This document shows positions 1 through 64,000 of a DNA stretch of 64,000 nucleotides, piece after piece. The stretch's first letter is position 1. Every line of letters starts with the position of its first letter. The translations under genes were made by a program, and so were the position numbers. Source of the DNA: Pseudomonadota bacterium (GTDB taxonomy: Bacteria > Pseudomonadota > Alphaproteobacteria > Acetobacterales > Acetobacteraceae). The notes beneath the pieces were generated by a model. The model searched no databases. It was not told where the DNA came from and saw only the letters and a list, made by a program, of their open reading frames with translations. Location: assembly GCA_021851785.1 (NCBI GenBank), contig JAJZBV010000002.1, positions 62,001 to 126,000 on the forward strand, written 5' to 3'.

Positions 1-21
1 CGGGTAAAAAAACGCTCTATC

Positions 22-1845
22 TCATTGGCAGGCGAGGCATTCCTCATAATCGGCGACCCGCGCGGCCGGCGGCGCGGGCTGGAGTTCCTCCGGGCGCACC
101 GCTTTCTCGCTGACATTGTCGGCGCGCTGGATGGAAAGCGAGCGGCAATAATAGAGCGATTTCAGGCCGCGCTTCCAGGCCAGCATATGGATCTGGTGCA
201 GATCGCGCTTATGGACATTGGCGGGGAGGAAGATATTGACCGACTGGCTCTGACAGACGAACGGCGTGCGGTCGGCGGCGTGCTCGACCACCCAGCGCTG
301 ATCGAGTTCGAACGCGGTTTTGTACACCGCCTTTTCGTGCTCGGTAAGAAAATCGAGGTGCTGCACGCTGCCTTTGTTCAGCGTGATCGAGGACCACACG
401 GCATCGTTGTCATGCCCCTTTTCCGCGAGCAAGGCCTGGAGATGGCGGTTGCGCACGATGAAGCTGCCGGAGAGAGTCTTCTGGAGAAAGACATTGGCGG
501 CGATCGGCTCGATCCCGGGGCTCGCATTGCCGGCGATGATCGAGATCGAGGCGGTCGGCGCGATCGCGATCTTGTTCGAGAAACGCTCGGAAAAACCATA
601 CTCGGCGGCGTCGGGGCAGGGGCCGCGTTCCTCGGCGAGGAGGCGCGAGGCGGCGTCCGCCTGGGCGCGGATATGCTGGAACATGCGCTTGTTCCAGACC
701 TTGGCGATGACGCTCTCGAAGGGCACGTGTTGCGATTGCAGGAAGGAATGGAAACCCATCACCCCGAGCCCGACCGAGCGCTCGCGCAGCGCCGCATATT
801 TCGCCCGCGCCATGCTCTCCGGGGCGCGATCGATGAAATCCTGCAAGACATTGTCGAGGAAACGCATCAGATCCTCGATGAAGAGGGGATGGTCCTTCCA
901 CGCGAGCCAGTGTTCGAGATTGACCGACGACAGGCAGCAGACGGCGGTGCGCTGGCGCCCGTGCTGGTCGATCCCGGTCGGCAGGGTGATCTCCGAGCAG
1001 AGATTGGAGGTTTTGACCTCGAGCCCGGCGAGTTTCTGATGCTCGGGGCGGAGCCGGTTCACCTGGTCGGAGAAGATCAGGTAAGGCTCGCCGGTTTCGA
1101 CGCGGGCGGTGAGGATCCTGATCCAGAGCGCGCGGGCGGAGATGCCGCGCACCACCGCGCCGTCTTTCGGCGAGACCAGCGGCCAGGGCTCATCCGCCTC
1201 GACCGCGCGCATGAAGGCGTCCGAGACCAGGATGCCATGATGGAGATTGAGCGCCTTGCGATTGGGATCGCCGCCGGTCGGGCGGCGGATTTCGACGAAC
1301 TCCTCGATCTCGGGATGCGAGACCGGCAGATAGACCGCCGCCGAGCCGCGCCGGAGGCTGCCCTGCGAGATCGCCAGCGTCAGGCTGTCCATCACCCGGA
1401 TGAACGGGATCACCCCCGAGGTTTTGCCGTTCTGCCCGACTTTCTCGCCGATCGAGCGCAGATTCCCCCAATAGCTCCCGATCCCGCCGCCCTTGGAGGC
1501 GAGCCAGACGTTTTCGTTCCAGAGATCGACGATGCCGTCCAGACTGTCGGACGCCTCGTTCAGAAAGCAGGAAATCGGCAGGCCGCGCGCGGTGCCGCCA
1601 TTGGAGAGCACCGGGGTCGCCGGCATGAACCAGAGCCGGCTCATATAGTCATAGAGCCGCTGCGCGTGCCCCGAATCATCACCGTAATAGCTCGCGACGC
1701 GGGCGAAGAGATCCTGATAGCCCTCGCCGGGCAGCAGATAGCGGTCATCGAGGGTGGCGCGGCCGAAATCGGTGAGCAGCGCATCGCGGGCGCGATCGAC
1801 ATGGATTTGCTGGCGCCCGGGCAATTGGATATCGGTATCGAGCAC
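22..1845 (-). CDS. nrdA: Ribonucleoside-diphosphate reductase, alpha subunit (class I)
   Basis: Large catalytic subunit that reduces ribonucleotides to deoxyribonucleotides with a small NrdB-type partner, which is not next to it here. The 607 residues start straight in the catalytic barrel and lack an N-terminal ATP-cone, a short form common in alphaproteobacteria. Visible active-site elements: Cys93 (PISCFL) as first redox cysteine, Asn281/Cys283/Glu285 in SNLCSEI, the second redox cysteine in AVCCLSS (303/304), the Tyr pair Y565-Y566 in LYYCRS for radical transfer, and a C-terminal CLAC pair (603-606) for re-reduction by thioredoxin/glutaredoxin. Start is GTG with an AGAGGG-type RBS. The upstream region carries a possible NrdR box. 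Without an ATP-cone, overall activity is unlikely to be controlled by dATP. Confidence 0.95.
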   Translation of the reverse strand: MLDTDIQLPGRQQIHVDRARDALLTDFGRATLDDRYLLPGEGYQDLFARVASYYGDDSGHAQRLYDYMSRLWFMPATPVLSNGGTARGLPISCFLNEASDSLDGIVDLWNENVWLASKGGGIGSYWGNLRSIGEKVGQNGKTSGVIPFIRVMDSLTLAISQGSLRRGSAAVYLPVSHPEIEEFVEIRRPTGGDPNRKALNLHHGILVSDAFMRAVEADEPWPLVSPKDGAVVRGISARALWIRILTARVETGEPYLIFSDQVNRLRPEHQKLAGLEVKTSNLCSEITLPTGIDQHGRQRTAVCCLSSVNLEHWLAWKDHPLFIEDLMRFLDNVLQDFIDRAPESMARAKYAALRERSVGLGVMGFHSFLQSQHVPFESVIAKVWNKRMFQHIRAQADAASRLLAEERGPCPDAAEYGFSERFSNKIAIAPTASISIIAGNASPGIEPIAANVFLQKTLSGSFIVRNRHLQALLAEKGHDNDAVWSSITLNKGSVQHLDFLTEHEKAVYKTAFELDQRWVVEHAADRTPFVCQSQSVNIFLPANVHKRDLHQIHMLAWKRGLKSLYYCRSLSIQRADNVSEKAVRPEELQPAPPAARVADYEECLACQ

Positions 1846-1909
1846 GGCTTTTCCCTCTTGCGATTCTACCCGCTGAGCGCCCTATCCTGCCGTAAAATCC
1901 CCCCGCGTC

Positions 1910-1925
1910 AATCTATATCTTGAGT
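1910..1925 (-). promoter_or_regulatory. Candidate NrdR box upstream of nrdA
   Basis: The 16 bases aatctatatcttgagt resemble the NrdR consensus acaCwATATaTwGtgt in their core CTATATCTTG and lie about 65-80 bp upstream of the nrdA GTG. NrdR is the usual repressor of ribonucleotide reductase genes. A second, tandem box at the usual helical spacing was not found, which weakens the call. Confidence 0.35.
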
Positions 1926-1926
1926 T

Positions 1927-1942
1927 GTTAATCGCGATTAAC
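1927..1942. promoter_or_regulatory. Perfect 16-bp palindrome GTTAATCGCGATTAAC
   Basis: An exact inverted repeat without spacer lies between nrdA and the first GloVer gene, next to the candidate NrdR box. Its symmetry suggests binding by a dimeric regulator, but it could serve either the nrdA promoter or the plus-strand gene at 2079. The regulator is not known. Confidence 0.4.
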
Positions 1943-1968
1943 CACTACCCCTGGGAAATCGCGCCGAT
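1941..1968. repeat. 28-bp direct repeat, left copy (flanks GloVer gene pair)
   Basis: Matches 4570-4597 at 25 of 28 positions. Read on the minus strand this copy would encode an end like that of the Na/Pi cotransporter gene (I-G-x-I-x-Q-G-stop), although no such gene is present here. It may be the footprint of an insertion or duplication that placed the two GloVer genes at the end of the cotransporter gene. Confidence 0.5.
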
Positions 1969-2078
1969 GCGCGCGATTTCCACCGGAGAGCGCGCGGATG
2001 GGCGGCGGGAGATATTAAAGATTGATTTAATTTCATTAACGTGATATCAAATTTACGTGAGTTTAGGAGGCAAGAAAA

Positions 2079-3284
2079 ATGAAAATCCCTCCTCCGCGCG
2101 GCGTTTGGGAAATATGCGCTGGCATCATCGCCTTGGCCCTCGTCGTTGGGCGGGCGGAAGCCGGTGGGCTCCAAACCGTCGCAAGCCTTGATAGCGGCAG
2201 CGGCGACATTCCGCAGGCTGGCCTCATCGCTGTCGGCGGCACGCTCTACGGCACGGCGGCTTTCGGCGGCGCGAACAGCGACGGCACCCTCTTTTCCTGG
2301 TCATCGGGCAATGGCCTGACCACGCTGGCGAGTTTTGACGGCGCCAACGGCGCCAACCCGCAGGCGGGTCTCCTCGCTGTTGGCGGCACGCTCTACGGCA
2401 CGACGTATGGCGGCGGCGCGGCGCCGGGCGATGGCACCCTTTTTTCCTGGTCGGCGAGCAACGGCCTTTCAACGTTGGCGAGTTTTGACGGCACCAACGG
2501 CGCCAACCCGCAAGCACGCCTCCTCGCTGTCGGCGGCACCCTCTACGGCACGACCACTGGCGGCGGCGCGAGCGGCGATGGCACTCTCTTTTCCTGGTCG
2601 GCGAGTAACGGCCTTCAGACGCTGGTGAATTTCGATGACACCAACGGCCTCAGTCCGAAAGCGGGTCTCCTCGCTGTCAACGGCACGCTTTATGGCACGA
2701 CCTATGCCGGTGGCGCGAACGGCAACGGCACGCTCTTTTCCTATGCCAGCGGAACCCTCACGACCTTGGTGAATTTCGGCAGCGCCAATGGCGGCGGACC
2801 GGAGGGGCGCCTCGTCGCTGTCAACGGCACGCTCTATGGCACGACCTATTACGGTGGCGCGGCGGGCCATGGCACGCTGTTTTCCTATGCCAGCGGCATC
2901 CTCACGACATTGGTGAATTTCGATTACCCCGTCGGCGCTTACCCGGTAGGGGGCCTCCTCGCTGTCGGCGGCACGCTCTATGGCACGACCGATTACGGTG
3001 GCGCGAACAGCGACGGCACGCTCTTTTCCTGGTCACCGGGCAATGGCCTGACCACGCTGGCGAGCTTTGATGGCACCACCGGAACCGAGCCCTTTTACGC
3101 CCTCACCGATGTCGGGGGCACGCTTTACGGCACGGCCCAATACGGTGGCGCATCGAACGGTGGGGTGATTTTTTCCTACACGCCCGCCAGTCAGTCGGTC
3201 CCCGAGCCAGGCTCGCTCCCGCTTCTTCTCGCCGGCTTGGGCGGGCTCGGCGCGCTCACTTGGCGGCGTTCGCGCGCCTTGTGA
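2079..3284 (+). CDS. GloVer-repeat PEP-CTERM exported protein, copy 1
   Basis: Predicted exported protein of 401 residues. It has an N-terminal signal segment (roughly 1-29), then seven tandem units of about 45 residues centred on GGTLYGTxxxGG...GTLFS (the choice-of-anchor tandem repeat GloVer, TIGR03803-like). It ends in a PEP-CTERM sorting signal: VPEPGS, a hydrophobic stretch, then WRRSR. PEP-CTERM proteins are processed by an exosortase and usually released into extracellular polysaccharide; no exosortase lies in the window. Start is ATG with a strong AGGAGG 8 bases upstream and an AT-rich promoter region before it. The next gene is a paralogue 68 bp downstream. The biochemical role of GloVer repeats is unknown to me; a beta-propeller-like fold is plausible. 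Confidence 0.85.
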   Translation: MKIPPPRGVWEICAGIIALALVVGRAEAGGLQTVASLDSGSGDIPQAGLIAVGGTLYGTAAFGGANSDGTLFSWSSGNGLTTLASFDGANGANPQAGLLAVGGTLYGTTYGGGAAPGDGTLFSWSASNGLSTLASFDGTNGANPQARLLAVGGTLYGTTTGGGASGDGTLFSWSASNGLQTLVNFDDTNGLSPKAGLLAVNGTLYGTTYAGGANGNGTLFSYASGTLTTLVNFGSANGGGPEGRLVAVNGTLYGTTYYGGAAGHGTLFSYASGILTTLVNFDYPVGAYPVGGLLAVGGTLYGTTDYGGANSDGTLFSWSPGNGLTTLASFDGTTGTEPFYALTDVGGTLYGTAQYGGASNGGVIFSYTPASQSVPEPGSLPLLLAGLGGLGALTWRRSRAL

Positions 3285-3352
3285 CGGACGGGGTTCGCTC
3301 CAGGAAAACGCTTCTCCGCGGCAATCAACAAACAAAAACAAGGAGAACAAGC

Positions 3353-4552
3353 ATGTCTCGCGATACCAGGCGGATCCGTGAAGGGCTTGCCACCCTGGCA
3401 ATGGCCGTGGCGCTGACGCTTTCCGCCGGCCAGGCAAAAGCCGCAGGAATCACCACGCTCGCCAGTTTCAGCGGCCCTAATGGCGCCGAGCCGTATGCCG
3501 GCCTCACCGATGTCGGGGGTACGCTCTACGGCGCGACCGAGAGCGGCGGCACGGGGGGTGATGGCACCCTTTTTTCCTGGTCGGCGAGCAACGGTCTTTC
3601 AACGTTGGTGAGTTTTAATGGCGGGGGGCCGGTAGCACGCCTCACCGATGTCGGGGGCACGCTTTATGGTACGGCCGGAGGCGGCCTCGGCTACGGCACT
3701 ATCTTTTCGTATTCGCCGGGCAACGGCTTGCAAACTTTGGCGAATTTTGATTACACCAACGGCAGTAGCCCTCGATCCGCACTCATTGATGTCAACGGCA
3801 CGCTCTATGGCACGACCTATTACGGTGGCGCGAACAGCGACGGCACCCTCTTTTCCTATGCCAGCGGAACCCTCACGACATTGGTGAACTTCGACAACAC
3901 CAATGGCGGCGGGCCGGAGGGGCGCCTCGTCGCTGTCAACGGCGTGCTTTATGGCACGACCTATTACGGTGGCGCGGCGGGCCACGGCACGCTGTTTTCC
4001 TGGTCGGCGAGCAGCGGTTTCCAAACGCTGGTGAATTTCGATTACCCCATCGGCGCCTACCCGGTAGGGGGCCTCCTTGATGTCGGCGGCACGCTCTATG
4101 GCACGACCTATTACGGTGGCGCGAACAGCGACGGCACGCTCTTTTCCTGGTCGGCGAACGACGGCCTGCAAACGGTCGTGGCCTTCGATGGCGCCAATGG
4201 CGGCGAGCCTGAGGGGGGCCTCCTCGCTGTCAACGGCACGCTCTATGGCACGACCTATGGCGGCGGCGCGGACGCCCAAGGCACGCTGTTTTCCTGGTCA
4301 TCGAGCAACGGTCTCCAAACTTTGGCGAGTTTTGATGGCACCAACGGCAGTGGCCCTCGATCCGCACTCACCGATGTCGGGGGCACGCTCTACGGCACGA
4401 CCTATGGCGGCGGCGCGAACAACATTGGCACGATTTTTTCCTACACGCCCGCCGGTCAGTCGGTCCCCGAGCCAGGCTCGCTCCCGCTTCTTCTCGCCGG
4501 CCTCGGCGGGCTCGGCGCGCTGTATCTGCGCCGGAGGCTTCACTTGTCTTGA
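3353..4552 (+). CDS. GloVer-repeat PEP-CTERM exported protein, copy 2
   Basis: Paralogue of the preceding gene, 399 residues from the ATG preceded by AGGAGA at 3341. In-frame sequence continues upstream to 3260 but overlaps gene 1 and has no RBS. It has a signal peptide with a twin basic start (MSRDTRR) and cleavage around AKA, seven GloVer units, and a C-terminal VPEPGS plus hydrophobic segment plus RRR tail almost identical to copy 1. Parts of the two genes are nearly identical at DNA level (about 2750-2883 against 3866-4000), including codons unlikely to be kept by selection alone. This points to recent duplication or gene conversion. The pair is probably cotranscribed. Function unknown; location extracellular or surface-bound. 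Confidence 0.85.
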   Translation: MSRDTRRIREGLATLAMAVALTLSAGQAKAAGITTLASFSGPNGAEPYAGLTDVGGTLYGATESGGTGGDGTLFSWSASNGLSTLVSFNGGGPVARLTDVGGTLYGTAGGGLGYGTIFSYSPGNGLQTLANFDYTNGSSPRSALIDVNGTLYGTTYYGGANSDGTLFSYASGTLTTLVNFDNTNGGGPEGRLVAVNGVLYGTTYYGGAAGHGTLFSWSASSGFQTLVNFDYPIGAYPVGGLLDVGGTLYGTTYYGGANSDGTLFSWSANDGLQTVVAFDGANGGEPEGGLLAVNGTLYGTTYGGGADAQGTLFSWSSSNGLQTLASFDGTNGSGPRSALTDVGGTLYGTTYGGGANNIGTIFSYTPAGQSVPEPGSLPLLLAGLGGLGALYLRRRLHLS

Positions 4553-4569
4553 TTGGCGGATCAAGCCCG

Positions 4570-4597
4570 ACCACTACCCTTGGGGAATCTCGCCGAT
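4570..4597. repeat. 28-bp direct repeat, right copy (3' end of Na/Pi cotransporter gene)
   Basis: Right-hand copy of the repeat at 1941-1968. It contains the last codons and stop of the minus-strand Na/Pi cotransporter gene, so the two GloVer genes lie exactly between the copies. Confidence 0.5.
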
Positions 4598-6283
4598 TTT
4601 CGCGGTTTCCGGCTGCTCGCCCGCCTCGTCCTCGGGACGCAGCCGGCTCGGGAGCAGCGCGCCCTGCTCCTCCAGCACCGGATAGGCGGCGGCGGCGACG
4701 AAATGGGTGTTGATTCGCAGAAGATCACGCAAAACGTCGAGATGCAGCGTGCTGGTCTCGGTGCTGTCGATGCGCCCGGCGCGCAGGCGCGCGAAATGCG
4801 CCGCCGTCGCCCGCGCCTCGAGATCACGCAGCGCCTCCTTCTCGGCCGCGAGCGCCCGCGCCGCGGCGAGATCGCCGGAAAGAAAGACCGAGGCGGCGGT
4901 CCGCAGGTTCTTCGTCAACCGGGCGAACATCTGGTCCAGCTCCGCCCCGCCCTCCGGCGAAAACGCGATGCCGCGCTTGAGGCGCTTGGCGGCATGGGCG
5001 AGGAGGTTCTTGTCCACCACATCGCCGGCGTTTTCGAGATGCGTCGTGAAGGCGAGCACCTGGGCAAGACGCTGATGATCCGCCTCGTTCATCGCTTCCG
5101 GGTCGAGCAGCGTGAGATAGGCCTTGATCGCCGCGTTCAGCCGATCCAGCACGTCATCGAGCCGCCGCGTCTCGCCGACCCGCCGCCGGTCGCCGCCGAT
5201 CAGGGCGGCGCGGGCGCCGGCGAGCATGGTCTCCAGCGTATCGGCCATGCGCAGCGCCTCGCGCCCGGCGCCGGCGATGGCGAGCGGCGGCGATTCCCGC
5301 GCCGCGGTGTCGAGATAGAGCGGGCGGGCGGGATCGACGGCGGCGACGCGGGAGGGGAGCAGCCAGGCCAATAGCCGCGCATAGGGGGCGAGGGCGGGAA
5401 AGAAGAGGAGGGCGAGGACGAGATTGAACGCGGTGTGGAAATCGGCGACGGCGCGCGCCGGATCCGGCTCCAGCACCACCAGCGCTCGCCCGATCGGGCC
5501 GAGCAGCAGCAGGGCGACGATGACCCCGGCGGTTCGGTTGAGCAGGTTTCCCATCGGCAACCGCCACGCCGCCGGATCGTCGCCGGCGCTCCCTTCGAGC
5601 AGCGGATTGATCGCGGTGCCGAGATTGGCGCCGAGGACCAGCGCGAAAGCGGCATCCGGCGGCACCACCCCACGCGCCGCGAACGACATGATCACCAGCA
5701 CCACGGCGACCGAGGAATGCGCGGCCCAGGTGAGCATTGCGGCGAGCAGCACGTCCATCAGCGGCTGCGTGGTCAGCGCGCCGAGCAGCAGCCGCAGACT
5801 CGGCACATCCTCATAGGGTGTGATCACATTGAGCAGGAGATGGAGTGCCAGCAGCATGAGGCCGAGCCCGATCCCGACCCGGCCGAGATCGCGCACCCGG
5901 CTCGCGCCGCCGCGGCGAAAGGCGATCACGCCGGCGAGGATGAACAACGTCGCGATGCGCGAGACATCGAAGGAGAGCAACTGGACGATCAGCGTCGTGC
6001 CGACATTGGCGCCGAGCATCACCGCGAGGCCGGGCACCAGCGCGAGCATGCCCTCGGCGGCGAAGGAGGAGACCATCAGCCCGGTCGCGGTGCTGCTTTG
6101 CAAAATCGCGGTGATGCCGAGCCCGGCGGCGAAGGCGGCCGGACGGTGGGCGAGGGCTGTGCCGAGAAACCGCCGTAGCGACGGGCCGAAGGCGCGCTGC
6201 ACCCCGGTCTGCACCATATGCACGCCCCAGAGCAGAAGGGCGATCAGGCCGGCAAGGTCAACCAGGGTCAACGTCGCGTCCAA
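4574..6283 (-). CDS. Na/Pi cotransporter family protein with PhoU-like domain
   Basis: Inner-membrane protein of 569 residues of the NptA/YjbB type. The first 300 or so residues hold two Na_Pi_cotrans repeats with the typical signatures QSSTATG and GANVGTT in the first and SSVAVVLV and GANLGTA in the second. The C-terminal half (about 330-550) is a helical PhoU-like domain. Family members move phosphate with sodium; the E. coli homologue YjbB acts in phosphate export. The start codon is TTG (6281-6283), supported by GAGAGGG about 7 bases upstream. The gene is transcribed away from tauE, leaving a 262-bp divergent spacer (6284-6545) in which I see no gene. Confidence 0.9.
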   Translation of the reverse strand: MDATLTLVDLAGLIALLLWGVHMVQTGVQRAFGPSLRRFLGTALAHRPAAFAAGLGITAILQSSTATGLMVSSFAAEGMLALVPGLAVMLGANVGTTLIVQLLSFDVSRIATLFILAGVIAFRRGGASRVRDLGRVGIGLGLMLLALHLLLNVITPYEDVPSLRLLLGALTTQPLMDVLLAAMLTWAAHSSVAVVLVIMSFAARGVVPPDAAFALVLGANLGTAINPLLEGSAGDDPAAWRLPMGNLLNRTAGVIVALLLLGPIGRALVVLEPDPARAVADFHTAFNLVLALLFFPALAPYARLLAWLLPSRVAAVDPARPLYLDTAARESPPLAIAGAGREALRMADTLETMLAGARAALIGGDRRRVGETRRLDDVLDRLNAAIKAYLTLLDPEAMNEADHQRLAQVLAFTTHLENAGDVVDKNLLAHAAKRLKRGIAFSPEGGAELDQMFARLTKNLRTAASVFLSGDLAAARALAAEKEALRDLEARATAAHFARLRAGRIDSTETSTLHLDVLRDLLRINTHFVAAAAYPVLEEQGALLPSRLRPEDEAGEQPETAKIGEIPQG

Positions 6284-6545
6284 CCGGATCCCTCTCGCTT
6301 ACGGCGGCATCAGGATGTAGTCATGGGGCGCGGACTAAACCAGCCCAAAAACGGTGGACGCTCTCTAAGTGGGGATCAACCCGGGACGAGTCCCTGGTTC
6401 ATCGAAGCCCCCTTCACCTGATCGTCCGGGCATTTCAGATTGAAAATCGCGGATTAAAGTGGCAGACTAAGATGGTGAATTCATTGCAACCAATGGGTGA
6501 CGGCGAAGGCGAGACAGCGGCCGGCCAGAGCGCGGCGCCGTCGGC

Positions 6546-7409
6546 GTGACGCTTGAATTTGCCGCGTCGCTGTTTCTCCTCGCCACCGGCGCCAGCGCGC
6601 TCGGCGGGGCCCTCGGCATGGCGAGCGGCATCTTCATCGTGCCCCTCCTCACCGTGTTCGCGGGCATCGGCATCCATACCGCCATCGCCGCCAGCATCGT
6701 CTCGGTGATCGCCTGTTCCACCGGCGGCGCCGCGACGTTTCTCCGGGTCGGCCTCACCAATCTGCGCGTCGCGATCGTTTTGGAGACGGCAACCACCGCC
6801 GGCGCGCTGGCCGGCGTTTTGCTGATCGGCGTGTTTCCGGTCTCGGCGCTGTTTTTTCTGTTCGCGGCCATTCTGCTGCTCTCGGCGCGACAGATGATGG
6901 CGAGACGCCGCGAGCCGGAAGCGGCCGAGATCATTTCCGACGGGCGGGATTGGGCCTCGCGCCTCGACCTCCACGCAAGCTATCCCGACCCCGCGCGCGG
7001 GCGCGAGATCGCCTATCGCGTCGGGCGCGTGCCGCTGGCGCTCGCGCTCATGTTCGGCGCCGGGCTGGTTTCGGCGCTGCTCGGGATCGGCAGCGGCGTT
7101 CTCAAAATCCCGGCGATGGATACCGCCTTGCGTCTCCCGATCAAGGTGTCCTCGGCGACCTCCAATTTCATGATCGGTGTCACCGCGGCGGCGAGCGGCG
7201 TTGCCTATTTCGCGCGCGGCGATATCGACCCCGCGATCGCCGGGCCGGTCGCGGTCGGCTCGGTCATCGGCGCGTTGCTCGGCGCGCGTTTCCTGATCGC
7301 GGTCCCGGGCGACAGGCTGCGGCTTCTTTTCGTCGCGGTGCTGCTCGTCCTGGCGGCGCAAATGCTGCTTTCGGCCTTCGGGATCGATCTCAGGGGGCAC
7401 GCGGCATGA
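6546..7409 (+). CDS. TauE/SafE family membrane permease
   Basis: Sulfite exporter TauE/SafE-type (PF01925) protein of 287 residues with about eight hydrophobic segments in two pseudo-repeats. Family signatures visible: GGALGMASGIFIVPLL near the N-terminus and LLGIGSGVLKIPAM in the second half. These permeases export or import small organosulfur or carboxylate anions; the substrate cannot be told here. The GTG start has no strong RBS, but upstream ATG and GTG codons are out of frame. The stop codon overlaps the ATG of the next gene (ATGA), so translational coupling to the DUF1634 protein is likely. Confidence 0.85.
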   Translation: MTLEFAASLFLLATGASALGGALGMASGIFIVPLLTVFAGIGIHTAIAASIVSVIACSTGGAATFLRVGLTNLRVAIVLETATTAGALAGVLLIGVFPVSALFFLFAAILLLSARQMMARRREPEAAEIISDGRDWASRLDLHASYPDPARGREIAYRVGRVPLALALMFGAGLVSALLGIGSGVLKIPAMDTALRLPIKVSSATSNFMIGVTAAASGVAYFARGDIDPAIAGPVAVGSVIGALLGARFLIAVPGDRLRLLFVAVLLVLAAQMLLSAFGIDLRGHAA

Positions 7410-7738
7410 GTGGTCGGTCTGTCGGCAAGTCCGGCCGCCATCCCCGTCTTGAGCCTCTGCTGGCGCGGATGCTGACACTCGGCACCTGGCTTGCGACCGC
7501 GATCATCCTCCTCGGAATCGGCCTGAAGCTGATCGGCGGGGCCGGGGCGGCGGGGGTCGCATTGGTCACCGCCGGCATCGTGATTTTTCTCCTGCTGCCG
7601 GTGCTCCGCGTCCTGCTGATGCTGCTGGTGTTCGTCGGCGAGGGCGATTACCGCTTCGGCGCCATCGCCGCCCTGGTGCTCGCGATCATCGGCCTCGGCG
7701 CCGCCCTCGGCCTGCGCCTGGGCGGCTTGCCGGGATAG
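7406..7738 (+). CDS. DUF1634 family membrane protein
   Basis: Small protein of 110 residues with three predicted transmembrane segments (about 25-43, 46-70, 80-105). DUF1634 proteins are routinely found directly after TauE/SafE permeases and probably act as accessory subunits, which the 4-base overlap with the upstream gene supports. A longer frame open upstream to 6950 lies inside tauE and is a shadow; the start used here is the ATG at 7406. Confidence 0.8.
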   Translation: MSGRSVGKSGRHPRLEPLLARMLTLGTWLATAIILLGIGLKLIGGAGAAGVALVTAGIVIFLLLPVLRVLLMLLVFVGEGDYRFGAIAALVLAIIGLGAALGLRLGGLPG

Positions 7739-7820
7739 CGCCAGGATATGGCGGGGGCTCGCTTTGCGCCCCTCGCGCTCTGTGCCAAACTGCGCGGCGA
7801 AGCATTTCGGGGGGAAGCGG

Positions 7821-9062
7821 ATGAGCGATTACATTGACGTCACCGGCGGCGATGGCGCGCATTTCCGCGCCTATCGCGCCTTGCCGCGCGCCGGATCCGG
7901 GCCGGTGATCGTGCTGCTGCAGGAGATTTTTGGCGTCAATAGGCATATCCGCGAGGTCGCGGATTTCTACGCCGAGGAAGGCTATGTGGTTCTGGCGCCC
8001 GATCTGTTCCGCCAGTTCGCCCCCGGCATCGAGCTTGATTATGACGAGGCCGGGCGCGCCCAGGCTTTCGCCTATTATGAAAAATTCGATATCGCGCGGG
8101 CGCTCGCCGACATCGAAGCGACCGTCCGCCTCGCCCGCACGCTCCCCGAGGCACGCGGCGAGGGCGGGCGGGCGCGGGTCGCGGCGCTCGGGTTCTGCCT
8201 CGGCGGCAAGCTCGCCTATCTCGCCGCTTCGGCCTCGGGCGTCGATGCCGCGGTCAGCTATTACGGCGTCGGGATCGAAAAAGCGCTCGCCGAATCAGCG
8301 AACATCACCTGCCCGATGGGGCTCCATTTCGCCGGCCACGACCGTTTCACCCCACCCGAGGTGATCGCGGCGATCCGCGCCCATTTCGCCGCCCGGCCGG
8401 AGGTCGAGATTTTCGTCTATCCCGACGCCGATCATGCCTTCAATCGCCCGGGGGATCATTTCCACAAACCCTCCGCCCTGATGGCGCATACCCGGACGCT
8501 CGCGCTTCTGCGCCGCGTGATGGGGCCGCGCTATGATCTCTCGGCGCTCTGGGACAAGCATTGTGAATACGAATTCGCGACCCGCGACGTCGAGGCGACG
8601 ATGGCGACCATGGTCGCCGAGCCCTATGTCAACCATATCCCGACCATGACCGGCGGCTATGGCCATCGCGATCTGCATCGCTTCTACAAAAACCATTTCA
8701 TTTTCAGCAATCCCGCCGATACCAGGCTGGTGCCGATCTCGCGCACCGTCGGCGTCGATCGCGTGGTCGATGAGATGCTGTTCTGCTTCACCCATGACCG
8801 CGAGATCGACTGGATGCTGCCCGGCATCCCGCCGACCGGGAAATATGTCGAGGTGCCGCTGATCGCGATCGTCAATTTCCGCGGGGATAAGCTCTATAAC
8901 GAGCATATCTACTGGGATCAGGCCTCGGTCCTGGTGCAGATCGGGCTGCTCGATCCCGCGAAGACGCCGGCCGTCGCCGGCGCCGAAACGGCGCGGAAAC
9001 TGCTCGATCCGGCATTGCCGTCAAATACGCTGATGCGGGCCTGGGCGAAATCCGCGCCGTAG
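7821..9062 (+). CDS. Dienelactone hydrolase fused to SnoaL/NTF2-like domain
   Basis: Fusion of 413 residues. The N-terminal 230 or so residues form an alpha/beta hydrolase of the dienelactone hydrolase family: LLQEIFG near the oxyanion region, the nucleophile in GFCLGGK (Cys, as in classical DLH), an Asp in the FAGHD segment and the His in DADHAFNR. The C-terminal part (about 255-410) starts near SALWDKHCEYEF and resembles SnoaL/NTF2-like cone domains (YVNHIPTMTGGYG, then an INFRGDKLYNEHIYWDQ strand). DLH enzymes open cyclic lactones; the second domain may be a second enzyme or a substrate pocket. The ATG at 7821 follows GGGGGAAG; an upstream in-frame ATG at 7764 lacks an RBS. The gene stands alone and is followed by a hairpin repeat. 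Confidence 0.85.
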   Translation: MSDYIDVTGGDGAHFRAYRALPRAGSGPVIVLLQEIFGVNRHIREVADFYAEEGYVVLAPDLFRQFAPGIELDYDEAGRAQAFAYYEKFDIARALADIEATVRLARTLPEARGEGGRARVAALGFCLGGKLAYLAASASGVDAAVSYYGVGIEKALAESANITCPMGLHFAGHDRFTPPEVIAAIRAHFAARPEVEIFVYPDADHAFNRPGDHFHKPSALMAHTRTLALLRRVMGPRYDLSALWDKHCEYEFATRDVEATMATMVAEPYVNHIPTMTGGYGHRDLHRFYKNHFIFSNPADTRLVPISRTVGVDRVVDEMLFCFTHDREIDWMLPGIPPTGKYVEVPLIAIVNFRGDKLYNEHIYWDQASVLVQIGLLDPAKTPAVAGAETARKLLDPALPSNTLMRAWAKSAP

Positions 9063-9078
9063 AAAGGCAAGGAAGAAA

Positions 9079-9102
9079 GGTTCTTTTTTGAAAAAAAGAA
9101 CC
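9079..9102. repeat. Hairpin repeat family, copy 1 (first module only)
   Basis: A perfect 11-bp stem (GGTTCTTTTTT/AAAAAAGAACC) with a minimal loop, followed by an A- and T-rich run, lies 17 bp after the dienelactone hydrolase gene. The same core recurs at 27305 and 63901, where further hairpins follow; here the second and third modules are missing. It may work as a bidirectional terminator between the two convergent genes. Confidence 0.7.
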
Positions 9103-9198
9103 AAAAATTTTTATCCGTTGGTCCCCGTTTGCCTGAAGCGAAATCGTCTGGAGTGCGAATCGCTCGATAAAAAAAGACATTTGAGCATAGTCCATGCT

Positions 9199-9888
9199 TC
9201 AGTGCGCGCGGCGCATCCACTCAGCGTTGTGGCAAATCTCCCGCACCGCATCAATCAATCCATAATGGACCAGATTCGATGACGCCCGAACGGAAGGGTG
9301 TGAAAAGGAAATAGCGTATTTGTTTTGTTCGTATTCATAATATTCTATGCCTCTCGTTGTGATATTCCAAGGAAGGCCGCCTGACTCTCCAAAGATGTAT
9401 GAAAAAGCTTTAGCTACGTCAGATCCGCAACATATGACAAGATCGGCGTGGTAAAGATTAAATTGTTCGTGAATAAATTTTTGATCGCGAGTTACGCTGT
9501 TCCGCAAATTGACGCGATCAACCGCATGTCCGCCTGGTGTTTTTTTCAGATTCATCGCCGCGATGCTTTGTAATTCTGCAATTCTCTGCTCGTCGGCAAC
9601 ATTATTTAACTGATCCCAGGGCATTTCATTTGGAAGATTTCTGATGGCGCGCAGCCATCGGGTCGCATTGCCAAACGTCTGCCATCGTCCGCCATCTCGC
9701 AGAAATTCACGAAGACACCATTCACCGCCGTCTGGGTCGTTGACTTCTTTCAGCAGGAGTAAAATCTTGGGGTTGCTTTCAAGATACAACGCTTCATTGA
9801 CGACGCCGTCAGTGACAAATTGTCCTTGCAATTCGTTAGGCAGTGAGTTGCGCCAGCGAGCAAAGATGTTTTCCTCACATTCGCGCAT
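9199..9888 (-). CDS. Hypothetical protein, possible uracil-DNA-glycosylase-like fold
   Basis: Protein of 229 residues starting at the ATG preceded by AAAGG. Upstream in-frame sequence to 10251 overlaps the EthD gene and is a shadow. GC content is clearly below that of the neighbours and codon use is AT-rich, which suggests recent acquisition. The order of motifs resembles the UDG superfamily: a hydrophobic strand KILLLLKEVN near the N-terminus, AAMNLKKTPGG in the middle, LYHADLVICCGSDVAKAF, then SFSHPS near the C-terminus, where UDGs have their HPS/HPL loop. The catalytic Asp/Asn positions are not clear, so enzymatic activity is uncertain. It could be a nucleic-acid-related accessory or defence gene, or a neutral passenger. 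Confidence 0.6.
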   Translation of the reverse strand: MRECEENIFARWRNSLPNELQGQFVTDGVVNEALYLESNPKILLLLKEVNDPDGGEWCLREFLRDGGRWQTFGNATRWLRAIRNLPNEMPWDQLNNVADEQRIAELQSIAAMNLKKTPGGHAVDRVNLRNSVTRDQKFIHEQFNLYHADLVICCGSDVAKAFSYIFGESGGLPWNITTRGIEYYEYEQNKYAISFSHPSVRASSNLVHYGLIDAVREICHNAEWMRRAH

Positions 9889-9967
9889 ATTTTTGGACCT
9901 TTGTTTGCAATGCAGTGGAAATCGATACAGCTTAAGTGTTTGCTGTGTGGATTCCGCGATCGCCGGT

Positions 9968-10279
9968 CTATGAACGGATGGCGCTGATCTGGAGCATCGG
10001 CGCGATGTCGGTGTAGTTCGGGACATCGGCCATGATCTCCTTGGCGTGGGGATGAAACGCCGCCTGGAAAGCGTCCACGCTGTCGAAATAGAGATGCGCC
10101 GCCCCCACGAACGGCGCCGGCGCGCCCGGCGTGCCGCCGGCCAGCCCCTCATCGATTTCGGTTTTCTTGAGCGCGGCGCCGAGTTTCCCCCGCACCATCG
10201 GAATATGCGTCGCGCAGTAATAGGCCATGTCGAAGCGCTTGTTTTCGCCATGCGGGTAGAGAACGCTGACCTTGATCAT
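9968..10279 (-). CDS. EthD family protein
   Basis: Small protein of 103 residues with the ferredoxin-like EthD fold pattern: MIKVSVLYPHGENKRFD, then YYCATHIPMVRGKL, then a strand HLYFDSVDAFQAAFHPHAKEI. Proteins of this family accompany catabolic oxygenases, and their own role is not settled. The start is the ATG at 10279 with GGAGGT directly upstream; a longer frame to 10330 lacks an RBS. It lies between the low-GC hypothetical and the EipB gene on the same strand. Confidence 0.85.
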   Translation of the reverse strand: MIKVSVLYPHGENKRFDMAYYCATHIPMVRGKLGAALKKTEIDEGLAGGTPGAPAPFVGAAHLYFDSVDAFQAAFHPHAKEIMADVPNYTDIAPMLQISAIRS

Positions 10280-10352
10280 CCTGGACCTCCCCGGTTTTGC
10301 TTGTCGCCGCGCCGAGGTAACCACGCCCACCGAAACACGGCAAGTCAGGGGC

Positions 10353-11237
10353 TCAGCAATGATGGGGGGAGGCGAGCTTGAATTGGTCGAGTTTGCCCTG
10401 CATCACGAAATCGCCGAAATCCATGTTCAACTGATCGGCGACGCCGTTTTCCCAATAATGCATGCCGACCTCGTAATCCGGCTCGGACGCATCCGGCGTG
10501 CGGTCGAAAAACGCCACATGCACCTCCCCGCTCGGCAGCGCGGCAAGCGGGGCGAAACGGAACGGCGCGGGCTTGTGCCATGACGTGATCACCACCGAGG
10601 TATCCTGCGCGCCGGTATCGCCGGTGCCGTCGAACAGCGGCAGGGCGAGGATTTTCTTGCCCTGCTCGGCGGCGGCGATGATGGTCGCGGTGTGCCACAT
10701 CGGAAACAGCGTGCCGGTGGGCAGTTTTTGCACGTCCACCTTGGGCATCGTGTAGCGCACCTCGCCGGCGCCGCCGGGATGATCGACCGAGGCCTCGCCG
10801 GAGGTCACCTCGGTGGTCGCGGCATCGGTGGTCTGGCGCATGCGGAAACGCATCCTGAGACCGTCCTTCGATTCCCAGGTGGCGTAATCGGACACCATGC
10901 GCACATCCTGGCCGTCACGATTGGTGATGGTCATTTCCAGGCGCTGCTGCACCGCCCAGCCATCGCAGGCATCCATGACCTCATAGCTCATCGTGCCCGT
11001 CGCCGCGATGACATCGCCGCCATGGGTGGTATCGAGAGCGAGCTTGTAGAAGGCCCGGTGCGCCGCGAGACCGGCGGCGATTTTCGCCGCCGAGGGTTCG
11101 CCGAGATGGGCCGCCGGATTATCCGCGGCCCGCGTAAGCGGCCCCGGCGGCTCGGCGCCGGCCTGGAGCGGGGCGGTCAGACAAAAAACGGCCAAGCCGG
11201 CCAGAAGCCAAGGGTTCATGCGCGTCGCACTCCGCAT
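10353..11237 (-). CDS. eipB: EipB family periplasmic protein (DUF1849)
   Basis: Exported protein of about 294 residues with a signal peptide ending near LQAGAEPPG. Sequence features match DUF1849/EipB: LALDTTHGGDVIAATGTMSYEVMDACDGWAVQQRL read as successive strands, LPTGTLFPMWHT, and a terminal cysteine (HHC) that could pair with the Cys in DACDGW, as in Brucella EipB. EipB is a periplasmic beta-spiral protein needed for envelope integrity in alphaproteobacteria. Start choice is uncertain: ATG codons at 11252, 11237 and 11219 are all in frame, and 11237 gives a signal peptide with positive n-region charges. Upstream on the same strand is aspS. Confidence 0.85.
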   Translation of the reverse strand: MRSATRMNPWLLAGLAVFCLTAPLQAGAEPPGPLTRAADNPAAHLGEPSAAKIAAGLAAHRAFYKLALDTTHGGDVIAATGTMSYEVMDACDGWAVQQRLEMTITNRDGQDVRMVSDYATWESKDGLRMRFRMRQTTDAATTEVTSGEASVDHPGGAGEVRYTMPKVDVQKLPTGTLFPMWHTATIIAAAEQGKKILALPLFDGTGDTGAQDTSVVITSWHKPAPFRFAPLAALPSGEVHVAFFDRTPDASEPDYEVGMHYWENGVADQLNMDFGDFVMQGKLDQFKLASPHHC

Positions 11238-11299
11238 ACGGTCGGATGACATTAGGTGCGCCTTGGCGCCTTCGCTAGCCACGGACTTGCGATCACCGC

Positions 11300-13102
11300 T
11301 CAGGGGGCAGCTTTGGGAGGGGCATTTTTTTGCGGCGCCAGATCGAGCCGGAGCGACAATTCGCGGAGCCGCGCCGGCGCCACCTCGGCCGGCGCCCCCA
11401 TCATCAGATCCTCGCCCTGCTGGTTGAGCGGAAACAGGATCACCTCGCGGATATTGGGCTCGTCGGCGAGCAGCATCACGATGCGGTCGATCCCCGGCGC
11501 GGCCCCTCCATGCGGCGGCGCGCCATAGCGGAAGGCGTTGAGCATGCCGCCGAACCGTGCCTCCACCACATCCGCGCCGTAGCCCGCGATGGCGAAGGCC
11601 TTGAGCATGATATCGGCGCGATGGTTGCGGATCGCGCCGGACGACAATTCGATCCCATTGCAGACGATATCGTATTGATAGGCCTTGATGGTCAGCGGAT
11701 CCTGGCTCTCCAGCGCGGCGAGCCCGCCTTGCGGCATGCTGAACGGGTTGTGGCTGAAATCGATCTCGCCGCTCTCCTCGTTCCGCTCATACATCGGGAA
11801 ATCGGTGATCCAGCAGAAGCGGAAGGCGTTTTTCTCACAGATATCGAGTTCGGCGCCGAGCCGGGCGCGGACGAGACCGGCGAATTTTTCCGTCGCCGCC
11901 GGCGCGCCGGCGGCGAAAAATACCGCATCCCCCGGACCCGCGCCACAGAGCGCGCGGATCGCCTCGGCGCGCTCGGGTTCAAGATTGCGTGCGATCGGCC
12001 CCTTGGCGCCGTCAGCCTCGAACACGAGATAGCCGAGCCCGCCACCCCCCTCGGCCCGCGCCCACTCATTCAATTTATCGTAGAACGACCGCGGCCGCGC
12101 CGCCGCCCCCGGCGCCGGAATGGCGCGCACGATGCCGCCTTGGGCGGCGATCCTGGCGAACAGGCCGAACCCGGAGCCGGCGAACTGCGCCGTGACGTCG
12201 CGGATCCGCAAGGGGTTGCGCAAATCGGGCTTGTCGGAGCCGAACGCGAGCAGGGCCTCGTCATAGGGGATGCGCGGAAACGGCGCCGGCGTCACCGCGC
12301 GGCCAGCGGCGAATTCCTCGAACACCCCGGCGATCACCGGCTCGATGGCCGCGAAAACATCCTCTTGGGTGACAAAGCTCATCTCGAAATCGAGCTGATA
12401 GAACTCTCCCGGCGAGCGGTCGGCGCGCGAGGCTTCGTCGCGGAAGCAGGGCGCGATCTGAAAATAGCGATCGAAGCCGGCGACCATGCAGAGCTGCTTG
12501 AATTGCTGCGGCGCTTGCGGAAGGGCGTAGAACTTGCCCGGATGCAGCCGCGCCGGCACCAGAAAATCGCGCGCCCCCTCGGGCGAGGAGGCGGTCAGGA
12601 TCGGGGTCTGGAACTCGGTGAAGCGGCGCGCGATCATCCGCTGGCGGATCGAGGTGATGACCTGGCTGCGGAGCAGGATATTGCGATGCACGCGCTCGCG
12701 GCGAAGATCGAGGAAACGGTATTTGAGGCGGAGGTCATCGGGGAATTGCGCCTCGCCGGCGACCTGGATCGGCAGGACATCGGCCGCCGATTGCACCTCC
12801 AGGGTCTCGACCCGAAGCTCGATCGCGCCGGTCGCGAGCTTCGGATTGACGGTGCCCGGCGCCCGCGCCACCACCTCGCCGGTGACGGTGATGACGCTCT
12901 CGACCCGCAGCCGCTCGGCCTCGGCGAAAACCGGCTTGCCCTGGGCGATGACGCATTGCGTCAGGCCGAAATGGTCGCGGAGATCGATGAACAACAGCCC
13001 GCCATGGTCACGCTTGGCATGCACCCAGCCGGAGAGCCGGGCGACCCCGCCGATCTTGCCGGCGTCGAGTTCGGCGCAATGGTGGCTGCGATAGACATGC
13101 AT
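11300..13102 (-). CDS. aspS: Aspartyl-tRNA synthetase
   Basis: Class II aminoacyl-tRNA synthetase of 600 residues. N-terminal OB-fold anticodon-binding domain (about 15-105, [21 protein letters not shown]), motif 2 region [24 protein letters not shown] with catalytic Arg and Glu, the bacterial GAD insertion domain (about 285-420), and motif 3 [11 protein letters not shown] near the end. As in many bacteria without AsnRS it may be non-discriminating and also charge tRNA-Asn; the sequence alone does not settle this. Start is the ATG at 13102 with GAGG upstream; the frame is open to 13375 but that part lacks family similarity. Divergent from rnd with a 139-bp spacer. Confidence 0.97.
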
Positions 13103-13241
13103 GATGGTGATCCTCGGCCCCGGCGGGGCGGGGCGAAAAGGGGCGGATGGGCGCGGCAGACAAGCCAGCGCCCGCGCCCCTGTCAAGCCCCGCTGCCAAG
13201 CGGACTTTCCCGGGGCGCCGGCCTCGTGTAGAGGTGGCCCG

Positions 13242-14435
13242 ATGTCTCGCTCGTCCCGCACGGATTTTCCCGCCCCGCACCTGATCACCACCACCACGGC
13301 CCTCGCCGAGTTCTGCGCGCGTCTCCGCGCCGAGAGGTTCGTCACCATCGATACCGAGTTCATGCGCGAGCGCACCTATTGGCCGGAGCTGTGCATCGTG
13401 CAGGTCGCCGGCGCCGCCGAGGTCGCGATCATCGACGCCGAGGCCGAGGGCATCGATCTCGCGCCGCTCGGGGCCTTGCTCGCCGATCCCGCGGTGTTGA
13501 AGGTGGTTCACGCCGGGCGTCAGGACGTCGAGATTTTCGTGCTCAAATTCGGCGCCGTGCCGACCCCGCTTTTCGATACCCAGATCGCCGCCATGGTCGC
13601 CGGCTTCGGCGATCAGGTCGGCTATGAGGCGCTGGTCGCGGCGCTCGGTGACGGCCAGATCGATAAATCGCACCGCTTCAGCGATTGGTCGGTGCGGCCG
13701 CTGTCACCGGCGCAGATCGCCTATGCCGCCGCCGATGTCACCCATTTGCGGGCGGTGTTCGAGCGCCTCAAGGCGCGGCTTGCGCGGGACGGGCGGGACT
13801 CCTGGGTTGCCGAGGAAATGGCGGCGCTCGCCGATCCCGCGACCTACCGCGCCGACCCTGAAACCGCCTGGGAGCGGCTGCGCTCGCGCAGCGGCAATCG
13901 CCGTTTCCTCGCCATGCTGCAGGCACTCGCCGCGTGGCGCGAGCGCGAGGCGCAGCGCATCAACATCCCTCGCCAGCGCCTCCTGAAAGACGAGACGCTG
14001 ATGGAAATCGCCGCCTCCGCCCCGGAAACGGCGGACGCGCTGGCCCGCGCGCGTGGCATCTCCAAGGGCTTCGCGGAGGGAAAAACCGGCCAGGGGCTGC
14101 TCGAGATCATCGCCGCGACCGGCGCCCTCCCCGACACCGCGCTCCCCGAGCCGCCGCGCCCGCGTGAGGGGCCGCGCCCCTCGCCGGGCCTGGTCGCGCT
14201 GTTGAAGGTATTGCTCGCGGCGCGGTGCGAGGAGCACCACGTCGCCCCCCGGCTGCTCGCCTCCAGCGAGGAGATCGAGCGCCTCGCCGCCGAGGACGAG
14301 CCCGATATCCCGGCGCTCCATGGCTGGCGGCGGCAGGTGTTCGGCGAGGCGGCGCTGGCGCTCAAGGCCGGGCGGGTCGCGCTCGGCACCGCGGGCAAAC
14401 GGATCACTCTGGTGCCGATCGCCGCCGCCGGCTGA
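13242..14435 (+). CDS. rnd: Ribonuclease D
   Basis: 3'-5' exoribonuclease of 397 residues that trims tRNA and other stable RNAs. DEDDy exonuclease motifs are visible: DTEF (Exo I), [10 protein letters not shown] (Exo II) and YAAADVTHL (Exo III with Tyr and Asp). They are followed by two HRDC-like helical domains (about 210-290 and 315-385). The ATG at 13242 follows GAGGTGG. It ends 24 bp from the convergent flgD gene. Confidence 0.95.
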
Positions 14436-14458
14436 CCCTCCTCTCCGTGTGCCGTGGG

Positions 14459-15190
14459 TCAGTTCACGACCTGCTGGATATTGCCCATGCTGGTCGAAAC
14501 CCCGCCCATCTGGAGATCGACGGCGCCGGTTTGGGCGGAAACGCCGGTGACGGTGCCCTGGACGGTGAAGGGCACCGCGGTCGGGGTCGAGCCATTCACG
14601 CCGCCGAAGATCGCGACCGTGTAGGCGCCGTCCGGTGCCGTCGTGCCGGCGCTCGTCTGGCCGTTCCAGGTCCAGGTATTCGCCCCTTGCGTTGCCTGGA
14701 GCGAGATGTTGTTCACCTGCTGGCCGGCGGCGTTGTAGACCGCGATCGAGACCGGCTCGGCGGCGGGCGCCGTGAAGGTCAGTGTGCCGCTGCCGTTTTG
14801 CAGCGGCAACTGGTTGGTGTTGACGTCGACCTTCTTGCCGACGATCGAGGAGGCCTGCAGCATCTCGTCGCCCTGGGTGAGCTGGATCAGCTTGGTCAGG
14901 CTGCCATTGGTGTTGATCTGCTGCTCGACGCCGGTGAATTGCACCAGCTCGGTGGTGAACTGATTGGTGTTCATCGGGCTGGTCGGATCCTGGTTCTGCA
15001 ATTGGGTCATCAGCATATTGAGAAAATCTTTGAAATTGCTGGAAAGCGAGGTGAGCGGGTTGCTCGCCGAGCTGCTGGTCGTGCTGGCGGCGCTGGCGGT
15101 GGCGGAGGAGGCATTGGCGGCGACCGCCTGGGCCGCGGCGGCGGAGGCGGCGGCGCTGTTTTGCTGGGAGGAGACGCTGGCGAGGGTCAT
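14459..15190 (-). CDS. flgD: Flagellar hook assembly protein (hook cap)
   Basis: FlgD, 243 residues, caps the growing hook and guides FlgE subunits into place. The N-terminal 45 residues are Ser/Ala-rich and disordered. The conserved FlgD segment follows: DFLNMLMTQLQNQDPTSPMN, then QFTGVEQQ, then the C-terminal FlgD-Ig and Tudor-like part with GANTWTWNGQ and PDGAYTVAI. The ATG follows AGGAG. It lies 45 bp after fliK on the same strand, so the two are probably one transcript driven from the sigma-54-like promoter upstream of fliK. Confidence 0.93.
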   Translation of the reverse strand: MTLASVSSQQNSAAASAAAAQAVAANASSATASAASTTSSSASNPLTSLSSNFKDFLNMLMTQLQNQDPTSPMNTNQFTTELVQFTGVEQQINTNGSLTKLIQLTQGDEMLQASSIVGKKVDVNTNQLPLQNGSGTLTFTAPAAEPVSIAVYNAAGQQVNNISLQATQGANTWTWNGQTSAGTTAPDGAYTVAIFGGVNGSTPTAVPFTVQGTVTGVSAQTGAVDLQMGGVSTSMGNIQQVVN

Positions 15191-15235
15191 GGGGATGACA
15201 ACTCCTATCGACGGGATGAAGGTCAGGCGGGCGGA

Positions 15236-17251
15236 TCAGGCGGTGATATCGAGGCCGGCGCGGAGCCATGACGGCATGGCGGTGGGGGTGATCCCCTCGG
15301 CGCCGAACGCGCCGCCGCTCGCCGTGCCATGGAACTGTCCTTGGCCGGCGGTGCCATTCCCCCGCTGGCCGGTTCCGCCGTGGCCCGGCGAGCCGAAGCC
15401 GGATTGAGCAAGAAACGCGCCAGAACCGCCGCCGGTGGTGGCTGGCCCGGAGCCGGATCCCGACCCTGGGTTGTTCGGGGGTGGGTTGCCGCCGCCAGGC
15501 GTGCCGCCGGCGCCAGCGCCAAAATTCCCCGCCCCCTGGCCAGGCGCCGCCGCCGAGGCGGCAAAAGCGGTGTCATTCGTCGCTGCCGCGTTCATCGCCG
15601 CGCCGTTAGCCGGTGAAATCGCGGCGGTGGGGGCAAGGTGGAAGCTCAGCACCCGCCCACCGGCCGCCGAGACGCCGGCGCGGTCGAGGGCGGCCTGCAA
15701 CTGCCCCTGATCATGCACCAACGCGGCAAGCGTTGCCGGGCGCTCGGCAAGAATTTGCACCTGCGTCGGCCCGGATTTCGGTTGAATGAGCGCGATCTGC
15801 ACCTGCCCGAGGCTCTCGGGATGGAGCTGAACCGTCAGCCGCGCCGCGCCATTCGCGTCCTGGGTGAAGGCGGCGAGGGCGGCCGGGGCCTGGCTTGCGA
15901 TCTGGCTCGTGACCTGGTTGGTGATGGCCGGGTTGGCGGCGGTGGGCGTCGCCGCGGCCCCGTTCGCGGCGGCGGCGTTCAGGCTGAGGGCGGAGGCGCT
16001 CGCCTGAGCGGCGAGGAGCGCGTTGGCGGGATTGCCGCTGCTGTTGGCCGCGTGCGCCGCGCCCGGCGGGGTCGTGGTCGTTGTCGGGGCCGAGGCCGGG
16101 GCCGGGGCCGGGCTCGCGGAACCAATGGCGCCCTTGATCGGGGGCTGTGCGGGCGCGGCGCTGGTAAAGGACGCAAGATTCGTCGGCGCCGAGGGAGACG
16201 CGGAAGCTGGTGCCGCCTGGGCGGCTTTGGCGGCGGGCGCGGCCTGGGTTGCCGAAGGGCCGCGGGGCGCGTTCGGCGCCGGAGCGATGACGGGATTGGC
16301 CGCCGCCAGCATAGCGCCTTGCTGTGCCGCGGCATCGACGCCGGCGGCCGTTTCTGCGGCGGCCGTTTCTGCGGTGGCCGGCGCTGCGGTGGCCGCCGCT
16401 GCAGACGCCAGAACGATTCGCGGCTTGCGGCCGGACGCTATGTCGCTGATGCCAGCGGTCTGGCTGGGCGACGATATGGCGGTTGCGGGTGTGGCCGGGG
16501 GAGGCTGGGGTGGCGGCGCTTGGGCGGCGACGACGGCGGGCGTGCCCACCGCCGCGCCCGCCGCCGCGGGAGGGGCCATTTTGGCCCCGTAACCCAGCCG
16601 CTTTTTTGCGGCAATCACGCTCGCGGCGGCGTTTTGATGCACGGCCGCGGCGATCGAGAGGGCATTGACCGACGATACCGCCGATGACGGCGCCGACGCC
16701 GGTGTTGTCGGAGGCGGCGCGGTCGGGGCTGGGGGCGTTGCCGCCGCGGAGGGTCGCGCTTGAGAGGGCGCGGGTGGTATTTCCCCTGGGGACGCGGCGT
16801 CCGCCGAGCGTGATCCCGGCCCGGCCTGGCCGGGTTGCGCGGCCATGGTCGATGCCGCGGGCGATACGTTGGAAGATGTGGGCGATGTGGGCGATGCGGG
16901 CGATGCGGCGATCGGGTTCGCCGGCAGGCCGGTGAGTTTTGCCGCGGGCATCGGCGAGGCCGCCTTGCCGGCGCTCGCCGCCGCCGGAGCGGGCGAGGGG
17001 GTGGTGGCTGGCTTGGCGGGCGGGGCGTTGGCCGTGCCGCTGCCGGCGGCCTGATTAGCGGCGGGGGCGAATGGCGCTTGCGCTTGCGCCTGTTGCAGGT
17101 GCTGCGCGAAACCCGCCGCCGGGGCCGCTTGGGCCGCGCCATCGCCGGCCGGGGTGTTTGCGCCGCCGCCGGTCGGGGCCCCGGCCGGCGTCATGGCGGA
17201 CCCTGGCGCGAGCGTTGGCGATGATGGCAGCGGCAAGGCGGCGAGCTGCAT
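15236..17251 (-). CDS. fliK: Flagellar hook-length control protein
   Basis: FliK, 671 residues from the ATG at 17251 (GGAGAGG upstream). The frame is open to 17728, but that region overlaps the divergent flagellar promoter zone. Most of the protein is an extended Ala/Pro-rich, low-complexity ruler region. The C-terminal Flg_hook domain is recognisable by RLTVQLHPESLGQVQIALI and the following QVQILAERPATLAAL. FliK measures hook length and switches the export gate from hook to filament substrates. Length is greater than in enterics (about 400), which fits the long low-complexity part. Followed by flgD. Confidence 0.9.
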   Translation of the reverse strand: MQLAALPLPSSPTLAPGSAMTPAGAPTGGGANTPAGDGAAQAAPAAGFAQHLQQAQAQAPFAPAANQAAGSGTANAPPAKPATTPSPAPAAASAGKAASPMPAAKLTGLPANPIAASPASPTSPTSSNVSPAASTMAAQPGQAGPGSRSADAASPGEIPPAPSQARPSAAATPPAPTAPPPTTPASAPSSAVSSVNALSIAAAVHQNAAASVIAAKKRLGYGAKMAPPAAAGAAVGTPAVVAAQAPPPQPPPATPATAISSPSQTAGISDIASGRKPRIVLASAAAATAAPATAETAAAETAAGVDAAAQQGAMLAAANPVIAPAPNAPRGPSATQAAPAAKAAQAAPASASPSAPTNLASFTSAAPAQPPIKGAIGSASPAPAPASAPTTTTTPPGAAHAANSSGNPANALLAAQASASALSLNAAAANGAAATPTAANPAITNQVTSQIASQAPAALAAFTQDANGAARLTVQLHPESLGQVQIALIQPKSGPTQVQILAERPATLAALVHDQGQLQAALDRAGVSAAGGRVLSFHLAPTAAISPANGAAMNAAATNDTAFAASAAAPGQGAGNFGAGAGGTPGGGNPPPNNPGSGSGSGPATTGGGSGAFLAQSGFGSPGHGGTGQRGNGTAGQGQFHGTASGGAFGAEGITPTAMPSWLRAGLDITA

Positions 17252-17298
17252 GCGGAAACCTCTCCGGCCGGCCGGGACGGCATGGCCGCAACGAACTT

Positions 17299-17315
17299 TG
17301 CAAACCCTGGGCCAA
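17299..17315 (-). promoter_or_regulatory. Sigma-54-like promoter for fliK-flgD
   Basis: On the minus strand the sequence TTGGCCCAGGGTTTGCA has GG and GC separated by exactly ten bases, the invariant -24/-12 geometry, in a good match to TTGGCACRNNNTTGCW. The predicted start would be near 17288, about 37 bases before the fliK ATG. Confidence 0.55.
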
Positions 17316-17551
17316 GCGGCGGGGGCGGCGGCCAGGCGTTGCGCCGCCGCCGCGGTCTCCATCGCGGCGTGGGCATGGCCGCGTTTTGCCTGTCCGCCGC
17401 CCGGCGCGCGGCGATCCCGCCGGCGCCGGGCGGCAAAGCCTGCCGGGTCAACCCTGCCGGGCGGCGCGGGATTCCGGTGCCTGGCTCCGCGCCGACGCCG
17501 GCGCATCGGCGGGTTTTCAGCAAATGGGCGGCAAAATCGCCCGGGCAGGTT

Positions 17552-17568
17552 TTGGCATGATTTCTGCT
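17552..17568 (+). promoter_or_regulatory. Sigma-54-like promoter for flgE-flgK-flgL
   Basis: TTGGCATGATTTCTGCT keeps GG and GC ten bases apart and matches most of the -24/-12 consensus. The predicted start is near 17579, about 49 bases before the flgE ATG. Sigma-54 control of hook genes is well known in Caulobacter; whether it holds in this lineage is inferred. Confidence 0.55.
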
Positions 17569-17627
17569 TTCCCCTGCGTGACCGTTCCGATCGCGGATCC
17601 CGTTGGGGTTTCCAAAAGGGGTAGACC

Positions 17628-18956
17628 ATGTCCATCTTCGGCGCCTTGAACACGGCCGTCAGCGGCCTCACCGCCCAGTCCGACGCGTTCGGCAATATCA
17701 GCCAGAACATCGCCAACAGCCAGACCACCGGCTATAAGGGCGTCAACACCAATTTCGTCGATTACCTGACCTACAGCACGGCGACCCAGAACGAGCCGGG
17801 TTCGGTGGTGGCGCTGCCGAGCTATCAGAACGAGGTACAGGGGACGATCGCGCAAAGCAGCGACCCCTTGGCGATGGCGATCTCCGGCCAGGGCTTCTTC
17901 TCGGTCGCCGAGGCCAACGGCACCAATGCCAGCGGCCAGACCACCTTCAACCCGCTGCAATACTATACCCGCGCCGGCGATTTCACCATGAACAACCAAG
18001 GCTATCTGGTGAACAGCGCCGGCGAATATCTCCAGGGCTGGTCGGTCAATCCCGCGACCGGCATCGCCAATCAGAACCAGCTCGCGCCGATCCAGGTGAA
18101 CCAGGCCCAGTTCAACCCGGTCGCGACGTCGACCGCTGATTTCTCGGCCAACCTGCCCGCGACCCCGGCCGCGGGGACGCCGATGTCGTCCCAGGTGCAG
18201 ATCTATGACGCGCTCGGGACGCAGCAGACGCTGACGCTCAACTGGGCGCAGACGGCGACGGCCGGGCAATGGAATGTGACCGTTTCCTCGCCCAACAACC
18301 AGACCGCCGGCGGGGCCTCCAGCCCGACGATCGGCACCGCGACGGTGGATTTCGGCCCCACGGCCGGCAACCCGGCGGCGCCGGCCGGCACCATCAGCGG
18401 TATCGCCGCCGGCGCTGGCGCCACCGCCTCGAGCTATACCACCGGACAGCCGGCGACCTTGACCGTGAACGCCAATTTCGGCAACGGCACGCAGCCGGTC
18501 AGCTTGAATTTCGGCAATTTCGGCCAGGCCAACGGCGTCACCCAATACGCCGGCACGACCTATTCGCTGCTCAATTTCAGCCAGAACGGCGTACCGGCCG
18601 GCGCCTTCACCGGCATTTCCATCCAATCGACGGGCAATATCGTCGCCAACTACAATAACGGCCAGTCACTGTCCATCGCGCAGGTGCCGCTCACCACCTT
18701 CAACAACGCCAATGCGCTGCAAAGCCAGAACGGCCAGGCCTTCACCGCCACCGCCGGCTCCGGCAACCCGAGCAGCCAGGCGCCCAACAACAACGGCGCT
18801 GGCGGGCTGGTGGTGGGTTCGGTCGAGCAGTCGAACACCGATATCGCGACCCAGTTCACGCAATTGATCGTCGCCCAGCAGGCCTACAGCGCCAACGCCA
18901 AATCGATCACCACCGCCTCGCAAATGCTCCAGACCGCGATCAACATGATCCAGTGA
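17628..18956 (+). CDS. flgE: Flagellar hook protein
   Basis: FlgE, 442 residues, the structural subunit of the hook. The N-terminal rod-hook signature is clear (FGALNTAVSGLTAQSDAF, then NISQNIANSQTTGYKG), with AISGQGFF typical of FlgE/F/G. A variable middle (about 150-370) follows, and the C-terminal helix ends IDIATQFTQLIVAQQAYSAN-like, here with NTDIATQFTQLIVAQQAYSA, then a final TASQMLQTAINMIQ. An AGGGG-type RBS precedes the ATG. First gene of flgE-flgK-flgL, 28 bp before flgK. Confidence 0.95.
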   Translation: MSIFGALNTAVSGLTAQSDAFGNISQNIANSQTTGYKGVNTNFVDYLTYSTATQNEPGSVVALPSYQNEVQGTIAQSSDPLAMAISGQGFFSVAEANGTNASGQTTFNPLQYYTRAGDFTMNNQGYLVNSAGEYLQGWSVNPATGIANQNQLAPIQVNQAQFNPVATSTADFSANLPATPAAGTPMSSQVQIYDALGTQQTLTLNWAQTATAGQWNVTVSSPNNQTAGGASSPTIGTATVDFGPTAGNPAAPAGTISGIAAGAGATASSYTTGQPATLTVNANFGNGTQPVSLNFGNFGQANGVTQYAGTTYSLLNFSQNGVPAGAFTGISIQSTGNIVANYNNGQSLSIAQVPLTTFNNANALQSQNGQAFTATAGSGNPSSQAPNNNGAGGLVVGSVEQSNTDIATQFTQLIVAQQAYSANAKSITTASQMLQTAINMIQ

Positions 18957-18984
18957 ACGCGGGCGAGGGGCAGGGAGTTTCGTG

Positions 18985-20511
18985 ATGGGACTCGAAACAG
19001 CGCTGGTGATCGCCAATAGCGGCATCGGCAATATCGGCGCTAATTTCGCGGTGATGTCGCAGAACGTCGCCAATGCCGGCACCACCGGCTATGCCGCCGA
19101 AACCCAGACGCAGCAGAGCCTGACCGCCGGTGGCATCGGCATGGGGGTCGCGAGCGGCGCCGTCACCCGCTATGTCAATCAGCAGCTCCAGGCCAATCTC
19201 TGGACCCAGAACGGCGATGTCAGCGCCTTGCAGACGATGCAGACGGTGTTGCAGCCGGTGAACGCGGCGCTCGGCACGCCGGGGCAGGGGGGGGATCTCT
19301 CAAGCCAGCTCGGCGCTTTGCAAAACGCCTTTTCCACCCTGCTCGGCACGCCGGACAGCGCGACCCTCCAGCAGAGCGTGGTGAGCGACGCGCAAAGCTT
19401 TGCCTCCGGCATCAATGCACTCAGCAATGCCTACACCAGCGCGGGGCAAACCGCGCAGAACAATATCGTCTCCTCGCTCAAACAGCTCAATGCGTCGCTC
19501 ACCAGCATCGGCACGCTCAATACCGAAATCATCTCCGGCCTCGCGCAGGGGCAAAGCGTCGCCGATCTGCAAAATCAGCGCGATGCCGCGATGCAGACGG
19601 TCTCGCAACTGATCGGGGCGCAAGCTATTCCGCAGGCCAATGGCAGCATCCTGGTCGCGACCCAGAACGGCCTCGTGCTGCCGACCGGCGCCGGCGCGGC
19701 GCTGACCACCGCGAGCGCGACGATCGCGCCGGGCGCGACCTATCCCGGCACGATCCCGGGCATCATGATGAACGGGGTCGATGTCACCAACCAGATCACC
19801 AGCGGCAGCATCGGCGCCGATATTCAACTTCGTGACACCACCCTTCCCACCTACCAGGCCGGACTCGACGAATTCGCCCAAAACACCGCGAGCCGCTTTC
19901 AGGCCCAGGGCCTGACGCTGTTCACCAATGGCAGCGGCGTCGTGCCCACCAGCACGGGCGGCCCGGTGCAGTCCGGCTATGTCGGCTTCGCCGCCCAAAT
20001 CCAGGTCAATCCGGCGGTAATCGCCAATCCTTCCCTGGTCACCAACGGCACCACCGCGATCACCGGCAGCGCGACCGGCGCCAGCGCGTTCACGCCTAAT
20101 CCGAGCACCGGCCCCTCTGGCTTCACGACGCTGATCAACCGGGTGCTGAACTATACCTTCGGCGCCGATGTGCAATCCGGCGTCCTGCAGCCGGCGAGCA
20201 ATGTCACCGGGCTCGGCGCGCTCGGCAATCTCAACGCATCTTTTGCGTCACCGCCGACGATCACCGATTTCGCGTCCACCCTGATCGGCGCGCAAGCTAA
20301 CGACATCGCGACCATCAACGGCAATCTCACCGATTCCCAGGCGGTGCAATCGAGCCTGCAATCGAGTTTCAAATCCGCTTCCGGCGTCAACATCAATACC
20401 GAGATGGCGAACATGGTGCAGTTGCAGAACGCCTATGGCGCCAATGCGCGGATCATGGCAACGGTCCAGTCGATGTGGGCGACGCTGCAAAGCGATCTGA
20501 TGTACGCCTGA
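18985..20511 (+). CDS. flgK: Flagellar hook-associated protein 1
   Basis: FlgK (HAP1), 508 residues, first hook-filament junction protein. It shares the axial N-terminal pattern (ALVIANSGIGNIGANFAVMSQNVANAGTTGYA) and the C-terminal coiled helix with SGVNINTEMANMVQLQNAYGANARIM. Start is the ATG at 18985 with GGGAG upstream; a GTG one codon earlier is possible. Followed after 15 bp by flgL. Confidence 0.93.
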   Translation: MGLETALVIANSGIGNIGANFAVMSQNVANAGTTGYAAETQTQQSLTAGGIGMGVASGAVTRYVNQQLQANLWTQNGDVSALQTMQTVLQPVNAALGTPGQGGDLSSQLGALQNAFSTLLGTPDSATLQQSVVSDAQSFASGINALSNAYTSAGQTAQNNIVSSLKQLNASLTSIGTLNTEIISGLAQGQSVADLQNQRDAAMQTVSQLIGAQAIPQANGSILVATQNGLVLPTGAGAALTTASATIAPGATYPGTIPGIMMNGVDVTNQITSGSIGADIQLRDTTLPTYQAGLDEFAQNTASRFQAQGLTLFTNGSGVVPTSTGGPVQSGYVGFAAQIQVNPAVIANPSLVTNGTTAITGSATGASAFTPNPSTGPSGFTTLINRVLNYTFGADVQSGVLQPASNVTGLGALGNLNASFASPPTITDFASTLIGAQANDIATINGNLTDSQAVQSSLQSSFKSASGVNINTEMANMVQLQNAYGANARIMATVQSMWATLQSDLMYA

Positions 20512-20526
20512 ACGGAAGGATGACCG

Positions 20527-21618
20527 ATGAGCGGCGGGATTTCCGGCAATTATGCGCTTCCTCCCTCGTCCTACGGGACGCTCGGCGAGCTGATCCAGGG
20601 GGCCAGCTCGGTCCAGACCCAGCTCGATTCGCTGGCCCAGCAGGCATCGACCGGCAATGTCTCGCAGACCTATTCCGGCCTCGGCGCCGGTGCCCTGAGC
20701 GACCTCAATCTCAATGCCGAGATCGCCCAGAACAACACCTATGTTTCCAATATCACCTCGGCGAACACTAATATCGGCATCACCCAGACGGTGATGAACC
20801 AGCTCAGCAAGATCGCCTCCGGGATTTCCTCGCAGCTCGACAACATCACCGGCACCTCGGTCTCGACGCTGGCCGAGCAGGCGCAGAACGATCTCCAGCA
20901 GGTGGCCAATCTGCTCGATACGCAAAACGGCACGAACTATATTTTCGCCGGTCAGGACGCGAGCAATCCGCCGGTGCCCAATCCCGGCAACATCCTCTCC
21001 TCGCCGTTTTTCACGCAAATTCAAACCGCGGTCGGCAATCTCGCGACCAATGGCGCCGCCACCACCATCGCGACCACGCTCGGCATCGCGAGTTCCAACA
21101 CCCTGCCGTCGCTCGGCGGCACATCGCCGTTTTCCGGCGCCCTCTCACCGCCGCCGTCGAATTTCCAGGCGAGCATCGAGACCGGGCCCGGCCAAAGCGC
21201 CTCGGTCGGCCTGCTCGCCAGCGCCAACACCTATGTCACCTCGAGCGGCCCCTACACCACCGGCTCCTATATGCGTGATCTCATGCACGGGCTCGCGGTG
21301 ATCGGGTCGCTCACCAGCACCAGCGCCAACGCGCCCGGCTTTACCGGCCTGATCAGTGACGTCCAAACCTCGCTCACCGGCGCGATCAGCGCGATGGCCA
21401 ACGAGGAGGGGGGGCTGGGCGCGACCCAGGACAGTCTGACCGCGAGCAGCACCACGCTCGGCAATGTCACCACCGCGCTGCAAACCCAGGTCAGCTCGAT
21501 CCAGGACGTCAACATGGCGCAGACGCTCTCCAATCTCACCATGGTGCAGACCCAGCTTCAGGCGTCGTTCAAGCTGATCGCCAGCGTCCAGAGCCTCTCG
21601 CTCGCCAATTACGTCTGA
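20527..21618 (+). CDS. flgL: Flagellar hook-associated protein 3 (flagellin-like)
   Basis: FlgL (HAP3), 363 residues, second junction protein, related to flagellin. The N-terminal coiled region (about 20-140) includes TQLDSLAQQASTGNVSQTYSGL and NYIFAGQD, and the C-terminal flagellin-type helix reads DVNMAQTLSNLTMVQTQLQA. Position directly after flgK favours FlgL over a filament flagellin. The GGAAGGA upstream of the ATG is a good RBS. Its last 10 bases overlap the 3' end of the convergent ompA-like gene. Confidence 0.9.
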   Translation: MSGGISGNYALPPSSYGTLGELIQGASSVQTQLDSLAQQASTGNVSQTYSGLGAGALSDLNLNAEIAQNNTYVSNITSANTNIGITQTVMNQLSKIASGISSQLDNITGTSVSTLAEQAQNDLQQVANLLDTQNGTNYIFAGQDASNPPVPNPGNILSSPFFTQIQTAVGNLATNGAATTIATTLGIASSNTLPSLGGTSPFSGALSPPPSNFQASIETGPGQSASVGLLASANTYVTSSGPYTTGSYMRDLMHGLAVIGSLTSTSANAPGFTGLISDVQTSLTGAISAMANEEGGLGATQDSLTASSTTLGNVTTALQTQVSSIQDVNMAQTLSNLTMVQTQLQASFKLIASVQSLSLANYV

Positions 21619-22742
21619 GGTTTTTTCGTCTCCTCGGCGCCGTTGCCGATGATGATCTCGACCCGCCGGTTCTGCGGCTCGCGCGCGCCGGCGGCGGTCG
21701 CGACCAGCGGGTGCGTCTCGCCGAACCCCTTGATGGTGATGGCGTCCTTCGCGACCCCGTCACGCACCAGTTCGGCGGCGACGGCGTTCGCGCGGCGCAG
21801 CGAAAGGGCCTGATTGGCGGCCGCGCTCCCGCTCCGGTCGGTATAGCCGTTCACGGTGATGCTGGTATCGGCGACATGGGCGGAGTTCGACGCCGCCTCG
21901 GCGATGATCGCTTTCGCCCGGTCGGTGAGGTCGGCGCGGTCCCAGTCGAAGAACACGAGATAGCTCCGCGCCGGGGCGGGGGCGGGTGCCGCCGGCGGCA
22001 GGCTGGCGGCGGCCGGGGTGATCGGCGGCGGCGGCTTGACCGAGAAGGCATAGCGGAGGCCGAGCATGAACATCTGATTGAGGTTGTCGGAGACTTCCTG
22101 GGTGCCGATGGCGTGCCCGGCGGCGCCGATCGGCCCGAGGGTCGCGCCGAAATGCTCCGGCCCGATCAGGCCGAGGAAGCGGTATTCGGTGGTGATCGAG
22201 AGCCCCGGCATGCCGGGGACGGGGAAGGAAATGCCGACGATGCCCTGCCCGGCGAGGCTTCCCGCCGTGCCGTTGCCGGTGAAATCGCTTCCCGCCGCGG
22301 GCGTCGCGACCCGGAGATTGCCGAAATTGGTCCATTGATAGCCGAGGCCGACGCCGAAATAGGGGAAGACGTAGCGCGAGCCGATGTCGAGATCGAACAG
22401 GGCGTTGGCCATGGCGCCGTAATCCTGCGTCGAGCCGGAAACCGTGCTCGGCAGCAGCGCGCCGGCCCGCGCCGAGAGCGTGTTCATCATCTCGTCGCCT
22501 TCGAGTTCGAGACGAAAGCCGTTGCCGAACCCGTAGCCGATGCTGCCCTCGAAGGCCGCGCCGGCATTATATTGCAGATTGCCGCCGCCGAGTTGGCCGA
22601 GCGCGGGGGAGGGGGTCAGCGGCTGATTCATCAATAGGTTGGCGCCGGCCCCGCCGGAGACGTAGAGCCCTTCGATGGGCTGGGCGCGGGCGGCGCATGG
22701 CAACAGCATTCCCGCGAGAAGCAGCCAGAAACAACGCCGCAT
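21609..22742 (-). CDS. OmpA family outer membrane protein, paralogue 1
   Basis: Outer-membrane protein of 377 residues: signal peptide (cleavage near ARAQP), an eight-stranded-barrel-type domain (about 22-235, GLYVSGGAGANLL ... YRFLGLIG ... GLRYAFSV), a Pro/Ala-rich linker, and a C-terminal OmpA-like peptidoglycan-binding domain (about 265-370) with FFDWDRADLTDRA, VNGYTDRSGS and EPQNRRVEI, including the Asp and Arg that hold diaminopimelate. The ATG at 22742 follows AAGGGG; the frame open to 23771 lies inside ribF and is a shadow. Close paralogue of the gene at 32970. Convergent with flgL, overlapping by 10 bp. Confidence 0.92.
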   Translation of the reverse strand: MRRCFWLLLAGMLLPCAARAQPIEGLYVSGGAGANLLMNQPLTPSPALGQLGGGNLQYNAGAAFEGSIGYGFGNGFRLELEGDEMMNTLSARAGALLPSTVSGSTQDYGAMANALFDLDIGSRYVFPYFGVGLGYQWTNFGNLRVATPAAGSDFTGNGTAGSLAGQGIVGISFPVPGMPGLSITTEYRFLGLIGPEHFGATLGPIGAAGHAIGTQEVSDNLNQMFMLGLRYAFSVKPPPPITPAAASLPPAAPAPAPARSYLVFFDWDRADLTDRAKAIIAEAASNSAHVADTSITVNGYTDRSGSAAANQALSLRRANAVAAELVRDGVAKDAITIKGFGETHPLVATAAGAREPQNRRVEIIIGNGAEETKKPQT

Positions 22743-22997
22743 ACGAAGAGACCCCTTACTTCTTCCTATCTGGCCTCGACCGGGATGGCCAAAGGCCCGA
22801 CGCATGGATATGGGCCGATCCGACCGGATTGCCATATCGCGCCCGGCACGCCCGGGATACCGCATGATGATCCCGCGTGATCCCCCGCCCCGGGCGGCCG
22901 CCGGGCGTCTGGCTCGCGAATAGGGCCTTGCCTTGCGCGCCGCAAGAGGCGAGAGAACCTTTCGAAGCCCGCCGACCGGCGCAGGAAAAGAGACGCA

Positions 22998-23942
22998 GTG
23001 ATAAAAATCTTCCATGACTGGCATGATCTGCCGCCCGAGGCGCGCGGCGCCAGTGTCGCGCTCGGCAATTTCGATGGCGTCCATCTCGGCCATGCCCAGG
23101 TCATCGCCGCCGCTCATGCCGCCCGCCCCGATGCGCCGCTCGCGGTTCTCACCTTCGAGCCGCATCCGCGCGAGGTCTTCCGCCCCGATGATCCGCCGTT
23201 CCGGCTCACCCCGAGCGCGATCAGGGCGCGCTTGCTGGCCGCGCATGGGGTTCGCCTGCTCTATGAACTCCGCTTCGACCGCGCCTTCAGCGACCTCTCG
23301 GCCGAAGCCTTCATCGCCGAGGTGCTGGCGGCGGGAATCGGCGCGCACCACCTCGCGTGCGGGCCGGATTTCGCCTTCGGGCACCGACGCGGCGGCGATG
23401 TCGCGCTGCTCGCCGCGCGCGCCGAGGCGCTTGGCATCGGCCTCTCGATCGTTCCCCCGCTCGCCGATGCCGAGGGGCGGGTTTCGTCGAGCCGCATCCG
23501 CCGGCTGCTGCGCGATGGCTATCCCGAGCGTGCGAGCGCCCTGCTCGGCCGTCCCTTCGCGATCGAGGGGGTGGTCGCGCATGGCGATGAGCGCGGCCGG
23601 CAGCTCGGCTTTCCGACCGCCAATCTCTCCCTCGGGCGCACGCTCGAGCCGGCGCGCGGCGTCTATGCCGTGCGCGTGACGTTGGCCGATGGGCGGCGTT
23701 TCGAGGGCGTCGCCAATCTCGGTCGCAGGCCGACCCTCGGCGGCGACCCGGAGACCCGTCTGGAGGCGCATCTTTTTGATTTTTCAGGGGATATATACGG
23801 TGAGACGATCGCGGTCGCGCTCATCGCCTATCTCCGCGAGGAACGCAAATTCCCCGATCTCGCCGCCTTGCGGGCGCAGATCGCCGCCGATGCCGCCTCT
23901 GCCCGCGCCGCGCTTGACCGCGCCGCCGCCGCTTCCGCATAG
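22998..23942 (+). CDS. ribF: Bifunctional riboflavin kinase/FAD synthetase
   Basis: RibF, 314 residues, makes FMN and FAD. N-terminal FAD synthetase nucleotidyltransferase domain with ALGNFDGVHLGH and SSSRIRRLL (about 20-175); C-terminal riboflavin kinase domain with HGDERGRQLGFPTANL and GVYAVRV (about 185-300). Start is GTG with AGGAAA upstream. It is followed after 21 bp by ileS, a common arrangement (ribF-ileS-lspA). Confidence 0.96.
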   Translation: MIKIFHDWHDLPPEARGASVALGNFDGVHLGHAQVIAAAHAARPDAPLAVLTFEPHPREVFRPDDPPFRLTPSAIRARLLAAHGVRLLYELRFDRAFSDLSAEAFIAEVLAAGIGAHHLACGPDFAFGHRRGGDVALLAARAEALGIGLSIVPPLADAEGRVSSSRIRRLLRDGYPERASALLGRPFAIEGVVAHGDERGRQLGFPTANLSLGRTLEPARGVYAVRVTLADGRRFEGVANLGRRPTLGGDPETRLEAHLFDFSGDIYGETIAVALIAYLREERKFPDLAALRAQIAADAASARAALDRAAAASA

Positions 23943-23963
23943 TTTCGCGCCCCGGAGACGATG

Positions 23964-26750
23964 ATGAGTGAAAATTCCACCCGCGATTACCGCGACACGG
24001 TATTCCTGCCACGCACCGGTTTTCCGATGCGCGCCGATCTGCCTAAGCGCGAGCCGCAAATCCTCGCCCGCTGGCAGGCGATCGGGCTTTGGGAGAAACT
24101 CCGCGCGGCATCGAAGGGGCGCGAGAAATTCATTCTCCATGACGGGCCGCCCTACGCCAACGGCAATCTCCATATCGGAACGGCGCTCAACAAAATTCTG
24201 AAAGACGTCATCAACCGCACCCGGCAGATGGCCGGCTATGACGCTGATTACATTCCGGGATGGGATTGTCACGGCCTTCCCATCGAGTGGAAGATCGAGG
24301 AGGAATACCGCAAATCCGGCCGCGACAAGGACGCCGTCCCGATCCTCGATTTCCGCGCCGAATGCCGCGCCTATGCCGCGCATTGGATGCGGGTGCAGGG
24401 CGAGGAGTTCGCGCGCCTCGGCGTCGAAGGGGATTTCGTCCATCGCTACGCGACGATGGATTTTCCCGCCGAGGCCGCGATCGTCGCCGAGATCGGCAAA
24501 TTCCTGCAAAACGGCGCGCTCTATCGCGGCCTCCGCCCGGTGATGTGGTCGCCGGTGGAAAAAACCGCGCTCGCCGAGGCCGAGATCGAGTATCACGATC
24601 ATAAAAGCGATGCGATCTTCGTCAGGTTTCCGCTGCTTGAGGCCGCGGGGGATCTTGCCGAGGCGAGCGTGGTGATCTGGACGACGACGCCCTGGACGAT
24701 GCCCGGCAACCGCGCGATCGCTTATGGACCGGACATCGAGTACGCCTTGCTCCGCGTGGGGGAAGCGGCTCCGGGCACTGTCATTGCGCCTGGCACGCGG
24801 CTTCTAGTGGCGCTTTCGCTCGTCGAGCCGTTTTGTCATGCAACCGGAATAACACAACATCACTTGCTGCGCGTCCTGAAAGGCGCCGAGCTGCACGGGC
24901 GGATGGCGGCCCATCCCCTGCGCGGGCAGGGCTACGACCACGATGTTCATCTGCTCCCCGCCGATTTCGTCACCATCGACCAAGGCACCGGCTTCGTCCA
25001 TGTCGCGCCCGGGCATGGCGATGATGATTTCGTCCTCGGCCGCCAGCACAATCTCGAAGTGCCCGACACGGTCGGGCCGGACGGCACGTTCAACGCATGG
25101 GTGCCGCTGTTCGCGGGCCTGCACGTCTACAAAGCCGCCGATCGCGTCTGCGAGGCATTGCAGAAGGCCGGCGCGCTTTTGGGGCGGGAAAAAATCACCC
25201 ATTCCTATCCGCATTCCTGGCGCTCGAAAGCGCCGCTGATTTTCCGCGCAACGCCGCAATGGTTCATCCGCATGGATGGCGAGGGGCGCATCCGTGAAAA
25301 AGCGCTGAAGGCGATTGCCGAGACGCATTTCGTGCCGGAACAGGGGCGCAATCGTATCGGCTCGATGGTCGCCGCGCGCCCGGATTGGTGCATCTCGCGC
25401 CAGCGCGCCTGGGGCGTCCCGATTGCCGTCTTCGTCCACCGCGCTTCCGGCGAGCCGCTCCGTGATCCCGAGGTGATGGCGCGCATCGTCGCCGCATTCG
25501 AGACGGAAGGCGCGGATTCCTGGTACGCCTCGCCGCCCGAGCGATTCTTGGGCGCAAAATACGACCCGGCCGAGTATGAGCAGGTCATGGACATCGTCGA
25601 TGTCTGGTTCGAGAGCGGTTCGACCCATGCGTTCGTCCTGGAAGCGCGCCACCTCCCCTGGCCGGCCGATCTCTATCTCGAAGGCTCCGACCAGCATCGC
25701 GGCTGGTTCCATTCCTCGCTGCTGGAGGCGGTGGGGACGCGCGGGCGGGCGCCGTTCAAGGCGGTGCTGACGCATGGCTTCGTGCTCGATGAGCAGGGCC
25801 GGAAAATGTCGAAATCGCTCGGCAATGTCGTGGCACCCCAGGAGGTGATGAAGGAATACGGCGCCGATATTTTGCGGCTTTGGGTGATGATGTCGGACAC
25901 CACCGAGGATCTGCGCATCGGCCGCGAAATTCTGAAGCAGCAGGCCGAGCTTTACCGGCGGCTGCGCAACACGCTGCGCTGGCTGCTCGGCTGTCTCGAT
26001 GGGTTTTCCGAGGCCGAGCGGGTCGAATACCACGAGATGCCGGAACTGGAGCGGTATATTCTCCATCGTCTCACCGAACTCGATGCCCGCATCCGCCGTG
26101 CCGTCGAGACCTATGACTGGACCGGCGTCTATCCCGAAATCCACAATTTTTGTGCCAACGATCTTTCGGCGTTCTATTTCGATATCCGCAAGGATTCGCT
26201 CTATTGCGACCGGCCCGACAGCGTGCGCCGCCGCGCGGCCCGCACCGTGCTCGATCACCTCCACCGCACGCTCTGCGCCTGGCTCGCCCCGGTGCTCTGC
26301 TTCACGGCGGAGGAGGCATGGAGCGCGCGGTTCGGAGAAGAAGCGAGCGTGCATCTGGCGGTTTTCCCGAAGATGCCGGCTGAGTGGCATGACACGGCGC
26401 TGGCGGAGAAATGGAAAACCGTTCGCGCTGTGCGTATGGGCGTGACATTCGAAATTGAACGCAGCCGTGCCGAAGGAAAACTTCGATCTTCGCTTGAGGC
26501 CAAGATTGTCATGGGCGAGACGACCGACGCTGCCGCGTTGCTCGACGCCGAAACCTGGGCGGACGTCGCAATCGTTTCGCAGGTCCGGTTCGAACCTGAG
26601 AGTGCGAGGAGTTCTGGCGTTTTCGTCGCCCCCGGCCAGAAATGCGCGCGCTGCTGGAAAGTGCTCGAAGAGGTAGGGGGAAATAAAAAACATCCGCAAC
26701 TCTGCCGGCGCTGTGCGGACGCGGTGGACTCCGGGCTCGTCTCGGAATGA
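23964..26750 (+). CDS. ileS: Isoleucyl-tRNA synthetase
   Basis: Class I synthetase of 928 residues. HIGH signature as GNLHIGTAL, KMSKS as GRKMSKSLGN, the CP1 editing domain around 190-395 (TTTPWTMPGN, GHGDDDF), an anticodon-binding helical domain (about 680-840) and a C-terminal zinc-finger with CxxC pairs (CARCW and CRRC). Two adjacent ATGs exist (23961 and 23964); spacing from GGAG favours the second. The stop overlaps the lspA start. Confidence 0.97.
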   Translation: MSENSTRDYRDTVFLPRTGFPMRADLPKREPQILARWQAIGLWEKLRAASKGREKFILHDGPPYANGNLHIGTALNKILKDVINRTRQMAGYDADYIPGWDCHGLPIEWKIEEEYRKSGRDKDAVPILDFRAECRAYAAHWMRVQGEEFARLGVEGDFVHRYATMDFPAEAAIVAEIGKFLQNGALYRGLRPVMWSPVEKTALAEAEIEYHDHKSDAIFVRFPLLEAAGDLAEASVVIWTTTPWTMPGNRAIAYGPDIEYALLRVGEAAPGTVIAPGTRLLVALSLVEPFCHATGITQHHLLRVLKGAELHGRMAAHPLRGQGYDHDVHLLPADFVTIDQGTGFVHVAPGHGDDDFVLGRQHNLEVPDTVGPDGTFNAWVPLFAGLHVYKAADRVCEALQKAGALLGREKITHSYPHSWRSKAPLIFRATPQWFIRMDGEGRIREKALKAIAETHFVPEQGRNRIGSMVAARPDWCISRQRAWGVPIAVFVHRASGEPLRDPEVMARIVAAFETEGADSWYASPPERFLGAKYDPAEYEQVMDIVDVWFESGSTHAFVLEARHLPWPADLYLEGSDQHRGWFHSSLLEAVGTRGRAPFKAVLTHGFVLDEQGRKMSKSLGNVVAPQEVMKEYGADILRLWVMMSDTTEDLRIGREILKQQAELYRRLRNTLRWLLGCLDGFSEAERVEYHEMPELERYILHRLTELDARIRRAVETYDWTGVYPEIHNFCANDLSAFYFDIRKDSLYCDRPDSVRRRAARTVLDHLHRTLCAWLAPVLCFTAEEAWSARFGEEASVHLAVFPKMPAEWHDTALAEKWKTVRAVRMGVTFEIERSRAEGKLRSSLEAKIVMGETTDAAALLDAETWADVAIVSQVRFEPESARSSGVFVAPGQKCARCWKVLEEVGGNKKHPQLCRRCADAVDSGLVSE

Positions 26751-27256
26751 GGGGGCGGCGTTTCGCGCTCGGGTTCGTGGTCGCGCTCATCGTGCTCGCG
26801 CTCGATCAGGCGAGCAAATTCTGGGTGCTGCACGCACTCGATCTCGCCGCGCGCGGACGTCTGGTGCTCTTGCCGGTGCTGAACTTCACCCTGGTCTGGA
26901 ACCGTGGTGTCACCTTCGGGATGCTGAACGGGCTTGGCGCCTGGGCGAGCCCGGCGCTCGCGCTCGGCGCCCTGGTCATCGTCGCGGCGCTCGGCGTCTG
27001 GCTCAGCCGCGCCGAGAACGCGCTGGTCGCCGGCGCGCTCGGCGCCATCGCCGGCGGCGCGGTCGGCAACATCGTCGATCGGCTGCGTTTCGGCGCCGTC
27101 GTCGATTTCATTCAGGCGCATATCGGGCGAATTTCCTGGTACGTTTTCAACCTGGCGGATTCCGCCATCGTCTGCGGCGTCGCCATTCTGCTTCTGGAGG
27201 GATTGCGCCGTCGCCCGGGCGTCAAAAATCTCGCCGGCATCGAAAATGGGCGCTAA
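26747..27256 (+). CDS. lspA: Lipoprotein signal peptidase (signal peptidase II)
   Basis: LspA, 169 residues, four transmembrane segments, aspartyl protease that removes signal peptides from prolipoproteins. The catalytic pair is Asp120 (GAVVDFI) and Asp138 (FNLADSAI), with the conserved GNIVDRL and WNRGVTFG motifs. The ATG overlaps the ileS stop by 4 bases. The next gene encodes a lipoprotein, a natural substrate. Confidence 0.95.
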   Translation: MRGRRFALGFVVALIVLALDQASKFWVLHALDLAARGRLVLLPVLNFTLVWNRGVTFGMLNGLGAWASPALALGALVIVAALGVWLSRAENALVAGALGAIAGGAVGNIVDRLRFGAVVDFIQAHIGRISWYVFNLADSAIVCGVAILLLEGLRRRPGVKNLAGIENGR

Positions 27257-27269
27257 GCTCAACGGTATC

Positions 27270-27992
27270 ATGAGACGCAAACCCGCCGGGAGTTTAGAGA
27301 AATTGTTCTTTTTTGAAAAAAAGAACCAAAAAACTTTTCTTCGTTGCGGCAGTGCCTTCGGCACCGCCGCGCAAAGGAACCAGGACAAAAGTCTTTTTGC
27401 TTCTTTTTCTTCAGAAAAAGAAGGCTCTTTTTCCTATTTATCGAGTCGAATTTTTCTTTCTCTTTTTGCCGTTTTTGCCCTCGCCGGCTGCGATCACGGC
27501 GGCAGCGACGTCGCGCAGACATTCGGCGGTCTCGTCGATGTCCCGTTCGAGTTCGAGGTGACGACGCGCACTCCGCTCGAGATGCCCAAAACCGATAGCC
27601 TCGTCCCGCCCAACCCCGAGGCGTCCGGCCCGCCGCAGCAGAGCCTTCGTGAACAGGCGGAATCGGCGCTGACGCCTCAGCTCGCCCTCGGCGCGGCATC
27701 GGCCCGCCCGTCTCCGGACGAGGAGGCGCTGATCAAGGCCGCCGGCCCGCCGGCGCCGAAAAACATCCGCGCCCTCATCGACCGCGCCGCCGACGAGCGC
27801 CGCACCGCGCGCGGCATGTCCGACATGATCGAATTCTGGCGCCCGCGCTCGCAGCCGATCGAGGAGACGCTGGACGCGATCGCCGAGGCGGCGCGGCTCA
27901 AGGCGGCGAAGGCGTCCGGCAAAAGCCCGACCGATGGCCCGATCCCCATCATCAAGGCGCAAAATCCCAGCGTGTTTCAGGGCTTGTTTTAA
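27270..27992 (+). CDS. DUF3035 (BamF-like) lipoprotein with repeat-derived N-terminal extension
   Basis: The C-terminal 165 or so residues match the DUF3035 lipoproteins that follow lspA in many Rhodospirillales: a hydrophobic segment ending in the lipobox LAGC, VTTRTPLEMPKT, AGPPAPKNIR and IEFWRP, ending with PIIKAQNPSVF. Homologues are accessory proteins of the outer-membrane assembly machinery. The lipobox cysteine is at about residue 75, far too deep for a normal signal peptide. Between the only good start (ATG at 27270, MRRK) and the hydrophobic stretch lies a copy of the hairpin repeat, read through in frame. The ancestral start MRRK probably once adjoined the hydrophobic core. The gene may be poorly secreted, use a non-standard start near 27440, or be decaying. 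Confidence 0.75.
   Translation: MRRKPAGSLEKLFFFEKKNQKTFLRCGSAFGTAAQRNQDKSLFASFSSEKEGSFSYLSSRIFLSLFAVFALAGCDHGGSDVAQTFGGLVDVPFEFEVTTRTPLEMPKTDSLVPPNPEASGPPQQSLREQAESALTPQLALGAASARPSPDEEALIKAAGPPAPKNIRALIDRAADERRTARGMSDMIEFWRPRSQPIEETLDAIAEAARLKAAKASGKSPTDGPIPIIKAQNPSVFQGLF
27305..27423. repeat. Hairpin repeat family, copy 2 (three modules)
   Basis: Three consecutive inverted repeats: a T-run/A-run stem at 27305-27326, a GC-rich stem around GGCAGTGCC-TTC-GGCACCGCC at about 27346-27370, and an 11-bp stem at 27400-27423 (CTTCTTTTTCT/AGAAAAAGAAG). It aligns over its length with 63901-64000. It lies inside the 5' part of the DUF3035 lipoprotein gene. Confidence 0.8.
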
Positions 27993-28014
27993 CAGAGACG
28001 GTGGTGCCCGGCCG

Positions 28015-31000
28015 GTGATCAAAATTACCACCTTCGAAGACATCATCCGGGCGATCTTCGACGGGGATTGGTATCGTTCACATTACCCCGATATCGCCAA
28101 TACCGGCATCGATCCGCTCGCCCATTATCTCTCCTTCGGTCTCGCCGAAGGGCGGGATCCGAACCGGTTTTTCGACAGCCACTGGTACCGCCAGACCTAT
28201 CCCGACGTCGCCGCCGCCGGCATCCCGCCGTTTCTGCACTATCTGCAATTCGGCGCGAGTGAGCTGCGCAACCCGCATCCCCGGTTCGATGCCGCCTATT
28301 ACGTGTTTTTTCATCCCGAGGCGGCGGGCAATCCGCTGTTTTTCCACGCGACCCATGGCGCGGCGCAAGGCTTCGCGACGACCCGCGGCTTCGACATCGC
28401 CGCCTATCTGCCGGCGCCCGGCCCGCCGCCGGCGTTGCCGGCGGGCCTCCTCGTCGACGTCATCATCCCGGTCTATCGCGGGCTCGGCGAGACGCGGCGC
28501 TGTCTCGTCTCGGTCCTCGCCGACCATGCGGCGCCGCGCGGCGATGTCATCGTCATCGATGATTGCTCGCCCGAGCCGGCGCTCTCGGCCTGGCTCGACC
28601 GGTTGAACGAGACCGGGGCTATTCGCCTCATTCGTCCGCCGCGCAATCTCGGCTTCGTCGCCGCCGTCAACCGCGGCATACAGGCGGCGGGCGACCGGGA
28701 CGTGGCCCTGCTCAACAGCGATACCGAGGTGCCACGGGGCTGGCTCGCGCGCCTCGCCGCGCATGCCTATGCCGGGGCGCGGATCGCCACCGTCTCGCCG
28801 TTTTCCAACAACGCCACGATCTGCTCCTATCCGAACCGCGATGGCGGCGACCTCGCCTTCGGTGCCGACCTCGCGGCGATCGATGCGGCGACGCGCGCGG
28901 TCAATGTCGGGCGATCGGTGGAGATTCCGGTCACGGTCGGATCCTGCATGTATATCCGCCGCGCCGCCATCGATGAGATCGGTGATTTCGACCGCGAATA
29001 TTTTGGCCACGGCTATGGCGAGGAGGTCGATTTCTGTCTTCGCGCCAGCGCCCGCGGCTGGCGCCACCTGCTCGCCTGCGACGTTTTCATTTATCATGCC
29101 GGGGAGGTGAGCTTCGGCAACGGATCGGACGCCCGCGATGAGGGGATGCGGCGCGTCGCCGAACGCTATCCGCATTTTCCCCGCACGATCAGCTTTTGGG
29201 TGCGCTTCGGTGTCGCGGATTCGGCGCGCTTTGCCTTGAGCGCCGAATTGTTCCGCCGCTCCGGTCTGCCGACGATCCTGATGGTGAGCCACGATCTCGG
29301 CGGCGGCATCGAGCGCCATCTCGCCGCCCTCGGTGAACGCCTCGAGAGCTGCGCGAATGTGCTGCTGCTGCGTCCCGAATCGGGCGGCTTCAAGCTCAGC
29401 ATCCCAGGTCTTCCCGGCCATCCCGATCTTGCCATGAATGCCGATCGGGTCGAGGATTTCGTCGTTCTGCTCAAGAACTTCGCGTTGCGGCGGGTGCATG
29501 TGCATCACGTGATGCGGTTTTATGACGCCGATCTCGCGCCATTGCTGCGCCGCCTCGGCGTGCCCTTCGACGTCACCATCCATGATTACTACGCGATCTG
29601 TCCGCAGGTGAATTTGCTACCCTGGCTGGATGCGCAATATTGCGGCGAACCCGGGCCCGCCGCCTGCAATGCCTGTATCGCGGCCCGCCCCTCGCACGGC
29701 GCGCGCGACATCCTGGAATGGCGGGCGCGGCATCGATTCCTGTTCACCGAAGCCGACCGGGTGCTGTGCCCGAGCGAGGACGCGCGGGCGCGCCTCGCGC
29801 GCCATGGGCTCGCCGCGCGCGCCATTGTCGCGCCGCATGAGGGCGTGACGGCGCCGCACTGGCCGCTGAGGATCAATCCCCTGCCACGCGCCGGGGCGCG
29901 GAAGCGGGCGCTGCGCGTCGCCCTGCTCGGCGTGCTCGCGAGCCAGAAGGGGCTGCCCGCGGTTGCCGCGCTCGCGGCGACGATGGCGGCGGAGATCGAT
30001 CTGCATCTGATCGGCTATCCCGAGGCACCGCTACCCGCGCCGCTGGCCGAGCGGCTGGCAGTGAGCGGGGAATACGCCGAGGCCGATCTCCCCAGGCTCA
30101 TCACCCGGCTGCGCCCGCATGCGCTGTGGTTCCCGGCGCAGTGGCCGGAGACCTGGAGCTATACGCTGAGCGCCGCGATCGCGAGCGGTCTGCCGATCGT
30201 CGCCTCGCGGATCGGGGCTTTTCCCGAACGCCTCGCCGGCCGGCCGCTCACCTGGCTGGTGCCGCCCGAGGCGCCGCCCGAGGCGTGGCGCGCTGCCTTC
30301 GCCGCACTTCGAGACCAGATCGCCCGCACGCAGATGCCGCCGAAAAGCCCGCGGCGCCGGCAGGAGGCGGATTTTTACGAAGCCGATTATATCGCCCCGC
30401 TCAAAGCCCACGCCGCCGAAGCGGCGCGGCGCGATGCCGGGCCACGCGACGCCGGGCCACGCGATGCCGGGCCACGCGATTTGCGGCGGCCGGGCAAGCT
30501 TGCCGTCATCCTGGTGCCGGAGCGTCTCGCCGGCGGTGTGCTCAGCCCCTGCGCCTATATCCGCCTCGCCCTCCCGCTCGATCATCCAGAGATCGCCGCC
30601 GCGATCGAGGTGACCCATGCCAGCCCCGAGGAGGCGCTCCATCTCCGCGCCGACGTGATCGCGACCCAGCGCTACGCGATTACCGATATCGACATGGCGG
30701 CGGCACTCGGTGCGCATTGCCGGCAATTCGGCATGCGTCTGGTCTATGATCTCGACGACGATTTGCTCGCGATCCCGCCCGGGCACCCCGAGGCGGCGCT
30801 GCTCGGGCCGCGCAGCGCGGCGGTCGCGCGGATGCTGGACGAGGCCGATCAGGTTTCGGTCTCCACCCCGGCCTTGCGGGATCGCGTCTTGCGGGCCCGC
30901 CTCGGCGCCCGGATCGGGGAGGTGCAACTGGTCGTGAACGGGCTCGACGAGCGGCTCTGGCAAATGCCGCGCCCGCCGCGCGCCGGCGGGGCTTTACGCC

Positions 31001-31692
31001 TCCTCCTGATGGGCACCACGACCCATGAAGCGGATTTTCGCCTCATCGCCGGGGTGCTCGCCCGGCTCAAGGAGGATTTCGGCGAGCGCGTCGAGATCGA
31101 GGTTTGCGGCATGACCCATGACGAGCTGCCGCCACGAATTCAGCGCATTGCCCCGCCGCCGGGGCGGGGGGAGGGCTATCCCGGCTTCATCGCCTGGCTG
31201 GCCAGCCGGCCGGGGTGGCATCTCGGCCTCGCCCCGCTCGCCGCCGGCCCGTTCAATGACGGCAAATCGGCGATCAAGGCCTTTGATTACGCCGCTCTCG
31301 GCCTTGCCGTTCTGGCCTCCGACGTTCCCGCCTATCGCGGCTCGCTCGCCGATGGTCCGGGCGGCTGGCTGGTCGGGAATACCGAGGAAGCCTGGTATCA
31401 GGCGGTCGCCCGCCTGATCCGCGACCCGGCGCTTTGCGCGCGGCTGGCGGCGGGAGCACGCGCCGCTTATCTCACCACCGGCACGCTCGCCGTGCAGGCG
31501 GCCCGTCGGCGGGCCGCTTGGCATGCGCTCGCGGCGCCGGTAAAGCCGGACGAAAACCGGGCGGCGCCGATGGAGACGAAGCCGGCGCATTCGCATGCGG
31601 CTCTGGTGCGCGGGATGCGGCTGCGGAAATCCGCCCGAGACGCCCAAAAAGCCCGAACCGCCAAAAAAGCCCGAAACACCAAAAAAGATTGA
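28015..31692 (+). CDS. Large multidomain glycosyltransferase (GT2 plus two GT4-like domains)
   Basis: Protein of about 1225 residues. The N-terminus (about 15-115) has three WYxxxYPDV...HYLxxGxxExRxP units, seen at the start of some surface-polysaccharide glycosyltransferases. A GT2 domain follows (about 145-400) with VDVIIPVYRG, VIDDCSPE, LLNSDTEVPRGWL and HGYGEEVDFCLR. Next comes a GT4-like domain (about 420-800, MVSHDLGGGIERH ... WPETWSYTLSAAIASGLPIVAS). A short linker with a DNA-level tandem repeat leads to a second GT4-like domain (about 825-1180, LVYDLDDDLLAIP ... KAFDYAALGLAVLASD), then a Lys-rich tail. Likely cytoplasmic or membrane-associated, adding several sugars to a polysaccharide or glycoprotein. 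Start GTG at 28015 is the first sensible one; in-frame sequence upstream overlaps the DUF3035 gene. Confidence 0.85.
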   Translation: MIKITTFEDIIRAIFDGDWYRSHYPDIANTGIDPLAHYLSFGLAEGRDPNRFFDSHWYRQTYPDVAAAGIPPFLHYLQFGASELRNPHPRFDAAYYVFFHPEAAGNPLFFHATHGAAQGFATTRGFDIAAYLPAPGPPPALPAGLLVDVIIPVYRGLGETRRCLVSVLADHAAPRGDVIVIDDCSPEPALSAWLDRLNETGAIRLIRPPRNLGFVAAVNRGIQAAGDRDVALLNSDTEVPRGWLARLAAHAYAGARIATVSPFSNNATICSYPNRDGGDLAFGADLAAIDAATRAVNVGRSVEIPVTVGSCMYIRRAAIDEIGDFDREYFGHGYGEEVDFCLRASARGWRHLLACDVFIYHAGEVSFGNGSDARDEGMRRVAERYPHFPRTISFWVRFGVADSARFALSAELFRRSGLPTILMVSHDLGGGIERHLAALGERLESCANVLLLRPESGGFKLSIPGLPGHPDLAMNADRVEDFVVLLKNFALRRVHVHHVMRFYDADLAPLLRRLGVPFDVTIHDYYAICPQVNLLPWLDAQYCGEPGPAACNACIAARPSHGARDILEWRARHRFLFTEADRVLCPSEDARARLARHGLAARAIVAPHEGVTAPHWPLRINPLPRAGARKRALRVALLGVLASQKGLPAVAALAATMAAEIDLHLIGYPEAPLPAPLAERLAVSGEYAEADLPRLITRLRPHALWFPAQWPETWSYTLSAAIASGLPIVASRIGAFPERLAGRPLTWLVPPEAPPEAWRAAFAALRDQIARTQMPPKSPRRRQEADFYEADYIAPLKAHAAEAARRDAGPRDAGPRDAGPRDLRRPGKLAVILVPERLAGGVLSPCAYIRLALPLDHPEIAAAIEVTHASPEEALHLRADVIATQRYAITDIDMAAALGAHCRQFGMRLVYDLDDDLLAIPPGHPEAALLGPRSAAVARMLDEADQVSVSTPALRDRVLRARLGARIGEVQLVVNGLDERLWQMPRPPRAGGALRLLLMGTTTHEADFRLIAGVLARLKEDFGERVEIEVCGMTHDELPPRIQRIAPPPGRGEGYPGFIAWLASRPGWHLGLAPLAAGPFNDGKSAIKAFDYAALGLAVLASDVPAYRGSLADGPGGWLVGNTEEAWYQAVARLIRDPALCARLAAGARAAYLTTGTLAVQAARRRAAWHALAAPVKPDENRAAPMETKPAHSHAALVRGMRLRKSARDAQKARTAKKARNTKKD
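30433..30480 (+). repeat. 15-bp tandem repeat inside the glycosyltransferase gene
   Basis: Three and a bit copies of gatgccgggccacgc (one base change in the second) encode RDAGP repeated in the linker between the two GT4-like domains. Slippage here would lengthen or shorten the linker by five residues without breaking the frame. Confidence 0.85.
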
Positions 31693-31771
31693 CCGCTCGG
31701 GCGCGCCGCGCTTGGCTCGCGGCCCGGATAAAACCGGAGGGGCAAAACCGGAGGGGAGGGTGCGAAACACC

Positions 31772-32641
31772 ATGGCGTATGATCGCGCGGCCGAGACGCT
31801 CGGCAATATCGTCCATCTCGAACACGTCAATACCAGGGTGCCGGATCAGCGTCTGGCGACGTTGTTCTATGTCTCCGGCCTCGGCCTCACGCGCGACCCC
31901 TATCTGATGACCGGTGTCGATAACATGTGGATCAATGTCGGGCGGAGCCAGTTCCATCTCCCGACCGGCGCGCCGCAGCGGCTGCGCGGGGTGACGGGGC
32001 TCGTGCTGCCGGATCGGGCGGGCTTGCGCGCGCGGCTGGCGAAAATCGCCGCCCCGCTCGCCGGGACGGAGTTCGCCATGCGTGAAACGGGGGATTACAT
32101 CGAGACGGTCTCGCCCTGGGGCAACCGGATCCGCTGCCATGAACCGGACCCGGCCTTCGGCGCCGTCCAGCTCGGCATGGCCTATGTCGCTTTCACCGTC
32201 CCGCCGGGGACCGCTTCCGGCATCGCCCGGTTTTATCGTGACATCATCGGCGCGCTGGCCGAGACTGGGAGCGATGGGGAAGGAATTTTCGCCCGGATCC
32301 GCGTCGGCGGCGATCAGGCGCTGCTGTTCCGCGAGACCGAGCCGCCGCCGGACCCCTTCGATGGCCATCATATCCAGATATATATCAATGATTTCGGGGG
32401 TCCCTACCGACAACTCCGGGAGCGCGGGCTGATCACCGAGGAGAGCGATCGGCATCAATACCGCTTCGAGACCTTGGTCGATCCGGAAACCGCGAAGCCG
32501 CTTTTCACCATCGAGCACGAGGTACGCAGCTTGCGCCACCCGCTCTATGCGCGCGATCTCGTCAACCGCAACCCGGCGCAGAGCAATCTCCGCTACGCCC
32601 CGGGCCGTGACGCCTTGCCGTGGTCGCTGCCGGCGGGGTGA
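31772..32641 (+). CDS. VOC (glyoxalase/bleomycin-resistance) family protein
   Basis: Protein of 289 residues with two VOC-type halves: LEHVNTRVPDQRLATLFYVSGLGL near the start and GMAYVAFTVPPGTASGIARFYRDIIGA in the second half, each opening a beta-alpha-beta-beta-beta unit. Metal-binding His/Glu residues typical of active members (LEHVN, RCHEP, HHIQIY) are present, so an enzymatic role in lyase, dioxygenase or detoxification chemistry is possible; substrate unknown. The ATG at 31772 follows GGAGGGGAGGG. In-frame sequence upstream to 31595 overlaps the glycosyltransferase tail. Confidence 0.8.
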   Translation: MAYDRAAETLGNIVHLEHVNTRVPDQRLATLFYVSGLGLTRDPYLMTGVDNMWINVGRSQFHLPTGAPQRLRGVTGLVLPDRAGLRARLAKIAAPLAGTEFAMRETGDYIETVSPWGNRIRCHEPDPAFGAVQLGMAYVAFTVPPGTASGIARFYRDIIGALAETGSDGEGIFARIRVGGDQALLFRETEPPPDPFDGHHIQIYINDFGGPYRQLRERGLITEESDRHQYRFETLVDPETAKPLFTIEHEVRSLRHPLYARDLVNRNPAQSNLRYAPGRDALPWSLPAG

Positions 32642-32969
32642 GCCAAAAGCGGGCGCGAATCAGAGGGATGCGCGCAAATTTCCGTCAGAATGGCGACCGC
32701 GAAGCCCGGCCTGCCTGGCCGCGACATCTTCCCGGGAGAAATTTTATTAGCTTGATTTGCTTTGATTTTTCAGCCCGAAGCGGGCAATCTCAAGGCTGAG
32801 GGGAAGGCCAGTGGACTGTGGCATTCTTGCCACAACAGAGGTGAATGCCGCGTCGCGCTCTTCCTACTCAAGGGTGAGAGGGCTATCTAACCGCCTGGGC
32901 CCAAGACCGCGATCGCGCGGATAGGTCTGTGCCCGCGGCTGCTGTGGGAATAAAATGAGGAGAGGATAT
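32642..32969. other. Intergenic leader region upstream of ompA paralogue 2, 328 bp
   Basis: No convincing gene. It holds an AT-rich patch at about 32740-32772 that could be a promoter, a perfect hairpin at 32817-32834, and a long potential 5' untranslated region ending in AGGAGAGG before the ompA ATG. Confidence 0.5.
32817..32834. promoter_or_regulatory. Hairpin TGTGGCA-TTCT-TGCCACA in the ompA leader
   Basis: Perfect 7-bp stem with a 4-base loop, about 135 bp upstream of the OmpA-family start. It has no T-run and so is not a terminator. It may stabilise the mRNA leader or be an operator. Confidence 0.4.
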
Positions 32970-34106
32970 ATGAAGCTGCGCATTGCACTTCTGGCTGCAT
33001 CTGTTTTGGCGGTGCCCTTCGTCGCGCACGCCCAGCCGGTCAACGGGCTTTATGTCGGCGGCGGCGTCGGGCTCAACCTGCTCCAGGATGAAACCGTCAA
33101 TCATTCTCCCGCGCTCGGCACCGGTAACGCCATGGCGGCGTTCAACCCGGGTTATCTCGGGGAGGTGAATGTCGGCTATGGCCTCGGGGCGCTGAACAGC
33201 TCGCTCAAGGGCTTCCGGGTCGAATTGGAAGGGGATTACGGCTCCAACTCGCTGCAATCCATGGGCACCGGACCCGGCAATCCCGCCGCCCTCAAGGGCG
33301 CGCAGGATAATTACGGCATGATGGCCAATGTCCTCTACGATATCGACCCGAGCATGCTCGGCTTCAACGAACACTTCGTCTATCCCTATGTCGGTGTCGG
33401 CGCTGGCTACCAGATGATGAATCTGAGCGGCTTCAGCCAGAGCTACCTCAATCACCCCGCGGTGACGTCGGGCGGCGGCAATAGCGTCGGCGGTTTCGCC
33501 TATCAGGGCATCGTCGGTCTTTCCTTCCCGATCGCCTCCGTGCCTGGGCTTTCGCTGACCACCGAATACCGGATGCTCGCCGTGATGGACCCGCAAGGGG
33601 CCTATCATGCCTCGACGACCAGCGGCGGCGCGACGGTGGCGCGCGGCAATCTTAACTTCGGCAATGAATTCAACCATGAATTCATCTTCGGCGTGCGTTA
33701 TGCCTTCGGCGCCGCGCCGCCGCCGCCGCCGCCCGCACCGGCGCCTGTCGCCGCGCCCGCGCCGGCCCCCGCGCCGGCCCGCACCTATCTCGTGTTCTTC
33801 GACTGGGACAAGGCCGATCTGACCGATCGCGCCAAGCAGATCGTTGCCGAGGCGGCGCAGGCATCGACCCGGGTGCAATACACACGGATCGAGGTCAACG
33901 GCTATACCGACCGCTCCGGCACGCCGAAATACAACCAGAAGCTTTCGGTGGAGCGGGCAAACAACGTCGCCGCCGAACTGGTCCGCGATGGGGTGCCGCA
34001 GAACGCCATCGATATCCAGGGCTTCGGCGAAACCCACCCGTTGGTGCAGACCGCCGACGGCGTGCGCGAGCCGCAGAACCGCCGGGTCGAGATCATCATC
34101 AAGTAA
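32970..34106 (+). CDS. OmpA family outer membrane protein, paralogue 2
   Basis: Outer-membrane protein of 378 residues with the same plan as the gene at 21609: signal peptide (MKLRIALLAASVLAVPFVAHA), beta-barrel region (about 22-245), Pro/Ala linker, and C-terminal OmpA-like domain with FFDWDKADLTDRA, VNGYTDRSGT and EPQNRRVEI for peptidoglycan binding. The strong RBS AGGAGAGG, a long leader and a clean terminator suggest a highly expressed single-gene unit. Start is the ATG at 32970 rather than 32955, since the latter lies before the RBS. Confidence 0.93.
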   Translation: MKLRIALLAASVLAVPFVAHAQPVNGLYVGGGVGLNLLQDETVNHSPALGTGNAMAAFNPGYLGEVNVGYGLGALNSSLKGFRVELEGDYGSNSLQSMGTGPGNPAALKGAQDNYGMMANVLYDIDPSMLGFNEHFVYPYVGVGAGYQMMNLSGFSQSYLNHPAVTSGGGNSVGGFAYQGIVGLSFPIASVPGLSLTTEYRMLAVMDPQGAYHASTTSGGATVARGNLNFGNEFNHEFIFGVRYAFGAAPPPPPPAPAPVAAPAPAPAPARTYLVFFDWDKADLTDRAKQIVAEAAQASTRVQYTRIEVNGYTDRSGTPKYNQKLSVERANNVAAELVRDGVPQNAIDIQGFGETHPLVQTADGVREPQNRRVEIIIK

Positions 34107-34133
34107 GGTTTTTACCACGACGTTTTCATCTCG

Positions 34134-34174
34134 CGGGGTTCGGAGCGATGTCTCCGAACCCCGTTTTGTTTTTC
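34134..34174 (+). terminator. Rho-independent terminator after ompA paralogue 2
   Basis: Perfect 12-bp stem CGGGGTTCGGAG/CTCCGAACCCCG with a six-base loop (cgatgt), followed by TTTTGTTTTT. It lies 28 bp after the stop codon. Confidence 0.93.
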
Positions 34175-34230
34175 GAGCCTGACGACGCGGCGCGGTTGTT
34201 GCGTGTCCGGTCGAATGCTAAGCCGGAGCC

Positions 34231-35445
34231 ATGGATCTGCCTCACCTCGCGGCGCTGCTGATTTTTACCGCGACCTATGGCGTGGTGGCATTCGGGCGCC
34301 TGCCCTTCTTTCGCATCGACCGCACCGGGGCGGCGTTTCTCGGCGCCGCCTTGATGCTGGCGTGCGGTGTGCAGAGCCGGGAAGCCGCGTATCGCGCGAT
34401 CGATCTCGATACCATCGCGCTGTTGCTCGGCATGATGATCGTCGTCGCGTCCTTGCGTCTCGGCGGCGGTTTCCGGCTGATCGCCGGCTGGGCGGTCGCG
34501 CGCGCGCATCATCCCTTGCTGCTGCTCGCGGTCGTGGTTCTGGTTTCCGGCGTGCTTTCGGCGTTCATGGTCAATGACACGATCTGCCTGGTCGTGACGC
34601 CGATCGTGCTCGATGTCGTGCGCCGCCTTGGGCGCCGGCCGCAACCTTATCTGATCGCCATCGCCACCGCCTCCAATATCGGCAGTGTCGCGACCATCAC
34701 CGGCAACCCGCAGAACATGATCATCGGCAGCCTCTCGCAGATTTCCTATCGCGCTTTCGCCGCCGTGCTGGCGCCGGTCGCGGCGATCGGGCTTGTGCTG
34801 ACCCTGCTCCTGATCGCCCTTGTCTGGCGCGAGGAGTTTTTCGTCCGCGTGCGTTTGCGCGCCGATGCGCCGGGTGGCGCCGTCGTCATGAAGCTGGTGA
34901 GCAAGACGCTGATCGTCATGGTCGGCCTCATCGGCGCGTTCTTCGCCGGCGCGCCGCCCTCGGAGGCGGCGGTGGTCGCGGGCGGGATCATGCTGCTGAC
35001 GGGAGGGCTCAAGCCGTGGCGCTTCTATGCCGAGATCGATTGGCCGCTATTGCTGATGTTCGCCGGATTATTCATCGTCGTCGCCGGATTGCAGGCGGCG
35101 TTCATCGGCCCGCGCGCGCTCGCGATCGCCGGCACCTGGCATCTCGATCGCACCGCGCCGCTCGCCATCGTCGTCGCGGCGCTCTCGAACATCGTCAGCA
35201 ACGTGCCGGCGGTGCTGGTGCTGCGGCCGTTCATCGACAAGCTCGCCGACCCGCGGCACGCGTGGCTGATCGTCGCCATGGCCTCGACGCTGGCCGGCAA
35301 TTTCACCCTGCTCGGCTCGGTCGCCAATCTGATCGTCGTGCAGCGCGCGGCGGCGGAGGGGGTCAGGATCGGCTTTTGGAATTATTTCGCCATCGGCGCG
35401 CCGCTCACCGTTCTGACCTTGCTGGTCGGAATCTGGTGGCTGTGA
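34231..35445 (+). CDS. Anion transporter of the ArsB/NhaD (SLC13-like) superfamily
   Basis: Integral membrane protein of 404 residues with about ten or eleven hydrophobic segments. Family hallmarks: FMVNDTICLVVTPIVLDV in the first half, TASNIGSVATITGNPQNMIIG (the NxG/TGNPQN hairpin motif), and in the second half ALSNIVSNVPAVLVL and GSVANLIVV. Members exchange or extrude anions (arsenite, dicarboxylate, sulfate); the substrate here is unknown. It starts 57 bp after the ompA terminator and is convergent with the 35459 gene. Confidence 0.85.
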   Translation: MDLPHLAALLIFTATYGVVAFGRLPFFRIDRTGAAFLGAALMLACGVQSREAAYRAIDLDTIALLLGMMIVVASLRLGGGFRLIAGWAVARAHHPLLLLAVVVLVSGVLSAFMVNDTICLVVTPIVLDVVRRLGRRPQPYLIAIATASNIGSVATITGNPQNMIIGSLSQISYRAFAAVLAPVAAIGLVLTLLLIALVWREEFFVRVRLRADAPGGAVVMKLVSKTLIVMVGLIGAFFAGAPPSEAAVVAGGIMLLTGGLKPWRFYAEIDWPLLLMFAGLFIVVAGLQAAFIGPRALAIAGTWHLDRTAPLAIVVAALSNIVSNVPAVLVLRPFIDKLADPRHAWLIVAMASTLAGNFTLLGSVANLIVVQRAAAEGVRIGFWNYFAIGAPLTVLTLLVGIWWL

Positions 35446-35458
35446 CCGCGATGGGGGC

Positions 35459-36076
35459 TCACTTCGCGCCGAGTTGGCCCGCGAGCGCGCGGGCATAGGC
35501 GCCGAGGCGGGCATCGAGATCGCTCGGCACCTGACAGGCATAGCGGATGGTCTCGCCGATATCGTGGTAGCTCCGCACCAGGAGGTCATGGCGCTCGGCG
35601 ATCCCGGCGCGCTCGGCGGCGGCATCGCCGCCGGCATCGGCCGGTGTCGCCTGCAACGCCGCCTCATCGCTCTCGATCCGCTTGGCGAGCGAGCGCTGGC
35701 GGGCGCCGAGAGCCTTGAGCCGCGAGATCACCGTATCGCGTTCCTCGTTGGTCTGATCGACGAGAGCGGCGAAGGCGAGCGGCAATGTTTGGGCGCGCTC
35801 GGCCTCGGACAAGCCCCGCGCGAAAGCGGTCAGCTTCGCGATCCCGTCCTCGGTTGCGACGCCACGCGGCGAGATCTCCTCGATCAGCGCCGCAAGATGC
35901 GGATCGGCGTGCCAGTCCGCCCCCGCGGGCGGCGCCGGGCCGGCCCAGTAGGTGGCGAAGGCGAGATGCGGCACCAGGCGTTGCTGGCATGGCCAGTCGG
36001 GATCCGCAGGAGCGGCCGCGTTCGCGTTCGCGGCAAGTGAGAGGAAGGAAAGCGCGAGCAGGGTACGGCAAAACAT
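35459..36076 (-). CDS. Periplasmic protein of unknown function in Ped/Lut-like operon
   Basis: Exported protein of 205 residues: signal peptide MFCRTLLALSFLSLAANANA, then a mostly helical domain with two cysteines (WPCQQR near the start and YACQVP near the end) that could form a disulfide. I recognise no family. It follows the ABC permease gene by 14 bp and is probably the last gene of the operon, so it may be a periplasmic partner of the transporter. The ATG at 36076 has GAGAGG upstream; an earlier ATG at 36094 would overlap the permease gene. Confidence 0.75.
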   Translation of the reverse strand: MFCRTLLALSFLSLAANANAAAPADPDWPCQQRLVPHLAFATYWAGPAPPAGADWHADPHLAALIEEISPRGVATEDGIAKLTAFARGLSEAERAQTLPLAFAALVDQTNEERDTVISRLKALGARQRSLAKRIESDEAALQATPADAGGDAAAERAGIAERHDLLVRSYHDIGETIRYACQVPSDLDARLGAYARALAGQLGAK

Positions 36077-36090
36077 GAAAACAGAACCTC

Positions 36091-36897
36091 TCATTCCGCG
36101 CCAGCCCGGCGCGCCATCAGGCCGCGCCCAGGATCATAGCCCCAGACCGCGAGCGCGACGAAAACCACGAGATAGACGGTGACCACCAGCGCCGAAAGGA
36201 CATTGAAGCGGTCATAGAGCGCAAAGCGGATCAATTCGGTGGCGTGGGTGAAGGGGTTGATCTCGGACAGCCAATAGATCACCGGACTCGCCTCCTCGAC
36301 CCGCCACAGCGGATAGAGCGCCGAGGAGGTGAAGAACATCGGGAAAATCACGAAATTCATGACGCCGGCAAAATTCTCCAACTGACGAATGAAGGAGGAC
36401 AGCACGAGCCCGAGCGCGCCCAGCATCAGCCCGGCGAGGATGAGGGCGGGCAACACCGCGAGATAGCCGCTGAGCGGCGGTTCGATATCCCAGAACCAGG
36501 CGATGGCCATGAAGATATAGGCTTGCACCACCGACACCGCGACGCCGGCGAGCAATTTGGCGACCAACAGGAACCAGCGCGGAAACGGGCTGATCATCAG
36601 CGTTTTCATGCTGCCCATCTCGCGATCATAGACCATCGAGAGCGAGCTTTGCATGCCGTTGAAAAGCTGGATCATGGCGAGAAGTCCGGGCGCGATATAG
36701 ACCTCGTAGGGGATATAGGTCTCATAAGGGGGAATGATCGAGACGCCGAGCACGAAATGGAAGCCTGCGGCGAAAATCGCGAGCCACACCAGCGGCCGCA
36801 CCAGGGCGGAGACGAAGCGCCCGCGCTGATTGAGCCAGCGCAGCGCCTCACGCCGCACGATGCCGGCGAGACACCGCGCATATTGCAGCGCGGTCAT
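36091..36897 (-). CDS. ABC-2 type permease, PQQ-alcohol-oxidation-associated (PedC-like)
   Basis: Membrane subunit of 268 residues with six predicted transmembrane segments and an ABC2_membrane pattern (YDREMGSMKTLMISPFPRW, FPMFFTSSALYPL, NPFTHATELIRF). Its partners (ATPase, YVTN propeller, substrate-binding protein) identify it with the permease of the PedA1A2BC system of Pseudomonas putida and the Lut system of Methylobacterium. Both are tied to PQQ-dependent alcohol oxidation and lanthanide use. The ATG overlaps the ATPase stop (ATGA). Confidence 0.85.
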   Translation of the reverse strand: MTALQYARCLAGIVRREALRWLNQRGRFVSALVRPLVWLAIFAAGFHFVLGVSIIPPYETYIPYEVYIAPGLLAMIQLFNGMQSSLSMVYDREMGSMKTLMISPFPRWFLLVAKLLAGVAVSVVQAYIFMAIAWFWDIEPPLSGYLAVLPALILAGLMLGALGLVLSSFIRQLENFAGVMNFVIFPMFFTSSALYPLWRVEEASPVIYWLSEINPFTHATELIRFALYDRFNVLSALVVTVYLVVFVALAVWGYDPGRGLMARRAGAE

Positions 36898-37697
36898 GAC
36901 GGCTCTCCACCGGTCGCGGCGGCGCCATCGGCGATCAGCCGGTCGAATGCGGCCTTGAGCGTCGGCTCGCCGGCCTCGGCGAGAATCCCCTCATGCGGCC
37001 CGGAGGCAACCACCCGGCCCTGATGCAGAATGACGATGCGGGAATCCGGCGCGGCCTCGTCGATGAGATGGGTCGCCCAGAGAACACCGAGCCCCCGACT
37101 ATGACAAAGCGCGCGCACATGTTCGAGCAGGAATTGCCGGCTCGCCATGTCGAGGCCGACGGTCGGCTCGTCGAGCAGCAGCAGCGACGGGTTATGGATC
37201 AGCGCGCGGGCGAGTTCGACGCGCCGGCGCTGGCCGCCGGAGAGCAGCCGCACCCGTTCGCGCCGGCGCGCGGCAAGGCCGACGCGCGCCAGCTCCTCGC
37301 CGATGCGCGCTATCGCCTCGCCGCGCGGCATGCCGTGGAGCGCTGCGTGATAGAATAAATTCTGCTCGATGGTGAGATCGAGATCGAGGGTCGCTTGCTG
37401 AAACACGACGCCCATGCGCCGAAGCGCGGCTTGCGCGTTTTTCTGGAGATCATGGCCGAAGACGCGGATCGCACCATTGCGGCTATGATAAAGCCGTGTG
37501 ATCAGCGCGAACAAGGTCGTTTTGCCGGCGCCGTTGAGGCCGAGGAGGACGGTGAAATCGCCTTGGCCGACACTCAGCGAAACATCACTGAGCGCCTGGC
37601 GGGCACCGAAGGCATGGCTCAGCCGTTCGACGACCAGCGGCGGTGCCTCGGGCGGCGGTTCCGCGTCGCGCATGGCCGCGACGCTCTCACGGGCCAT
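36894..37697 (-). CDS. ABC transporter ATPase, PQQ-alcohol-oxidation-associated
   Basis: ATP-binding subunit of 267 residues. Walker A GLNGAGKTT, Q-loop VVFQQ, signature LSGGQRRRVELARAL, Walker B LLLLDEPTVGLD and H-loop ATHLIDE are all intact. It partners with the PedC-like permease, whose start overlaps its stop, and starts 11 bp inside the end of the beta-propeller gene, so all are translated as one operon. Confidence 0.9.
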   Translation of the reverse strand: MARESVAAMRDAEPPPEAPPLVVERLSHAFGARQALSDVSLSVGQGDFTVLLGLNGAGKTTLFALITRLYHSRNGAIRVFGHDLQKNAQAALRRMGVVFQQATLDLDLTIEQNLFYHAALHGMPRGEAIARIGEELARVGLAARRRERVRLLSGGQRRRVELARALIHNPSLLLLDEPTVGLDMASRQFLLEHVRALCHSRGLGVLWATHLIDEAAPDSRIVILHQGRVVASGPHEGILAEAGEPTLKAAFDRLIADGAAATGGEPS

Positions 37698-38661
37698 AAA
37701 CCACGCCCCAGGGCAGGTGGCCGACCGGCACCGATTTCAAAACCTTGAGATCCCCGACATCGATCACCGACATGTCGTTGCTGACCCCGTTCGCGGTATA
37801 GAGCGTCTTGCCGTCGAAGGAAAAATCCATGTGCCAGACACGCTGGCCGACGAGGAGGTATTTTTTCACGGCAAAGCTCGCGGCATCGATGACGGCGACG
37901 CGATTGGCGGGGCCAAGGGCGACGAAGCCCCATTTCCCGTCCGGCGACAGATTGATCCCGACCGCTTGAATGGTTTCCGCGGGGACGCCAGGGATCGCGA
38001 AGGTGATGGTGTGGATCACTTTATGGCTGGCCACGTCGATGATCGAAACATTGCCGCCGACTTCGGAGGAAACCCAGACCTGGCCGCCATCCTTGGTGAA
38101 TGCCGCGAAGCGCGGCCGCGAGCCGACGAGAACGCTCGCGATCATTTTATGAGAGGCGGCGTCGATGAAATGCGCCATGCTGGTGGTCTCGGAGGTGTTG
38201 ACGATGGTCTTGCCGTCCGGGCTCACCACCATGCCTTCGGGCTCGACGCCGGTCGGGATCTCATCGCTGATGCGCCCCGAGGCGATATCGACGATCGAGA
38301 CCTGATTGTCATCCTCGTTGGAAACATAAAGGGTCTTGCCATCCGGGCTGAGCGCGAAGGTTTCCGGATCGGGCCCGCTTTGCAGGGTGCGCGTCACCGA
38401 GAGGGTGGCGATGTCCAGCTCTTCGATGTGATCGGCGTCCGAGGTGCAGACATAGAGGCTTTTGCGATCCTTGGCGAGCAGCAAGCCGCGCGGGCGCGCG
38501 CCGACCGGGACCGTTTTCACGATCGCGAGGGTTGCCGCATCCACCACCGTGACGGTGTTATCCTTCTCGTTGGACACATAGAGATGATCCGCCCGCGCCG
38601 CGCCGGCGGCGAAAACCAGGCAGCAGAGCGCGGCGAGGCCGCGTTTCAATTGAGATGGCAT
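37687..38661 (-). CDS. Periplasmic YVTN beta-propeller protein, PQQ-catabolism-associated
   Basis: Exported protein of 324 residues: signal peptide ending ARADHLYVSN, then seven or so YVTN-like blades with repeated SPDGKTLYVSNE and VSIVDIAS units. It corresponds to the beta-propeller (TIGR03866-like) found with PQQ-dependent alcohol dehydrogenases and their ABC system. It probably acts in the periplasm as binding or scaffold protein for the transporter. It overlaps the substrate-binding protein gene upstream and the ATPase gene downstream by about a dozen bases each. Confidence 0.88.
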   Translation of the reverse strand: MPSQLKRGLAALCCLVFAAGAARADHLYVSNEKDNTVTVVDAATLAIVKTVPVGARPRGLLLAKDRKSLYVCTSDADHIEELDIATLSVTRTLQSGPDPETFALSPDGKTLYVSNEDDNQVSIVDIASGRISDEIPTGVEPEGMVVSPDGKTIVNTSETTSMAHFIDAASHKMIASVLVGSRPRFAAFTKDGGQVWVSSEVGGNVSIIDVASHKVIHTITFAIPGVPAETIQAVGINLSPDGKWGFVALGPANRVAVIDAASFAVKKYLLVGQRVWHMDFSFDGKTLYTANGVSNDMSVIDVGDLKVLKSVPVGHLPWGVVYGP

Positions 38662-39893
38662 GTGCTCTCCGGCTGATCGACACCGAGCGTGTCGGTTTCG
38701 AAAAATTCATGTAAAAATCCGGGCTGGGGCGAAATCGATACCAGCGAGCGGGAATCGGCGAGGAGGACCGGCTGGCGCAATTGCCCGTCCCAGGCGCGGA
38801 AGCTGAGGCGCTCGCCCTTGAACGCGGCGAGTTCGAATTTCGGGCTACGCAAATAGGCGCCGATCACCGCGGGATCGCCGCTATGGGTGCGGATCGCGGC
38901 CTCGCCGAGGGCGCGCACCGCCATCCAGGCGCCGTAATCGCGTTCGGTCATCCAGCGATGGGCGGCGCGGAGGAAGCGGTTTTGCAACTGGGTCGCGCCG
39001 GTTTCGTCATAGACCCGCGACCATGCCGTCGGCACCAGCCCCTGCGTTCCGGCGACCGGGCGGGCGAGGGTCGCGCGATAGCCGAGTTCATCGCCGAAAT
39101 TGTCTTCCTCGTCGGCGACGACCAGAAGATCGTAATCGACGCCCTGGGTGATATTGGCAACCTCGGTATTGACCTCGAAATGCCCGGTATCGGCGCGCTG
39201 TTCGGCGGGGTTGAAGCTCCACATCTTGTCGGCGACGATCTTGATCTGGAATTTCTTTGCCGAACGCCGCACGGCATCGGCATAGAGCTTGTCATCGGCG
39301 GTTTGTCCGGCGAGCAGCATGATCCGCCGCCAGCTCTTCACCACCAGATACTGCATCAGCGAATCGGCGAGCATCGCCCGGCTCGGCAGGACATGCAGAA
39401 CGTTGCGCCGGCAGCCCTCGGCGCGCAGCCGGTCATCGGCATCGGTCGCATCGATCAAGGTCGCAGCTCGCGCGTCGGGCAGATCGGCGAGTTTGAGCAG
39501 CAGCGACGCCGGCACGTCGGTGACGAATTCGCGCGCGCCCTTGCCGAGCCGGTCGCGGAACGCCGCGATCACCCCGGCCTCATCGGGCGCGACCACCGGA
39601 TCGAGGATGAAATCCTGGCCGGTGAAATGGCCGGTCGTGTTATTGTCGGCCAGCGCGACGCCGGCGCCGGCGAGACCCTCATCGGCCGGCGGCTGGTCGA
39701 GATAGCTTTCGGGTAAGCTGCGTTTGACCGCGAGCGCGAGATAGACGATCGCGATCGGCGTCGCCGAGGCGGCTGACGTCGCGGCTGGCGTCGCGGCCGG
39801 CGAGGCGGGCGCTGGCGGCTGATCCGCGGCCGAGGCCGGCCGGACAACGGCGGCGGCGAAAACCAGCGCGATCCGCAAGGCGCGGAAAACCAT
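38646..39893 (-). CDS. Periplasmic substrate-binding protein, PQQ-alcohol-oxidation-associated ABC system
   Basis: Protein of 415 residues with a signal peptide (to about residue 23), an Ala/Pro spacer, and a type I periplasmic-binding fold (IAIVYLALAVKR, GAGVALADNNTTGHFTGQDF, RNVLHVLPSRAMLADSLMQYL, YDLLVVADEEDNFGDEL). It matches the binding protein (TIGR03863-like) of the Ped/Lut ABC cluster. It is first in the operon, with a good RBS (AGGAGGAG) before the ATG, and divergent from the gene at 39979 across an 85-bp spacer likely to hold both promoters. The ligand is not known; lanthanide-chelator complexes, alcohol-oxidation intermediates or PQQ-related molecules are candidates. Confidence 0.87.
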   Translation of the reverse strand: MVFRALRIALVFAAAVVRPASAADQPPAPASPAATPAATSAASATPIAIVYLALAVKRSLPESYLDQPPADEGLAGAGVALADNNTTGHFTGQDFILDPVVAPDEAGVIAAFRDRLGKGAREFVTDVPASLLLKLADLPDARAATLIDATDADDRLRAEGCRRNVLHVLPSRAMLADSLMQYLVVKSWRRIMLLAGQTADDKLYADAVRRSAKKFQIKIVADKMWSFNPAEQRADTGHFEVNTEVANITQGVDYDLLVVADEEDNFGDELGYRATLARPVAGTQGLVPTAWSRVYDETGATQLQNRFLRAAHRWMTERDYGAWMAVRALGEAAIRTHSGDPAVIGAYLRSPKFELAAFKGERLSFRAWDGQLRQPVLLADSRSLVSISPQPGFLHEFFETDTLGVDQPESTCHLN

Positions 39894-39978
39894 CCGTCTC
39901 CTCCTCTTGTGCGCGGGGCTGGCGCGCGTTCATCATCATGCTGCCAGCTTATGGCATCGCATAACAGAGGGAGGCGTT

Positions 39979-40473
39979 GTGAACAAATTTTCGCGTCTTG
40001 GACTGATTTTTCCGCTCGTTTTTTCCGGGCTCCATGCCGCCGCCGCGGCGCCGCCGACGATCGCGGTGTTCGACTTCGCGCTGATCGACACCTCACCGGC
40101 GCCGCCGAGCGAGGCCGAACGCGCGCGGCTGGCAGCACTCGGTGGCGACTTGCGCGCTCGCCTCGCGCGATCGGGCCGCTATCAGGTGGTCGATTCCGCC
40201 CCCGCCCGCGCGGCACTCGCCAAGCTGCCGGATATCATGAACTGCAATGGCTGCGAGCTTTCGCTGGCGCGACAACTCGGCGCCAGCGAGGCGGCCTATG
40301 GCTGGGTGCAGAAAGTGAGCGATTTGATCCTCAACATCAATGTCGTGATCGAAGATGCCGATAGCGGGCGCAAGCTTGCCGCCGGGAGTGTCGATATCCG
40401 CGGCAATACCGATGAAAGCTGGCGGCGCGGCCTCGATTACCTGCTCGAGGAACGCATCCTCTCGACACCGTGA
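39979..40473 (+). CDS. DUF2380/DUF3280-like exported protein
   Basis: Protein of 164 residues with a signal peptide (ending AAAAAPPT) and a domain like DUF2380/DUF3280: TIAVFDFALIDTS, RYQVVDSAPARAAL, LGASEAAYGWVQKVSDLILNINVVIEDA. Such proteins occur in PQQ-alcohol-dehydrogenase gene clusters. The CxxC in NCNGCEL may bind metal or form a disulfide. Start is the GTG at 39979 with GGGAGG upstream. Divergent from the binding-protein gene, which suggests a shared regulatory spacer. Confidence 0.8.
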   Translation: MNKFSRLGLIFPLVFSGLHAAAAAPPTIAVFDFALIDTSPAPPSEAERARLAALGGDLRARLARSGRYQVVDSAPARAALAKLPDIMNCNGCELSLARQLGASEAAYGWVQKVSDLILNINVVIEDADSGRKLAAGSVDIRGNTDESWRRGLDYLLEERILSTP

Positions 40474-40591
40474 ACGGGTTGCGCGGCACCGTTGACAGAA
40501 GCCGGCTTTGCGCGACCATATCCCCGGCCCCCCTGGGATCCGCGATGAGAGCCGACAAGGGGATCATGGGGCGAGGCCGGGAGGAAACCGC

Positions 40592-41578
40592 ATGCTACGC
40601 CGCCGTGCCGTTCTGAAAACCGCGTTCGCCGGAGCGATGGGAGCGGCCGCGCCGCGCCTCGCGGAGGCCGGACCGCCGTTGCGCATCGGCGTGTTACGGT
40701 TCGGCTCCTTTTCCTGGGTGCTCGACGTCATCCGCCGCCACGGCTTCGATACCGCCGCCGGGGTTGCGCTCGACATCCGCCAATACGCCGGCTCGCCAGC
40801 GGCGCAGGTGGCCCTGCAAGCCGGCGAGGTCGATGTCATCCTGCAGGACTGGCTATGGGTCGCGCGGCAGCGGAGCGGCGGCGCGGATTGGAGTTTCATT
40901 CCGTTTTCCAGCGCGCTCGGCAGCGTCATCGTGCCCGGCGACTCGCCGATCAGGACACTTCCCGATCTCGCCGGCCAGCGGCTCGGTGTCGCCGGCAGCG
41001 CGCTCGACAAGAGCTGGCTCATTCTGCGCGCCTATGCCGAGCGGCACGACCATCTCGATCTCGCCCATGCGACGCGGCCGAGTTTCGGCGCCCCGGCGCT
41101 GCTCGGCGAGGAACTGCGGAGCGGCCGCCTCGACGCCGAACTCACCTTCTGGCCCTTCGCCGCCCGCGCCGAGGCCGCCGGCATGCGCCGCGTGCTGGCG
41201 ATGGAAACCGCGGTCGCCGGGCTCGGCATCGCGCCGGAGGTGCCGTTCGTCGGCTATGTCTTCTCGGCGCGCTGGGCGAACGCCCAACGCGGGTTGCTCG
41301 ATGGCTTCGTCGCGAGCGCGGCCAGGGCGCAGACGTTGCTCGCGACATCGGACCCCGAATGGGAGACGATCGCGCCACTGACCGGGGCGGCGAACGCGGC
41401 CGAACTCGCGCATCTCCGCGACGCCTACCGCGCCGGTATCCCGCGTCTTTCGCCCGCCGCCGCGCAAGCCGCCGCCGCCGCGCTGTTTCAGGTTCTCGCC
41501 GCGACCGGCGGCCCGGCCCTGGTCGGTGACGCCAAGGAGCTGGCGCCGGGCACGTTCTGGCGGACGGGGCTCTCCTGA
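40592..41578 (+). CDS. ABC importer substrate-binding protein, NitT/TauT type
   Basis: Periplasmic binding protein of 328 residues with a twin-arginine-like leader (RRRAVLKTAF) and the type II fold seen in SsuA/TauA: LRIGVLRFGSFSWVLDVI, QAGEVDVILQDWLWVARQR, SALGSVIVPGDSPIRTLPDLAGQRLGVAGS. Together with the next two genes it forms a complete importer. The ligand is unknown; the context (Ped/Lut operon, cytochrome c, TonB receptor) argues against a simple sulfonate transporter. The ATG follows GGGAGG. Confidence 0.85.
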   Translation: MLRRRAVLKTAFAGAMGAAAPRLAEAGPPLRIGVLRFGSFSWVLDVIRRHGFDTAAGVALDIRQYAGSPAAQVALQAGEVDVILQDWLWVARQRSGGADWSFIPFSSALGSVIVPGDSPIRTLPDLAGQRLGVAGSALDKSWLILRAYAERHDHLDLAHATRPSFGAPALLGEELRSGRLDAELTFWPFAARAEAAGMRRVLAMETAVAGLGIAPEVPFVGYVFSARWANAQRGLLDGFVASAARAQTLLATSDPEWETIAPLTGAANAAELAHLRDAYRAGIPRLSPAAAQAAAAALFQVLAATGGPALVGDAKELAPGTFWRTGLS

Positions 41579-42321
41579 ACCGGGTTTCGGCCAGCGCGCG
41601 CCTCGCCTCGATCGTCGTTTTCCTGCTGGTCTGGGAAGCGGCGGCGTGGCTGGCCGAGAGCCGATTGCTGCCGCCCGCCTCGCGGGTGTTGCGGGCGATG
41701 CTGCATTTGGCGCTGCATGGCGATCTCCTCGCCAATCTCGGCATCACCCTGCTCCGCGTCGCCGGCGCTTTCACGCTGGCGATGGTGGTCGGCTCGGCGA
41801 TCGGGATCGCGCTCGGGATTTGGCGCCGGCTCGATCTCGCGTTCGATAGCTGGCTCACGGTTCTGCTCAACCTGCCGGCGCTGGTCTCGATCATGCTGAT
41901 GTATGTGTGGTTCGGCTTGAACGAGCCGACCGCGATCATCGCCGTCGCCCTCAACAAGCTGCCGTCCACGGCGGTGACGCTGCGCGAGGGCGCGCGCACG
42001 CTCGACCGCAGCCTGCTCGAGATGGCGCGCTGCTATCGCATGGGGCGATGGGCGGTGCTGCGCCATGTCATCCTGCCGCAACTGACGCCGTATTTTTTTG
42101 CCGCCGCGCGGTCCGGCCTCGCGATCATCTGGAAGATCGTGCTGGTGGTGGAATTGCTCGGCCGCAGCGACGGTGTCGGCTTCGCGATCGAGCAATATTT
42201 TCAACTGTTCGATGTCACCGATATTCTCGCCTATACCCTTGCCTTCATCCTGGTCGTGCAGGCCATCGAATGGGGAGGGTGGCAGCCTTTGGAACATTGG
42301 GCCAATCGGTGGCGGCGGTGA
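41575..42321 (+). CDS. ABC importer permease, TauC/SsuC type
   Basis: Membrane subunit with six predicted transmembrane segments and the EAA loop (EGARTLDRSLLEMARCYRMGRWAVLRHVILPQLTPYF). The frame contains no ATG or GTG before the first membrane helix. The best start is a CTG at 41575 in the overlap CTGA with the binding-protein stop, giving 248 residues, the usual family length. A TTG at 41665 would remove the first helix. The stop overlaps the ATPase start as GTGA, so the three genes are tightly coupled. Confidence 0.8.
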   Translation: MNRVSASARLASIVVFLLVWEAAAWLAESRLLPPASRVLRAMLHLALHGDLLANLGITLLRVAGAFTLAMVVGSAIGIALGIWRRLDLAFDSWLTVLLNLPALVSIMLMYVWFGLNEPTAIIAVALNKLPSTAVTLREGARTLDRSLLEMARCYRMGRWAVLRHVILPQLTPYFFAAARSGLAIIWKIVLVVELLGRSDGVGFAIEQYFQLFDVTDILAYTLAFILVVQAIEWGGWQPLEHWANRWRR

Positions 42322-43073
42322 TTCTCGAGGTTTTGATCCGGCGCAAGACGTTTCCGGGCGCGAGGGAGCCGGTGCTCGCCGATCTCGCTTTCGCGCTCGG
42401 CGCGCACGAGATCGTCGCCGTGGTCGGGCCCTCCGGCTGCGGCAAGACGACACTGTTGCGGCTGATTTCCGGTCTCGATCAGACTTTCGAGGGGGAGATC
42501 ACCTGGACGCAGAGTGGGCCGAGGCAGAGTGGGCCGGCGCCGGCGGGTGTCGCGCCGCCGCGCCTCGGCATGGTGTTTCAGGAGCCGCGGCTCCTGCCGT
42601 GGCGGACGGTTTGGCAGAATTTGGCGCTGGTTTTGCCGCCGGGGCAGGACGCGGCGGCGGCGGCGCTGCTCAAGCGGCTTGGCCTGTGGGCCGAGCGTGA
42701 TTCCTACCCGAGCCGGATTTCGCTCGGCATGGCGCGCCGGGTCGCGATCGCCCGCGCCTTCGCGATCGCGCCGGCTTTGGTGTTGCTCGATGAACCCTTC
42801 GCGTCGCTGGACGCGGGCAATGCCGATCTCGGCCGCGCCGTGCTGCTGGAAGCCTGGGAGGCGCGGCCGACGGCGGCGCTCCTGGTCACGCATGATCTCA
42901 CCGATGCCGCCGCTCTCGCCGATCGCGTGCTGATGCTGGCCGGAAGGCCGGCGCGCATCATCGCCGATATCCCGATCGCCGCGAACGAGCGGCGCGGCGA
43001 TCGCGCGACCGTCGCGCAACTCGCCGCGCGCTTGCGCGATATTCAGGAAAGAAGCGTTATTTCAGGCTTTTGA
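42318..43073 (+). CDS. ABC importer ATPase, TauB/SsuB type
   Basis: ATPase of 251 residues: Walker A GPSGCGKTT, Q-loop VFQEPRLLPW, a degenerate signature ISLGMARRVAIARA in place of LSGGM, Walker B LVLLDEPFASLD and H-loop VTHD. A short DNA duplication gives QSGP twice (about residues 66-73). GTG start overlaps the permease stop. Its last 17 bases overlap the end of the convergent cytochrome c gene. Confidence 0.9.
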   Translation: MILEVLIRRKTFPGAREPVLADLAFALGAHEIVAVVGPSGCGKTTLLRLISGLDQTFEGEITWTQSGPRQSGPAPAGVAPPRLGMVFQEPRLLPWRTVWQNLALVLPPGQDAAAAALLKRLGLWAERDSYPSRISLGMARRVAIARAFAIAPALVLLDEPFASLDAGNADLGRAVLLEAWEARPTAALLVTHDLTDAAALADRVLMLAGRPARIIADIPIAANERRGDRATVAQLAARLRDIQERSVISGF

Positions 43074-43434
43074 GATAAGCGATCACGTTCTGGCGCTCGG
43101 CTTCGCTGGTCAGGCCCGGGAAAACCATCTTGGTGCCGCTCACCATCGCCCGCGGGTTGGTGAGCCATTTGTCGAGCGAGGCGTCATCCCAGGTGATGTG
43201 CGACTCCTTCATGCCGGCGGAAAACGTGTAATTCGGCACCTCCGCGGCGGGCTGGCCGGCGACGTTCCAGAGACTCGGCCCGAGCTTGTTCACGCCCTTT
43301 TCCGGCGAATGGCACAGCGTGCATTTCTGCTGAAACAGGGCCTTGCCGGCGGCAGCGTCGCCAGCCGCGTGCGCCATGGGCGCCAAGGCCAGCGCACCCA
43401 AGGCGAGTGTCGCGGTCGCAATCAACCGATGCAT
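43057..43434 (-). CDS. Class I c-type cytochrome
   Basis: Small exported cytochrome of 125 residues: signal peptide to about AHAAG, heme motif CTLCH, the Pro-containing KLGPSLWNVAG segment, and the axial Met in GTKMVFPG. This matches soluble cytochrome c2/mitochondrial-type cytochromes. It could accept electrons from a periplasmic quinoprotein dehydrogenase, consistent with its neighbours, or serve in respiration generally. ATG at 43434 follows AAGGAG; the frame to 43584 is not coding. Confidence 0.92.
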   Translation of the reverse strand: MHRLIATATLALGALALAPMAHAAGDAAAGKALFQQKCTLCHSPEKGVNKLGPSLWNVAGQPAAEVPNYTFSAGMKESHITWDDASLDKWLTNPRAMVSGTKMVFPGLTSEAERQNVIAYLKSLK

Positions 43435-43558
43435 CTTGTTCTCCTTCGATAGAAGACTAAATTGGGCCTGTTTATCAAAGTCATGCGCCGGATCTGTCGG
43501 CGCGGCTTGAGTATAGGAACACCGGCGCGCGCTTGTCGAGGCGCGGCGTCCCCGGGCG

Positions 43559-45901
43559 TCAAAACGAGACCGTGATGCCGCCATAGCCCTCGATCGGGTT
43601 GGCCGGCGCGAGCGCGCGTGGGTTGGAGGCGCCGGGGGCGATCGGGATCGGCACCAGATTGGTCGGGCTGAGCGTGCCGTAAGTGTAATAATTGGCGTTG
43701 AAAGCGTTGTTGACGAGGCCGAACAGCTTGATGTGCTTGGTGAGCTGATAGCTGGTGTTGAAGTTGGTCACGAAATAGGCGCCGGTGGGGGGCAGCAGAT
43801 TGGCCGGATCGCCGAACAGATATTGCCCGTCCTCATAAGTGCCGTTGGCGCCGATCTGCCACGCCTCGGTGATATTGTAGGAGACTCCGATCTTGGCGAT
43901 CCAGGGGGGAATGCCGGGCAGCGTGTCGCCGGGACGGATATGGATGTTGCCGTTGGCGTCGGCGCCGGGATTGTTCGGGCTCGAAATGGTCAGGCCGTTC
44001 TGATAGGTCGCGTTGATGTAGGAGGCGTTGGCGAAGAATTCGAATTTTCCCTGTGTCAGCGTGCCGCCGATATCGACGCCCTGGCGGCGCGTATCGCCGA
44101 TATTCTGATAATAGGCCGCGCCCTGGAGCGGGCTGTAGATGAACTGGATGTCGTTCATCGTGTCGGTGCGGTAGGCGCCGACGTTCCAGACGAAATTGGC
44201 GTTGCCATAGGGCGTGAACTGGCCACGCAATCCCGCTTCGAGCGTATGCGCGATCACCTGTTTGAGGTTGGGGTCGCCGGCGAAGAAATTGGAGAGCGTG
44301 CATGGGCTCGCGGGGTCGGAGCAGGATAATTCCTCCGGCGTCGGCGCGCGGTTCGATTCGGCAAAATCGGCGTAGGACGTGACATGCGGGTTGATTTTGT
44401 AGGTGAGGCCGATTTGCGGATTGAAATGCGCATAATCATGGTTGCCGGAAAGCGCGCCGTTATTGGAATCGACGCCGACGAGATCGGTTTGCGCGTAATT
44501 GAAGCGCCCGGCGACGGTGAGGGTGAGCGCCGGCGTGATATCGAACATATCGATGAAAAAGAGGCCGTAATAATTGGTCGTGTCATTGAGCCGGACCGGC
44601 ATGATCGACTGGTTGGCCTGATCGATGGTGATGCCCGGCCCGACGAAGCTCATCTGGTCATAGGGGTTGAGGCCGCCGAGCAGCGTGCTGCCGGTGAAGG
44701 TGTTCTGGCTCCCGTCATAGCTCGCGCCGGCGGTGAAATGATTGGCGTGGCCGAAAAGGGTTCCGGTGTTGGTCGCTTGGACGGAAAATCCATAGCCGTT
44801 GGTGTTGGTGTCCTGCACGTTGAGCTGGGAATAGGGGCCGCCATTGAGGAAATTCGGAATCGGGGCGAAGCCCGTCGTGGTCAGGAACGTTCCCGGCTGC
44901 TCGCAAAGATAGGCGCCGCAGGGAGAGCCGTTGGCGACGTTGCCGTTGACGACGCTCTGGAGGAAATTCTGGAAATAGGCGACGGTTTGGACGGAGGTAT
45001 GGTCGTTGACGTCATAGGAGCCGTTGGCGGCGATCGCGGCGTATTTGTTGCCGAGAAAATTGGGCGAGGTGAACACCGCGGAGCGATTGGCATCCAGCTC
45101 CTGCACCGGCACCGTCGCCGGCTCGTTCAATTGATTATCGGCGGCGGTGACGTTGATGTGCAGCTCGGCGCGGTCGCCACGCCAGCCGAAATCGGCATAG
45201 AGCTTGTTGAGATGCGAGGATTCGTCCTGCCGCCAGCCGCCGGAATAGAGCCCGTCGAGCGCGGTGTAGACCGAGGCGTTGCCGAATTGCGCGCCGTATT
45301 CGCCATAGCCTTGCAGGCGGCCATAGGAGCCGCCGAGCATGGTCGCGTCCATGCCCTGGAACGTAAATCCGTTCTTCATCTGGACAGCCATCGCGCCGCC
45401 GAGCGCGTTCAGGCCGAAAACCGGGTTGGTGCCTTGGAATTCGACGCGATCGATGGCGACACTCGGCAGCAGATCCCAGTTTACGACATCGCCGAACGGC
45501 TGATTGAAGCGCACGCCGTTCACATAGACCGCGATACCCTGCGAATTGCCGGCGATCGGCGAGGCCTGGAAGCCGTGGTAGAAAATATTGGGCGAGAAAC
45601 TGTTGCCGCCCTCGTTGCCGATCGAGACCCCTTGCGCCTGGGCGTTCAGGCTGCCGAGCAGATCGGGCGTGCCATCGAAGGAGAGATCGTGGCTGGTCAG
45701 AACCTGCGTCTCGTCCGGCACCTTGTCACGGCTGACATCGGAGCCGAGCAGCGGCGTCGAACCGATGACGTTGGTGTCGGGGAGGGCGGTGATGTCGGGG
45801 AGGGTGGTGACCGGGGACGCCGGCGCCTGTTGCGCCGCGGCGCGACCCGCCTCGCCGATCGCGAACAGCACCGCCAGCGCCGCCAAAGCGAAGCCCCGCA
45901 T
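43559..45901 (-). CDS. TonB-dependent outer-membrane receptor
   Basis: Receptor of 780 residues: signal peptide (to about residue 24), plug domain (about 55-180, with VYVNGVRFNQPFGDVVNWDLLPSVAIDRVEFQGTNPVFGLNALGGAM as its typical end), and a 22-stranded barrel ending in an aromatic residue (GGITVSF). Energised uptake of a chelate or large organic ligand is expected. Location between a Ped/Lut-like ABC system plus NitT-type importer and a two-component system suggests the ligand belongs to that pathway, for instance a lanthanophore or PQQ, but siderophore or another ligand cannot be excluded. Divergent from the histidine kinase with a 230-bp spacer. Confidence 0.93.
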   Translation of the reverse strand: MRGFALAALAVLFAIGEAGRAAAQQAPASPVTTLPDITALPDTNVIGSTPLLGSDVSRDKVPDETQVLTSHDLSFDGTPDLLGSLNAQAQGVSIGNEGGNSFSPNIFYHGFQASPIAGNSQGIAVYVNGVRFNQPFGDVVNWDLLPSVAIDRVEFQGTNPVFGLNALGGAMAVQMKNGFTFQGMDATMLGGSYGRLQGYGEYGAQFGNASVYTALDGLYSGGWRQDESSHLNKLYADFGWRGDRAELHINVTAADNQLNEPATVPVQELDANRSAVFTSPNFLGNKYAAIAANGSYDVNDHTSVQTVAYFQNFLQSVVNGNVANGSPCGAYLCEQPGTFLTTTGFAPIPNFLNGGPYSQLNVQDTNTNGYGFSVQATNTGTLFGHANHFTAGASYDGSQNTFTGSTLLGGLNPYDQMSFVGPGITIDQANQSIMPVRLNDTTNYYGLFFIDMFDITPALTLTVAGRFNYAQTDLVGVDSNNGALSGNHDYAHFNPQIGLTYKINPHVTSYADFAESNRAPTPEELSCSDPASPCTLSNFFAGDPNLKQVIAHTLEAGLRGQFTPYGNANFVWNVGAYRTDTMNDIQFIYSPLQGAAYYQNIGDTRRQGVDIGGTLTQGKFEFFANASYINATYQNGLTISSPNNPGADANGNIHIRPGDTLPGIPPWIAKIGVSYNITEAWQIGANGTYEDGQYLFGDPANLLPPTGAYFVTNFNTSYQLTKHIKLFGLVNNAFNANYYTYGTLSPTNLVPIPIAPGASNPRALAPANPIEGYGGITVSF

Positions 45902-45969
45902 CGTTTTCCTCCCGCACGCATCGGTGTTCGCGCCATCACCGGGTAGGGCGGAAGGGGGTTCGCGTCAAT

Positions 45970-45982
45970 CGCAATGATTGCG
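45970..45982. promoter_or_regulatory. Palindrome CGCAATGATTGCG between TonB receptor and histidine kinase
   Basis: Six-base arms around one central base, in the spacer between the divergent receptor and two-component genes. It could be an operator for the adjacent LuxR-type regulator. Confidence 0.35.
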
Positions 45983-46131
45983 TCTAACTCGCTGAAATCT
46001 CAAGTAGTATTGCAAGAAGTGCCAAATTGGTTGCGGATTTTGCAAAACGCGCGCCGGCGGCCATGGCCCGGGCTTGCCGGCGCGACGGGAAAGGCGCCAT
46101 TTTGGCCGAGATCCGATCCGTATTGGCAGTC

Positions 46132-47517
46132 ATGGCCTCGCTCCGCACCCGCTTGATCGTCCTACCCACCGCAATCCTCCTGCTCGGGCTGATCGCGACG
46201 ATCGGCTTTTCCGTCTGGCTCGGGCGCCTTCGCGTGCAGGCGGAGACCGCGTCCGGGATGCGTCTCGCGACGGTTCTGGTGCGCGCCGAACTCGCCGACA
46301 TCGCCGGCGACGCGAGGCCAGGCCCGATTCTCGCCCGGCTGGAGACGGCGCTCCCCAGTGTCCGCCATGTCGATCTCCTGATCATGCCGGCGCCCGATCT
46401 CCTGGCTTTCGGCGAGACCCTGTTCGTGAAGGGCGACGCGGCCACCGTGCCGCGATTTTTCGTCCGTCTGCTCGCTTCGCCGACGACCGCCCTCAGCTTT
46501 CCCATCCTCCGCGCCGGCAGCGTTTATGGCACGGTGATCCTGATGCCCAATCCGCTCGACGAGATGTGGGAAATCTGGGGCGAGTTGCGCTTTCTCGCCG
46601 CCCTCCTCGCCGCGCTCGCGCTGACCATCACCGCGATCCTGGTCGCCCTCGTCCATTTCGCCCTGGCGCCGATCAGCGACCTCGCCGAAGCACTCGATCA
46701 GCTCGAGCGTGGCCGCTTCGATATCGCGCTCGCGCCGATTCGGGTGCGCGAATTGCGCCGCATCGGCGCCCGCTTCGACAGTCTCGCCCGCTCGCTCGGG
46801 CGTCTCAATGAGGATAATCACCGGCTGATCGATAAGCTGATGTCGCTCCAGGAAGAAGAGCGCAAGGAACTCGCCCATGAGCTGCATGACGCCTTCGGCC
46901 CCGCCCTCTTTGCCATTCGCGCCGATGTCGCCGGCATCCTGCGGGCGCTGCGCGGCCCGGCGCCGGTGAGCCCGGCGATCGCCGAGCGCGCGCGGGCGAT
47001 CGCCGGGCTCACCGATGGCATCCAGGGCATCACCACCCGCCTTTTGGAGCGGCTTCGCCCGCTGGTGCTCGACGAGCTGGGGCTGGATGCCGCGCTCGAC
47101 CAGGTTTTCACCGCCTGGCAGAGCCGCTATCCCGAGCTGCGCTGCACGCTGGAGATCGAGCCGGTCGCGCTCGGCCGCGCCGACGAGGCGCTGGCGCTGA
47201 CGCTTTATCGCGCGGTGCAGGAATGTCTCACCAATATCGTGCGCCATGCCGGCGCGAGCGCCCTCCGGGTGCGGTTGCGGGCGCTGATCGCGGAAGATGG
47301 CGGCGTGCGGCTTCTCGAACTCACCATCGCCGATAACGGGCGCGGGTTCGCGCCCGATCAGCGCTTCGGCTTCGGGCTGCTCGGGATCGCCGAGCGCGTC
47401 CGCGCGCTCGGCGGGCGGATCGAGACCGGTCGCGCCGCCGAGGGCGGGGCGCTGGTGCGCTTGACGCTGCCGCTCGGCCCAGCCAAGGAAAAAACATGCC
47501 CACCGCCATCCTGCTGA
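46132..47517 (+). CDS. Sensor histidine kinase, NarL/DegS type (HisKA_3)
   Basis: Membrane kinase of about 461 residues: two transmembrane segments (about 10-30 and 160-185) enclosing a periplasmic sensor of some 130 residues, HAMP (about 185-235), HisKA_3 dimerisation domain with the phosphorylated His in LAHELHDAFG, and HATPase_c with QECLTNIVRHAG, ADNGRGF and GFGLLGIAERV. The phosphate partner is the next gene, which it overlaps by 22 bp. No SD precedes the ATG chosen; a TTG at 46102 with AAAGG or ATGs further upstream are alternatives. Confidence 0.9.
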   Translation: MASLRTRLIVLPTAILLLGLIATIGFSVWLGRLRVQAETASGMRLATVLVRAELADIAGDARPGPILARLETALPSVRHVDLLIMPAPDLLAFGETLFVKGDAATVPRFFVRLLASPTTALSFPILRAGSVYGTVILMPNPLDEMWEIWGELRFLAALLAALALTITAILVALVHFALAPISDLAEALDQLERGRFDIALAPIRVRELRRIGARFDSLARSLGRLNEDNHRLIDKLMSLQEEERKELAHELHDAFGPALFAIRADVAGILRALRGPAPVSPAIAERARAIAGLTDGIQGITTRLLERLRPLVLDELGLDAALDQVFTAWQSRYPELRCTLEIEPVALGRADEALALTLYRAVQECLTNIVRHAGASALRVRLRALIAEDGGVRLLELTIADNGRGFAPDQRFGFGLLGIAERVRALGGRIETGRAAEGGALVRLTLPLGPAKEKTCPPPSC

Positions 47518-48170
47518 TCGATGACCACCCGATCGTTCGCGACGGCTGCCGCCGCTTGCTGGAGGCGCGCCCCGAATGCGTGGTTCTCGAAGCCGGCTCC
47601 GGCGCCGAGGGGCTGGCGATGAACCGCCGCCATGGCCCCGATCTCATCATCCTCGATCTCAACCTGCCGGACGGCAACGGCCTCGAATTCCTGCGCCGCC
47701 TGCATGGCGAGACACCGGCGGCGAGGGTGCTGGTGTTCAGCATGTATGAGGAGGCGGCGTTCGTCGCGCGCGCGCTGGAGGCCGGCGCGCTCGGCTATCT
47801 CACCAAGCACGATGACCCCGAGGCGCTGCTCGCGGCGGTGGAAGCCTTGATGCGCGGCGAGCGCTATCTCGGCCATCGGGTGGCGCAGAAACTTGCCTTG
47901 CTCAGCTTGCAGCCGGCCGGCAATCCGCTGCGCGGCCTCACGGCGCGAGACTTGGACGTGCTCGATCTGCTGGGCAATGGCGCGGGGCTGGCCGAAATCG
48001 CCGCGGCGCTCACACTCAGCTACCGCAGCGCCGCCCATATCGCGGCACAATTGCGCGCCAAGCTGCGTTTGCGCAGCCAGGCCGCATTGGTGAAATTCGC
48101 GGTGGAAACCGCGCCCGAGCGCCGCGCGCAACGTAGTGAGCAAGGGGGGGGTGGCGAGCAAGGGGGGTGA
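47496..48170 (+). CDS. LuxR/NarL-family response regulator
   Basis: Protein of 224 residues: receiver domain with acidic pocket D9/D10, phospho-acceptor D54 (LIILDLNLPDG) and Lys in YLTKHD, followed by a C-terminal LuxR helix-turn-helix (LTARDLDVLDLLGNGAGLAEIAAAL). Partner of the upstream kinase. Pairs of this kind control quinoprotein alcohol dehydrogenase genes in other bacteria (for example AgmR/ExaE/PedR-type regulators), which fits the neighbourhood. The C-terminus has a Gly/Gln-rich tail. Confidence 0.92.
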   Translation: MPTAILLIDDHPIVRDGCRRLLEARPECVVLEAGSGAEGLAMNRRHGPDLIILDLNLPDGNGLEFLRRLHGETPAARVLVFSMYEEAAFVARALEAGALGYLTKHDDPEALLAAVEALMRGERYLGHRVAQKLALLSLQPAGNPLRGLTARDLDVLDLLGNGAGLAEIAAALTLSYRSAAHIAAQLRAKLRLRSQAALVKFAVETAPERRAQRSEQGGGGEQGG

Positions 48171-48213
48171 GCAAAAACCATGATCGCGACGGCGCCGGCG
48201 ATCGCGCGCGGCT

Positions 48214-48909
48214 TCAGCGGCGCTCGGCCGGGAGCACCATGAAATTGGTTTTGCCCTCATAGCGCTGAAAGGCATCGGCGCGGCGATAGGCGTGGTCATC
48301 GCACCATTGCGTGAAGGCCGCGCCGTTTTGGTCGTCGACCTCGATGAACAGCGCCGGACGCCAGCGCGCGACGGTTCGCGCCAGCCCGGCCAATACCTCC
48401 ATCTCGGTGCCTTCGACATCGATTTTCATGAGATCGACCGGCCGCGCCGCGAGCACCGCATCACCCGGCAGGCAGCGCAGCGCGCCCTCCGCCGCCGGCT
48501 GGATCGCGGTGCAGCCGAGATTGTTCGGATCCGGCTGCATCAGCGTAACCGGCCCCTCGACATGGCCGAGCGCGATGCCGAGAAAGCCGATGTCGCAGGA
48601 TTTGAGTTCGTTCAAGCGGCGGTTGAGCGCGAAGATGTCGATCGCTTCGGGGTTGATCTCGAAATTGATGATCCGGCGCGGATTGCAGAATTTCTCGATG
48701 AAAATCGAGTGATTGCCGACATTGGTGCCGATATCGACGAACACCCCGCCTTCGTGGAAATACCGCGCGATGATCGCCAATTCCTCGCGCTCATAGAAAA
48801 TACCCTGGAGATGATGGCTCTGGATATGATCCTGCGGGTTGCGGACAAAAAACCGGATATCCCGGTCCTGGATCCGGGTCTCGATCACGGTTCCTGGGAG
48901 CGATCGCAT
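48214..48909 (-). CDS. FkbM family methyltransferase
   Basis: Protein of 231 residues with the FkbM pattern: GGVFVDIGTNVGNHSIF (SAM-binding motif I), FEINPEA, then PVDLMKIDVEGTEMEVLAGL and PALFIEVDD. Family members O-methylate sugars or small molecules. The ATG at 48909 is preceded by GGGAGGG; the frame to 49053 overlaps the next gene. It may be cotranscribed with the APH/SDR/ACAD genes, though its function does not obviously belong there. Confidence 0.88.
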   Translation of the reverse strand: MRSLPGTVIETRIQDRDIRFFVRNPQDHIQSHHLQGIFYEREELAIIARYFHEGGVFVDIGTNVGNHSIFIEKFCNPRRIINFEINPEAIDIFALNRRLNELKSCDIGFLGIALGHVEGPVTLMQPDPNNLGCTAIQPAAEGALRCLPGDAVLAARPVDLMKIDVEGTEMEVLAGLARTVARWRPALFIEVDDQNGAAFTQWCDDHAYRRADAFQRYEGKTNFMVLPAERR

Positions 48910-48928
48910 CACGCCACCCTCCCGCGGC

Positions 48929-49999
48929 TCAGGCGCCGATTCCCCGGGCGAATTGCCAAGCGCGCTCGGCAATATCCTGGAACATTCGCCCGCGCTCCAT
49001 GGCGCGCGCATCCGCCGCATTGCCTTCGACGGCGCGACGATACACACCAGCAACGATGGACGCCAGCCTAAACATCGCGAAAACGATCATGAATTCGAGA
49101 TCGGGCACGCCGGCGCGGCCGGTCTGGGCGCAATAGCGGGCGATATAGTCCTTTTCGTTCGGGATGCCGAGGGCCACCAGCTCCGCTTCCGTGCCGCCGC
49201 CGGCGCTTTCGGGCAAGCGGTAGGTGAGGAGATTATAGGCGAGATCGGCGAGCGGGTGGCCGATGGTCGCCAATTCCCAATCCAGGACCGCGACCACGCG
49301 CGGCTCGATGGGATGAAAAATCAGATTGCCGAGGCGGAAATCGCCATGGGCGATCGCGGCCTCCTCCGTCGCCGGCAGATGCTCGGGCAGCCAGCGCATC
49401 AGCGCGTCCATCGCCGGCACGTCGATGGTCCGCGACGCCTCGTATTGCTTCGACCAGCGCGCCACCTGCCGCGCCACATACCCCTCCGGGCGCCCGAAAT
49501 CAGCGAGACCCAAAGCGCGGTAATCGCAGCCATGCAGCAAGGCGAGCACGCGGTTCATGTCGTCATACATGGCGGCGCGCTCGGCGGGCGCGAGGCCGGG
49601 CAGGGTGCGATCGGCGAAAACCCGCCCCGGAACGTGATCCATGATATAGAACATCTGCCCGATCACGTTCTCGTCGGCGCACAGAAGGTGAACGCGCGGC
49701 ACCGGCACCGGCACCGGCACCGGCGCCGGGCTCGCGGCCAAGGCCTTGAGCACGACGAACTCCCGATCCACCGCATGCGCCGAAGGGAGCAGCCTGCCCG
49801 GCGGTTTTTTGCGCATGACATAGGCGCCGCTCTGGCTTTCCAGGTAAAAAGTCGGGTTGGACTGCCCGCCCTGGAATTGCCGCACCACGAGGTCGCCGGC
49901 GAATCCCGGCAGATGGGCGGCGAGATAGCGGGAAAGCGCCGCCTCGTCGAAACGGTGGTTGGGAAGAACCGGAACCAGTTCCGGCGTGCCGTCGGCCAT
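48929..49999 (-). CDS. APH-family acyl-CoA kinase-like phosphotransferase (LvaA/ACAD11-kinase-like)
   Basis: Protein of 356 residues with aminoglycoside-phosphotransferase fold: [10 protein letters not shown] (P-loop), VMRKKPPG with ATP-binding Lys, catalytic loop [11 protein letters not shown] and metal-binding VLDWELA. Homologues next to acyl-CoA dehydrogenases phosphorylate 4-hydroxyacyl-CoAs (LvaA in Pseudomonas, the kinase half of human ACAD10/11). The SDR and ACAD genes just upstream on the same strand make that role likely. A hexanucleotide tandem repeat (ggcacc-like, near 49697-49725) encodes alternating Pro-Val. Confidence 0.87.
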
Positions 50000-50002
50000 C
50001 GT

Positions 50003-50788
50003 TCAGCCCGCCGCCTGCACCGGCGAGCCGATGGTGACGCCGCCATCGATGACGATCGTCTGACCGGTGGTGAAACTCCCCGAGGGGGCGGCGAGAAATA
50101 CCGCGGCGCCGGCGATCTCGTCGGGCTCGCCGATCCGCAGCAAGGGCGTATCCTTCGAGCGCTTGGCGCCGATTTCGGGATTTTCCCAGAGTGCGCGGGC
50201 AAAATCGGTGCGGATCAGGCCCGGGGCGAGGCAATTGGCGCGGATGTTCTTCGGCCCCCATTCGACGGCGATGTTGCGCACGAGCTGCATATCGGCGGCC
50301 TTGGAGAGGCCATAGACGGCGAGAAGCGGCGTGCCGCGGAGACCCGCGATCGAGGAGACGACGATGACCGACCCGCCGCCGCGCGCCGCCATGCCAGGGA
50401 GCGCCATGTTGCAGAGCCAGAAATTGCTCCGCACATTGGCGCCCATGATGCGGTCATAGGCGTCATCGGGAATCCCCGCCGAGGGACCGAAATAGGGATT
50501 GACGGCGGCGTTGCACACCAGAACGTCGATGCCGCCCCAATGCGCGGTGGTTTTGTCGACCAGCGCCTGCAACTGCTCCTTATGGCCGATGTGACAGGGG
50601 ATCACGATCGCCTCGCCGCCCGCAGCCACGATCGCCTCGGCGACCGGGGCGCAGGCTTCGGGCTTGCGGCTCGAGATCACCACTTTGGCGCCGTGCGCCG
50701 CCATCGCTTCCGCGATGGCGCGCCCGATGCCGCGGCTGGAGCCGGTGACGACGGCGACCTTGCCCGAGAGATCGAACAGATTTTTCAT
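50003..50788 (-). CDS. Short-chain dehydrogenase/reductase (LvaD-like)
   Basis: SDR of 261 residues: cofactor loop TGSSRGIG, NAA motif in VCNAAVNP, catalytic Ser and YGLSK, and C-terminal GQTIVIDGG. Typical of classical SDRs acting on hydroxyacyl or ketone substrates. In the LvaA-E-type pathway the SDR partners with the kinase and ACAD; here it sits between them, 3 bp before the kinase gene and 10 bp after the ACAD gene. ATG at 50788 with AGGAAGGA upstream. Confidence 0.9.
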   Translation of the reverse strand: MKNLFDLSGKVAVVTGSSRGIGRAIAEAMAAHGAKVVISSRKPEACAPVAEAIVAAGGEAIVIPCHIGHKEQLQALVDKTTAHWGGIDVLVCNAAVNPYFGPSAGIPDDAYDRIMGANVRSNFWLCNMALPGMAARGGGSVIVVSSIAGLRGTPLLAVYGLSKAADMQLVRNIAVEWGPKNIRANCLAPGLIRTDFARALWENPEIGAKRSKDTPLLRIGEPDEIAGAAVFLAAPSGSFTTGQTIVIDGGVTIGSPVQAAG

Positions 50789-50798
50789 CGTTCCTTCC

Positions 50799-52025
50799 TC
50801 ACGCGTTCGGCCGCGCCGGGCGGTATTTGGCGAGTTCGAGCCGGCCGAGCTGGAAGCGATGCACCTCGTCCGGACCATCGACGATGCGCATCGTGCGCGC
50901 CGTCGCATACATGCGGGCGATGCCGAAATCGCTGGTGACACCACCGCCGCCATGCGCTTGCAGCGCCCAGTCGATCACCTGGCAGGCCATGTTCGGCACG
51001 CCGACCTTGATCGCCGCGATCTCGCGCCGCGCTTCCTTGTTGCCGACGGTGTCCATTTTCCACGCCGCGTGCAGCACCTGCAACCGGCTTTGATCGATCA
51101 TGATGCGGGCATTGGCGATGCGCTCGATGATCACCCCCTGCTCGGCGAGCGGGCGGCCGAAGGCGATGCGTTGCGTCACCCGCCGGCACATTTTTTCGAG
51201 CGCCCGTTCGGCGAGGCCGATGGTGCGCATGCAATGATGGATTCGCCCCGGGCCAAGCCTTCCTTGCGCGATCTCGAAGCCGCGCCCCTCGCCGAGCAGA
51301 ATGTTCGCGGCCGGCACGCGGACATTCTCGAACAGGATCTCGCCGTGGCCGTGCGGCGCGTCGTCATAGCCGAACACCGGCAGCATGCGCTTGATGGTGA
51401 GGCCGGGGGTGTCGCGCGGCGCCAGGATCATCGATTGCTGGCGGTATTTGTCCGGGTTGTGCGGGTCGCTCTTGCCCATGACGATGAACACCGCGCAACG
51501 CGGATCGCCGGCGCCGGACGACCACCATTTGCGCCCGTTGATGACGTAATGATCGCCGTCGCGCTGGATGCTGGTCTGGATGTTGGTTGCGTCCGACGAC
51601 GCCACCTCGGGCTCGGTCATCGAAAAACAGGAGCGGATTTCGCCCGCGAGCAGCGGCTTCAGCCAGCGCTGCTTGTGTTCCTCGCTGCCGTAGCGCTCGA
51701 TGGTTTCCATATTGCCGGTATCGGGGGCGGAGCAGTTGAACACCTCCGAACACCATTGCACCCGCCCCATGATCTCGGCGAGCGGCGCGTATTCGAGATT
51801 GGTGAGGCCGGCGCCGTGGGAGGATTCTGGCAAAAACAGATTCCAGAGGCCAGCCGCCCGCGCGACCGGCTTGAGCTGCTCGATGATCGGCACCGGCTGC
51901 CAGCGATCGGCGGCGCCGTTGATCTGCTCGTGATAAGTCTCCTCGTTGGGATGGATATGCTCGTCCATGAAGGCGAGCAGACGCTCGCGCAAGGCGTTGA
52001 CCTTGTCGGTATATGCAAAATCCAC
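50799..52025 (-). CDS. Acyl-CoA dehydrogenase (LvaC/ACAD10/11-like)
   Basis: Flavoprotein of 408 residues: N-terminal helical domain, middle domain with [16 protein letters not shown] and [11 protein letters not shown], and C-terminal four-helix domain with [29 protein letters not shown] and DGPDEVHR. Sequence and neighbours (SDR, APH kinase) point to the ACAD10/11 branch that removes phosphate from 4-phosphoacyl-CoA to make an enoyl-CoA, rather than a plain beta-oxidation dehydrogenase. First gene of the operon. Confidence 0.92.
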
Positions 52026-52132
52026 GGTTTTCCTCCCGGCCTGAGTGCTTCGGTTCGGCGGCTAGCCTAGGCAGAGAGAGGCTGCGCGCAAAGAGGAAAA
52101 ATCACCGCCCCCCGATCCATGGTCGGCCGCCA

Positions 52133-53344
52133 TCAGCGATCGGTGAGGCGCAGCTCGATGCGGCGGTTGCGGGCATAGTCCTCCGGTGTGTCGCCGGCGG
52201 CGAGCGGCTGATAATCGGCAAATCCGGTGGCGGCGAGATGATTCGGGGGGATGCCGTCAACGATCAGCAATTTGACGACGTTAATCGCGCGCTCCGCCGA
52301 TAATTCCCAGTTCGAGGCGAAGACGCCGCTGCCGCTGATCGGCTGGTGGTCGGCATGACCATCGACGCGGAGGATCCAGTTGACATCGGGTGGGATCTCC
52401 TTCGCGATATCCCGGAGCGTCGCCGCGAGCTTCGTGATTTCCTCGGTGCCGGAGGCGGAGAGATCGGCGCTGCCGACCGGAAACAGCACCTCGCTCTGGA
52501 ACACGAAGCGGTCGCCGACGATCTGAATGCCCGGCCGGTTGGCGAGAACCTCGCGCAGCCGGCCGAAGAATTCGGAACGATAGCGTTGCAATTCCTCGAC
52601 CTTGGCGGCCAGCGCCGCGTTCAGGCGCTGACCGAGATTGGCGATCTGGACGTCTTTCTCCTGGGATTCCTGTTCCGAGGCGGCGAGCGCCCCGGAAAGC
52701 CCCTGCAATTGCTTGCGGAGTTCGGCCATTTGCTGATTGAGGAGGGCGATTTCGGCGCGCGCGCTGTCGGTGAAATTCTGCGCCTCGGCCAGTTGCGCGG
52801 CGACCGCGGCGCGGCGTTCGGCCTCGGTCATCGCGCGCGCGGCGGCATCCTCGGCCTTTTTTTCCAGCTCGTCACGGAGCGCGCTGAGCGCCGCGACCTG
52901 TTCATTGAGGCGGGCGAGATCGGCGAGCCGGGCATCGAGCGTGGCCTTGTCGGCCTTCACCGTCCGCTGCCATTCCGCCTCCGCCGCCACCAAGGCGCTT
53001 TGTGACGCGGCCGCTTGCTGATTGCTCGCCGCGAGCTTCTGCGCGAGATCGGCGCGGGCCGCGTTCGCCTGCGCGAGGTTCGTGCTCAGGGTCGCGACAC
53101 GAGCGGCGAGATCGGTCGTCCGGCTTTTCTCCAGCGCCAGCAGGTCGGCGAGCTGCGAGACCTTGCCGTTGAGCTGATCGAGCGCCTTGTTGCGGTTGGA
53201 GAGCACCACCGAAAGAAAGGCCTGCGCCAGGACGAACACCAGCAGCACGAAAATCGTCGTCATCAGCAGCGTCGAGAGCGCATCGACATAGCCCGGCCAC
53301 GGATTGAGGCCCTCCTGGTGGCTGCGGCGGCGAGAAAGCGCCAT
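52133..53344 (-). CDS. MotB-like OmpA-domain protein with long coiled coil
   Basis: Protein of 403 residues: one N-terminal transmembrane helix (about 20-48, LSTLLMTTIFVLLVFVLAQ), a long Ala/Gln/Glu-rich coiled coil (about 55-255), and a C-terminal OmpA-like domain (about 270-400) with VDGHADHQP and RNRRIELRLTD for peptidoglycan binding. With the MotA/TolQ/ExbB-like gene upstream it may form a proton-driven envelope complex. It differs from MotB in the length of the coiled coil. The operon is not near flagellar genes, so a role in flagellar rotation is not assumed. Confidence 0.85.
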   Translation of the reverse strand: MALSRRRSHQEGLNPWPGYVDALSTLLMTTIFVLLVFVLAQAFLSVVLSNRNKALDQLNGKVSQLADLLALEKSRTTDLAARVATLSTNLAQANAARADLAQKLAASNQQAAASQSALVAAEAEWQRTVKADKATLDARLADLARLNEQVAALSALRDELEKKAEDAAARAMTEAERRAAVAAQLAEAQNFTDSARAEIALLNQQMAELRKQLQGLSGALAASEQESQEKDVQIANLGQRLNAALAAKVEELQRYRSEFFGRLREVLANRPGIQIVGDRFVFQSEVLFPVGSADLSASGTEEITKLAATLRDIAKEIPPDVNWILRVDGHADHQPISGSGVFASNWELSAERAINVVKLLIVDGIPPNHLAATGFADYQPLAAGDTPEDYARNRRIELRLTDR

Positions 53345-53383
53345 CGAGCGGCTCCTGAAAAAGCAGGTTCAGCGCTGGGTCGT

Positions 53384-54538
53384 CTATTTCTGCGGCTCTT
53401 CGGCCAGCGCGGCGATGGTGCGGGTCAGAATCCTGATATCATTGCGGAGATCGCTGGTGCTTTGCGCCCGGCCTTGTTCGATTTCGGTCAGCATGCGCTG
53501 CATCGCCAGTTCGATATTGCGCAGATGGGCACGCGCGACCTCGTCGCCGGTCTCGAACCTGGCCTCGGCGAGGCGTTGCAAGGCGGGGGTGAGGGCGGCC
53601 TGGGCCTCGGCGATACGCAGCATGAGTTGCTGACTGGCGCGCATGGTGTCCGAAAGCAGGCCGACGCGCTCGGTCAGCGCTTGCACTGCGTGGTTGGCCT
53701 GAATCCGCCCCTCCTCGCCGCGCGCGAGAATGCGCTGGAGATTTTCCATGTTCTCGGCGGTTTGTTCGAGGAGCGCCTGGACATAGACCGGGATCGACCC
53801 TTCGCCCTCGCCGCCGAGCGGGCTGGTGCCGATGCGGGTGATGCCGGCGAGCCACTCCTCCAACTCGTTGAAGAAGCGGTTTTGCGCCTGGCCGGCGGTG
53901 AGATCGAGAAAGCCGAGAATGAGCGACCCGGCGAGGCCGAACATCGAGGCCGAAAACGCCATGCCCATGCCGTGCAGCGGCTTTTGCAGCCCGGATTTGA
54001 GCTGCTCGAACATCACCGTGACATCGCCGGTGCCGATCGCCATCGCGCCGATGACATCGCCGACCGCGCTGACGGTGCGCAAAAGCCCCCAGAACGTGCC
54101 GAGCAGGCCGAGAAAAATCAAAAGCCCGATCATGTAGCGGGACAGTTCCCGGCTTTCGTCGAGGCGGCTCGCGATGGAATCGAGCAGGCTCCGCATCGCC
54201 GCCGCCGACAGCGTGAAACGCTCGCCCGCCTCGCGGTTCTTGTTGCGCTGGGCGGCGAGCATGTTCGCCATCGGCGCGAGCAGCCTCGGCATCGGCAGGG
54301 TGGAAAGCCGCGGCCGCGCGGTGCGAAAGGTTTCGACCCACGTCACCTCGGGGGAAAGACGTGTCACCTGGTGGATGTTCCAGACGATGCCCGCCAACAG
54401 CACCAGGAAAATCAGGCTGTTGAGGATCGGGTTGTTGTGAAAGACCGCCTCCAGCGTCGGGGCGAGAAGGGCCACCACCCCGCCGGCGATCAGGAGAAAG
54501 ACCAGCATCCGGAGCAAATAGAGGGTCGGCCGGGTCAT
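53384..54538 (-). CDS. MotA/TolQ/ExbB-like membrane protein
   Basis: Protein of 384 residues with two N-terminal membrane segments (about 8-58), a cytoplasmic region, two further segments (about 133-160 and 190-218) in the MotA/TolQ/ExbB proton-channel pattern (LIFLGLLGTFWGLLRTVSAVG, GMAFSASMFGLAGSLILGFLDL), and a helical C-terminal tail (about 240-380). Probably the channel partner of the MotB-like protein encoded 39 bp downstream. The start overlaps the stop of the OmpA-like gene (ATGA). Confidence 0.85.
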   Translation of the reverse strand: MTRPTLYLLRMLVFLLIAGGVVALLAPTLEAVFHNNPILNSLIFLVLLAGIVWNIHQVTRLSPEVTWVETFRTARPRLSTLPMPRLLAPMANMLAAQRNKNREAGERFTLSAAAMRSLLDSIASRLDESRELSRYMIGLLIFLGLLGTFWGLLRTVSAVGDVIGAMAIGTGDVTVMFEQLKSGLQKPLHGMGMAFSASMFGLAGSLILGFLDLTAGQAQNRFFNELEEWLAGITRIGTSPLGGEGEGSIPVYVQALLEQTAENMENLQRILARGEEGRIQANHAVQALTERVGLLSDTMRASQQLMLRIAEAQAALTPALQRLAEARFETGDEVARAHLRNIELAMQRMLTEIEQGRAQSTSDLRNDIRILTRTIAALAEEPQK

Positions 54539-55407
54539 GGCGGCGGGGGTTTCGTGTCTGGAGAGGGGGCATGCGGCACCGCCGGCGCCGGCGGGCCGGG
54601 GGGAGGCGGGGTCGCGGCCACCGCCGCCTGGGAATTGACGACAACGAGATCGACGCGATCGGGGGGGCCTTCACGCGACGCGGTGCCGAGCGCCCGGAGA
54701 TAGATCCGCGTCGAGGGCACGCCGGCGGCCATCAGCACCGCGCGGGCGGCGAGCGCGCGATCGAGGGACATGCGCCGTGGCGTCGAGGGATCCTCCTTGG
54801 CGCCGCTGGCATAGGCGATGACGTTGACCACGGCGGCCGGGTTTTGCGCGGCTTCGCTGCCGATCTGGCGCAAGGCGGCGTCGGTCGCGGGGTTGAGATC
54901 GGCGCTTTCGGGTGCGAAGGTGATCCTTGTGCCGCCGGGAACGGCGATCGCTTCGCCGGCCGCCGCGGCGACCACCGGCGGCGGCGGCGGCGTGACATTG
55001 GGATGCACGGGTGGCGCCGCCGCTGCCGGCGGGAGAAGCGGCGAGGCCGGCGGGGCGGCCGGGACGGTGAGATTTTCTGGCGCCGTCCCGAGCCGCACCT
55101 CTGGCGGCGCCTCGGCGGGCGGCACGGCGGCCACGGGCGGGGGCGGGGAGGGCGCTTCCTTTCCTGAGGTTGGGGAGGGGGCGGGCGGTTTGGCGCTGGC
55201 GGCGGGTTTGGGCTTTGCTTTCGGCTTGGGTTTCGGTTTCGGTTTGGGCTTCGGCGCGGGTGTCCCGCTTTCGGGCGCGGGCGAAGCCGCCGGGGGCGAT
55301 GCGGGCGTCTGGTCGAGCGCGCCGGGATTGATCGTCACCTGCGCCGCGGCCGGCAACGCGAGCGCCAGCGACGCGGAAAGGGCCAGAACGGAGAAAAACA
55401 CGCGCAT
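54535..55407 (-). CDS. Periplasmic OmpA-like protein with Lys-Pro repeat linker
   Basis: Protein of 290 residues: signal peptide (to about AAAQV), a Pro-rich stretch with alternating Lys-Pro (about 52-70) resembling TonB-type periplasm-spanning linkers, further Pro/Ala linker, an OmpA-like domain (about 155-260, RITFAPESADLNPATDAALRQIG, MSLDRALAARAVLMAAGV) and a Pro-rich tail. First gene of the three-gene envelope operon. The OmpA-like core lacks the usual NRRVEI-type Arg pair, so peptidoglycan binding is uncertain. Confidence 0.78.
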   Translation of the reverse strand: MRVFFSVLALSASLALALPAAAQVTINPGALDQTPASPPAASPAPESGTPAPKPKPKPKPKPKAKPKPAASAKPPAPSPTSGKEAPSPPPPVAAVPPAEAPPEVRLGTAPENLTVPAAPPASPLLPPAAAAPPVHPNVTPPPPPVVAAAAGEAIAVPGGTRITFAPESADLNPATDAALRQIGSEAAQNPAAVVNVIAYASGAKEDPSTPRRMSLDRALAARAVLMAAGVPSTRIYLRALGTASREGPPDRVDLVVVNSQAAVAATPPPPGPPAPAVPHAPSPDTKPPPP

Positions 55408-55451
55408 GCCGGGCCGACCCTAGCCCGATCACGCGCGCCACTCAATCGCGC

Positions 55452-55660
55452 GCGCCGGCTCGCGCGTCTTCATCCATCGCCTGCTGGAGGAAACGGCGGT
55501 GCCGGTGATCTGGACCGCGAACGACATCGGCGGCCTCGGCGCGCCGGTGTTGCGGCGCATGACCATGTGCCTGGAGGTCAAGGTGCCTAACCGCGGGGCG
55601 CTGCTCCGGCTTCTCGCCGCCGAATGCGCCGGGCGGCGCGGCGGGCGCTACGGCAGGCCA
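55452..55660 (+). pseudogene. Remnant of an AAA-family ATPase gene
   Basis: An uninterrupted frame of about 65 residues reads RVFIHRLLEE, VPVIWTAND and VLRRMTMCLEVKVPN, the sensor-1 (ATAN/TTND-type) to arginine-finger region of AAA ATPases. No Walker A or B region exists upstream, and the similarity stops near 55660 where base composition changes. This is best read as the broken end of a chromosomal gene interrupted by the AT-rich island. Confidence 0.6.
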
Positions 55661-55972
55661 ATTAGCTGCCACCTACACCACCAGCGCGGACACGACCGTT
55701 TTTTGAGGTGTCCAGCTGACGGGAGTCCCATTTGGGCGCTGATCGGCACCTTGATTTTGTGTATGCCGTTGTTATTATGTAATGCAGCACTTGGGAGTTC
55801 GTTTGCTCGGTCATGGTAAGTCCCAAGTTAACCGACAATATTGAGCCATGCGCAATTTGTTTTCTATTATAATAACAAATTCAAGAAGTAAAATTAAAAA
55901 TATCGACTGCTAAGTGAAGGCGAAATTTTCCCGAGAGACAAAAATAATTCGGAGAAAAATGGGGCGCTCGCG
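55661..55972. other. Boundary region of AT-rich island, no gene recognised
   Basis: GC content falls sharply from about 55750. The first part (about 55690-55745) looks unlike both sides and might be a trace of an insertion sequence end, but I could not recognise terminal inverted repeats. The rest is AT-rich with several stops in all frames. Confidence 0.4.
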
Positions 55973-56095
55973 ATGATAAGAGAGATCTTATGGTTTGGAG
56001 TTGAGATAGTTTCGGCGTTTTCTGCAATAATGGTTGTTGTATTTCGCGTAAAAAATTATATAAATAATAATAAAGACAAAAATTTAAAAATCTGA
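55973..56095 (+). CDS. Small putative membrane protein, 40 residues
   Basis: Short frame starting MIREILWFGVEIVSAF with one hydrophobic segment (about 5-26) followed by a basic, Asn-rich tail. It lies 16 bp before the next gene in the AT-rich island and may be its small partner. Support is limited: no clear RBS and too short for family recognition. Confidence 0.35.
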   Translation: MIREILWFGVEIVSAFSAIMVVVFRVKNYINNNKDKNLKI

Positions 56096-56111
56096 ATTAC
56101 AGAGTCATCAA

Positions 56112-57374
56112 ATGAAAAAAACAGTAAATATGAGGAAATTTTTCTTAGTTTTTATTGAATTTCTACAGAAATACTGGTATTTATTTTTAGCTATCGCAGT
56201 TATATTTATTATTTTTACATTTTTGCCATGGTTTACTTACTGGTGGAGCATAAGAGGGTTTTATAGATTGTTTTTTGATGATCTTGGCTTCGATAGACAA
56301 TGGTCAGGCTTGTTTTCTGTTATATTTGGCTTTATTTATGCAGCGCTGTTGCCGCTCACTCTACGTTGGTTCATTTTTGGAGGCGGATGGATTGACCGGA
56401 GATGGCCTGGACGGCGATGGCTGTATGGGTTTTTATTTTCCACAATTGCGTTTGGAACTACGCCGATCCTTCATGCAATATTCGAGATTGATAACGCGTG
56501 CCGCTTTGATCAGCGAACGGGAAAACCATTGATGTATTTTGTTGTGAGGCCTGGGGGAGAGATCGTCTTTTCTGACAGTCCAGGTGTAGATCCAGCCACC
56601 GGTATCCCCCGACAGCCCTGCGCTTCAGCGGTCGCGTCGGTCATACAGCGCCAGCGAAAGGGCCTTGTGCCACATCGGATCGTTTCAGATCCTCGTCAAT
56701 TAACTTATTTTGATCGAATAACTGGCCGCCCACTTATTTGGTACTTTCGAGGTAAAACTGGTGAATACCGTCTTTTTGACGCAGAAGGCTTTGACCCAGA
56801 GACTGGTCAAGCGTTGCAGCCAGTCACAAACACAATTGTATCGGAAATTGAGAACGAGAGGGCTAGCGTGGAATCGCAAGCAGATGTTAACTTCTTATCT
56901 GATTTGTTTGGGACGTCAGCTTACCCGCCTTTCGAAGTTATTATTGGCATAGCAGCGCAGGAAAACGCAAGCGAGAAATCTCAAAAAGCTGCAAATATGC
57001 TAACAATAAAGATAATTTCTTTTCTTCAGGAAAAAAAAATTGGGGCAGACCAATTAAGATATGGCGTTTACAAGTCGAAATATTGGGATGGATTGATTAA
57101 TGGTGATGGCGTAGCACTCGACAAAGCGGGATTGACTAAGAAAAGTAGAGCGGTGGTTGTTGGCACAGCCACAAGCGATTGCAAACCAATAGAATCTATT
57201 CCGGGACTGATTTCATGTGAGGTTACAACGAACATTCGTGTTTTCAAGAATGGCGACAAGAGTTTGCTTTTTTATTCAGAATATGCGGGATCTGGAGCGA
57301 CGGCTGATGATGCTATAAATAATGCTGTCGAACGAATAGTTGAAGAGGATGCTAATATTTTTGGAAGAATGTGA
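56112..57374 (+). CDS. Hypothetical membrane protein with duplicated TGxPL...DPxTG motif
   Basis: Protein of 420 residues, AT-rich codon use. Three predicted membrane segments at about 22-42, 66-88 and 104-124, then a soluble region. This holds two aligned 39-residue repeats without gaps (132-170 and 200-238), each with FDxxTGxPL at the start, GE in the middle and DPxTG near the end. A second domain (about 270-420) resembles periplasmic or cytoplasmic alpha/beta domains (YPPFEVIIGIAAQ, SRAVVVGTATSDC, INNAVERIVEEDA). I do not recognise the protein. The neighbour downstream is also exported and of similar composition, so they may work together. Confidence 0.75.
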   Translation: MKKTVNMRKFFLVFIEFLQKYWYLFLAIAVIFIIFTFLPWFTYWWSIRGFYRLFFDDLGFDRQWSGLFSVIFGFIYAALLPLTLRWFIFGGGWIDRRWPGRRWLYGFLFSTIAFGTTPILHAIFEIDNACRFDQRTGKPLMYFVVRPGGEIVFSDSPGVDPATGIPRQPCASAVASVIQRQRKGLVPHRIVSDPRQLTYFDRITGRPLIWYFRGKTGEYRLFDAEGFDPETGQALQPVTNTIVSEIENERASVESQADVNFLSDLFGTSAYPPFEVIIGIAAQENASEKSQKAANMLTIKIISFLQEKKIGADQLRYGVYKSKYWDGLINGDGVALDKAGLTKKSRAVVVGTATSDCKPIESIPGLISCEVTTNIRVFKNGDKSLLFYSEYAGSGATADDAINNAVERIVEEDANIFGRM

Positions 57375-57462
57375 ACGAAGCCACAAACATATTTTCAAAA
57401 TATCTTTTATTTAATTAATATTAAAAATAAATAATAAATATCTGTTATGAGAGGATTCGTCC

Positions 57463-58608
57463 ATGTCTAAGGTATCTGTGGCAAAGTTAATAATATTTTC
57501 ATTGATAGTGATGCTTCAAATAAGTACGGCCAGATCTGCATCCGGGAATGATTACGATAGTTCTTTGCACGTTATTGCAATGAATATTATAAATATTCTA
57601 GAGAAAACTAATAATCCTAGTAGTACTGTTCTTGATTTTACTGACATAAAAGGAAATACTAATGAACTTGGACGCTTTATAGCGCAATCTCTTTCTGATA
57701 AATTAGTGGAGTTTCACAGTAATGTTTTATTTGTTGACCGTGGAAATTTAAAAATATTGATACAAGAATTAAAATTGACAAAAGAAGGCCTGCTTAATCC
57801 CAATAACATTGCTAAGATTGGGAATCTTGCCGGTATAAATACCGTAATTGTTGGAACAGTTGTAGTTTTATCTAGCAAAATATCACTAAGTGTTCGTGTA
57901 ATAAATGTAGAAACTGGAAAAATTATTACTGCAAAGACTGGTTTATTTCCATTAACTTCTGATTTTAAAGATATGCTCGATAAAAATTTAGAAAATCACG
58001 ATGACGACGAAATTGATTCTAATAAAAACAAAGGAACAAATAATAATAACTATGGTAATAAAATAATTAGAAAACCAGGATGGTTTATTGATCTTCATAC
58101 AATTACATTAGATCAAACAAATAGAAAAATAAATACAGACGAAGGATCCATATATTCATATATTCAGGAAGATTCAAATTTTTCAGAAGGCGAATTTCTC
58201 CAAAAAGCCGGGATGTCTTTGAGCGATCAACCACTTTTTGGAATCATAAAATCAAAATTTATTGCTCAAAAAAGCGGGCAATACCAAATAATTTTAAATA
58301 TTGACATGATGCCTGGCGATCAAGTTATTATTGGACGCCCTATGTGTTGGGTGAGCGTTTCTTTTAATAAAAAGAAAATAATTAATAATTGGGTCCAGTC
58401 TGTTGTTTGGCGATACGGATTTAAATTAAAATTAAATCCTGGAGCATATGATACTAACTTGAAATTCGGTTGCCTTGGGATTGCGGGAAATTTTATGATG
58501 CCATTGCGCCAGGGGCGAATGTCTATTTTGGTAACACATCCAGGGGAATCGAGCCCCACGCCTGCGCTACCTGACGATTTTAGTCAACCTGATGATTTGA
58601 GCCAATAA
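57463..58608 (+). CDS. Exported protein with FlgO/CsgG-like N-terminal domain
   Basis: Protein of 381 residues, strongly AT-rich. Signal peptide (to about ARSAS); a domain at about 35-165 with the FlgO/CsgG-like order VLDFTDIKGNTNELGRFIAQ, FVDRGNLKILIQEL, IAKIGNLAGINTVIVGTVVV and SVRVINVETGKII; an Asn/Asp/Lys-rich linker (about 178-202); and a C-terminal beta-rich domain of unknown type. FlgO-like domains occur in outer-membrane or periplasmic proteins of Gram-negatives. No cysteine follows the signal peptide, so it is not a lipoprotein. It is preceded by GAGAGGA and lies 88 bp after the previous island gene. Confidence 0.75.
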   Translation: MSKVSVAKLIIFSLIVMLQISTARSASGNDYDSSLHVIAMNIINILEKTNNPSSTVLDFTDIKGNTNELGRFIAQSLSDKLVEFHSNVLFVDRGNLKILIQELKLTKEGLLNPNNIAKIGNLAGINTVIVGTVVVLSSKISLSVRVINVETGKIITAKTGLFPLTSDFKDMLDKNLENHDDDEIDSNKNKGTNNNNYGNKIIRKPGWFIDLHTITLDQTNRKINTDEGSIYSYIQEDSNFSEGEFLQKAGMSLSDQPLFGIIKSKFIAQKSGQYQIILNIDMMPGDQVIIGRPMCWVSVSFNKKKIINNWVQSVVWRYGFKLKLNPGAYDTNLKFGCLGIAGNFMMPLRQGRMSILVTHPGESSPTPALPDDFSQPDDLSQ

Positions 58609-58726
58609 GACGCGCAATCCGGGCCTTTGGATCTGCGCCCGAGCAGAACCGCTGTCATAACGCGGATTGACAGATAAATCGCCCTGGGCGCAGCTTGCCG
58701 CCGTGGAAAAACGGAGGGCTCGGTCT

Positions 58727-59125
58727 ATGGCGGAAAGTGAGATGTTCGAAAAAGGTCTGGAAGTGCGGCGCGCGGTGCTCGGCGCCAGCTATGTCGATGG
58801 CAGCCTCGCCAAGGCGGATGATTTCATGATGGCGTTCCAGCGCATCACCACCGAATGGTGCTGGGGCTATGCCTGGACGCGGCCGGGGCTGGAACGCAAG
58901 ACACGGAGCCTGCTCAACCTCGCGATGCTCACCGCGCTCGGCAAAACCCCGGAGATCAAGCTCCATGTCAAGGGCGCGCTCGCCAATGGCGTGAGCGTCG
59001 AGGAGATCAAGGAGGTGCTGCTCCACGCCACCGTCTATTGCGGCATCCCGGCCGGGCTCGATGCGTTCAAGGCGGCGCATGAGGTGCTGGTCGCGGAAGG
59101 CGCGTTGCCGGCGACGAAGGCATGA
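58727..59125 (+). CDS. Carboxymuconolactone decarboxylase family protein
   Basis: Protein of 132 residues, the usual size for the family, with the CMD helices: RKTRSLLNLAMLTALGKTPEIKLHVKGALANGVSVEEIKEVLLHATVYCGIPAGLDAF read in order. PcaC-type enzymes decarboxylate gamma-carboxymuconolactone, but no other pca gene lies nearby, so a related reaction is possible. The ATG at 58727 has GGAGGG upstream; the frame to 58667 lacks an RBS. The stop overlaps the next start. Confidence 0.88.
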   Translation: MAESEMFEKGLEVRRAVLGASYVDGSLAKADDFMMAFQRITTEWCWGYAWTRPGLERKTRSLLNLAMLTALGKTPEIKLHVKGALANGVSVEEIKEVLLHATVYCGIPAGLDAFKAAHEVLVAEGALPATKA

Positions 59126-60036
59126 CGGCGCCGCTCCGGCGCCTCGGCTTCATCGGCATCGGCAATATGGGCTGGCCGATGGCCGCCAATCTGCTCAAGG
59201 CGGGGTTCGAGGTCGCGGTCGCCGATGCGCGGCCCGGCCGCGCGGCGCAATTCGCGTGCGAGATCGGCGGCCGCGCCGCGCATGATGCCGCCGACGCGGC
59301 GCGCGGCGCCGAGGCCGTCATCACCATTCTGCCGACCAGCGCGGAGGTCGCCGAGGTCATGGCGGCGATCAAACCGGCGCTGACGCCGGGGGCGCTGGTG
59401 ATCGAAATGTCCTCCGGCGCGCCAGGGGTGACAAAAAAGCTCGCCGAGGAACTCGGAGGGGGGGTGGCGCTGATCGATTGCCCGGTCTCCGGCGGGGTGC
59501 CACGGGCGCGGAGCGGCGAGCTTGCCATTCTCGCCGGCGGCGCCGCGGCCGATCTCGACCGCGCCGGGCCGGTGCTTCGCGCGATGGGCACCAGCATCCA
59601 TCATTGCGGCGCGGTCGGCGCCGGGCAGGCGATGAAGGCGCTCAATAATCTGGTCTCCGCCGGCGGATTTCTGATCGGCGTCGAGGCGCTGCTGATCGGG
59701 CGGAAATTCGGCCTCGATCCGGCGCTGATGGTCGATGTGCTGAACGCCTCGACCGGGATGAACAACAGCACCCAGAAGAAATTCAAACAATTCGTGCTCT
59801 CGCGCCGGTTCGATGCCGGGTTCGGCCTCGATCTGATGGCCAAGGATCTGTCCATCGCGCTCGAGGTCGGGCGGGCGAGCGGGACGGCAACGCCGTTCGC
59901 CGCCCTCTGCCGGGAAATATGGGCGAGCGCGGCGGCGGTGCTCGGCCCCGGCCAGGATCACACCGCGCTCGCCCGGTTCTCGGAGCAACTGGCGGGCGCA
60001 AGCCTCGGCGTGCCCGAGACGGGCGGGGAGGGGTAG
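59122..60036 (+). CDS. NAD(P)-dependent beta-hydroxyacid dehydrogenase (HIBADH family)
   Basis: Protein of 304 residues: Rossmann motif GFIGIGNMGWPMAANL, substrate loop DCPVSGGVPRARSG, catalytic Lys in GAGQAMKALNN, and cofactor-domain end DLMAKDLSIAL. Members oxidise 3-hydroxyisobutyrate, tartronate semialdehyde and similar acids. It overlaps the CMD gene by 4 bp and is followed within 2 bp by the metallo-hydrolase gene, so the three form one operon. Confidence 0.9.
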   Translation: MTAPLRRLGFIGIGNMGWPMAANLLKAGFEVAVADARPGRAAQFACEIGGRAAHDAADAARGAEAVITILPTSAEVAEVMAAIKPALTPGALVIEMSSGAPGVTKKLAEELGGGVALIDCPVSGGVPRARSGELAILAGGAAADLDRAGPVLRAMGTSIHHCGAVGAGQAMKALNNLVSAGGFLIGVEALLIGRKFGLDPALMVDVLNASTGMNNSTQKKFKQFVLSRRFDAGFGLDLMAKDLSIALEVGRASGTATPFAALCREIWASAAAVLGPGQDHTALARFSEQLAGASLGVPETGGEG

Positions 60037-60037
60037 G

Positions 60038-60844
60038 ATGTGGGAAATCTTCGCGCAGCGTTACGCGACCCAGGAGCGGCTCGCGCGGGAGAATTTCCTT
60101 CGCCCGCCCGATCTCCATGATCAGCCGATGCCGATGGATTATTTCTTCTGGCTGCTCCGCCGGCCAGGGGGGCAGCCAGGGGAGGAAATCGTCGTCGATA
60201 CCGGCTTCACGCCGGAGATGGCGCAAGCGCGCGGGCGGCGGCTGATCCGCCCGGTGCCGGCCGGGCTCGCGGCCCTCGGCGTCGATCCGGCTTCGGTGCG
60301 CGATGTCGTGCTCACCCATCTCCATTATGACCACGCCGGCAATCTCGGCCTGTTCCCGAACGCGCGGTTTCACCTCCAGGAGCGCGAGATGGCCTTCGCG
60401 ACCGGGGCGAATATGTGTTTTTCCTGTCTCCGCGCCGCGTTCGAGGTCGAGGACGTGGTGGCCATGGTGCGGGCACTTTATGCCGATCGGGTGCGGTTCC
60501 ATGACGGCGAGAGCGAAATCGCGCCGGGCGTCAGCCTGCATCGGGTCGGCGGGCATACCGCCGGGTTGCAGATGGTCCGCGTCGAGACCGCGCGCGGGCC
60601 GGTCGTTTTGGCGAGCGATGCTTCGCATTTCTACGCCAATATGGAGCGCGAAAACCCGTTCCCGATCCTGTTCGATCTCGGCGAGATGGCGCGTGGCTGG
60701 CACGCGGCGCGCAAGCTCGCCGGCGGCGAGGCGGACCGGGTCATCCCCGGCCATGACCCCGAAATCCGCCGCCGCTACCCGGCGATGCCGGGCGATGAGG
60801 AGATTTTCTGCCTCCATCCGCCGCCGAAACAAGCGCCCGGATGA
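60038..60844 (+). CDS. Metallo-beta-lactamase fold hydrolase, N-acyl homoserine lactonase-like
   Basis: Protein of 268 residues with metal motif HLHYDHAGN (HxHxDH), VGGHTAGLQ for the third His, SDASH for the bridging Asp and GHDPE for the last His. Family members open lactone rings, such as homoserine lactones. Cotranscription with CMD and HIBADH-type genes suggests a catabolic lactone substrate rather than quorum quenching. Convergent with the EAL gene. Confidence 0.88.
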   Translation: MWEIFAQRYATQERLARENFLRPPDLHDQPMPMDYFFWLLRRPGGQPGEEIVVDTGFTPEMAQARGRRLIRPVPAGLAALGVDPASVRDVVLTHLHYDHAGNLGLFPNARFHLQEREMAFATGANMCFSCLRAAFEVEDVVAMVRALYADRVRFHDGESEIAPGVSLHRVGGHTAGLQMVRVETARGPVVLASDASHFYANMERENPFPILFDLGEMARGWHAARKLAGGEADRVIPGHDPEIRRRYPAMPGDEEIFCLHPPPKQAPG

Positions 60845-60860
60845 GCGCGCGCCGCCGGTG

Positions 60861-61733
60861 TCACGCCGGCCGGGGCCGGGTGAGGCAGGTGGCGATATCC
60901 TCGGCGGAGAGAGCGTGGCTGAAAAGAAAGCCCTGGCCGCTCTCGCAGCCGACATCGATCAGGAAATTTTCCTGCTCGGGCGTCTCGATCCCTTCCGCGA
61001 GCACGCCGAGACCGAGCGCCTGGGCGATGGCGATGAGCGAGCAGACGATGGCGGCATCCTCCCGGTCCCGCGGCAAGGCGCGCACCATCGAGCGGTCGAT
61101 CTTCATGGTCGTGAACGGCAGCCGCTTGAGCGTGGCAAGGCTGGTATAGCCGACGCCGAAATCATCGATCGCCAAGCCGACGCCGATATCGTTCAAGGCG
61201 GCGAGGGTGAGGAGGACATCGGGGCTGATATCGAGCAGGACGGTCTCGGTGACCTCGAGTTCCAGCCGTTCCGGGTCGAGCGAGGAGAGCGCCAGCGCTT
61301 CCGTCACCTGGTCGATCAGCACGCCATCCAGCAATTGCCGCGCCGAGACATTGACCGAAATCCCGGCCGGGCTCGGCCAGCGCGCGGCTTCCCGGCACGC
61401 CTGGCGCAGCACCCAGCCGCCGATATCGTTGATCAGGCCACTTTGCTCGGCGACCGGGATGAAGAGGGCCGGCGAGACCAGCCCACGCTTGCGATGCGGC
61501 CAGCGGATCAACGCCTCCGCGCCGATCGGCTGGCGTGTCGACAACAGATAGCGTGGCTGGAAGGCGAGGGCGAAGCCGTCATGCAGCAGCGCGTGACGAA
61601 TATCATGCTCCAGTTTGCGGCTCTCCGCCCGATCCACCACGGGGGTTATGCTGGCACGGACCGGGCGAAGCGGAGGGGGAGAGAGGTGGGAAACCAATGT
61701 CGTCTTCCAGCTCGGGGCACGAGAACCGGGCAA
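60861..61733 (-). CDS. Stand-alone EAL domain c-di-GMP phosphodiesterase
   Basis: Protein of 290 residues that is almost entirely one EAL domain: GAEALIRW (EAL), NVSARQL, EVTETVLL, DDFGVGYTSL, KIDRSMV and EGIET motifs are all kept, with the metal-binding Glu and Asp residues, so it should hydrolyse c-di-GMP. No sensor or GGDEF domain is present. The TTG start at 61733 is uncertain; the first 30 residues are not conserved and a GTG near 61635 may be used. Confidence 0.88.
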   Translation of the reverse strand: MPGSRAPSWKTTLVSHLSPPPLRPVRASITPVVDRAESRKLEHDIRHALLHDGFALAFQPRYLLSTRQPIGAEALIRWPHRKRGLVSPALFIPVAEQSGLINDIGGWVLRQACREAARWPSPAGISVNVSARQLLDGVLIDQVTEALALSSLDPERLELEVTETVLLDISPDVLLTLAALNDIGVGLAIDDFGVGYTSLATLKRLPFTTMKIDRSMVRALPRDREDAAIVCSLIAIAQALGLGVLAEGIETPEQENFLIDVGCESGQGFLFSHALSAEDIATCLTRPRPA

Positions 61734-62014
61734 TTATGTGCCGATGAGCGTGAGGATATGGTTAATCCCACGCGGCCTCATGCCGCGGGGACAGCGAATT
61801 GCGCGTGGCATGAGCCTTGTCCAGCCGAGGAGGACGATATCGCCTGATAAAGACCCGTGCCAAAATTGATTTTGGGCGCGATGGCCGTCCCCGTCGGCGA
61901 ACGGAAGCGGTTCTGGAGCGCGGTGATCTCGCTTACGCTCCGCCACCTCGCCCCAGTTCTTTGTTTGATCGCGTGATTCAGACCTGCGGCGATTCCGCCT
62001 TCGGTCATCACGCG

Positions 62015-63175
62015 CTAGCGAATCGGAATGACCTTTGCGCCGGCCGCCGGTGCCGTATCCTCGCCCGCCATCGGCGATGGGGCGGTTTCGCGCGTCGCGC
62101 TCTCGGCGCGGAGCGTGTCGATCGGGATCAGCGCGCCGTCGCGCTCGATGTGCCAGAACGTCCAGCCATTGCAGGTCGAGGCGTTTTGCAGCGCCGCCCC
62201 CACGCGATGGATCGAGCCACGCACGGCGCCGGCCTGTAGCGTGCCATCCGCGGCGACCGTCGCGCTGACGGCGCGGCCGCGGCTGTGCAGCCGCGCGCCG
62301 GGCGGCACCACCCCCTGCTCGACCAGGCTGCCGAACGGGATCCGCCGCGCCTCGCGCCGCGACGGCGTGATGGTGATGCCCTCGGGCGGGGCCGGCCGCA
62401 CCGCCCGCACCCGCCCGAGCGCCGCTTCGGCATAGGCGGGATGGCGCTCGATGCCGATGAAATGGCGGCCGAGCCGCCGCGCCACCGCCGCCGTCGTCCC
62501 GGTGCCGAGAAAAGGGTCGAGCACGATCTCCCCCGTGACGGTGCTGGCCAGCAGCGCCCGGTGCAGCAGCGCTTCGGGCTTTTGCGTCGGGTGCAGCTTC
62601 ATGCCATGCGCGTTGCGCAGCCGCTCGGGACCGGTGCAGAGCGGGATGAACCAGTCGCTCCGCATCTGCAGATCGTCGTTCAGCGCTTTCATCGCCTGAT
62701 AATTGAAGCGGTAACGCGAATCCCGCCCCCGCGCCGCCCAGATCAGCGTCTCGTGCGCGTTGGTGAAGCGCCGGCCGCGAAAATTCGGCATCGGATTGGT
62801 TTTGTGCCAGATCACGTCGTTCAGGATCCAAAAGCCGAGATCCTGAAGAATGGCGCCGAGGCGGAAGATGTTGTGATAAGTCCCGATGACCCAAATCGTG
62901 CCGTCCTTGCGCAGAAGCCGGCGACATTCGCCGAGCCAGGCGCGGGTGAACGCATCATAGGCGGCGTTGTCCTCGAAATGATCCCAGGCATCATCGACCC
63001 CATCGACTAGGCTATCATTAGGCCGGCGGAGGGCGCCTTGCAACTGGAGATTGTAAGGCGGGTCGGCGAACACGCAATGCATCGAATGGCTCGGCAGCAT
63101 GCGCATCATCGCAACACTATCGCCCACCAAAACCTGATCCAGCGGCAATTCGATGACGCGATCCACGGTTCGCAT
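62015..63175 (-). CDS. ccrM: CcrM-type DNA adenine methyltransferase (GANTC)
   Basis: Beta-class N6-adenine methylase of 386 residues: catalytic DPPYN near residue 38, SAM-binding FLGTGTTA at about 220, TRD region between, and the C-terminal extension typical of CcrM (STCNGWTFWHIE...LIPIDTLR) at about 328-355. CcrM methylates GANTC and couples replication to transcription in alphaproteobacteria; it is a solitary methylase without a restriction partner, and none is seen here. The next gene upstream is rnhB, a frequent alphaproteobacterial neighbour. Confidence 0.95.
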   Translation of the reverse strand: MRTVDRVIELPLDQVLVGDSVAMMRMLPSHSMHCVFADPPYNLQLQGALRRPNDSLVDGVDDAWDHFEDNAAYDAFTRAWLGECRRLLRKDGTIWVIGTYHNIFRLGAILQDLGFWILNDVIWHKTNPMPNFRGRRFTNAHETLIWAARGRDSRYRFNYQAMKALNDDLQMRSDWFIPLCTGPERLRNAHGMKLHPTQKPEALLHRALLASTVTGEIVLDPFLGTGTTAAVARRLGRHFIGIERHPAYAEAALGRVRAVRPAPPEGITITPSRREARRIPFGSLVEQGVVPPGARLHSRGRAVSATVAADGTLQAGAVRGSIHRVGAALQNASTCNGWTFWHIERDGALIPIDTLRAESATRETAPSPMAGEDTAPAAGAKVIPIR

Positions 63176-63224
63176 TTAATCCCTCGATGGCTCGCGCCAT
63201 GGTGACGGGCGGCGCCGCGCCGCG

Positions 63225-63884
63225 TCAATGGCGGTGATTGTCGCTGGGAAGAGAGCCGGGCACGGCGACTCGGCGCACCGGGCCGAATCCGCGGCGATGA
63301 TGGCGGCAGGCGCCGATCAGGGCAAGGGCGGCGCGATGGCCGGCGGTCGGGTAGCCGGCATTGCGTTCGAAGCCATACCCCGGAAAACGCGCCGCGAGCC
63401 GCGCCATCAGCCGGTCGCGCAGCACCTTGGCGATGATCGAGGCGGCGGCGATCGAGAGCGAGCGGCCATCGCCGCCGACCACGCAGCGCAGCGGGCAGGG
63501 CAGATCCGGGGCGCGATTGCCATCGATCAGGGCAAAATCGGGTGCAACCGGCAGGCGGCGCACGGCACGGCGCATGGCGAGCAAGCTCGCGCCAAGAATA
63601 TTGAATCGTGCGATTTCTGCGACGCTCGCGGCGCCGACGCCGAATTCCACCGCCGGACTGGCGCGGAGCGCCGCCGCCGCCGCTTCCCGCCTTGCCGGTG
63701 AGAGGGTTTTCGAATCGGCGATCAGCGCCACGAGCGCCGCCGGCACACCACCCGGGAACACCACCGCCGCCGCCAGCACCGGCCCGGCGAGCGGGCCACG
63801 CCCGACCTCGTCCACCCCCGCGACCCGCCGCCCGCCGCCGTCGCCAAGCGCCGCGGCTTCGAGGGCGTAGTCAGGCCGTGGCAT
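63225..63884 (-). CDS. rnhB: Ribonuclease HII
   Basis: RNase HII, 219 residues, removes ribonucleotides and RNA primers from DNA. Catalytic motif [13 protein letters not shown] (Asp-Glu), Asp in LIDGN, and [14 protein letters not shown], plus the C-terminal Asn/Tyr segment GYPTAGH. It ends 50 bp from ccrM on the same strand. A hairpin repeat lies within 20 bp of its start, so the repeat may affect its translation or transcription. Confidence 0.95.
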
Positions 63885-63900
63885 AAGGGAAGATAAAGTA

Positions 63901-64000
63901 TTCTTTTTTAAAAAAAAGAACTTTTCTCCCCCTTGGGCAGTGCCTGCGGCACTGCCACGCCGAGGAACCAGGATAAAAGTCTTTTTGCTTCTTTTTCTTC
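63901..64000. repeat. Hairpin repeat family, copy 3 (runs off window end)
   Basis: Aligns with 27305-27423: the T-run/A-run stem, then GGCAGTGCC-TGC-GGCACTGCC as a perfect 9-bp stem, then the conserved block aaaagtctttttgcttctttt up to the window edge. The third stem is cut off by the window end. Confidence 0.8.

Follow-up and report, generated by a model that had tools for sequence, protein, structure and literature searches.

A Lut/PedA1A2BC-type operon paired with a PqqT-type ABC transporter in an Acetobacteraceae genome, a probable cofactor-supply locus for lanthanide- and PQQ-dependent alcohol dehydrogenases

Results

The window analysed is a stretch of 64,000 nucleotides from a Pseudomonadota bacterium of the family Acetobacteraceae (GCA_021851785.1, contig JAJZBV010000002.1, positions 62,001-126,000 of the forward strand). 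On the minus strand, from 39893 to 35459, five genes encode a binding protein, a propeller, an ATPase, a permease and a LutG-type protein. The frames of neighbouring genes overlap by 16, 11, 4 and 4 bases, which is the pattern of a single operon. The periplasmic binding protein of LutA/PedA1 type (38646-39893) scores 463.4 bits with the NCBIfam model TIGR03863 (curated cut-off 413.6) and is the only locus above this cut-off in a profile search of the genome. The YVTN beta-propeller of PedA2 type (37687-38661; TIGR03866, 476.2 bits, cut-off 287.3) would, going by its position, correspond to LutB. It is followed by the ABC ATPase of LutE/PedB type (36894-37697; TIGR03864, 343.1 bits, cut-off 302.25) and the ABC-2 type permease of LutF/PedC type (36091-36897; TIGR03861, 399 bits, cut-off 241.35). 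The initial annotation had proposed a Ped/Lut-type transport operon of five minus-strand genes with a divergent gene beside it; all these positions were confirmed, and the four families it had named for checking are matched above their curated cut-offs within one operon. Judged by its sequence, the operon encodes an importer of the Lut/PedA1A2BC type, which is tied to lanthanide (Ln) use. The permease belongs to the exporter-like ABC-2 class, so that the direction of import leans on mutants of other species.

The last gene of the operon (35459-36094, minus strand) encodes a periplasmic helical protein of 211 amino acids, counted from the ATG that overlaps the permease stop. Searches of NCBIfam and Pfam gave no match at E<=0.01. 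Homologues occur in at least 66 of the best 80 of more than 591 related loci, in at least 61 directly downstream of the permease; several of these loci are short, and the counts are therefore lower bounds, biased to close relatives. Two Methylobacterium homologues (loci L073 and L092; 30-31% identity) sit between the permease and a TonB receptor, and the order lutF-lutG-lutH is described for Methylorubrum extorquens, where deletion of lutG slows La-dependent growth (PMC7391723). By homology and position the protein is classed as the counterpart of LutG. The initial annotation had the location right, but its 205-residue length and the description as uncharacterised did not hold. C36 and C187 are invariant in all 59 LutG-type sequences. 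The predicted structure is helical (pLDDT 94.0), and its comparison with the PDB gave 352 matches at E<=10, the best at 0.074 and none at E<=0.001, with no functional hint.

Adjoining the binding-protein gene is a divergent gene on the plus strand with a GTG start (39979-40473), which encodes an exported DUF3280/DUF2380 protein. The match to PF11684 (167.6 bits, cut-off 30.1) bears out the earlier description of this gene as DUF2380/DUF3280-like. A search of 289 alphaproteobacterial genomes found the family in 13; every one of these also has the Lut binding protein, and in five the gene adjoins a PQQ dehydrogenase gene. The protein may be an accessory of Ln-dependent oxidation.

Past the DUF3280 gene, outside the coordinates of the initial annotation, lie a PqqT-type ABC transporter (40592-43073), a cytochrome c, a TonB receptor and a two-component system. 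The binding protein of the transporter (40592-41578, plus strand) matches PqqT (PDB 9b1u/9b1v) with a phmmer E value of 1.1e-60, and its predicted fold matches 9b1v with a Foldseek E value of 1.9e-32 (TM 0.84/0.93, 39% identity). The homologous PqqT structures were solved with PQQ and with PQQ plus Gd3+, and a Kd of 50 nM for PQQ is given for PqqT (PMC12124388). The family profile scores PqqT at 340.9 bits and SsuA of E. coli at 33.1 bits, and the curated SsuA model TIGR01728 gives the protein 32.1 bits against a cut-off of 163.5. K140 aligns with K115 of the PqqT chain, which probably corresponds to K142, a residue whose replacement altered La3+ binding (PMC12828617). Of the 41 PqqT-type orthologs, 40 have K140 and all have W187. 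Sequence and predicted fold both identify the protein as a homologue of PqqT rather than of SsuA, with a predicted binding of PQQ. The permease (41665-42321, plus strand) is SsuC/TauC-like with 81.1 bits, far under the cut-offs of those models; its listed start is TTG, and the real start may be further upstream. The ATPase (42321-43073, plus strand) is part of the open reading frame 41907-43073, and its ortholog group is conserved next to SsuA/C-like genes in related loci among the best 80 of more than 591.

The cytochrome c gene (43057-43449, minus strand) is recognized by PF00034 with 42 bits and scores 89.6 bits with NF043008, under the cut-off of 240. A cytochrome c also adjoins the PqqT transporter genes in Halomonas (L125) and in the genome of locus L028. 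The TonB-dependent receptor (43559-45901, minus strand) has 42% identity over 785 columns to the Methylobacterium receptor downstream of LutG (L073) and is the sole match in the genome to the receptor alignment (A3) at E<=1e-10. It is assigned by this homology as an ortholog of the receptor that follows lutG, i.e. to the LutH type. Two plus-strand genes encode a sensor histidine kinase (46147-47517; HisKA_3, HATPase_c) and a LuxR-type response regulator (47496-48170; Response_reg 97.4 bits, GerE 23.7 bits). Such a pair lies near the LutH-type receptor in at least 21 of 34 receptor-bearing loci (among the best 80 of more than 591), and the kinase is a possible Ln/PQQ regulator.

The genome has seven PQQ-dehydrogenase genes, four above and three below the TIGR03075 cut-off, all on contigs other than that of the window. 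TIGR03075 has 14 matches across the genome, none of them on the window's contig (C45); as far as this model detects, the initial annotation was right that no quinoprotein dehydrogenase stands beside the operon. It had also suggested a search elsewhere for dehydrogenases with the Ln-binding Asp, and the Ln-type D-x-D motif is present in all seven, among them an XoxF-like enzyme on contig C42 that carries HDEWDYDGINE. The lack of any PQQ dehydrogenase and of PQQ synthesis, named in advance as evidence against the proposal, was not what the genome showed, since it has the seven genes and a PqqE of 552 bits (cut-off 381).

Co-occurrence was surveyed in the 289 alphaproteobacterial genomes, of which 40 have a TIGR03863 match of at least 350 bits (the next score down is 67.6) and are called Lut genomes here. 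PqqT is present in 35 of the 40, leaving five without it, and in 1 of the 249 others, these being related genomes rather than independent draws and the counts uncorrected for phylogeny. With the curated TIGR03863 cut-off (31 genomes) a hand recount gave 26 of 31 against 10 of 258. Of the 38 genomes that have PQQ dehydrogenases and lack Lut, only one has PqqT. Together the counts indicate that uptake of Ln and uptake of PQQ go hand in hand; a literature search, beyond whose reach the primary PqqT papers lay, found no paper that pairs the two. Proteins encoded near lut genes were the source of the PqqT profile (A1), and linked copies therefore favour the association, but 13 of 36 copies lie neither near the Lut gene nor near those dehydrogenase places that were entered, a part of the places listed; these 13 copies are independent of linkage. 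The best dehydrogenase match, the one scored per genome, carries D-x-D in all 38 Lut genomes that have one and in 8 of 38 without Lut (Fisher 8e-14). LutG was found in 15 and DUF3280 in 13 of the 40 Lut genomes; neither is universal.

That PqqT is purely a stand-in for PQQ synthesis finds no support as a general rule, as it occurs in 7 of 7 Lut genomes without PqqE and in 28 of 33 with it, one of these a partial match that lies at a contig end (Fisher p 0.56). A SoxYZ-like carrier is a fellow traveller of Lut: 24 of the 40 Lut genomes have it, against 2 of the 249 others. Carrier and transporter genes lie side by side in Azospirillum thermophilum, which prompted the idea of a sulfur relay; this role was dropped because no tie between the carrier and the transporter cargo was found.

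Discussion

The locus very probably supplies cofactors to Ln-PQQ alcohol dehydrogenases whose genes lie on other contigs of the genome. This explanation draws on family membership, gene order, co-occurrence and the D-x-D dehydrogenases of the genome, together with work on other species, in which Lut/Ped transports Ln and PqqT binds PQQ. The LutH-type receptor would carry Ln, probably chelated, over the outer membrane, and the binding protein, propeller, ATPase and ABC-2 permease (LutA/B/E/F) would move it into the cytoplasm with LutG as a periplasmic helper. The divergent PqqT-type transporter would bind PQQ in the periplasm for recapture or import, and the two-component system may sense the supply of cofactor or alcohol. 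We infer that these copies have the same functions as their homologues, as we do the exact roles of the propeller and LutG and the signal of the regulators. Points against the explanation are the ABC-2 class of the permease, the patchy occurrence of LutG and DUF3280, the five Lut genomes that lack PqqT, and the unnamed AM1 ABC genes META1p1737-1739, by position probably pqqT-ABC, which are absent from the AM1 transposon list as far as covered (PMC7391723). The earlier suggestion that the bacterium takes up or handles lanthanides gains support from the four families above cut-off, PqqE and the Ln-type dehydrogenases. From the PQQ-alcohol intermediate proposed with it the PQQ part is retained, by way of a separate PqqT-type importer next door, with which the locus most likely serves both metal and quinone.

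A further reading, speculative and rather unlikely, makes Ln import and PQQ import one physiological unit in which the species handled is partly an Ln-PQQ complex. PQQ would be a second, home-made lanthanophore, PqqT would capture metal-loaded PQQ in the periplasm, and both transporters would keep the two cofactor halves from loss. This would explain why PqqT tracks Lut and Ln-type enzymes and is nearly absent with Ca-type dehydrogenases.

An export function of the ABC-2 transporter is improbable; its cargo would then be, for example, PQQ, or Ln sent back to the periplasm to load the enzymes, and the binding protein would serve as acceptor. In favour of export, the permease and the ATPase also show similarity to exporter families, DrrA/DrrB among them, Ln must finish in periplasmic enzymes, and cytoplasmic release followed by re-export is raised in PMC7391723. 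The same source reports that lutA, lutE and lutF mutants of M. extorquens accumulate periplasmic La3+, as with failed import, and growth by the Ca-type PedE is independent of PedA1A2BC, which argues against PQQ as the exported species. Transport of an alcohol, aldehyde or other carbon intermediate, as in the NCBIfam description of TIGR03861 and the old name 'alcohol ABC transporter', is highly improbable, because P. putida without pedA1A2BC grew on oxidised intermediates with or without La3+, its PedE-dependent growth was unaffected (PMC6839425), and the operon goes with the Ln-type motif, which is present in 38 of 38 genomes that have Lut and in 8 of 38 that lack it. Least credible is an ordinary sulfonate/taurine importer at 40592-43073 that is merely a neighbour, an early reading from the NMT1/SsuA-like similarity that is all Pfam and NCBIfam give, which was dropped once the PDB search named PqqT and which conflicts with the about tenfold higher profile score for PqqT than for SsuA and with the distribution of PqqT (35 of 40 against 1 of 249), proximity alone being insufficient to explain the 13 of 36 distant copies. 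The cofactor-supply reading bears on how bacteria gather and load rare-earth cofactors, including the chemical form that passes each membrane and the reason why a metal that works in the periplasm is brought into the cytoplasm. Should PQQ uptake of the PqqT type prove a constant companion of Lut, the two would need joint study. Names also follow for genes that now carry labels such as 'sulfonate transporter', 'DUF3280' or 'hypothetical protein'; a possible case is that of the Ln-responsive 'ssuABCD' genes, which PMC10848612 reads as oxidative stress.

The arrangement resembles the lut cluster of Methylorubrum extorquens AM1 (lutA-lutH, lanM), with its binding protein, propeller, ATPase, permease, LutG and LutH-type receptor; on methanol with La3+, lutE and lutF mutants showed no growth and lutA, lutB and lutG mutants were impaired (PMC7391723). 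Unlike in AM1, the propeller and ATPase frames overlap and leave no space for lutC/lutD, LutH is about 8 kb away from LutG, on the far side of the PqqT transporter, and DUF3280 stands divergently beside the binding protein. One simple pattern search of the 64-kb window for a lanM candidate gave no EF-hand-like frame of 60-400 aa. The same four transporter proteins make up PedA1A2BC of Pseudomonas putida KT2440, which is required for growth at low La3+ (PMC6839425). By published description P. putida is without a LutH homologue and a rhodanese gene adjoins pedC (PMC6839425, PMC12997753), whereas in this genome LutG comes after the permease and a receptor of the LutH type lies close by. The second transporter is like PqqT of Methylobacterium extorquens AM1 (PDB 9b1u, 9b1v, 9ooz) in sequence (E 1e-60), predicted fold and the aligned K140 and W187; it differs in having 39% identity and in adjoining lut, where in two of three Methylobacterium regions examined PqqT adjoins xoxF. 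The parts are of known types; the tight pairing of lut with PqqT, its partner here, is informative.

Identification of the PqqT-type transporter beside the lut operon

The minus-strand operon at 39893-35459 encodes, in overlapping frames, a periplasmic binding protein, a YVTN propeller, an ABC ATPase, an ABC-2 permease and, finally, an exported protein of the LutG type (211 aa). The first four exceeded the curated cut-offs of TIGR03863, TIGR03866, TIGR03864 and TIGR03861 in the NCBIfam search, and profile search found a single TIGR03863 locus above cut-off in the genome (66 contigs, 3.16 Mb, 99% complete). A divergent gene at 39979-40473 belongs to DUF3280 (PF11684, Pfam).

The ABC transporter adjoining the DUF3280 gene (PqqT-ABC, 40592-43073) gave low-scoring NMT1/SsuA-like matches with Pfam and NCBIfam. 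Its binding protein (40592-41578) matched PDB entries 9b1u, 9b1v and 9ooz with E of about 1e-60 in a sequence search, and its model matched PqqT structures by fold (E 1.9e-32, TM 0.84/0.93, 39% identity); the titles of the matched entries read 'PqqT with PQQ bound' and 'with PQQ and Gd3+ bound'. The family profile gave 340.9 bits for PqqT and 33.1 for E. coli SsuA. The Kd for PQQ of PqqT from M. extorquens AM1 is given as 50 nM (PMC12124388). By eye, the N-terminus of the window protein, MLRRRAVLKTAFAG (40592-40650), resembles a twin-arginine signal.

Co-occurrence with lanthanide-type dehydrogenases

All co-occurrence was counted in one set of 289 alphaproteobacterial genomes, with relatives treated as independent and kinship ignored. 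TIGR03863 reached at least 350 bits in 40 genomes (Lut genomes). The PqqT type was found in 36 genomes, 35 of them Lut genomes, that is in 35 of 40 compared with 1 of 249 others (Fisher 1.5e-38, kinship ignored). A SoxYZ-like carrier above its cut-off (24/40 and 2/249), DUF3280 (13/40 and 0/249) and the LutG type (15/40 and 0/249) were distributed similarly; LutG is thus specific to Lut genomes, though not universal among them. The PqqT type was not found in five Lut genomes (G023, G054, G142, G208 and G223), all of which have PqqE.

A PQQ dehydrogenase (E<=1e-60) was present in 76 genomes, 38 of the 40 with Lut and 38 of the 249 without, and among these the PqqT type occurred in 33/38 and 1/38, respectively. 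The best dehydrogenase match carried D-x-D, a sign of lanthanide-type enzymes (taken from PMC11996626), in all 38 Lut genomes, whereas in the 38 without Lut the site had Thr in 29, D-x-D in 8 and was degenerate in 1. Lut and PqqT therefore track the lanthanide-type enzyme rather than PQQ use in general. G024 is the sole genome with the PqqT type but not Lut. Its PqqT-ABC genes lie close to one for a D-x-D dehydrogenase; the adjoining ATPase (contig C71, locus L127) scored 320 bits with the LutE-type profile and the Lut binding protein is absent, so G024 may hold a relic or variant of Lut. Lut, PqqT and PQQ dehydrogenase (E<=1e-60) were all absent from the four family relatives in the sample (G021, G132, G213 and G282), and the locus is thus patchy within the family.

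The window's genome has seven quinoprotein dehydrogenase genes, four above the TIGR03075 cut-off and three under it (374-468 bits); fainter hits to this model on C4, C55 and C3 are outside the count. They are located on C42, C32, C53, C38, C34, C35 and C26, none on the window's contig. All seven have the D-x-D Asp, which stands two positions past the catalytic Asp (HDEWDYDGINE in the C42 enzyme), and no calcium-type residue was seen at that position. A gene for the CXXCW rhodanese-like protein TIGR03865 lies close to the C42 enzyme gene, and profile search placed PqqE on C30.

Receptor, DUF3280 and LutG

The TonB receptor at 43559-45901, the sole LutH-type match in the genome, is 42% identical to the receptor in the LutH position in Methylobacterium and lies next to genes for a kinase and regulator on the opposite strand (46147-48170). 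Among the best 80 of at least 591 related loci, 34 had a LutH-type receptor within reach and 21 of these the kinase and regulator too. DUF3280, which adjoins a PQQ dehydrogenase gene in 5 of the 13 genomes that have it, is listed among the top-20 unexplained Pfam correlates of the Calvin cycle (PMC7895386). Since all 13 have the Lut binding protein, the correlation could reflect lanthanide-dependent oxidation of methanol that is coupled to CO2 fixation.

LutG homologues (window protein at 35459-36094) were found in 66 of the same best 80 of at least 591 loci, directly 3' of the permease in 61. The Methylobacterium order of permease, LutG homologue and TonB receptor corresponds to lutF-lutG-lutH of M. 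extorquens (PMC7391723). The Methylobacterium proteins compared, which do not include that of AM1, share 30-31% identity with the window protein. W34, P35, C36, W50, R119, Q133, C187 and P190 are invariant in 59/59 aligned sequences, and the constancy of C36 and C187 points to a likely disulfide between them. The confidently predicted structure (pLDDT 94.0, pTM 0.81) is helical, and a PDB fold search with this model gave no match at E<=0.001.

Gene order in other genomes and on plasmids

The PqqT type was found in 10 of 13 named genomes tried, including 4/4 Methylobacterium, but not in two Paracoccus and one Neorhizobium. It lies directly upstream of xoxF in two of three Methylobacterium regions; the third had no XoxF-like gene within the stretch covered. 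Halomonas L125 has pqq, xoxF, LutG, the Lut operon, cytochrome c and PqqT-ABC within about 16 kb, and in the gammaproteobacterial loci L039, L041 and L045 the PqqT-ABC genes are located between propeller and ATPase. Plasmid records contained the permease in 191 cases and the PqqT type in 168, with similar organism counts in these two separate lists (Sinorhizobium 72 and 74, Pseudosulfitobacter 40 and 40, Azospirillum 14 and 5).

By eye, small exported proteins (about 120 aa) of similar 'YPT...CMxxNG' appearance recur in the vicinity of genes for PqqT-ABC, cytochrome c or PQQ synthesis (L121 5218-5586, L125 14139-14507, L119 18484-18843). They had no NCBIfam match; the place of the L121 copy makes it a candidate for AM1 orf7.

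Proposed function and comparison with known systems

Lanthanide would enter across the outer membrane via the LutH-type receptor and be carried into the cytoplasm by the Lut ABC transporter, with LutG as a helper in the periplasm, while PqqT-ABC would recapture PQQ; both transporters would supply lanthanide-PQQ enzymes encoded at other loci. Such a supply is the most likely function given the observed families and co-occurrence, with transport itself argued by analogy with other species. An unnamed AM1 ABC transporter ahead of xoxF1, META1p1737-1739, is listed as induced by La3+ (log2 2.7-3.1, xoxF1 4.4; PMC6414531 Table 2) and from its position is probably pqqT-ABC. The lutH promoter is described as repressed by La3+ (PMC7391723), and because the two respond in opposite directions PqqT-ABC seems geared to running lanthanide enzymes, not to lanthanide hunger.

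The literature search, whose coverage left out subscription papers including the primary PqqT reports, returned no paper linking PqqT to lut, nor was the link found in the accessible text of PMC12628762, PMC12482762, PMC10848612 and PMC12997753, which discuss lut homologues; earlier publication is possible. Every part of the locus is already known in kind.
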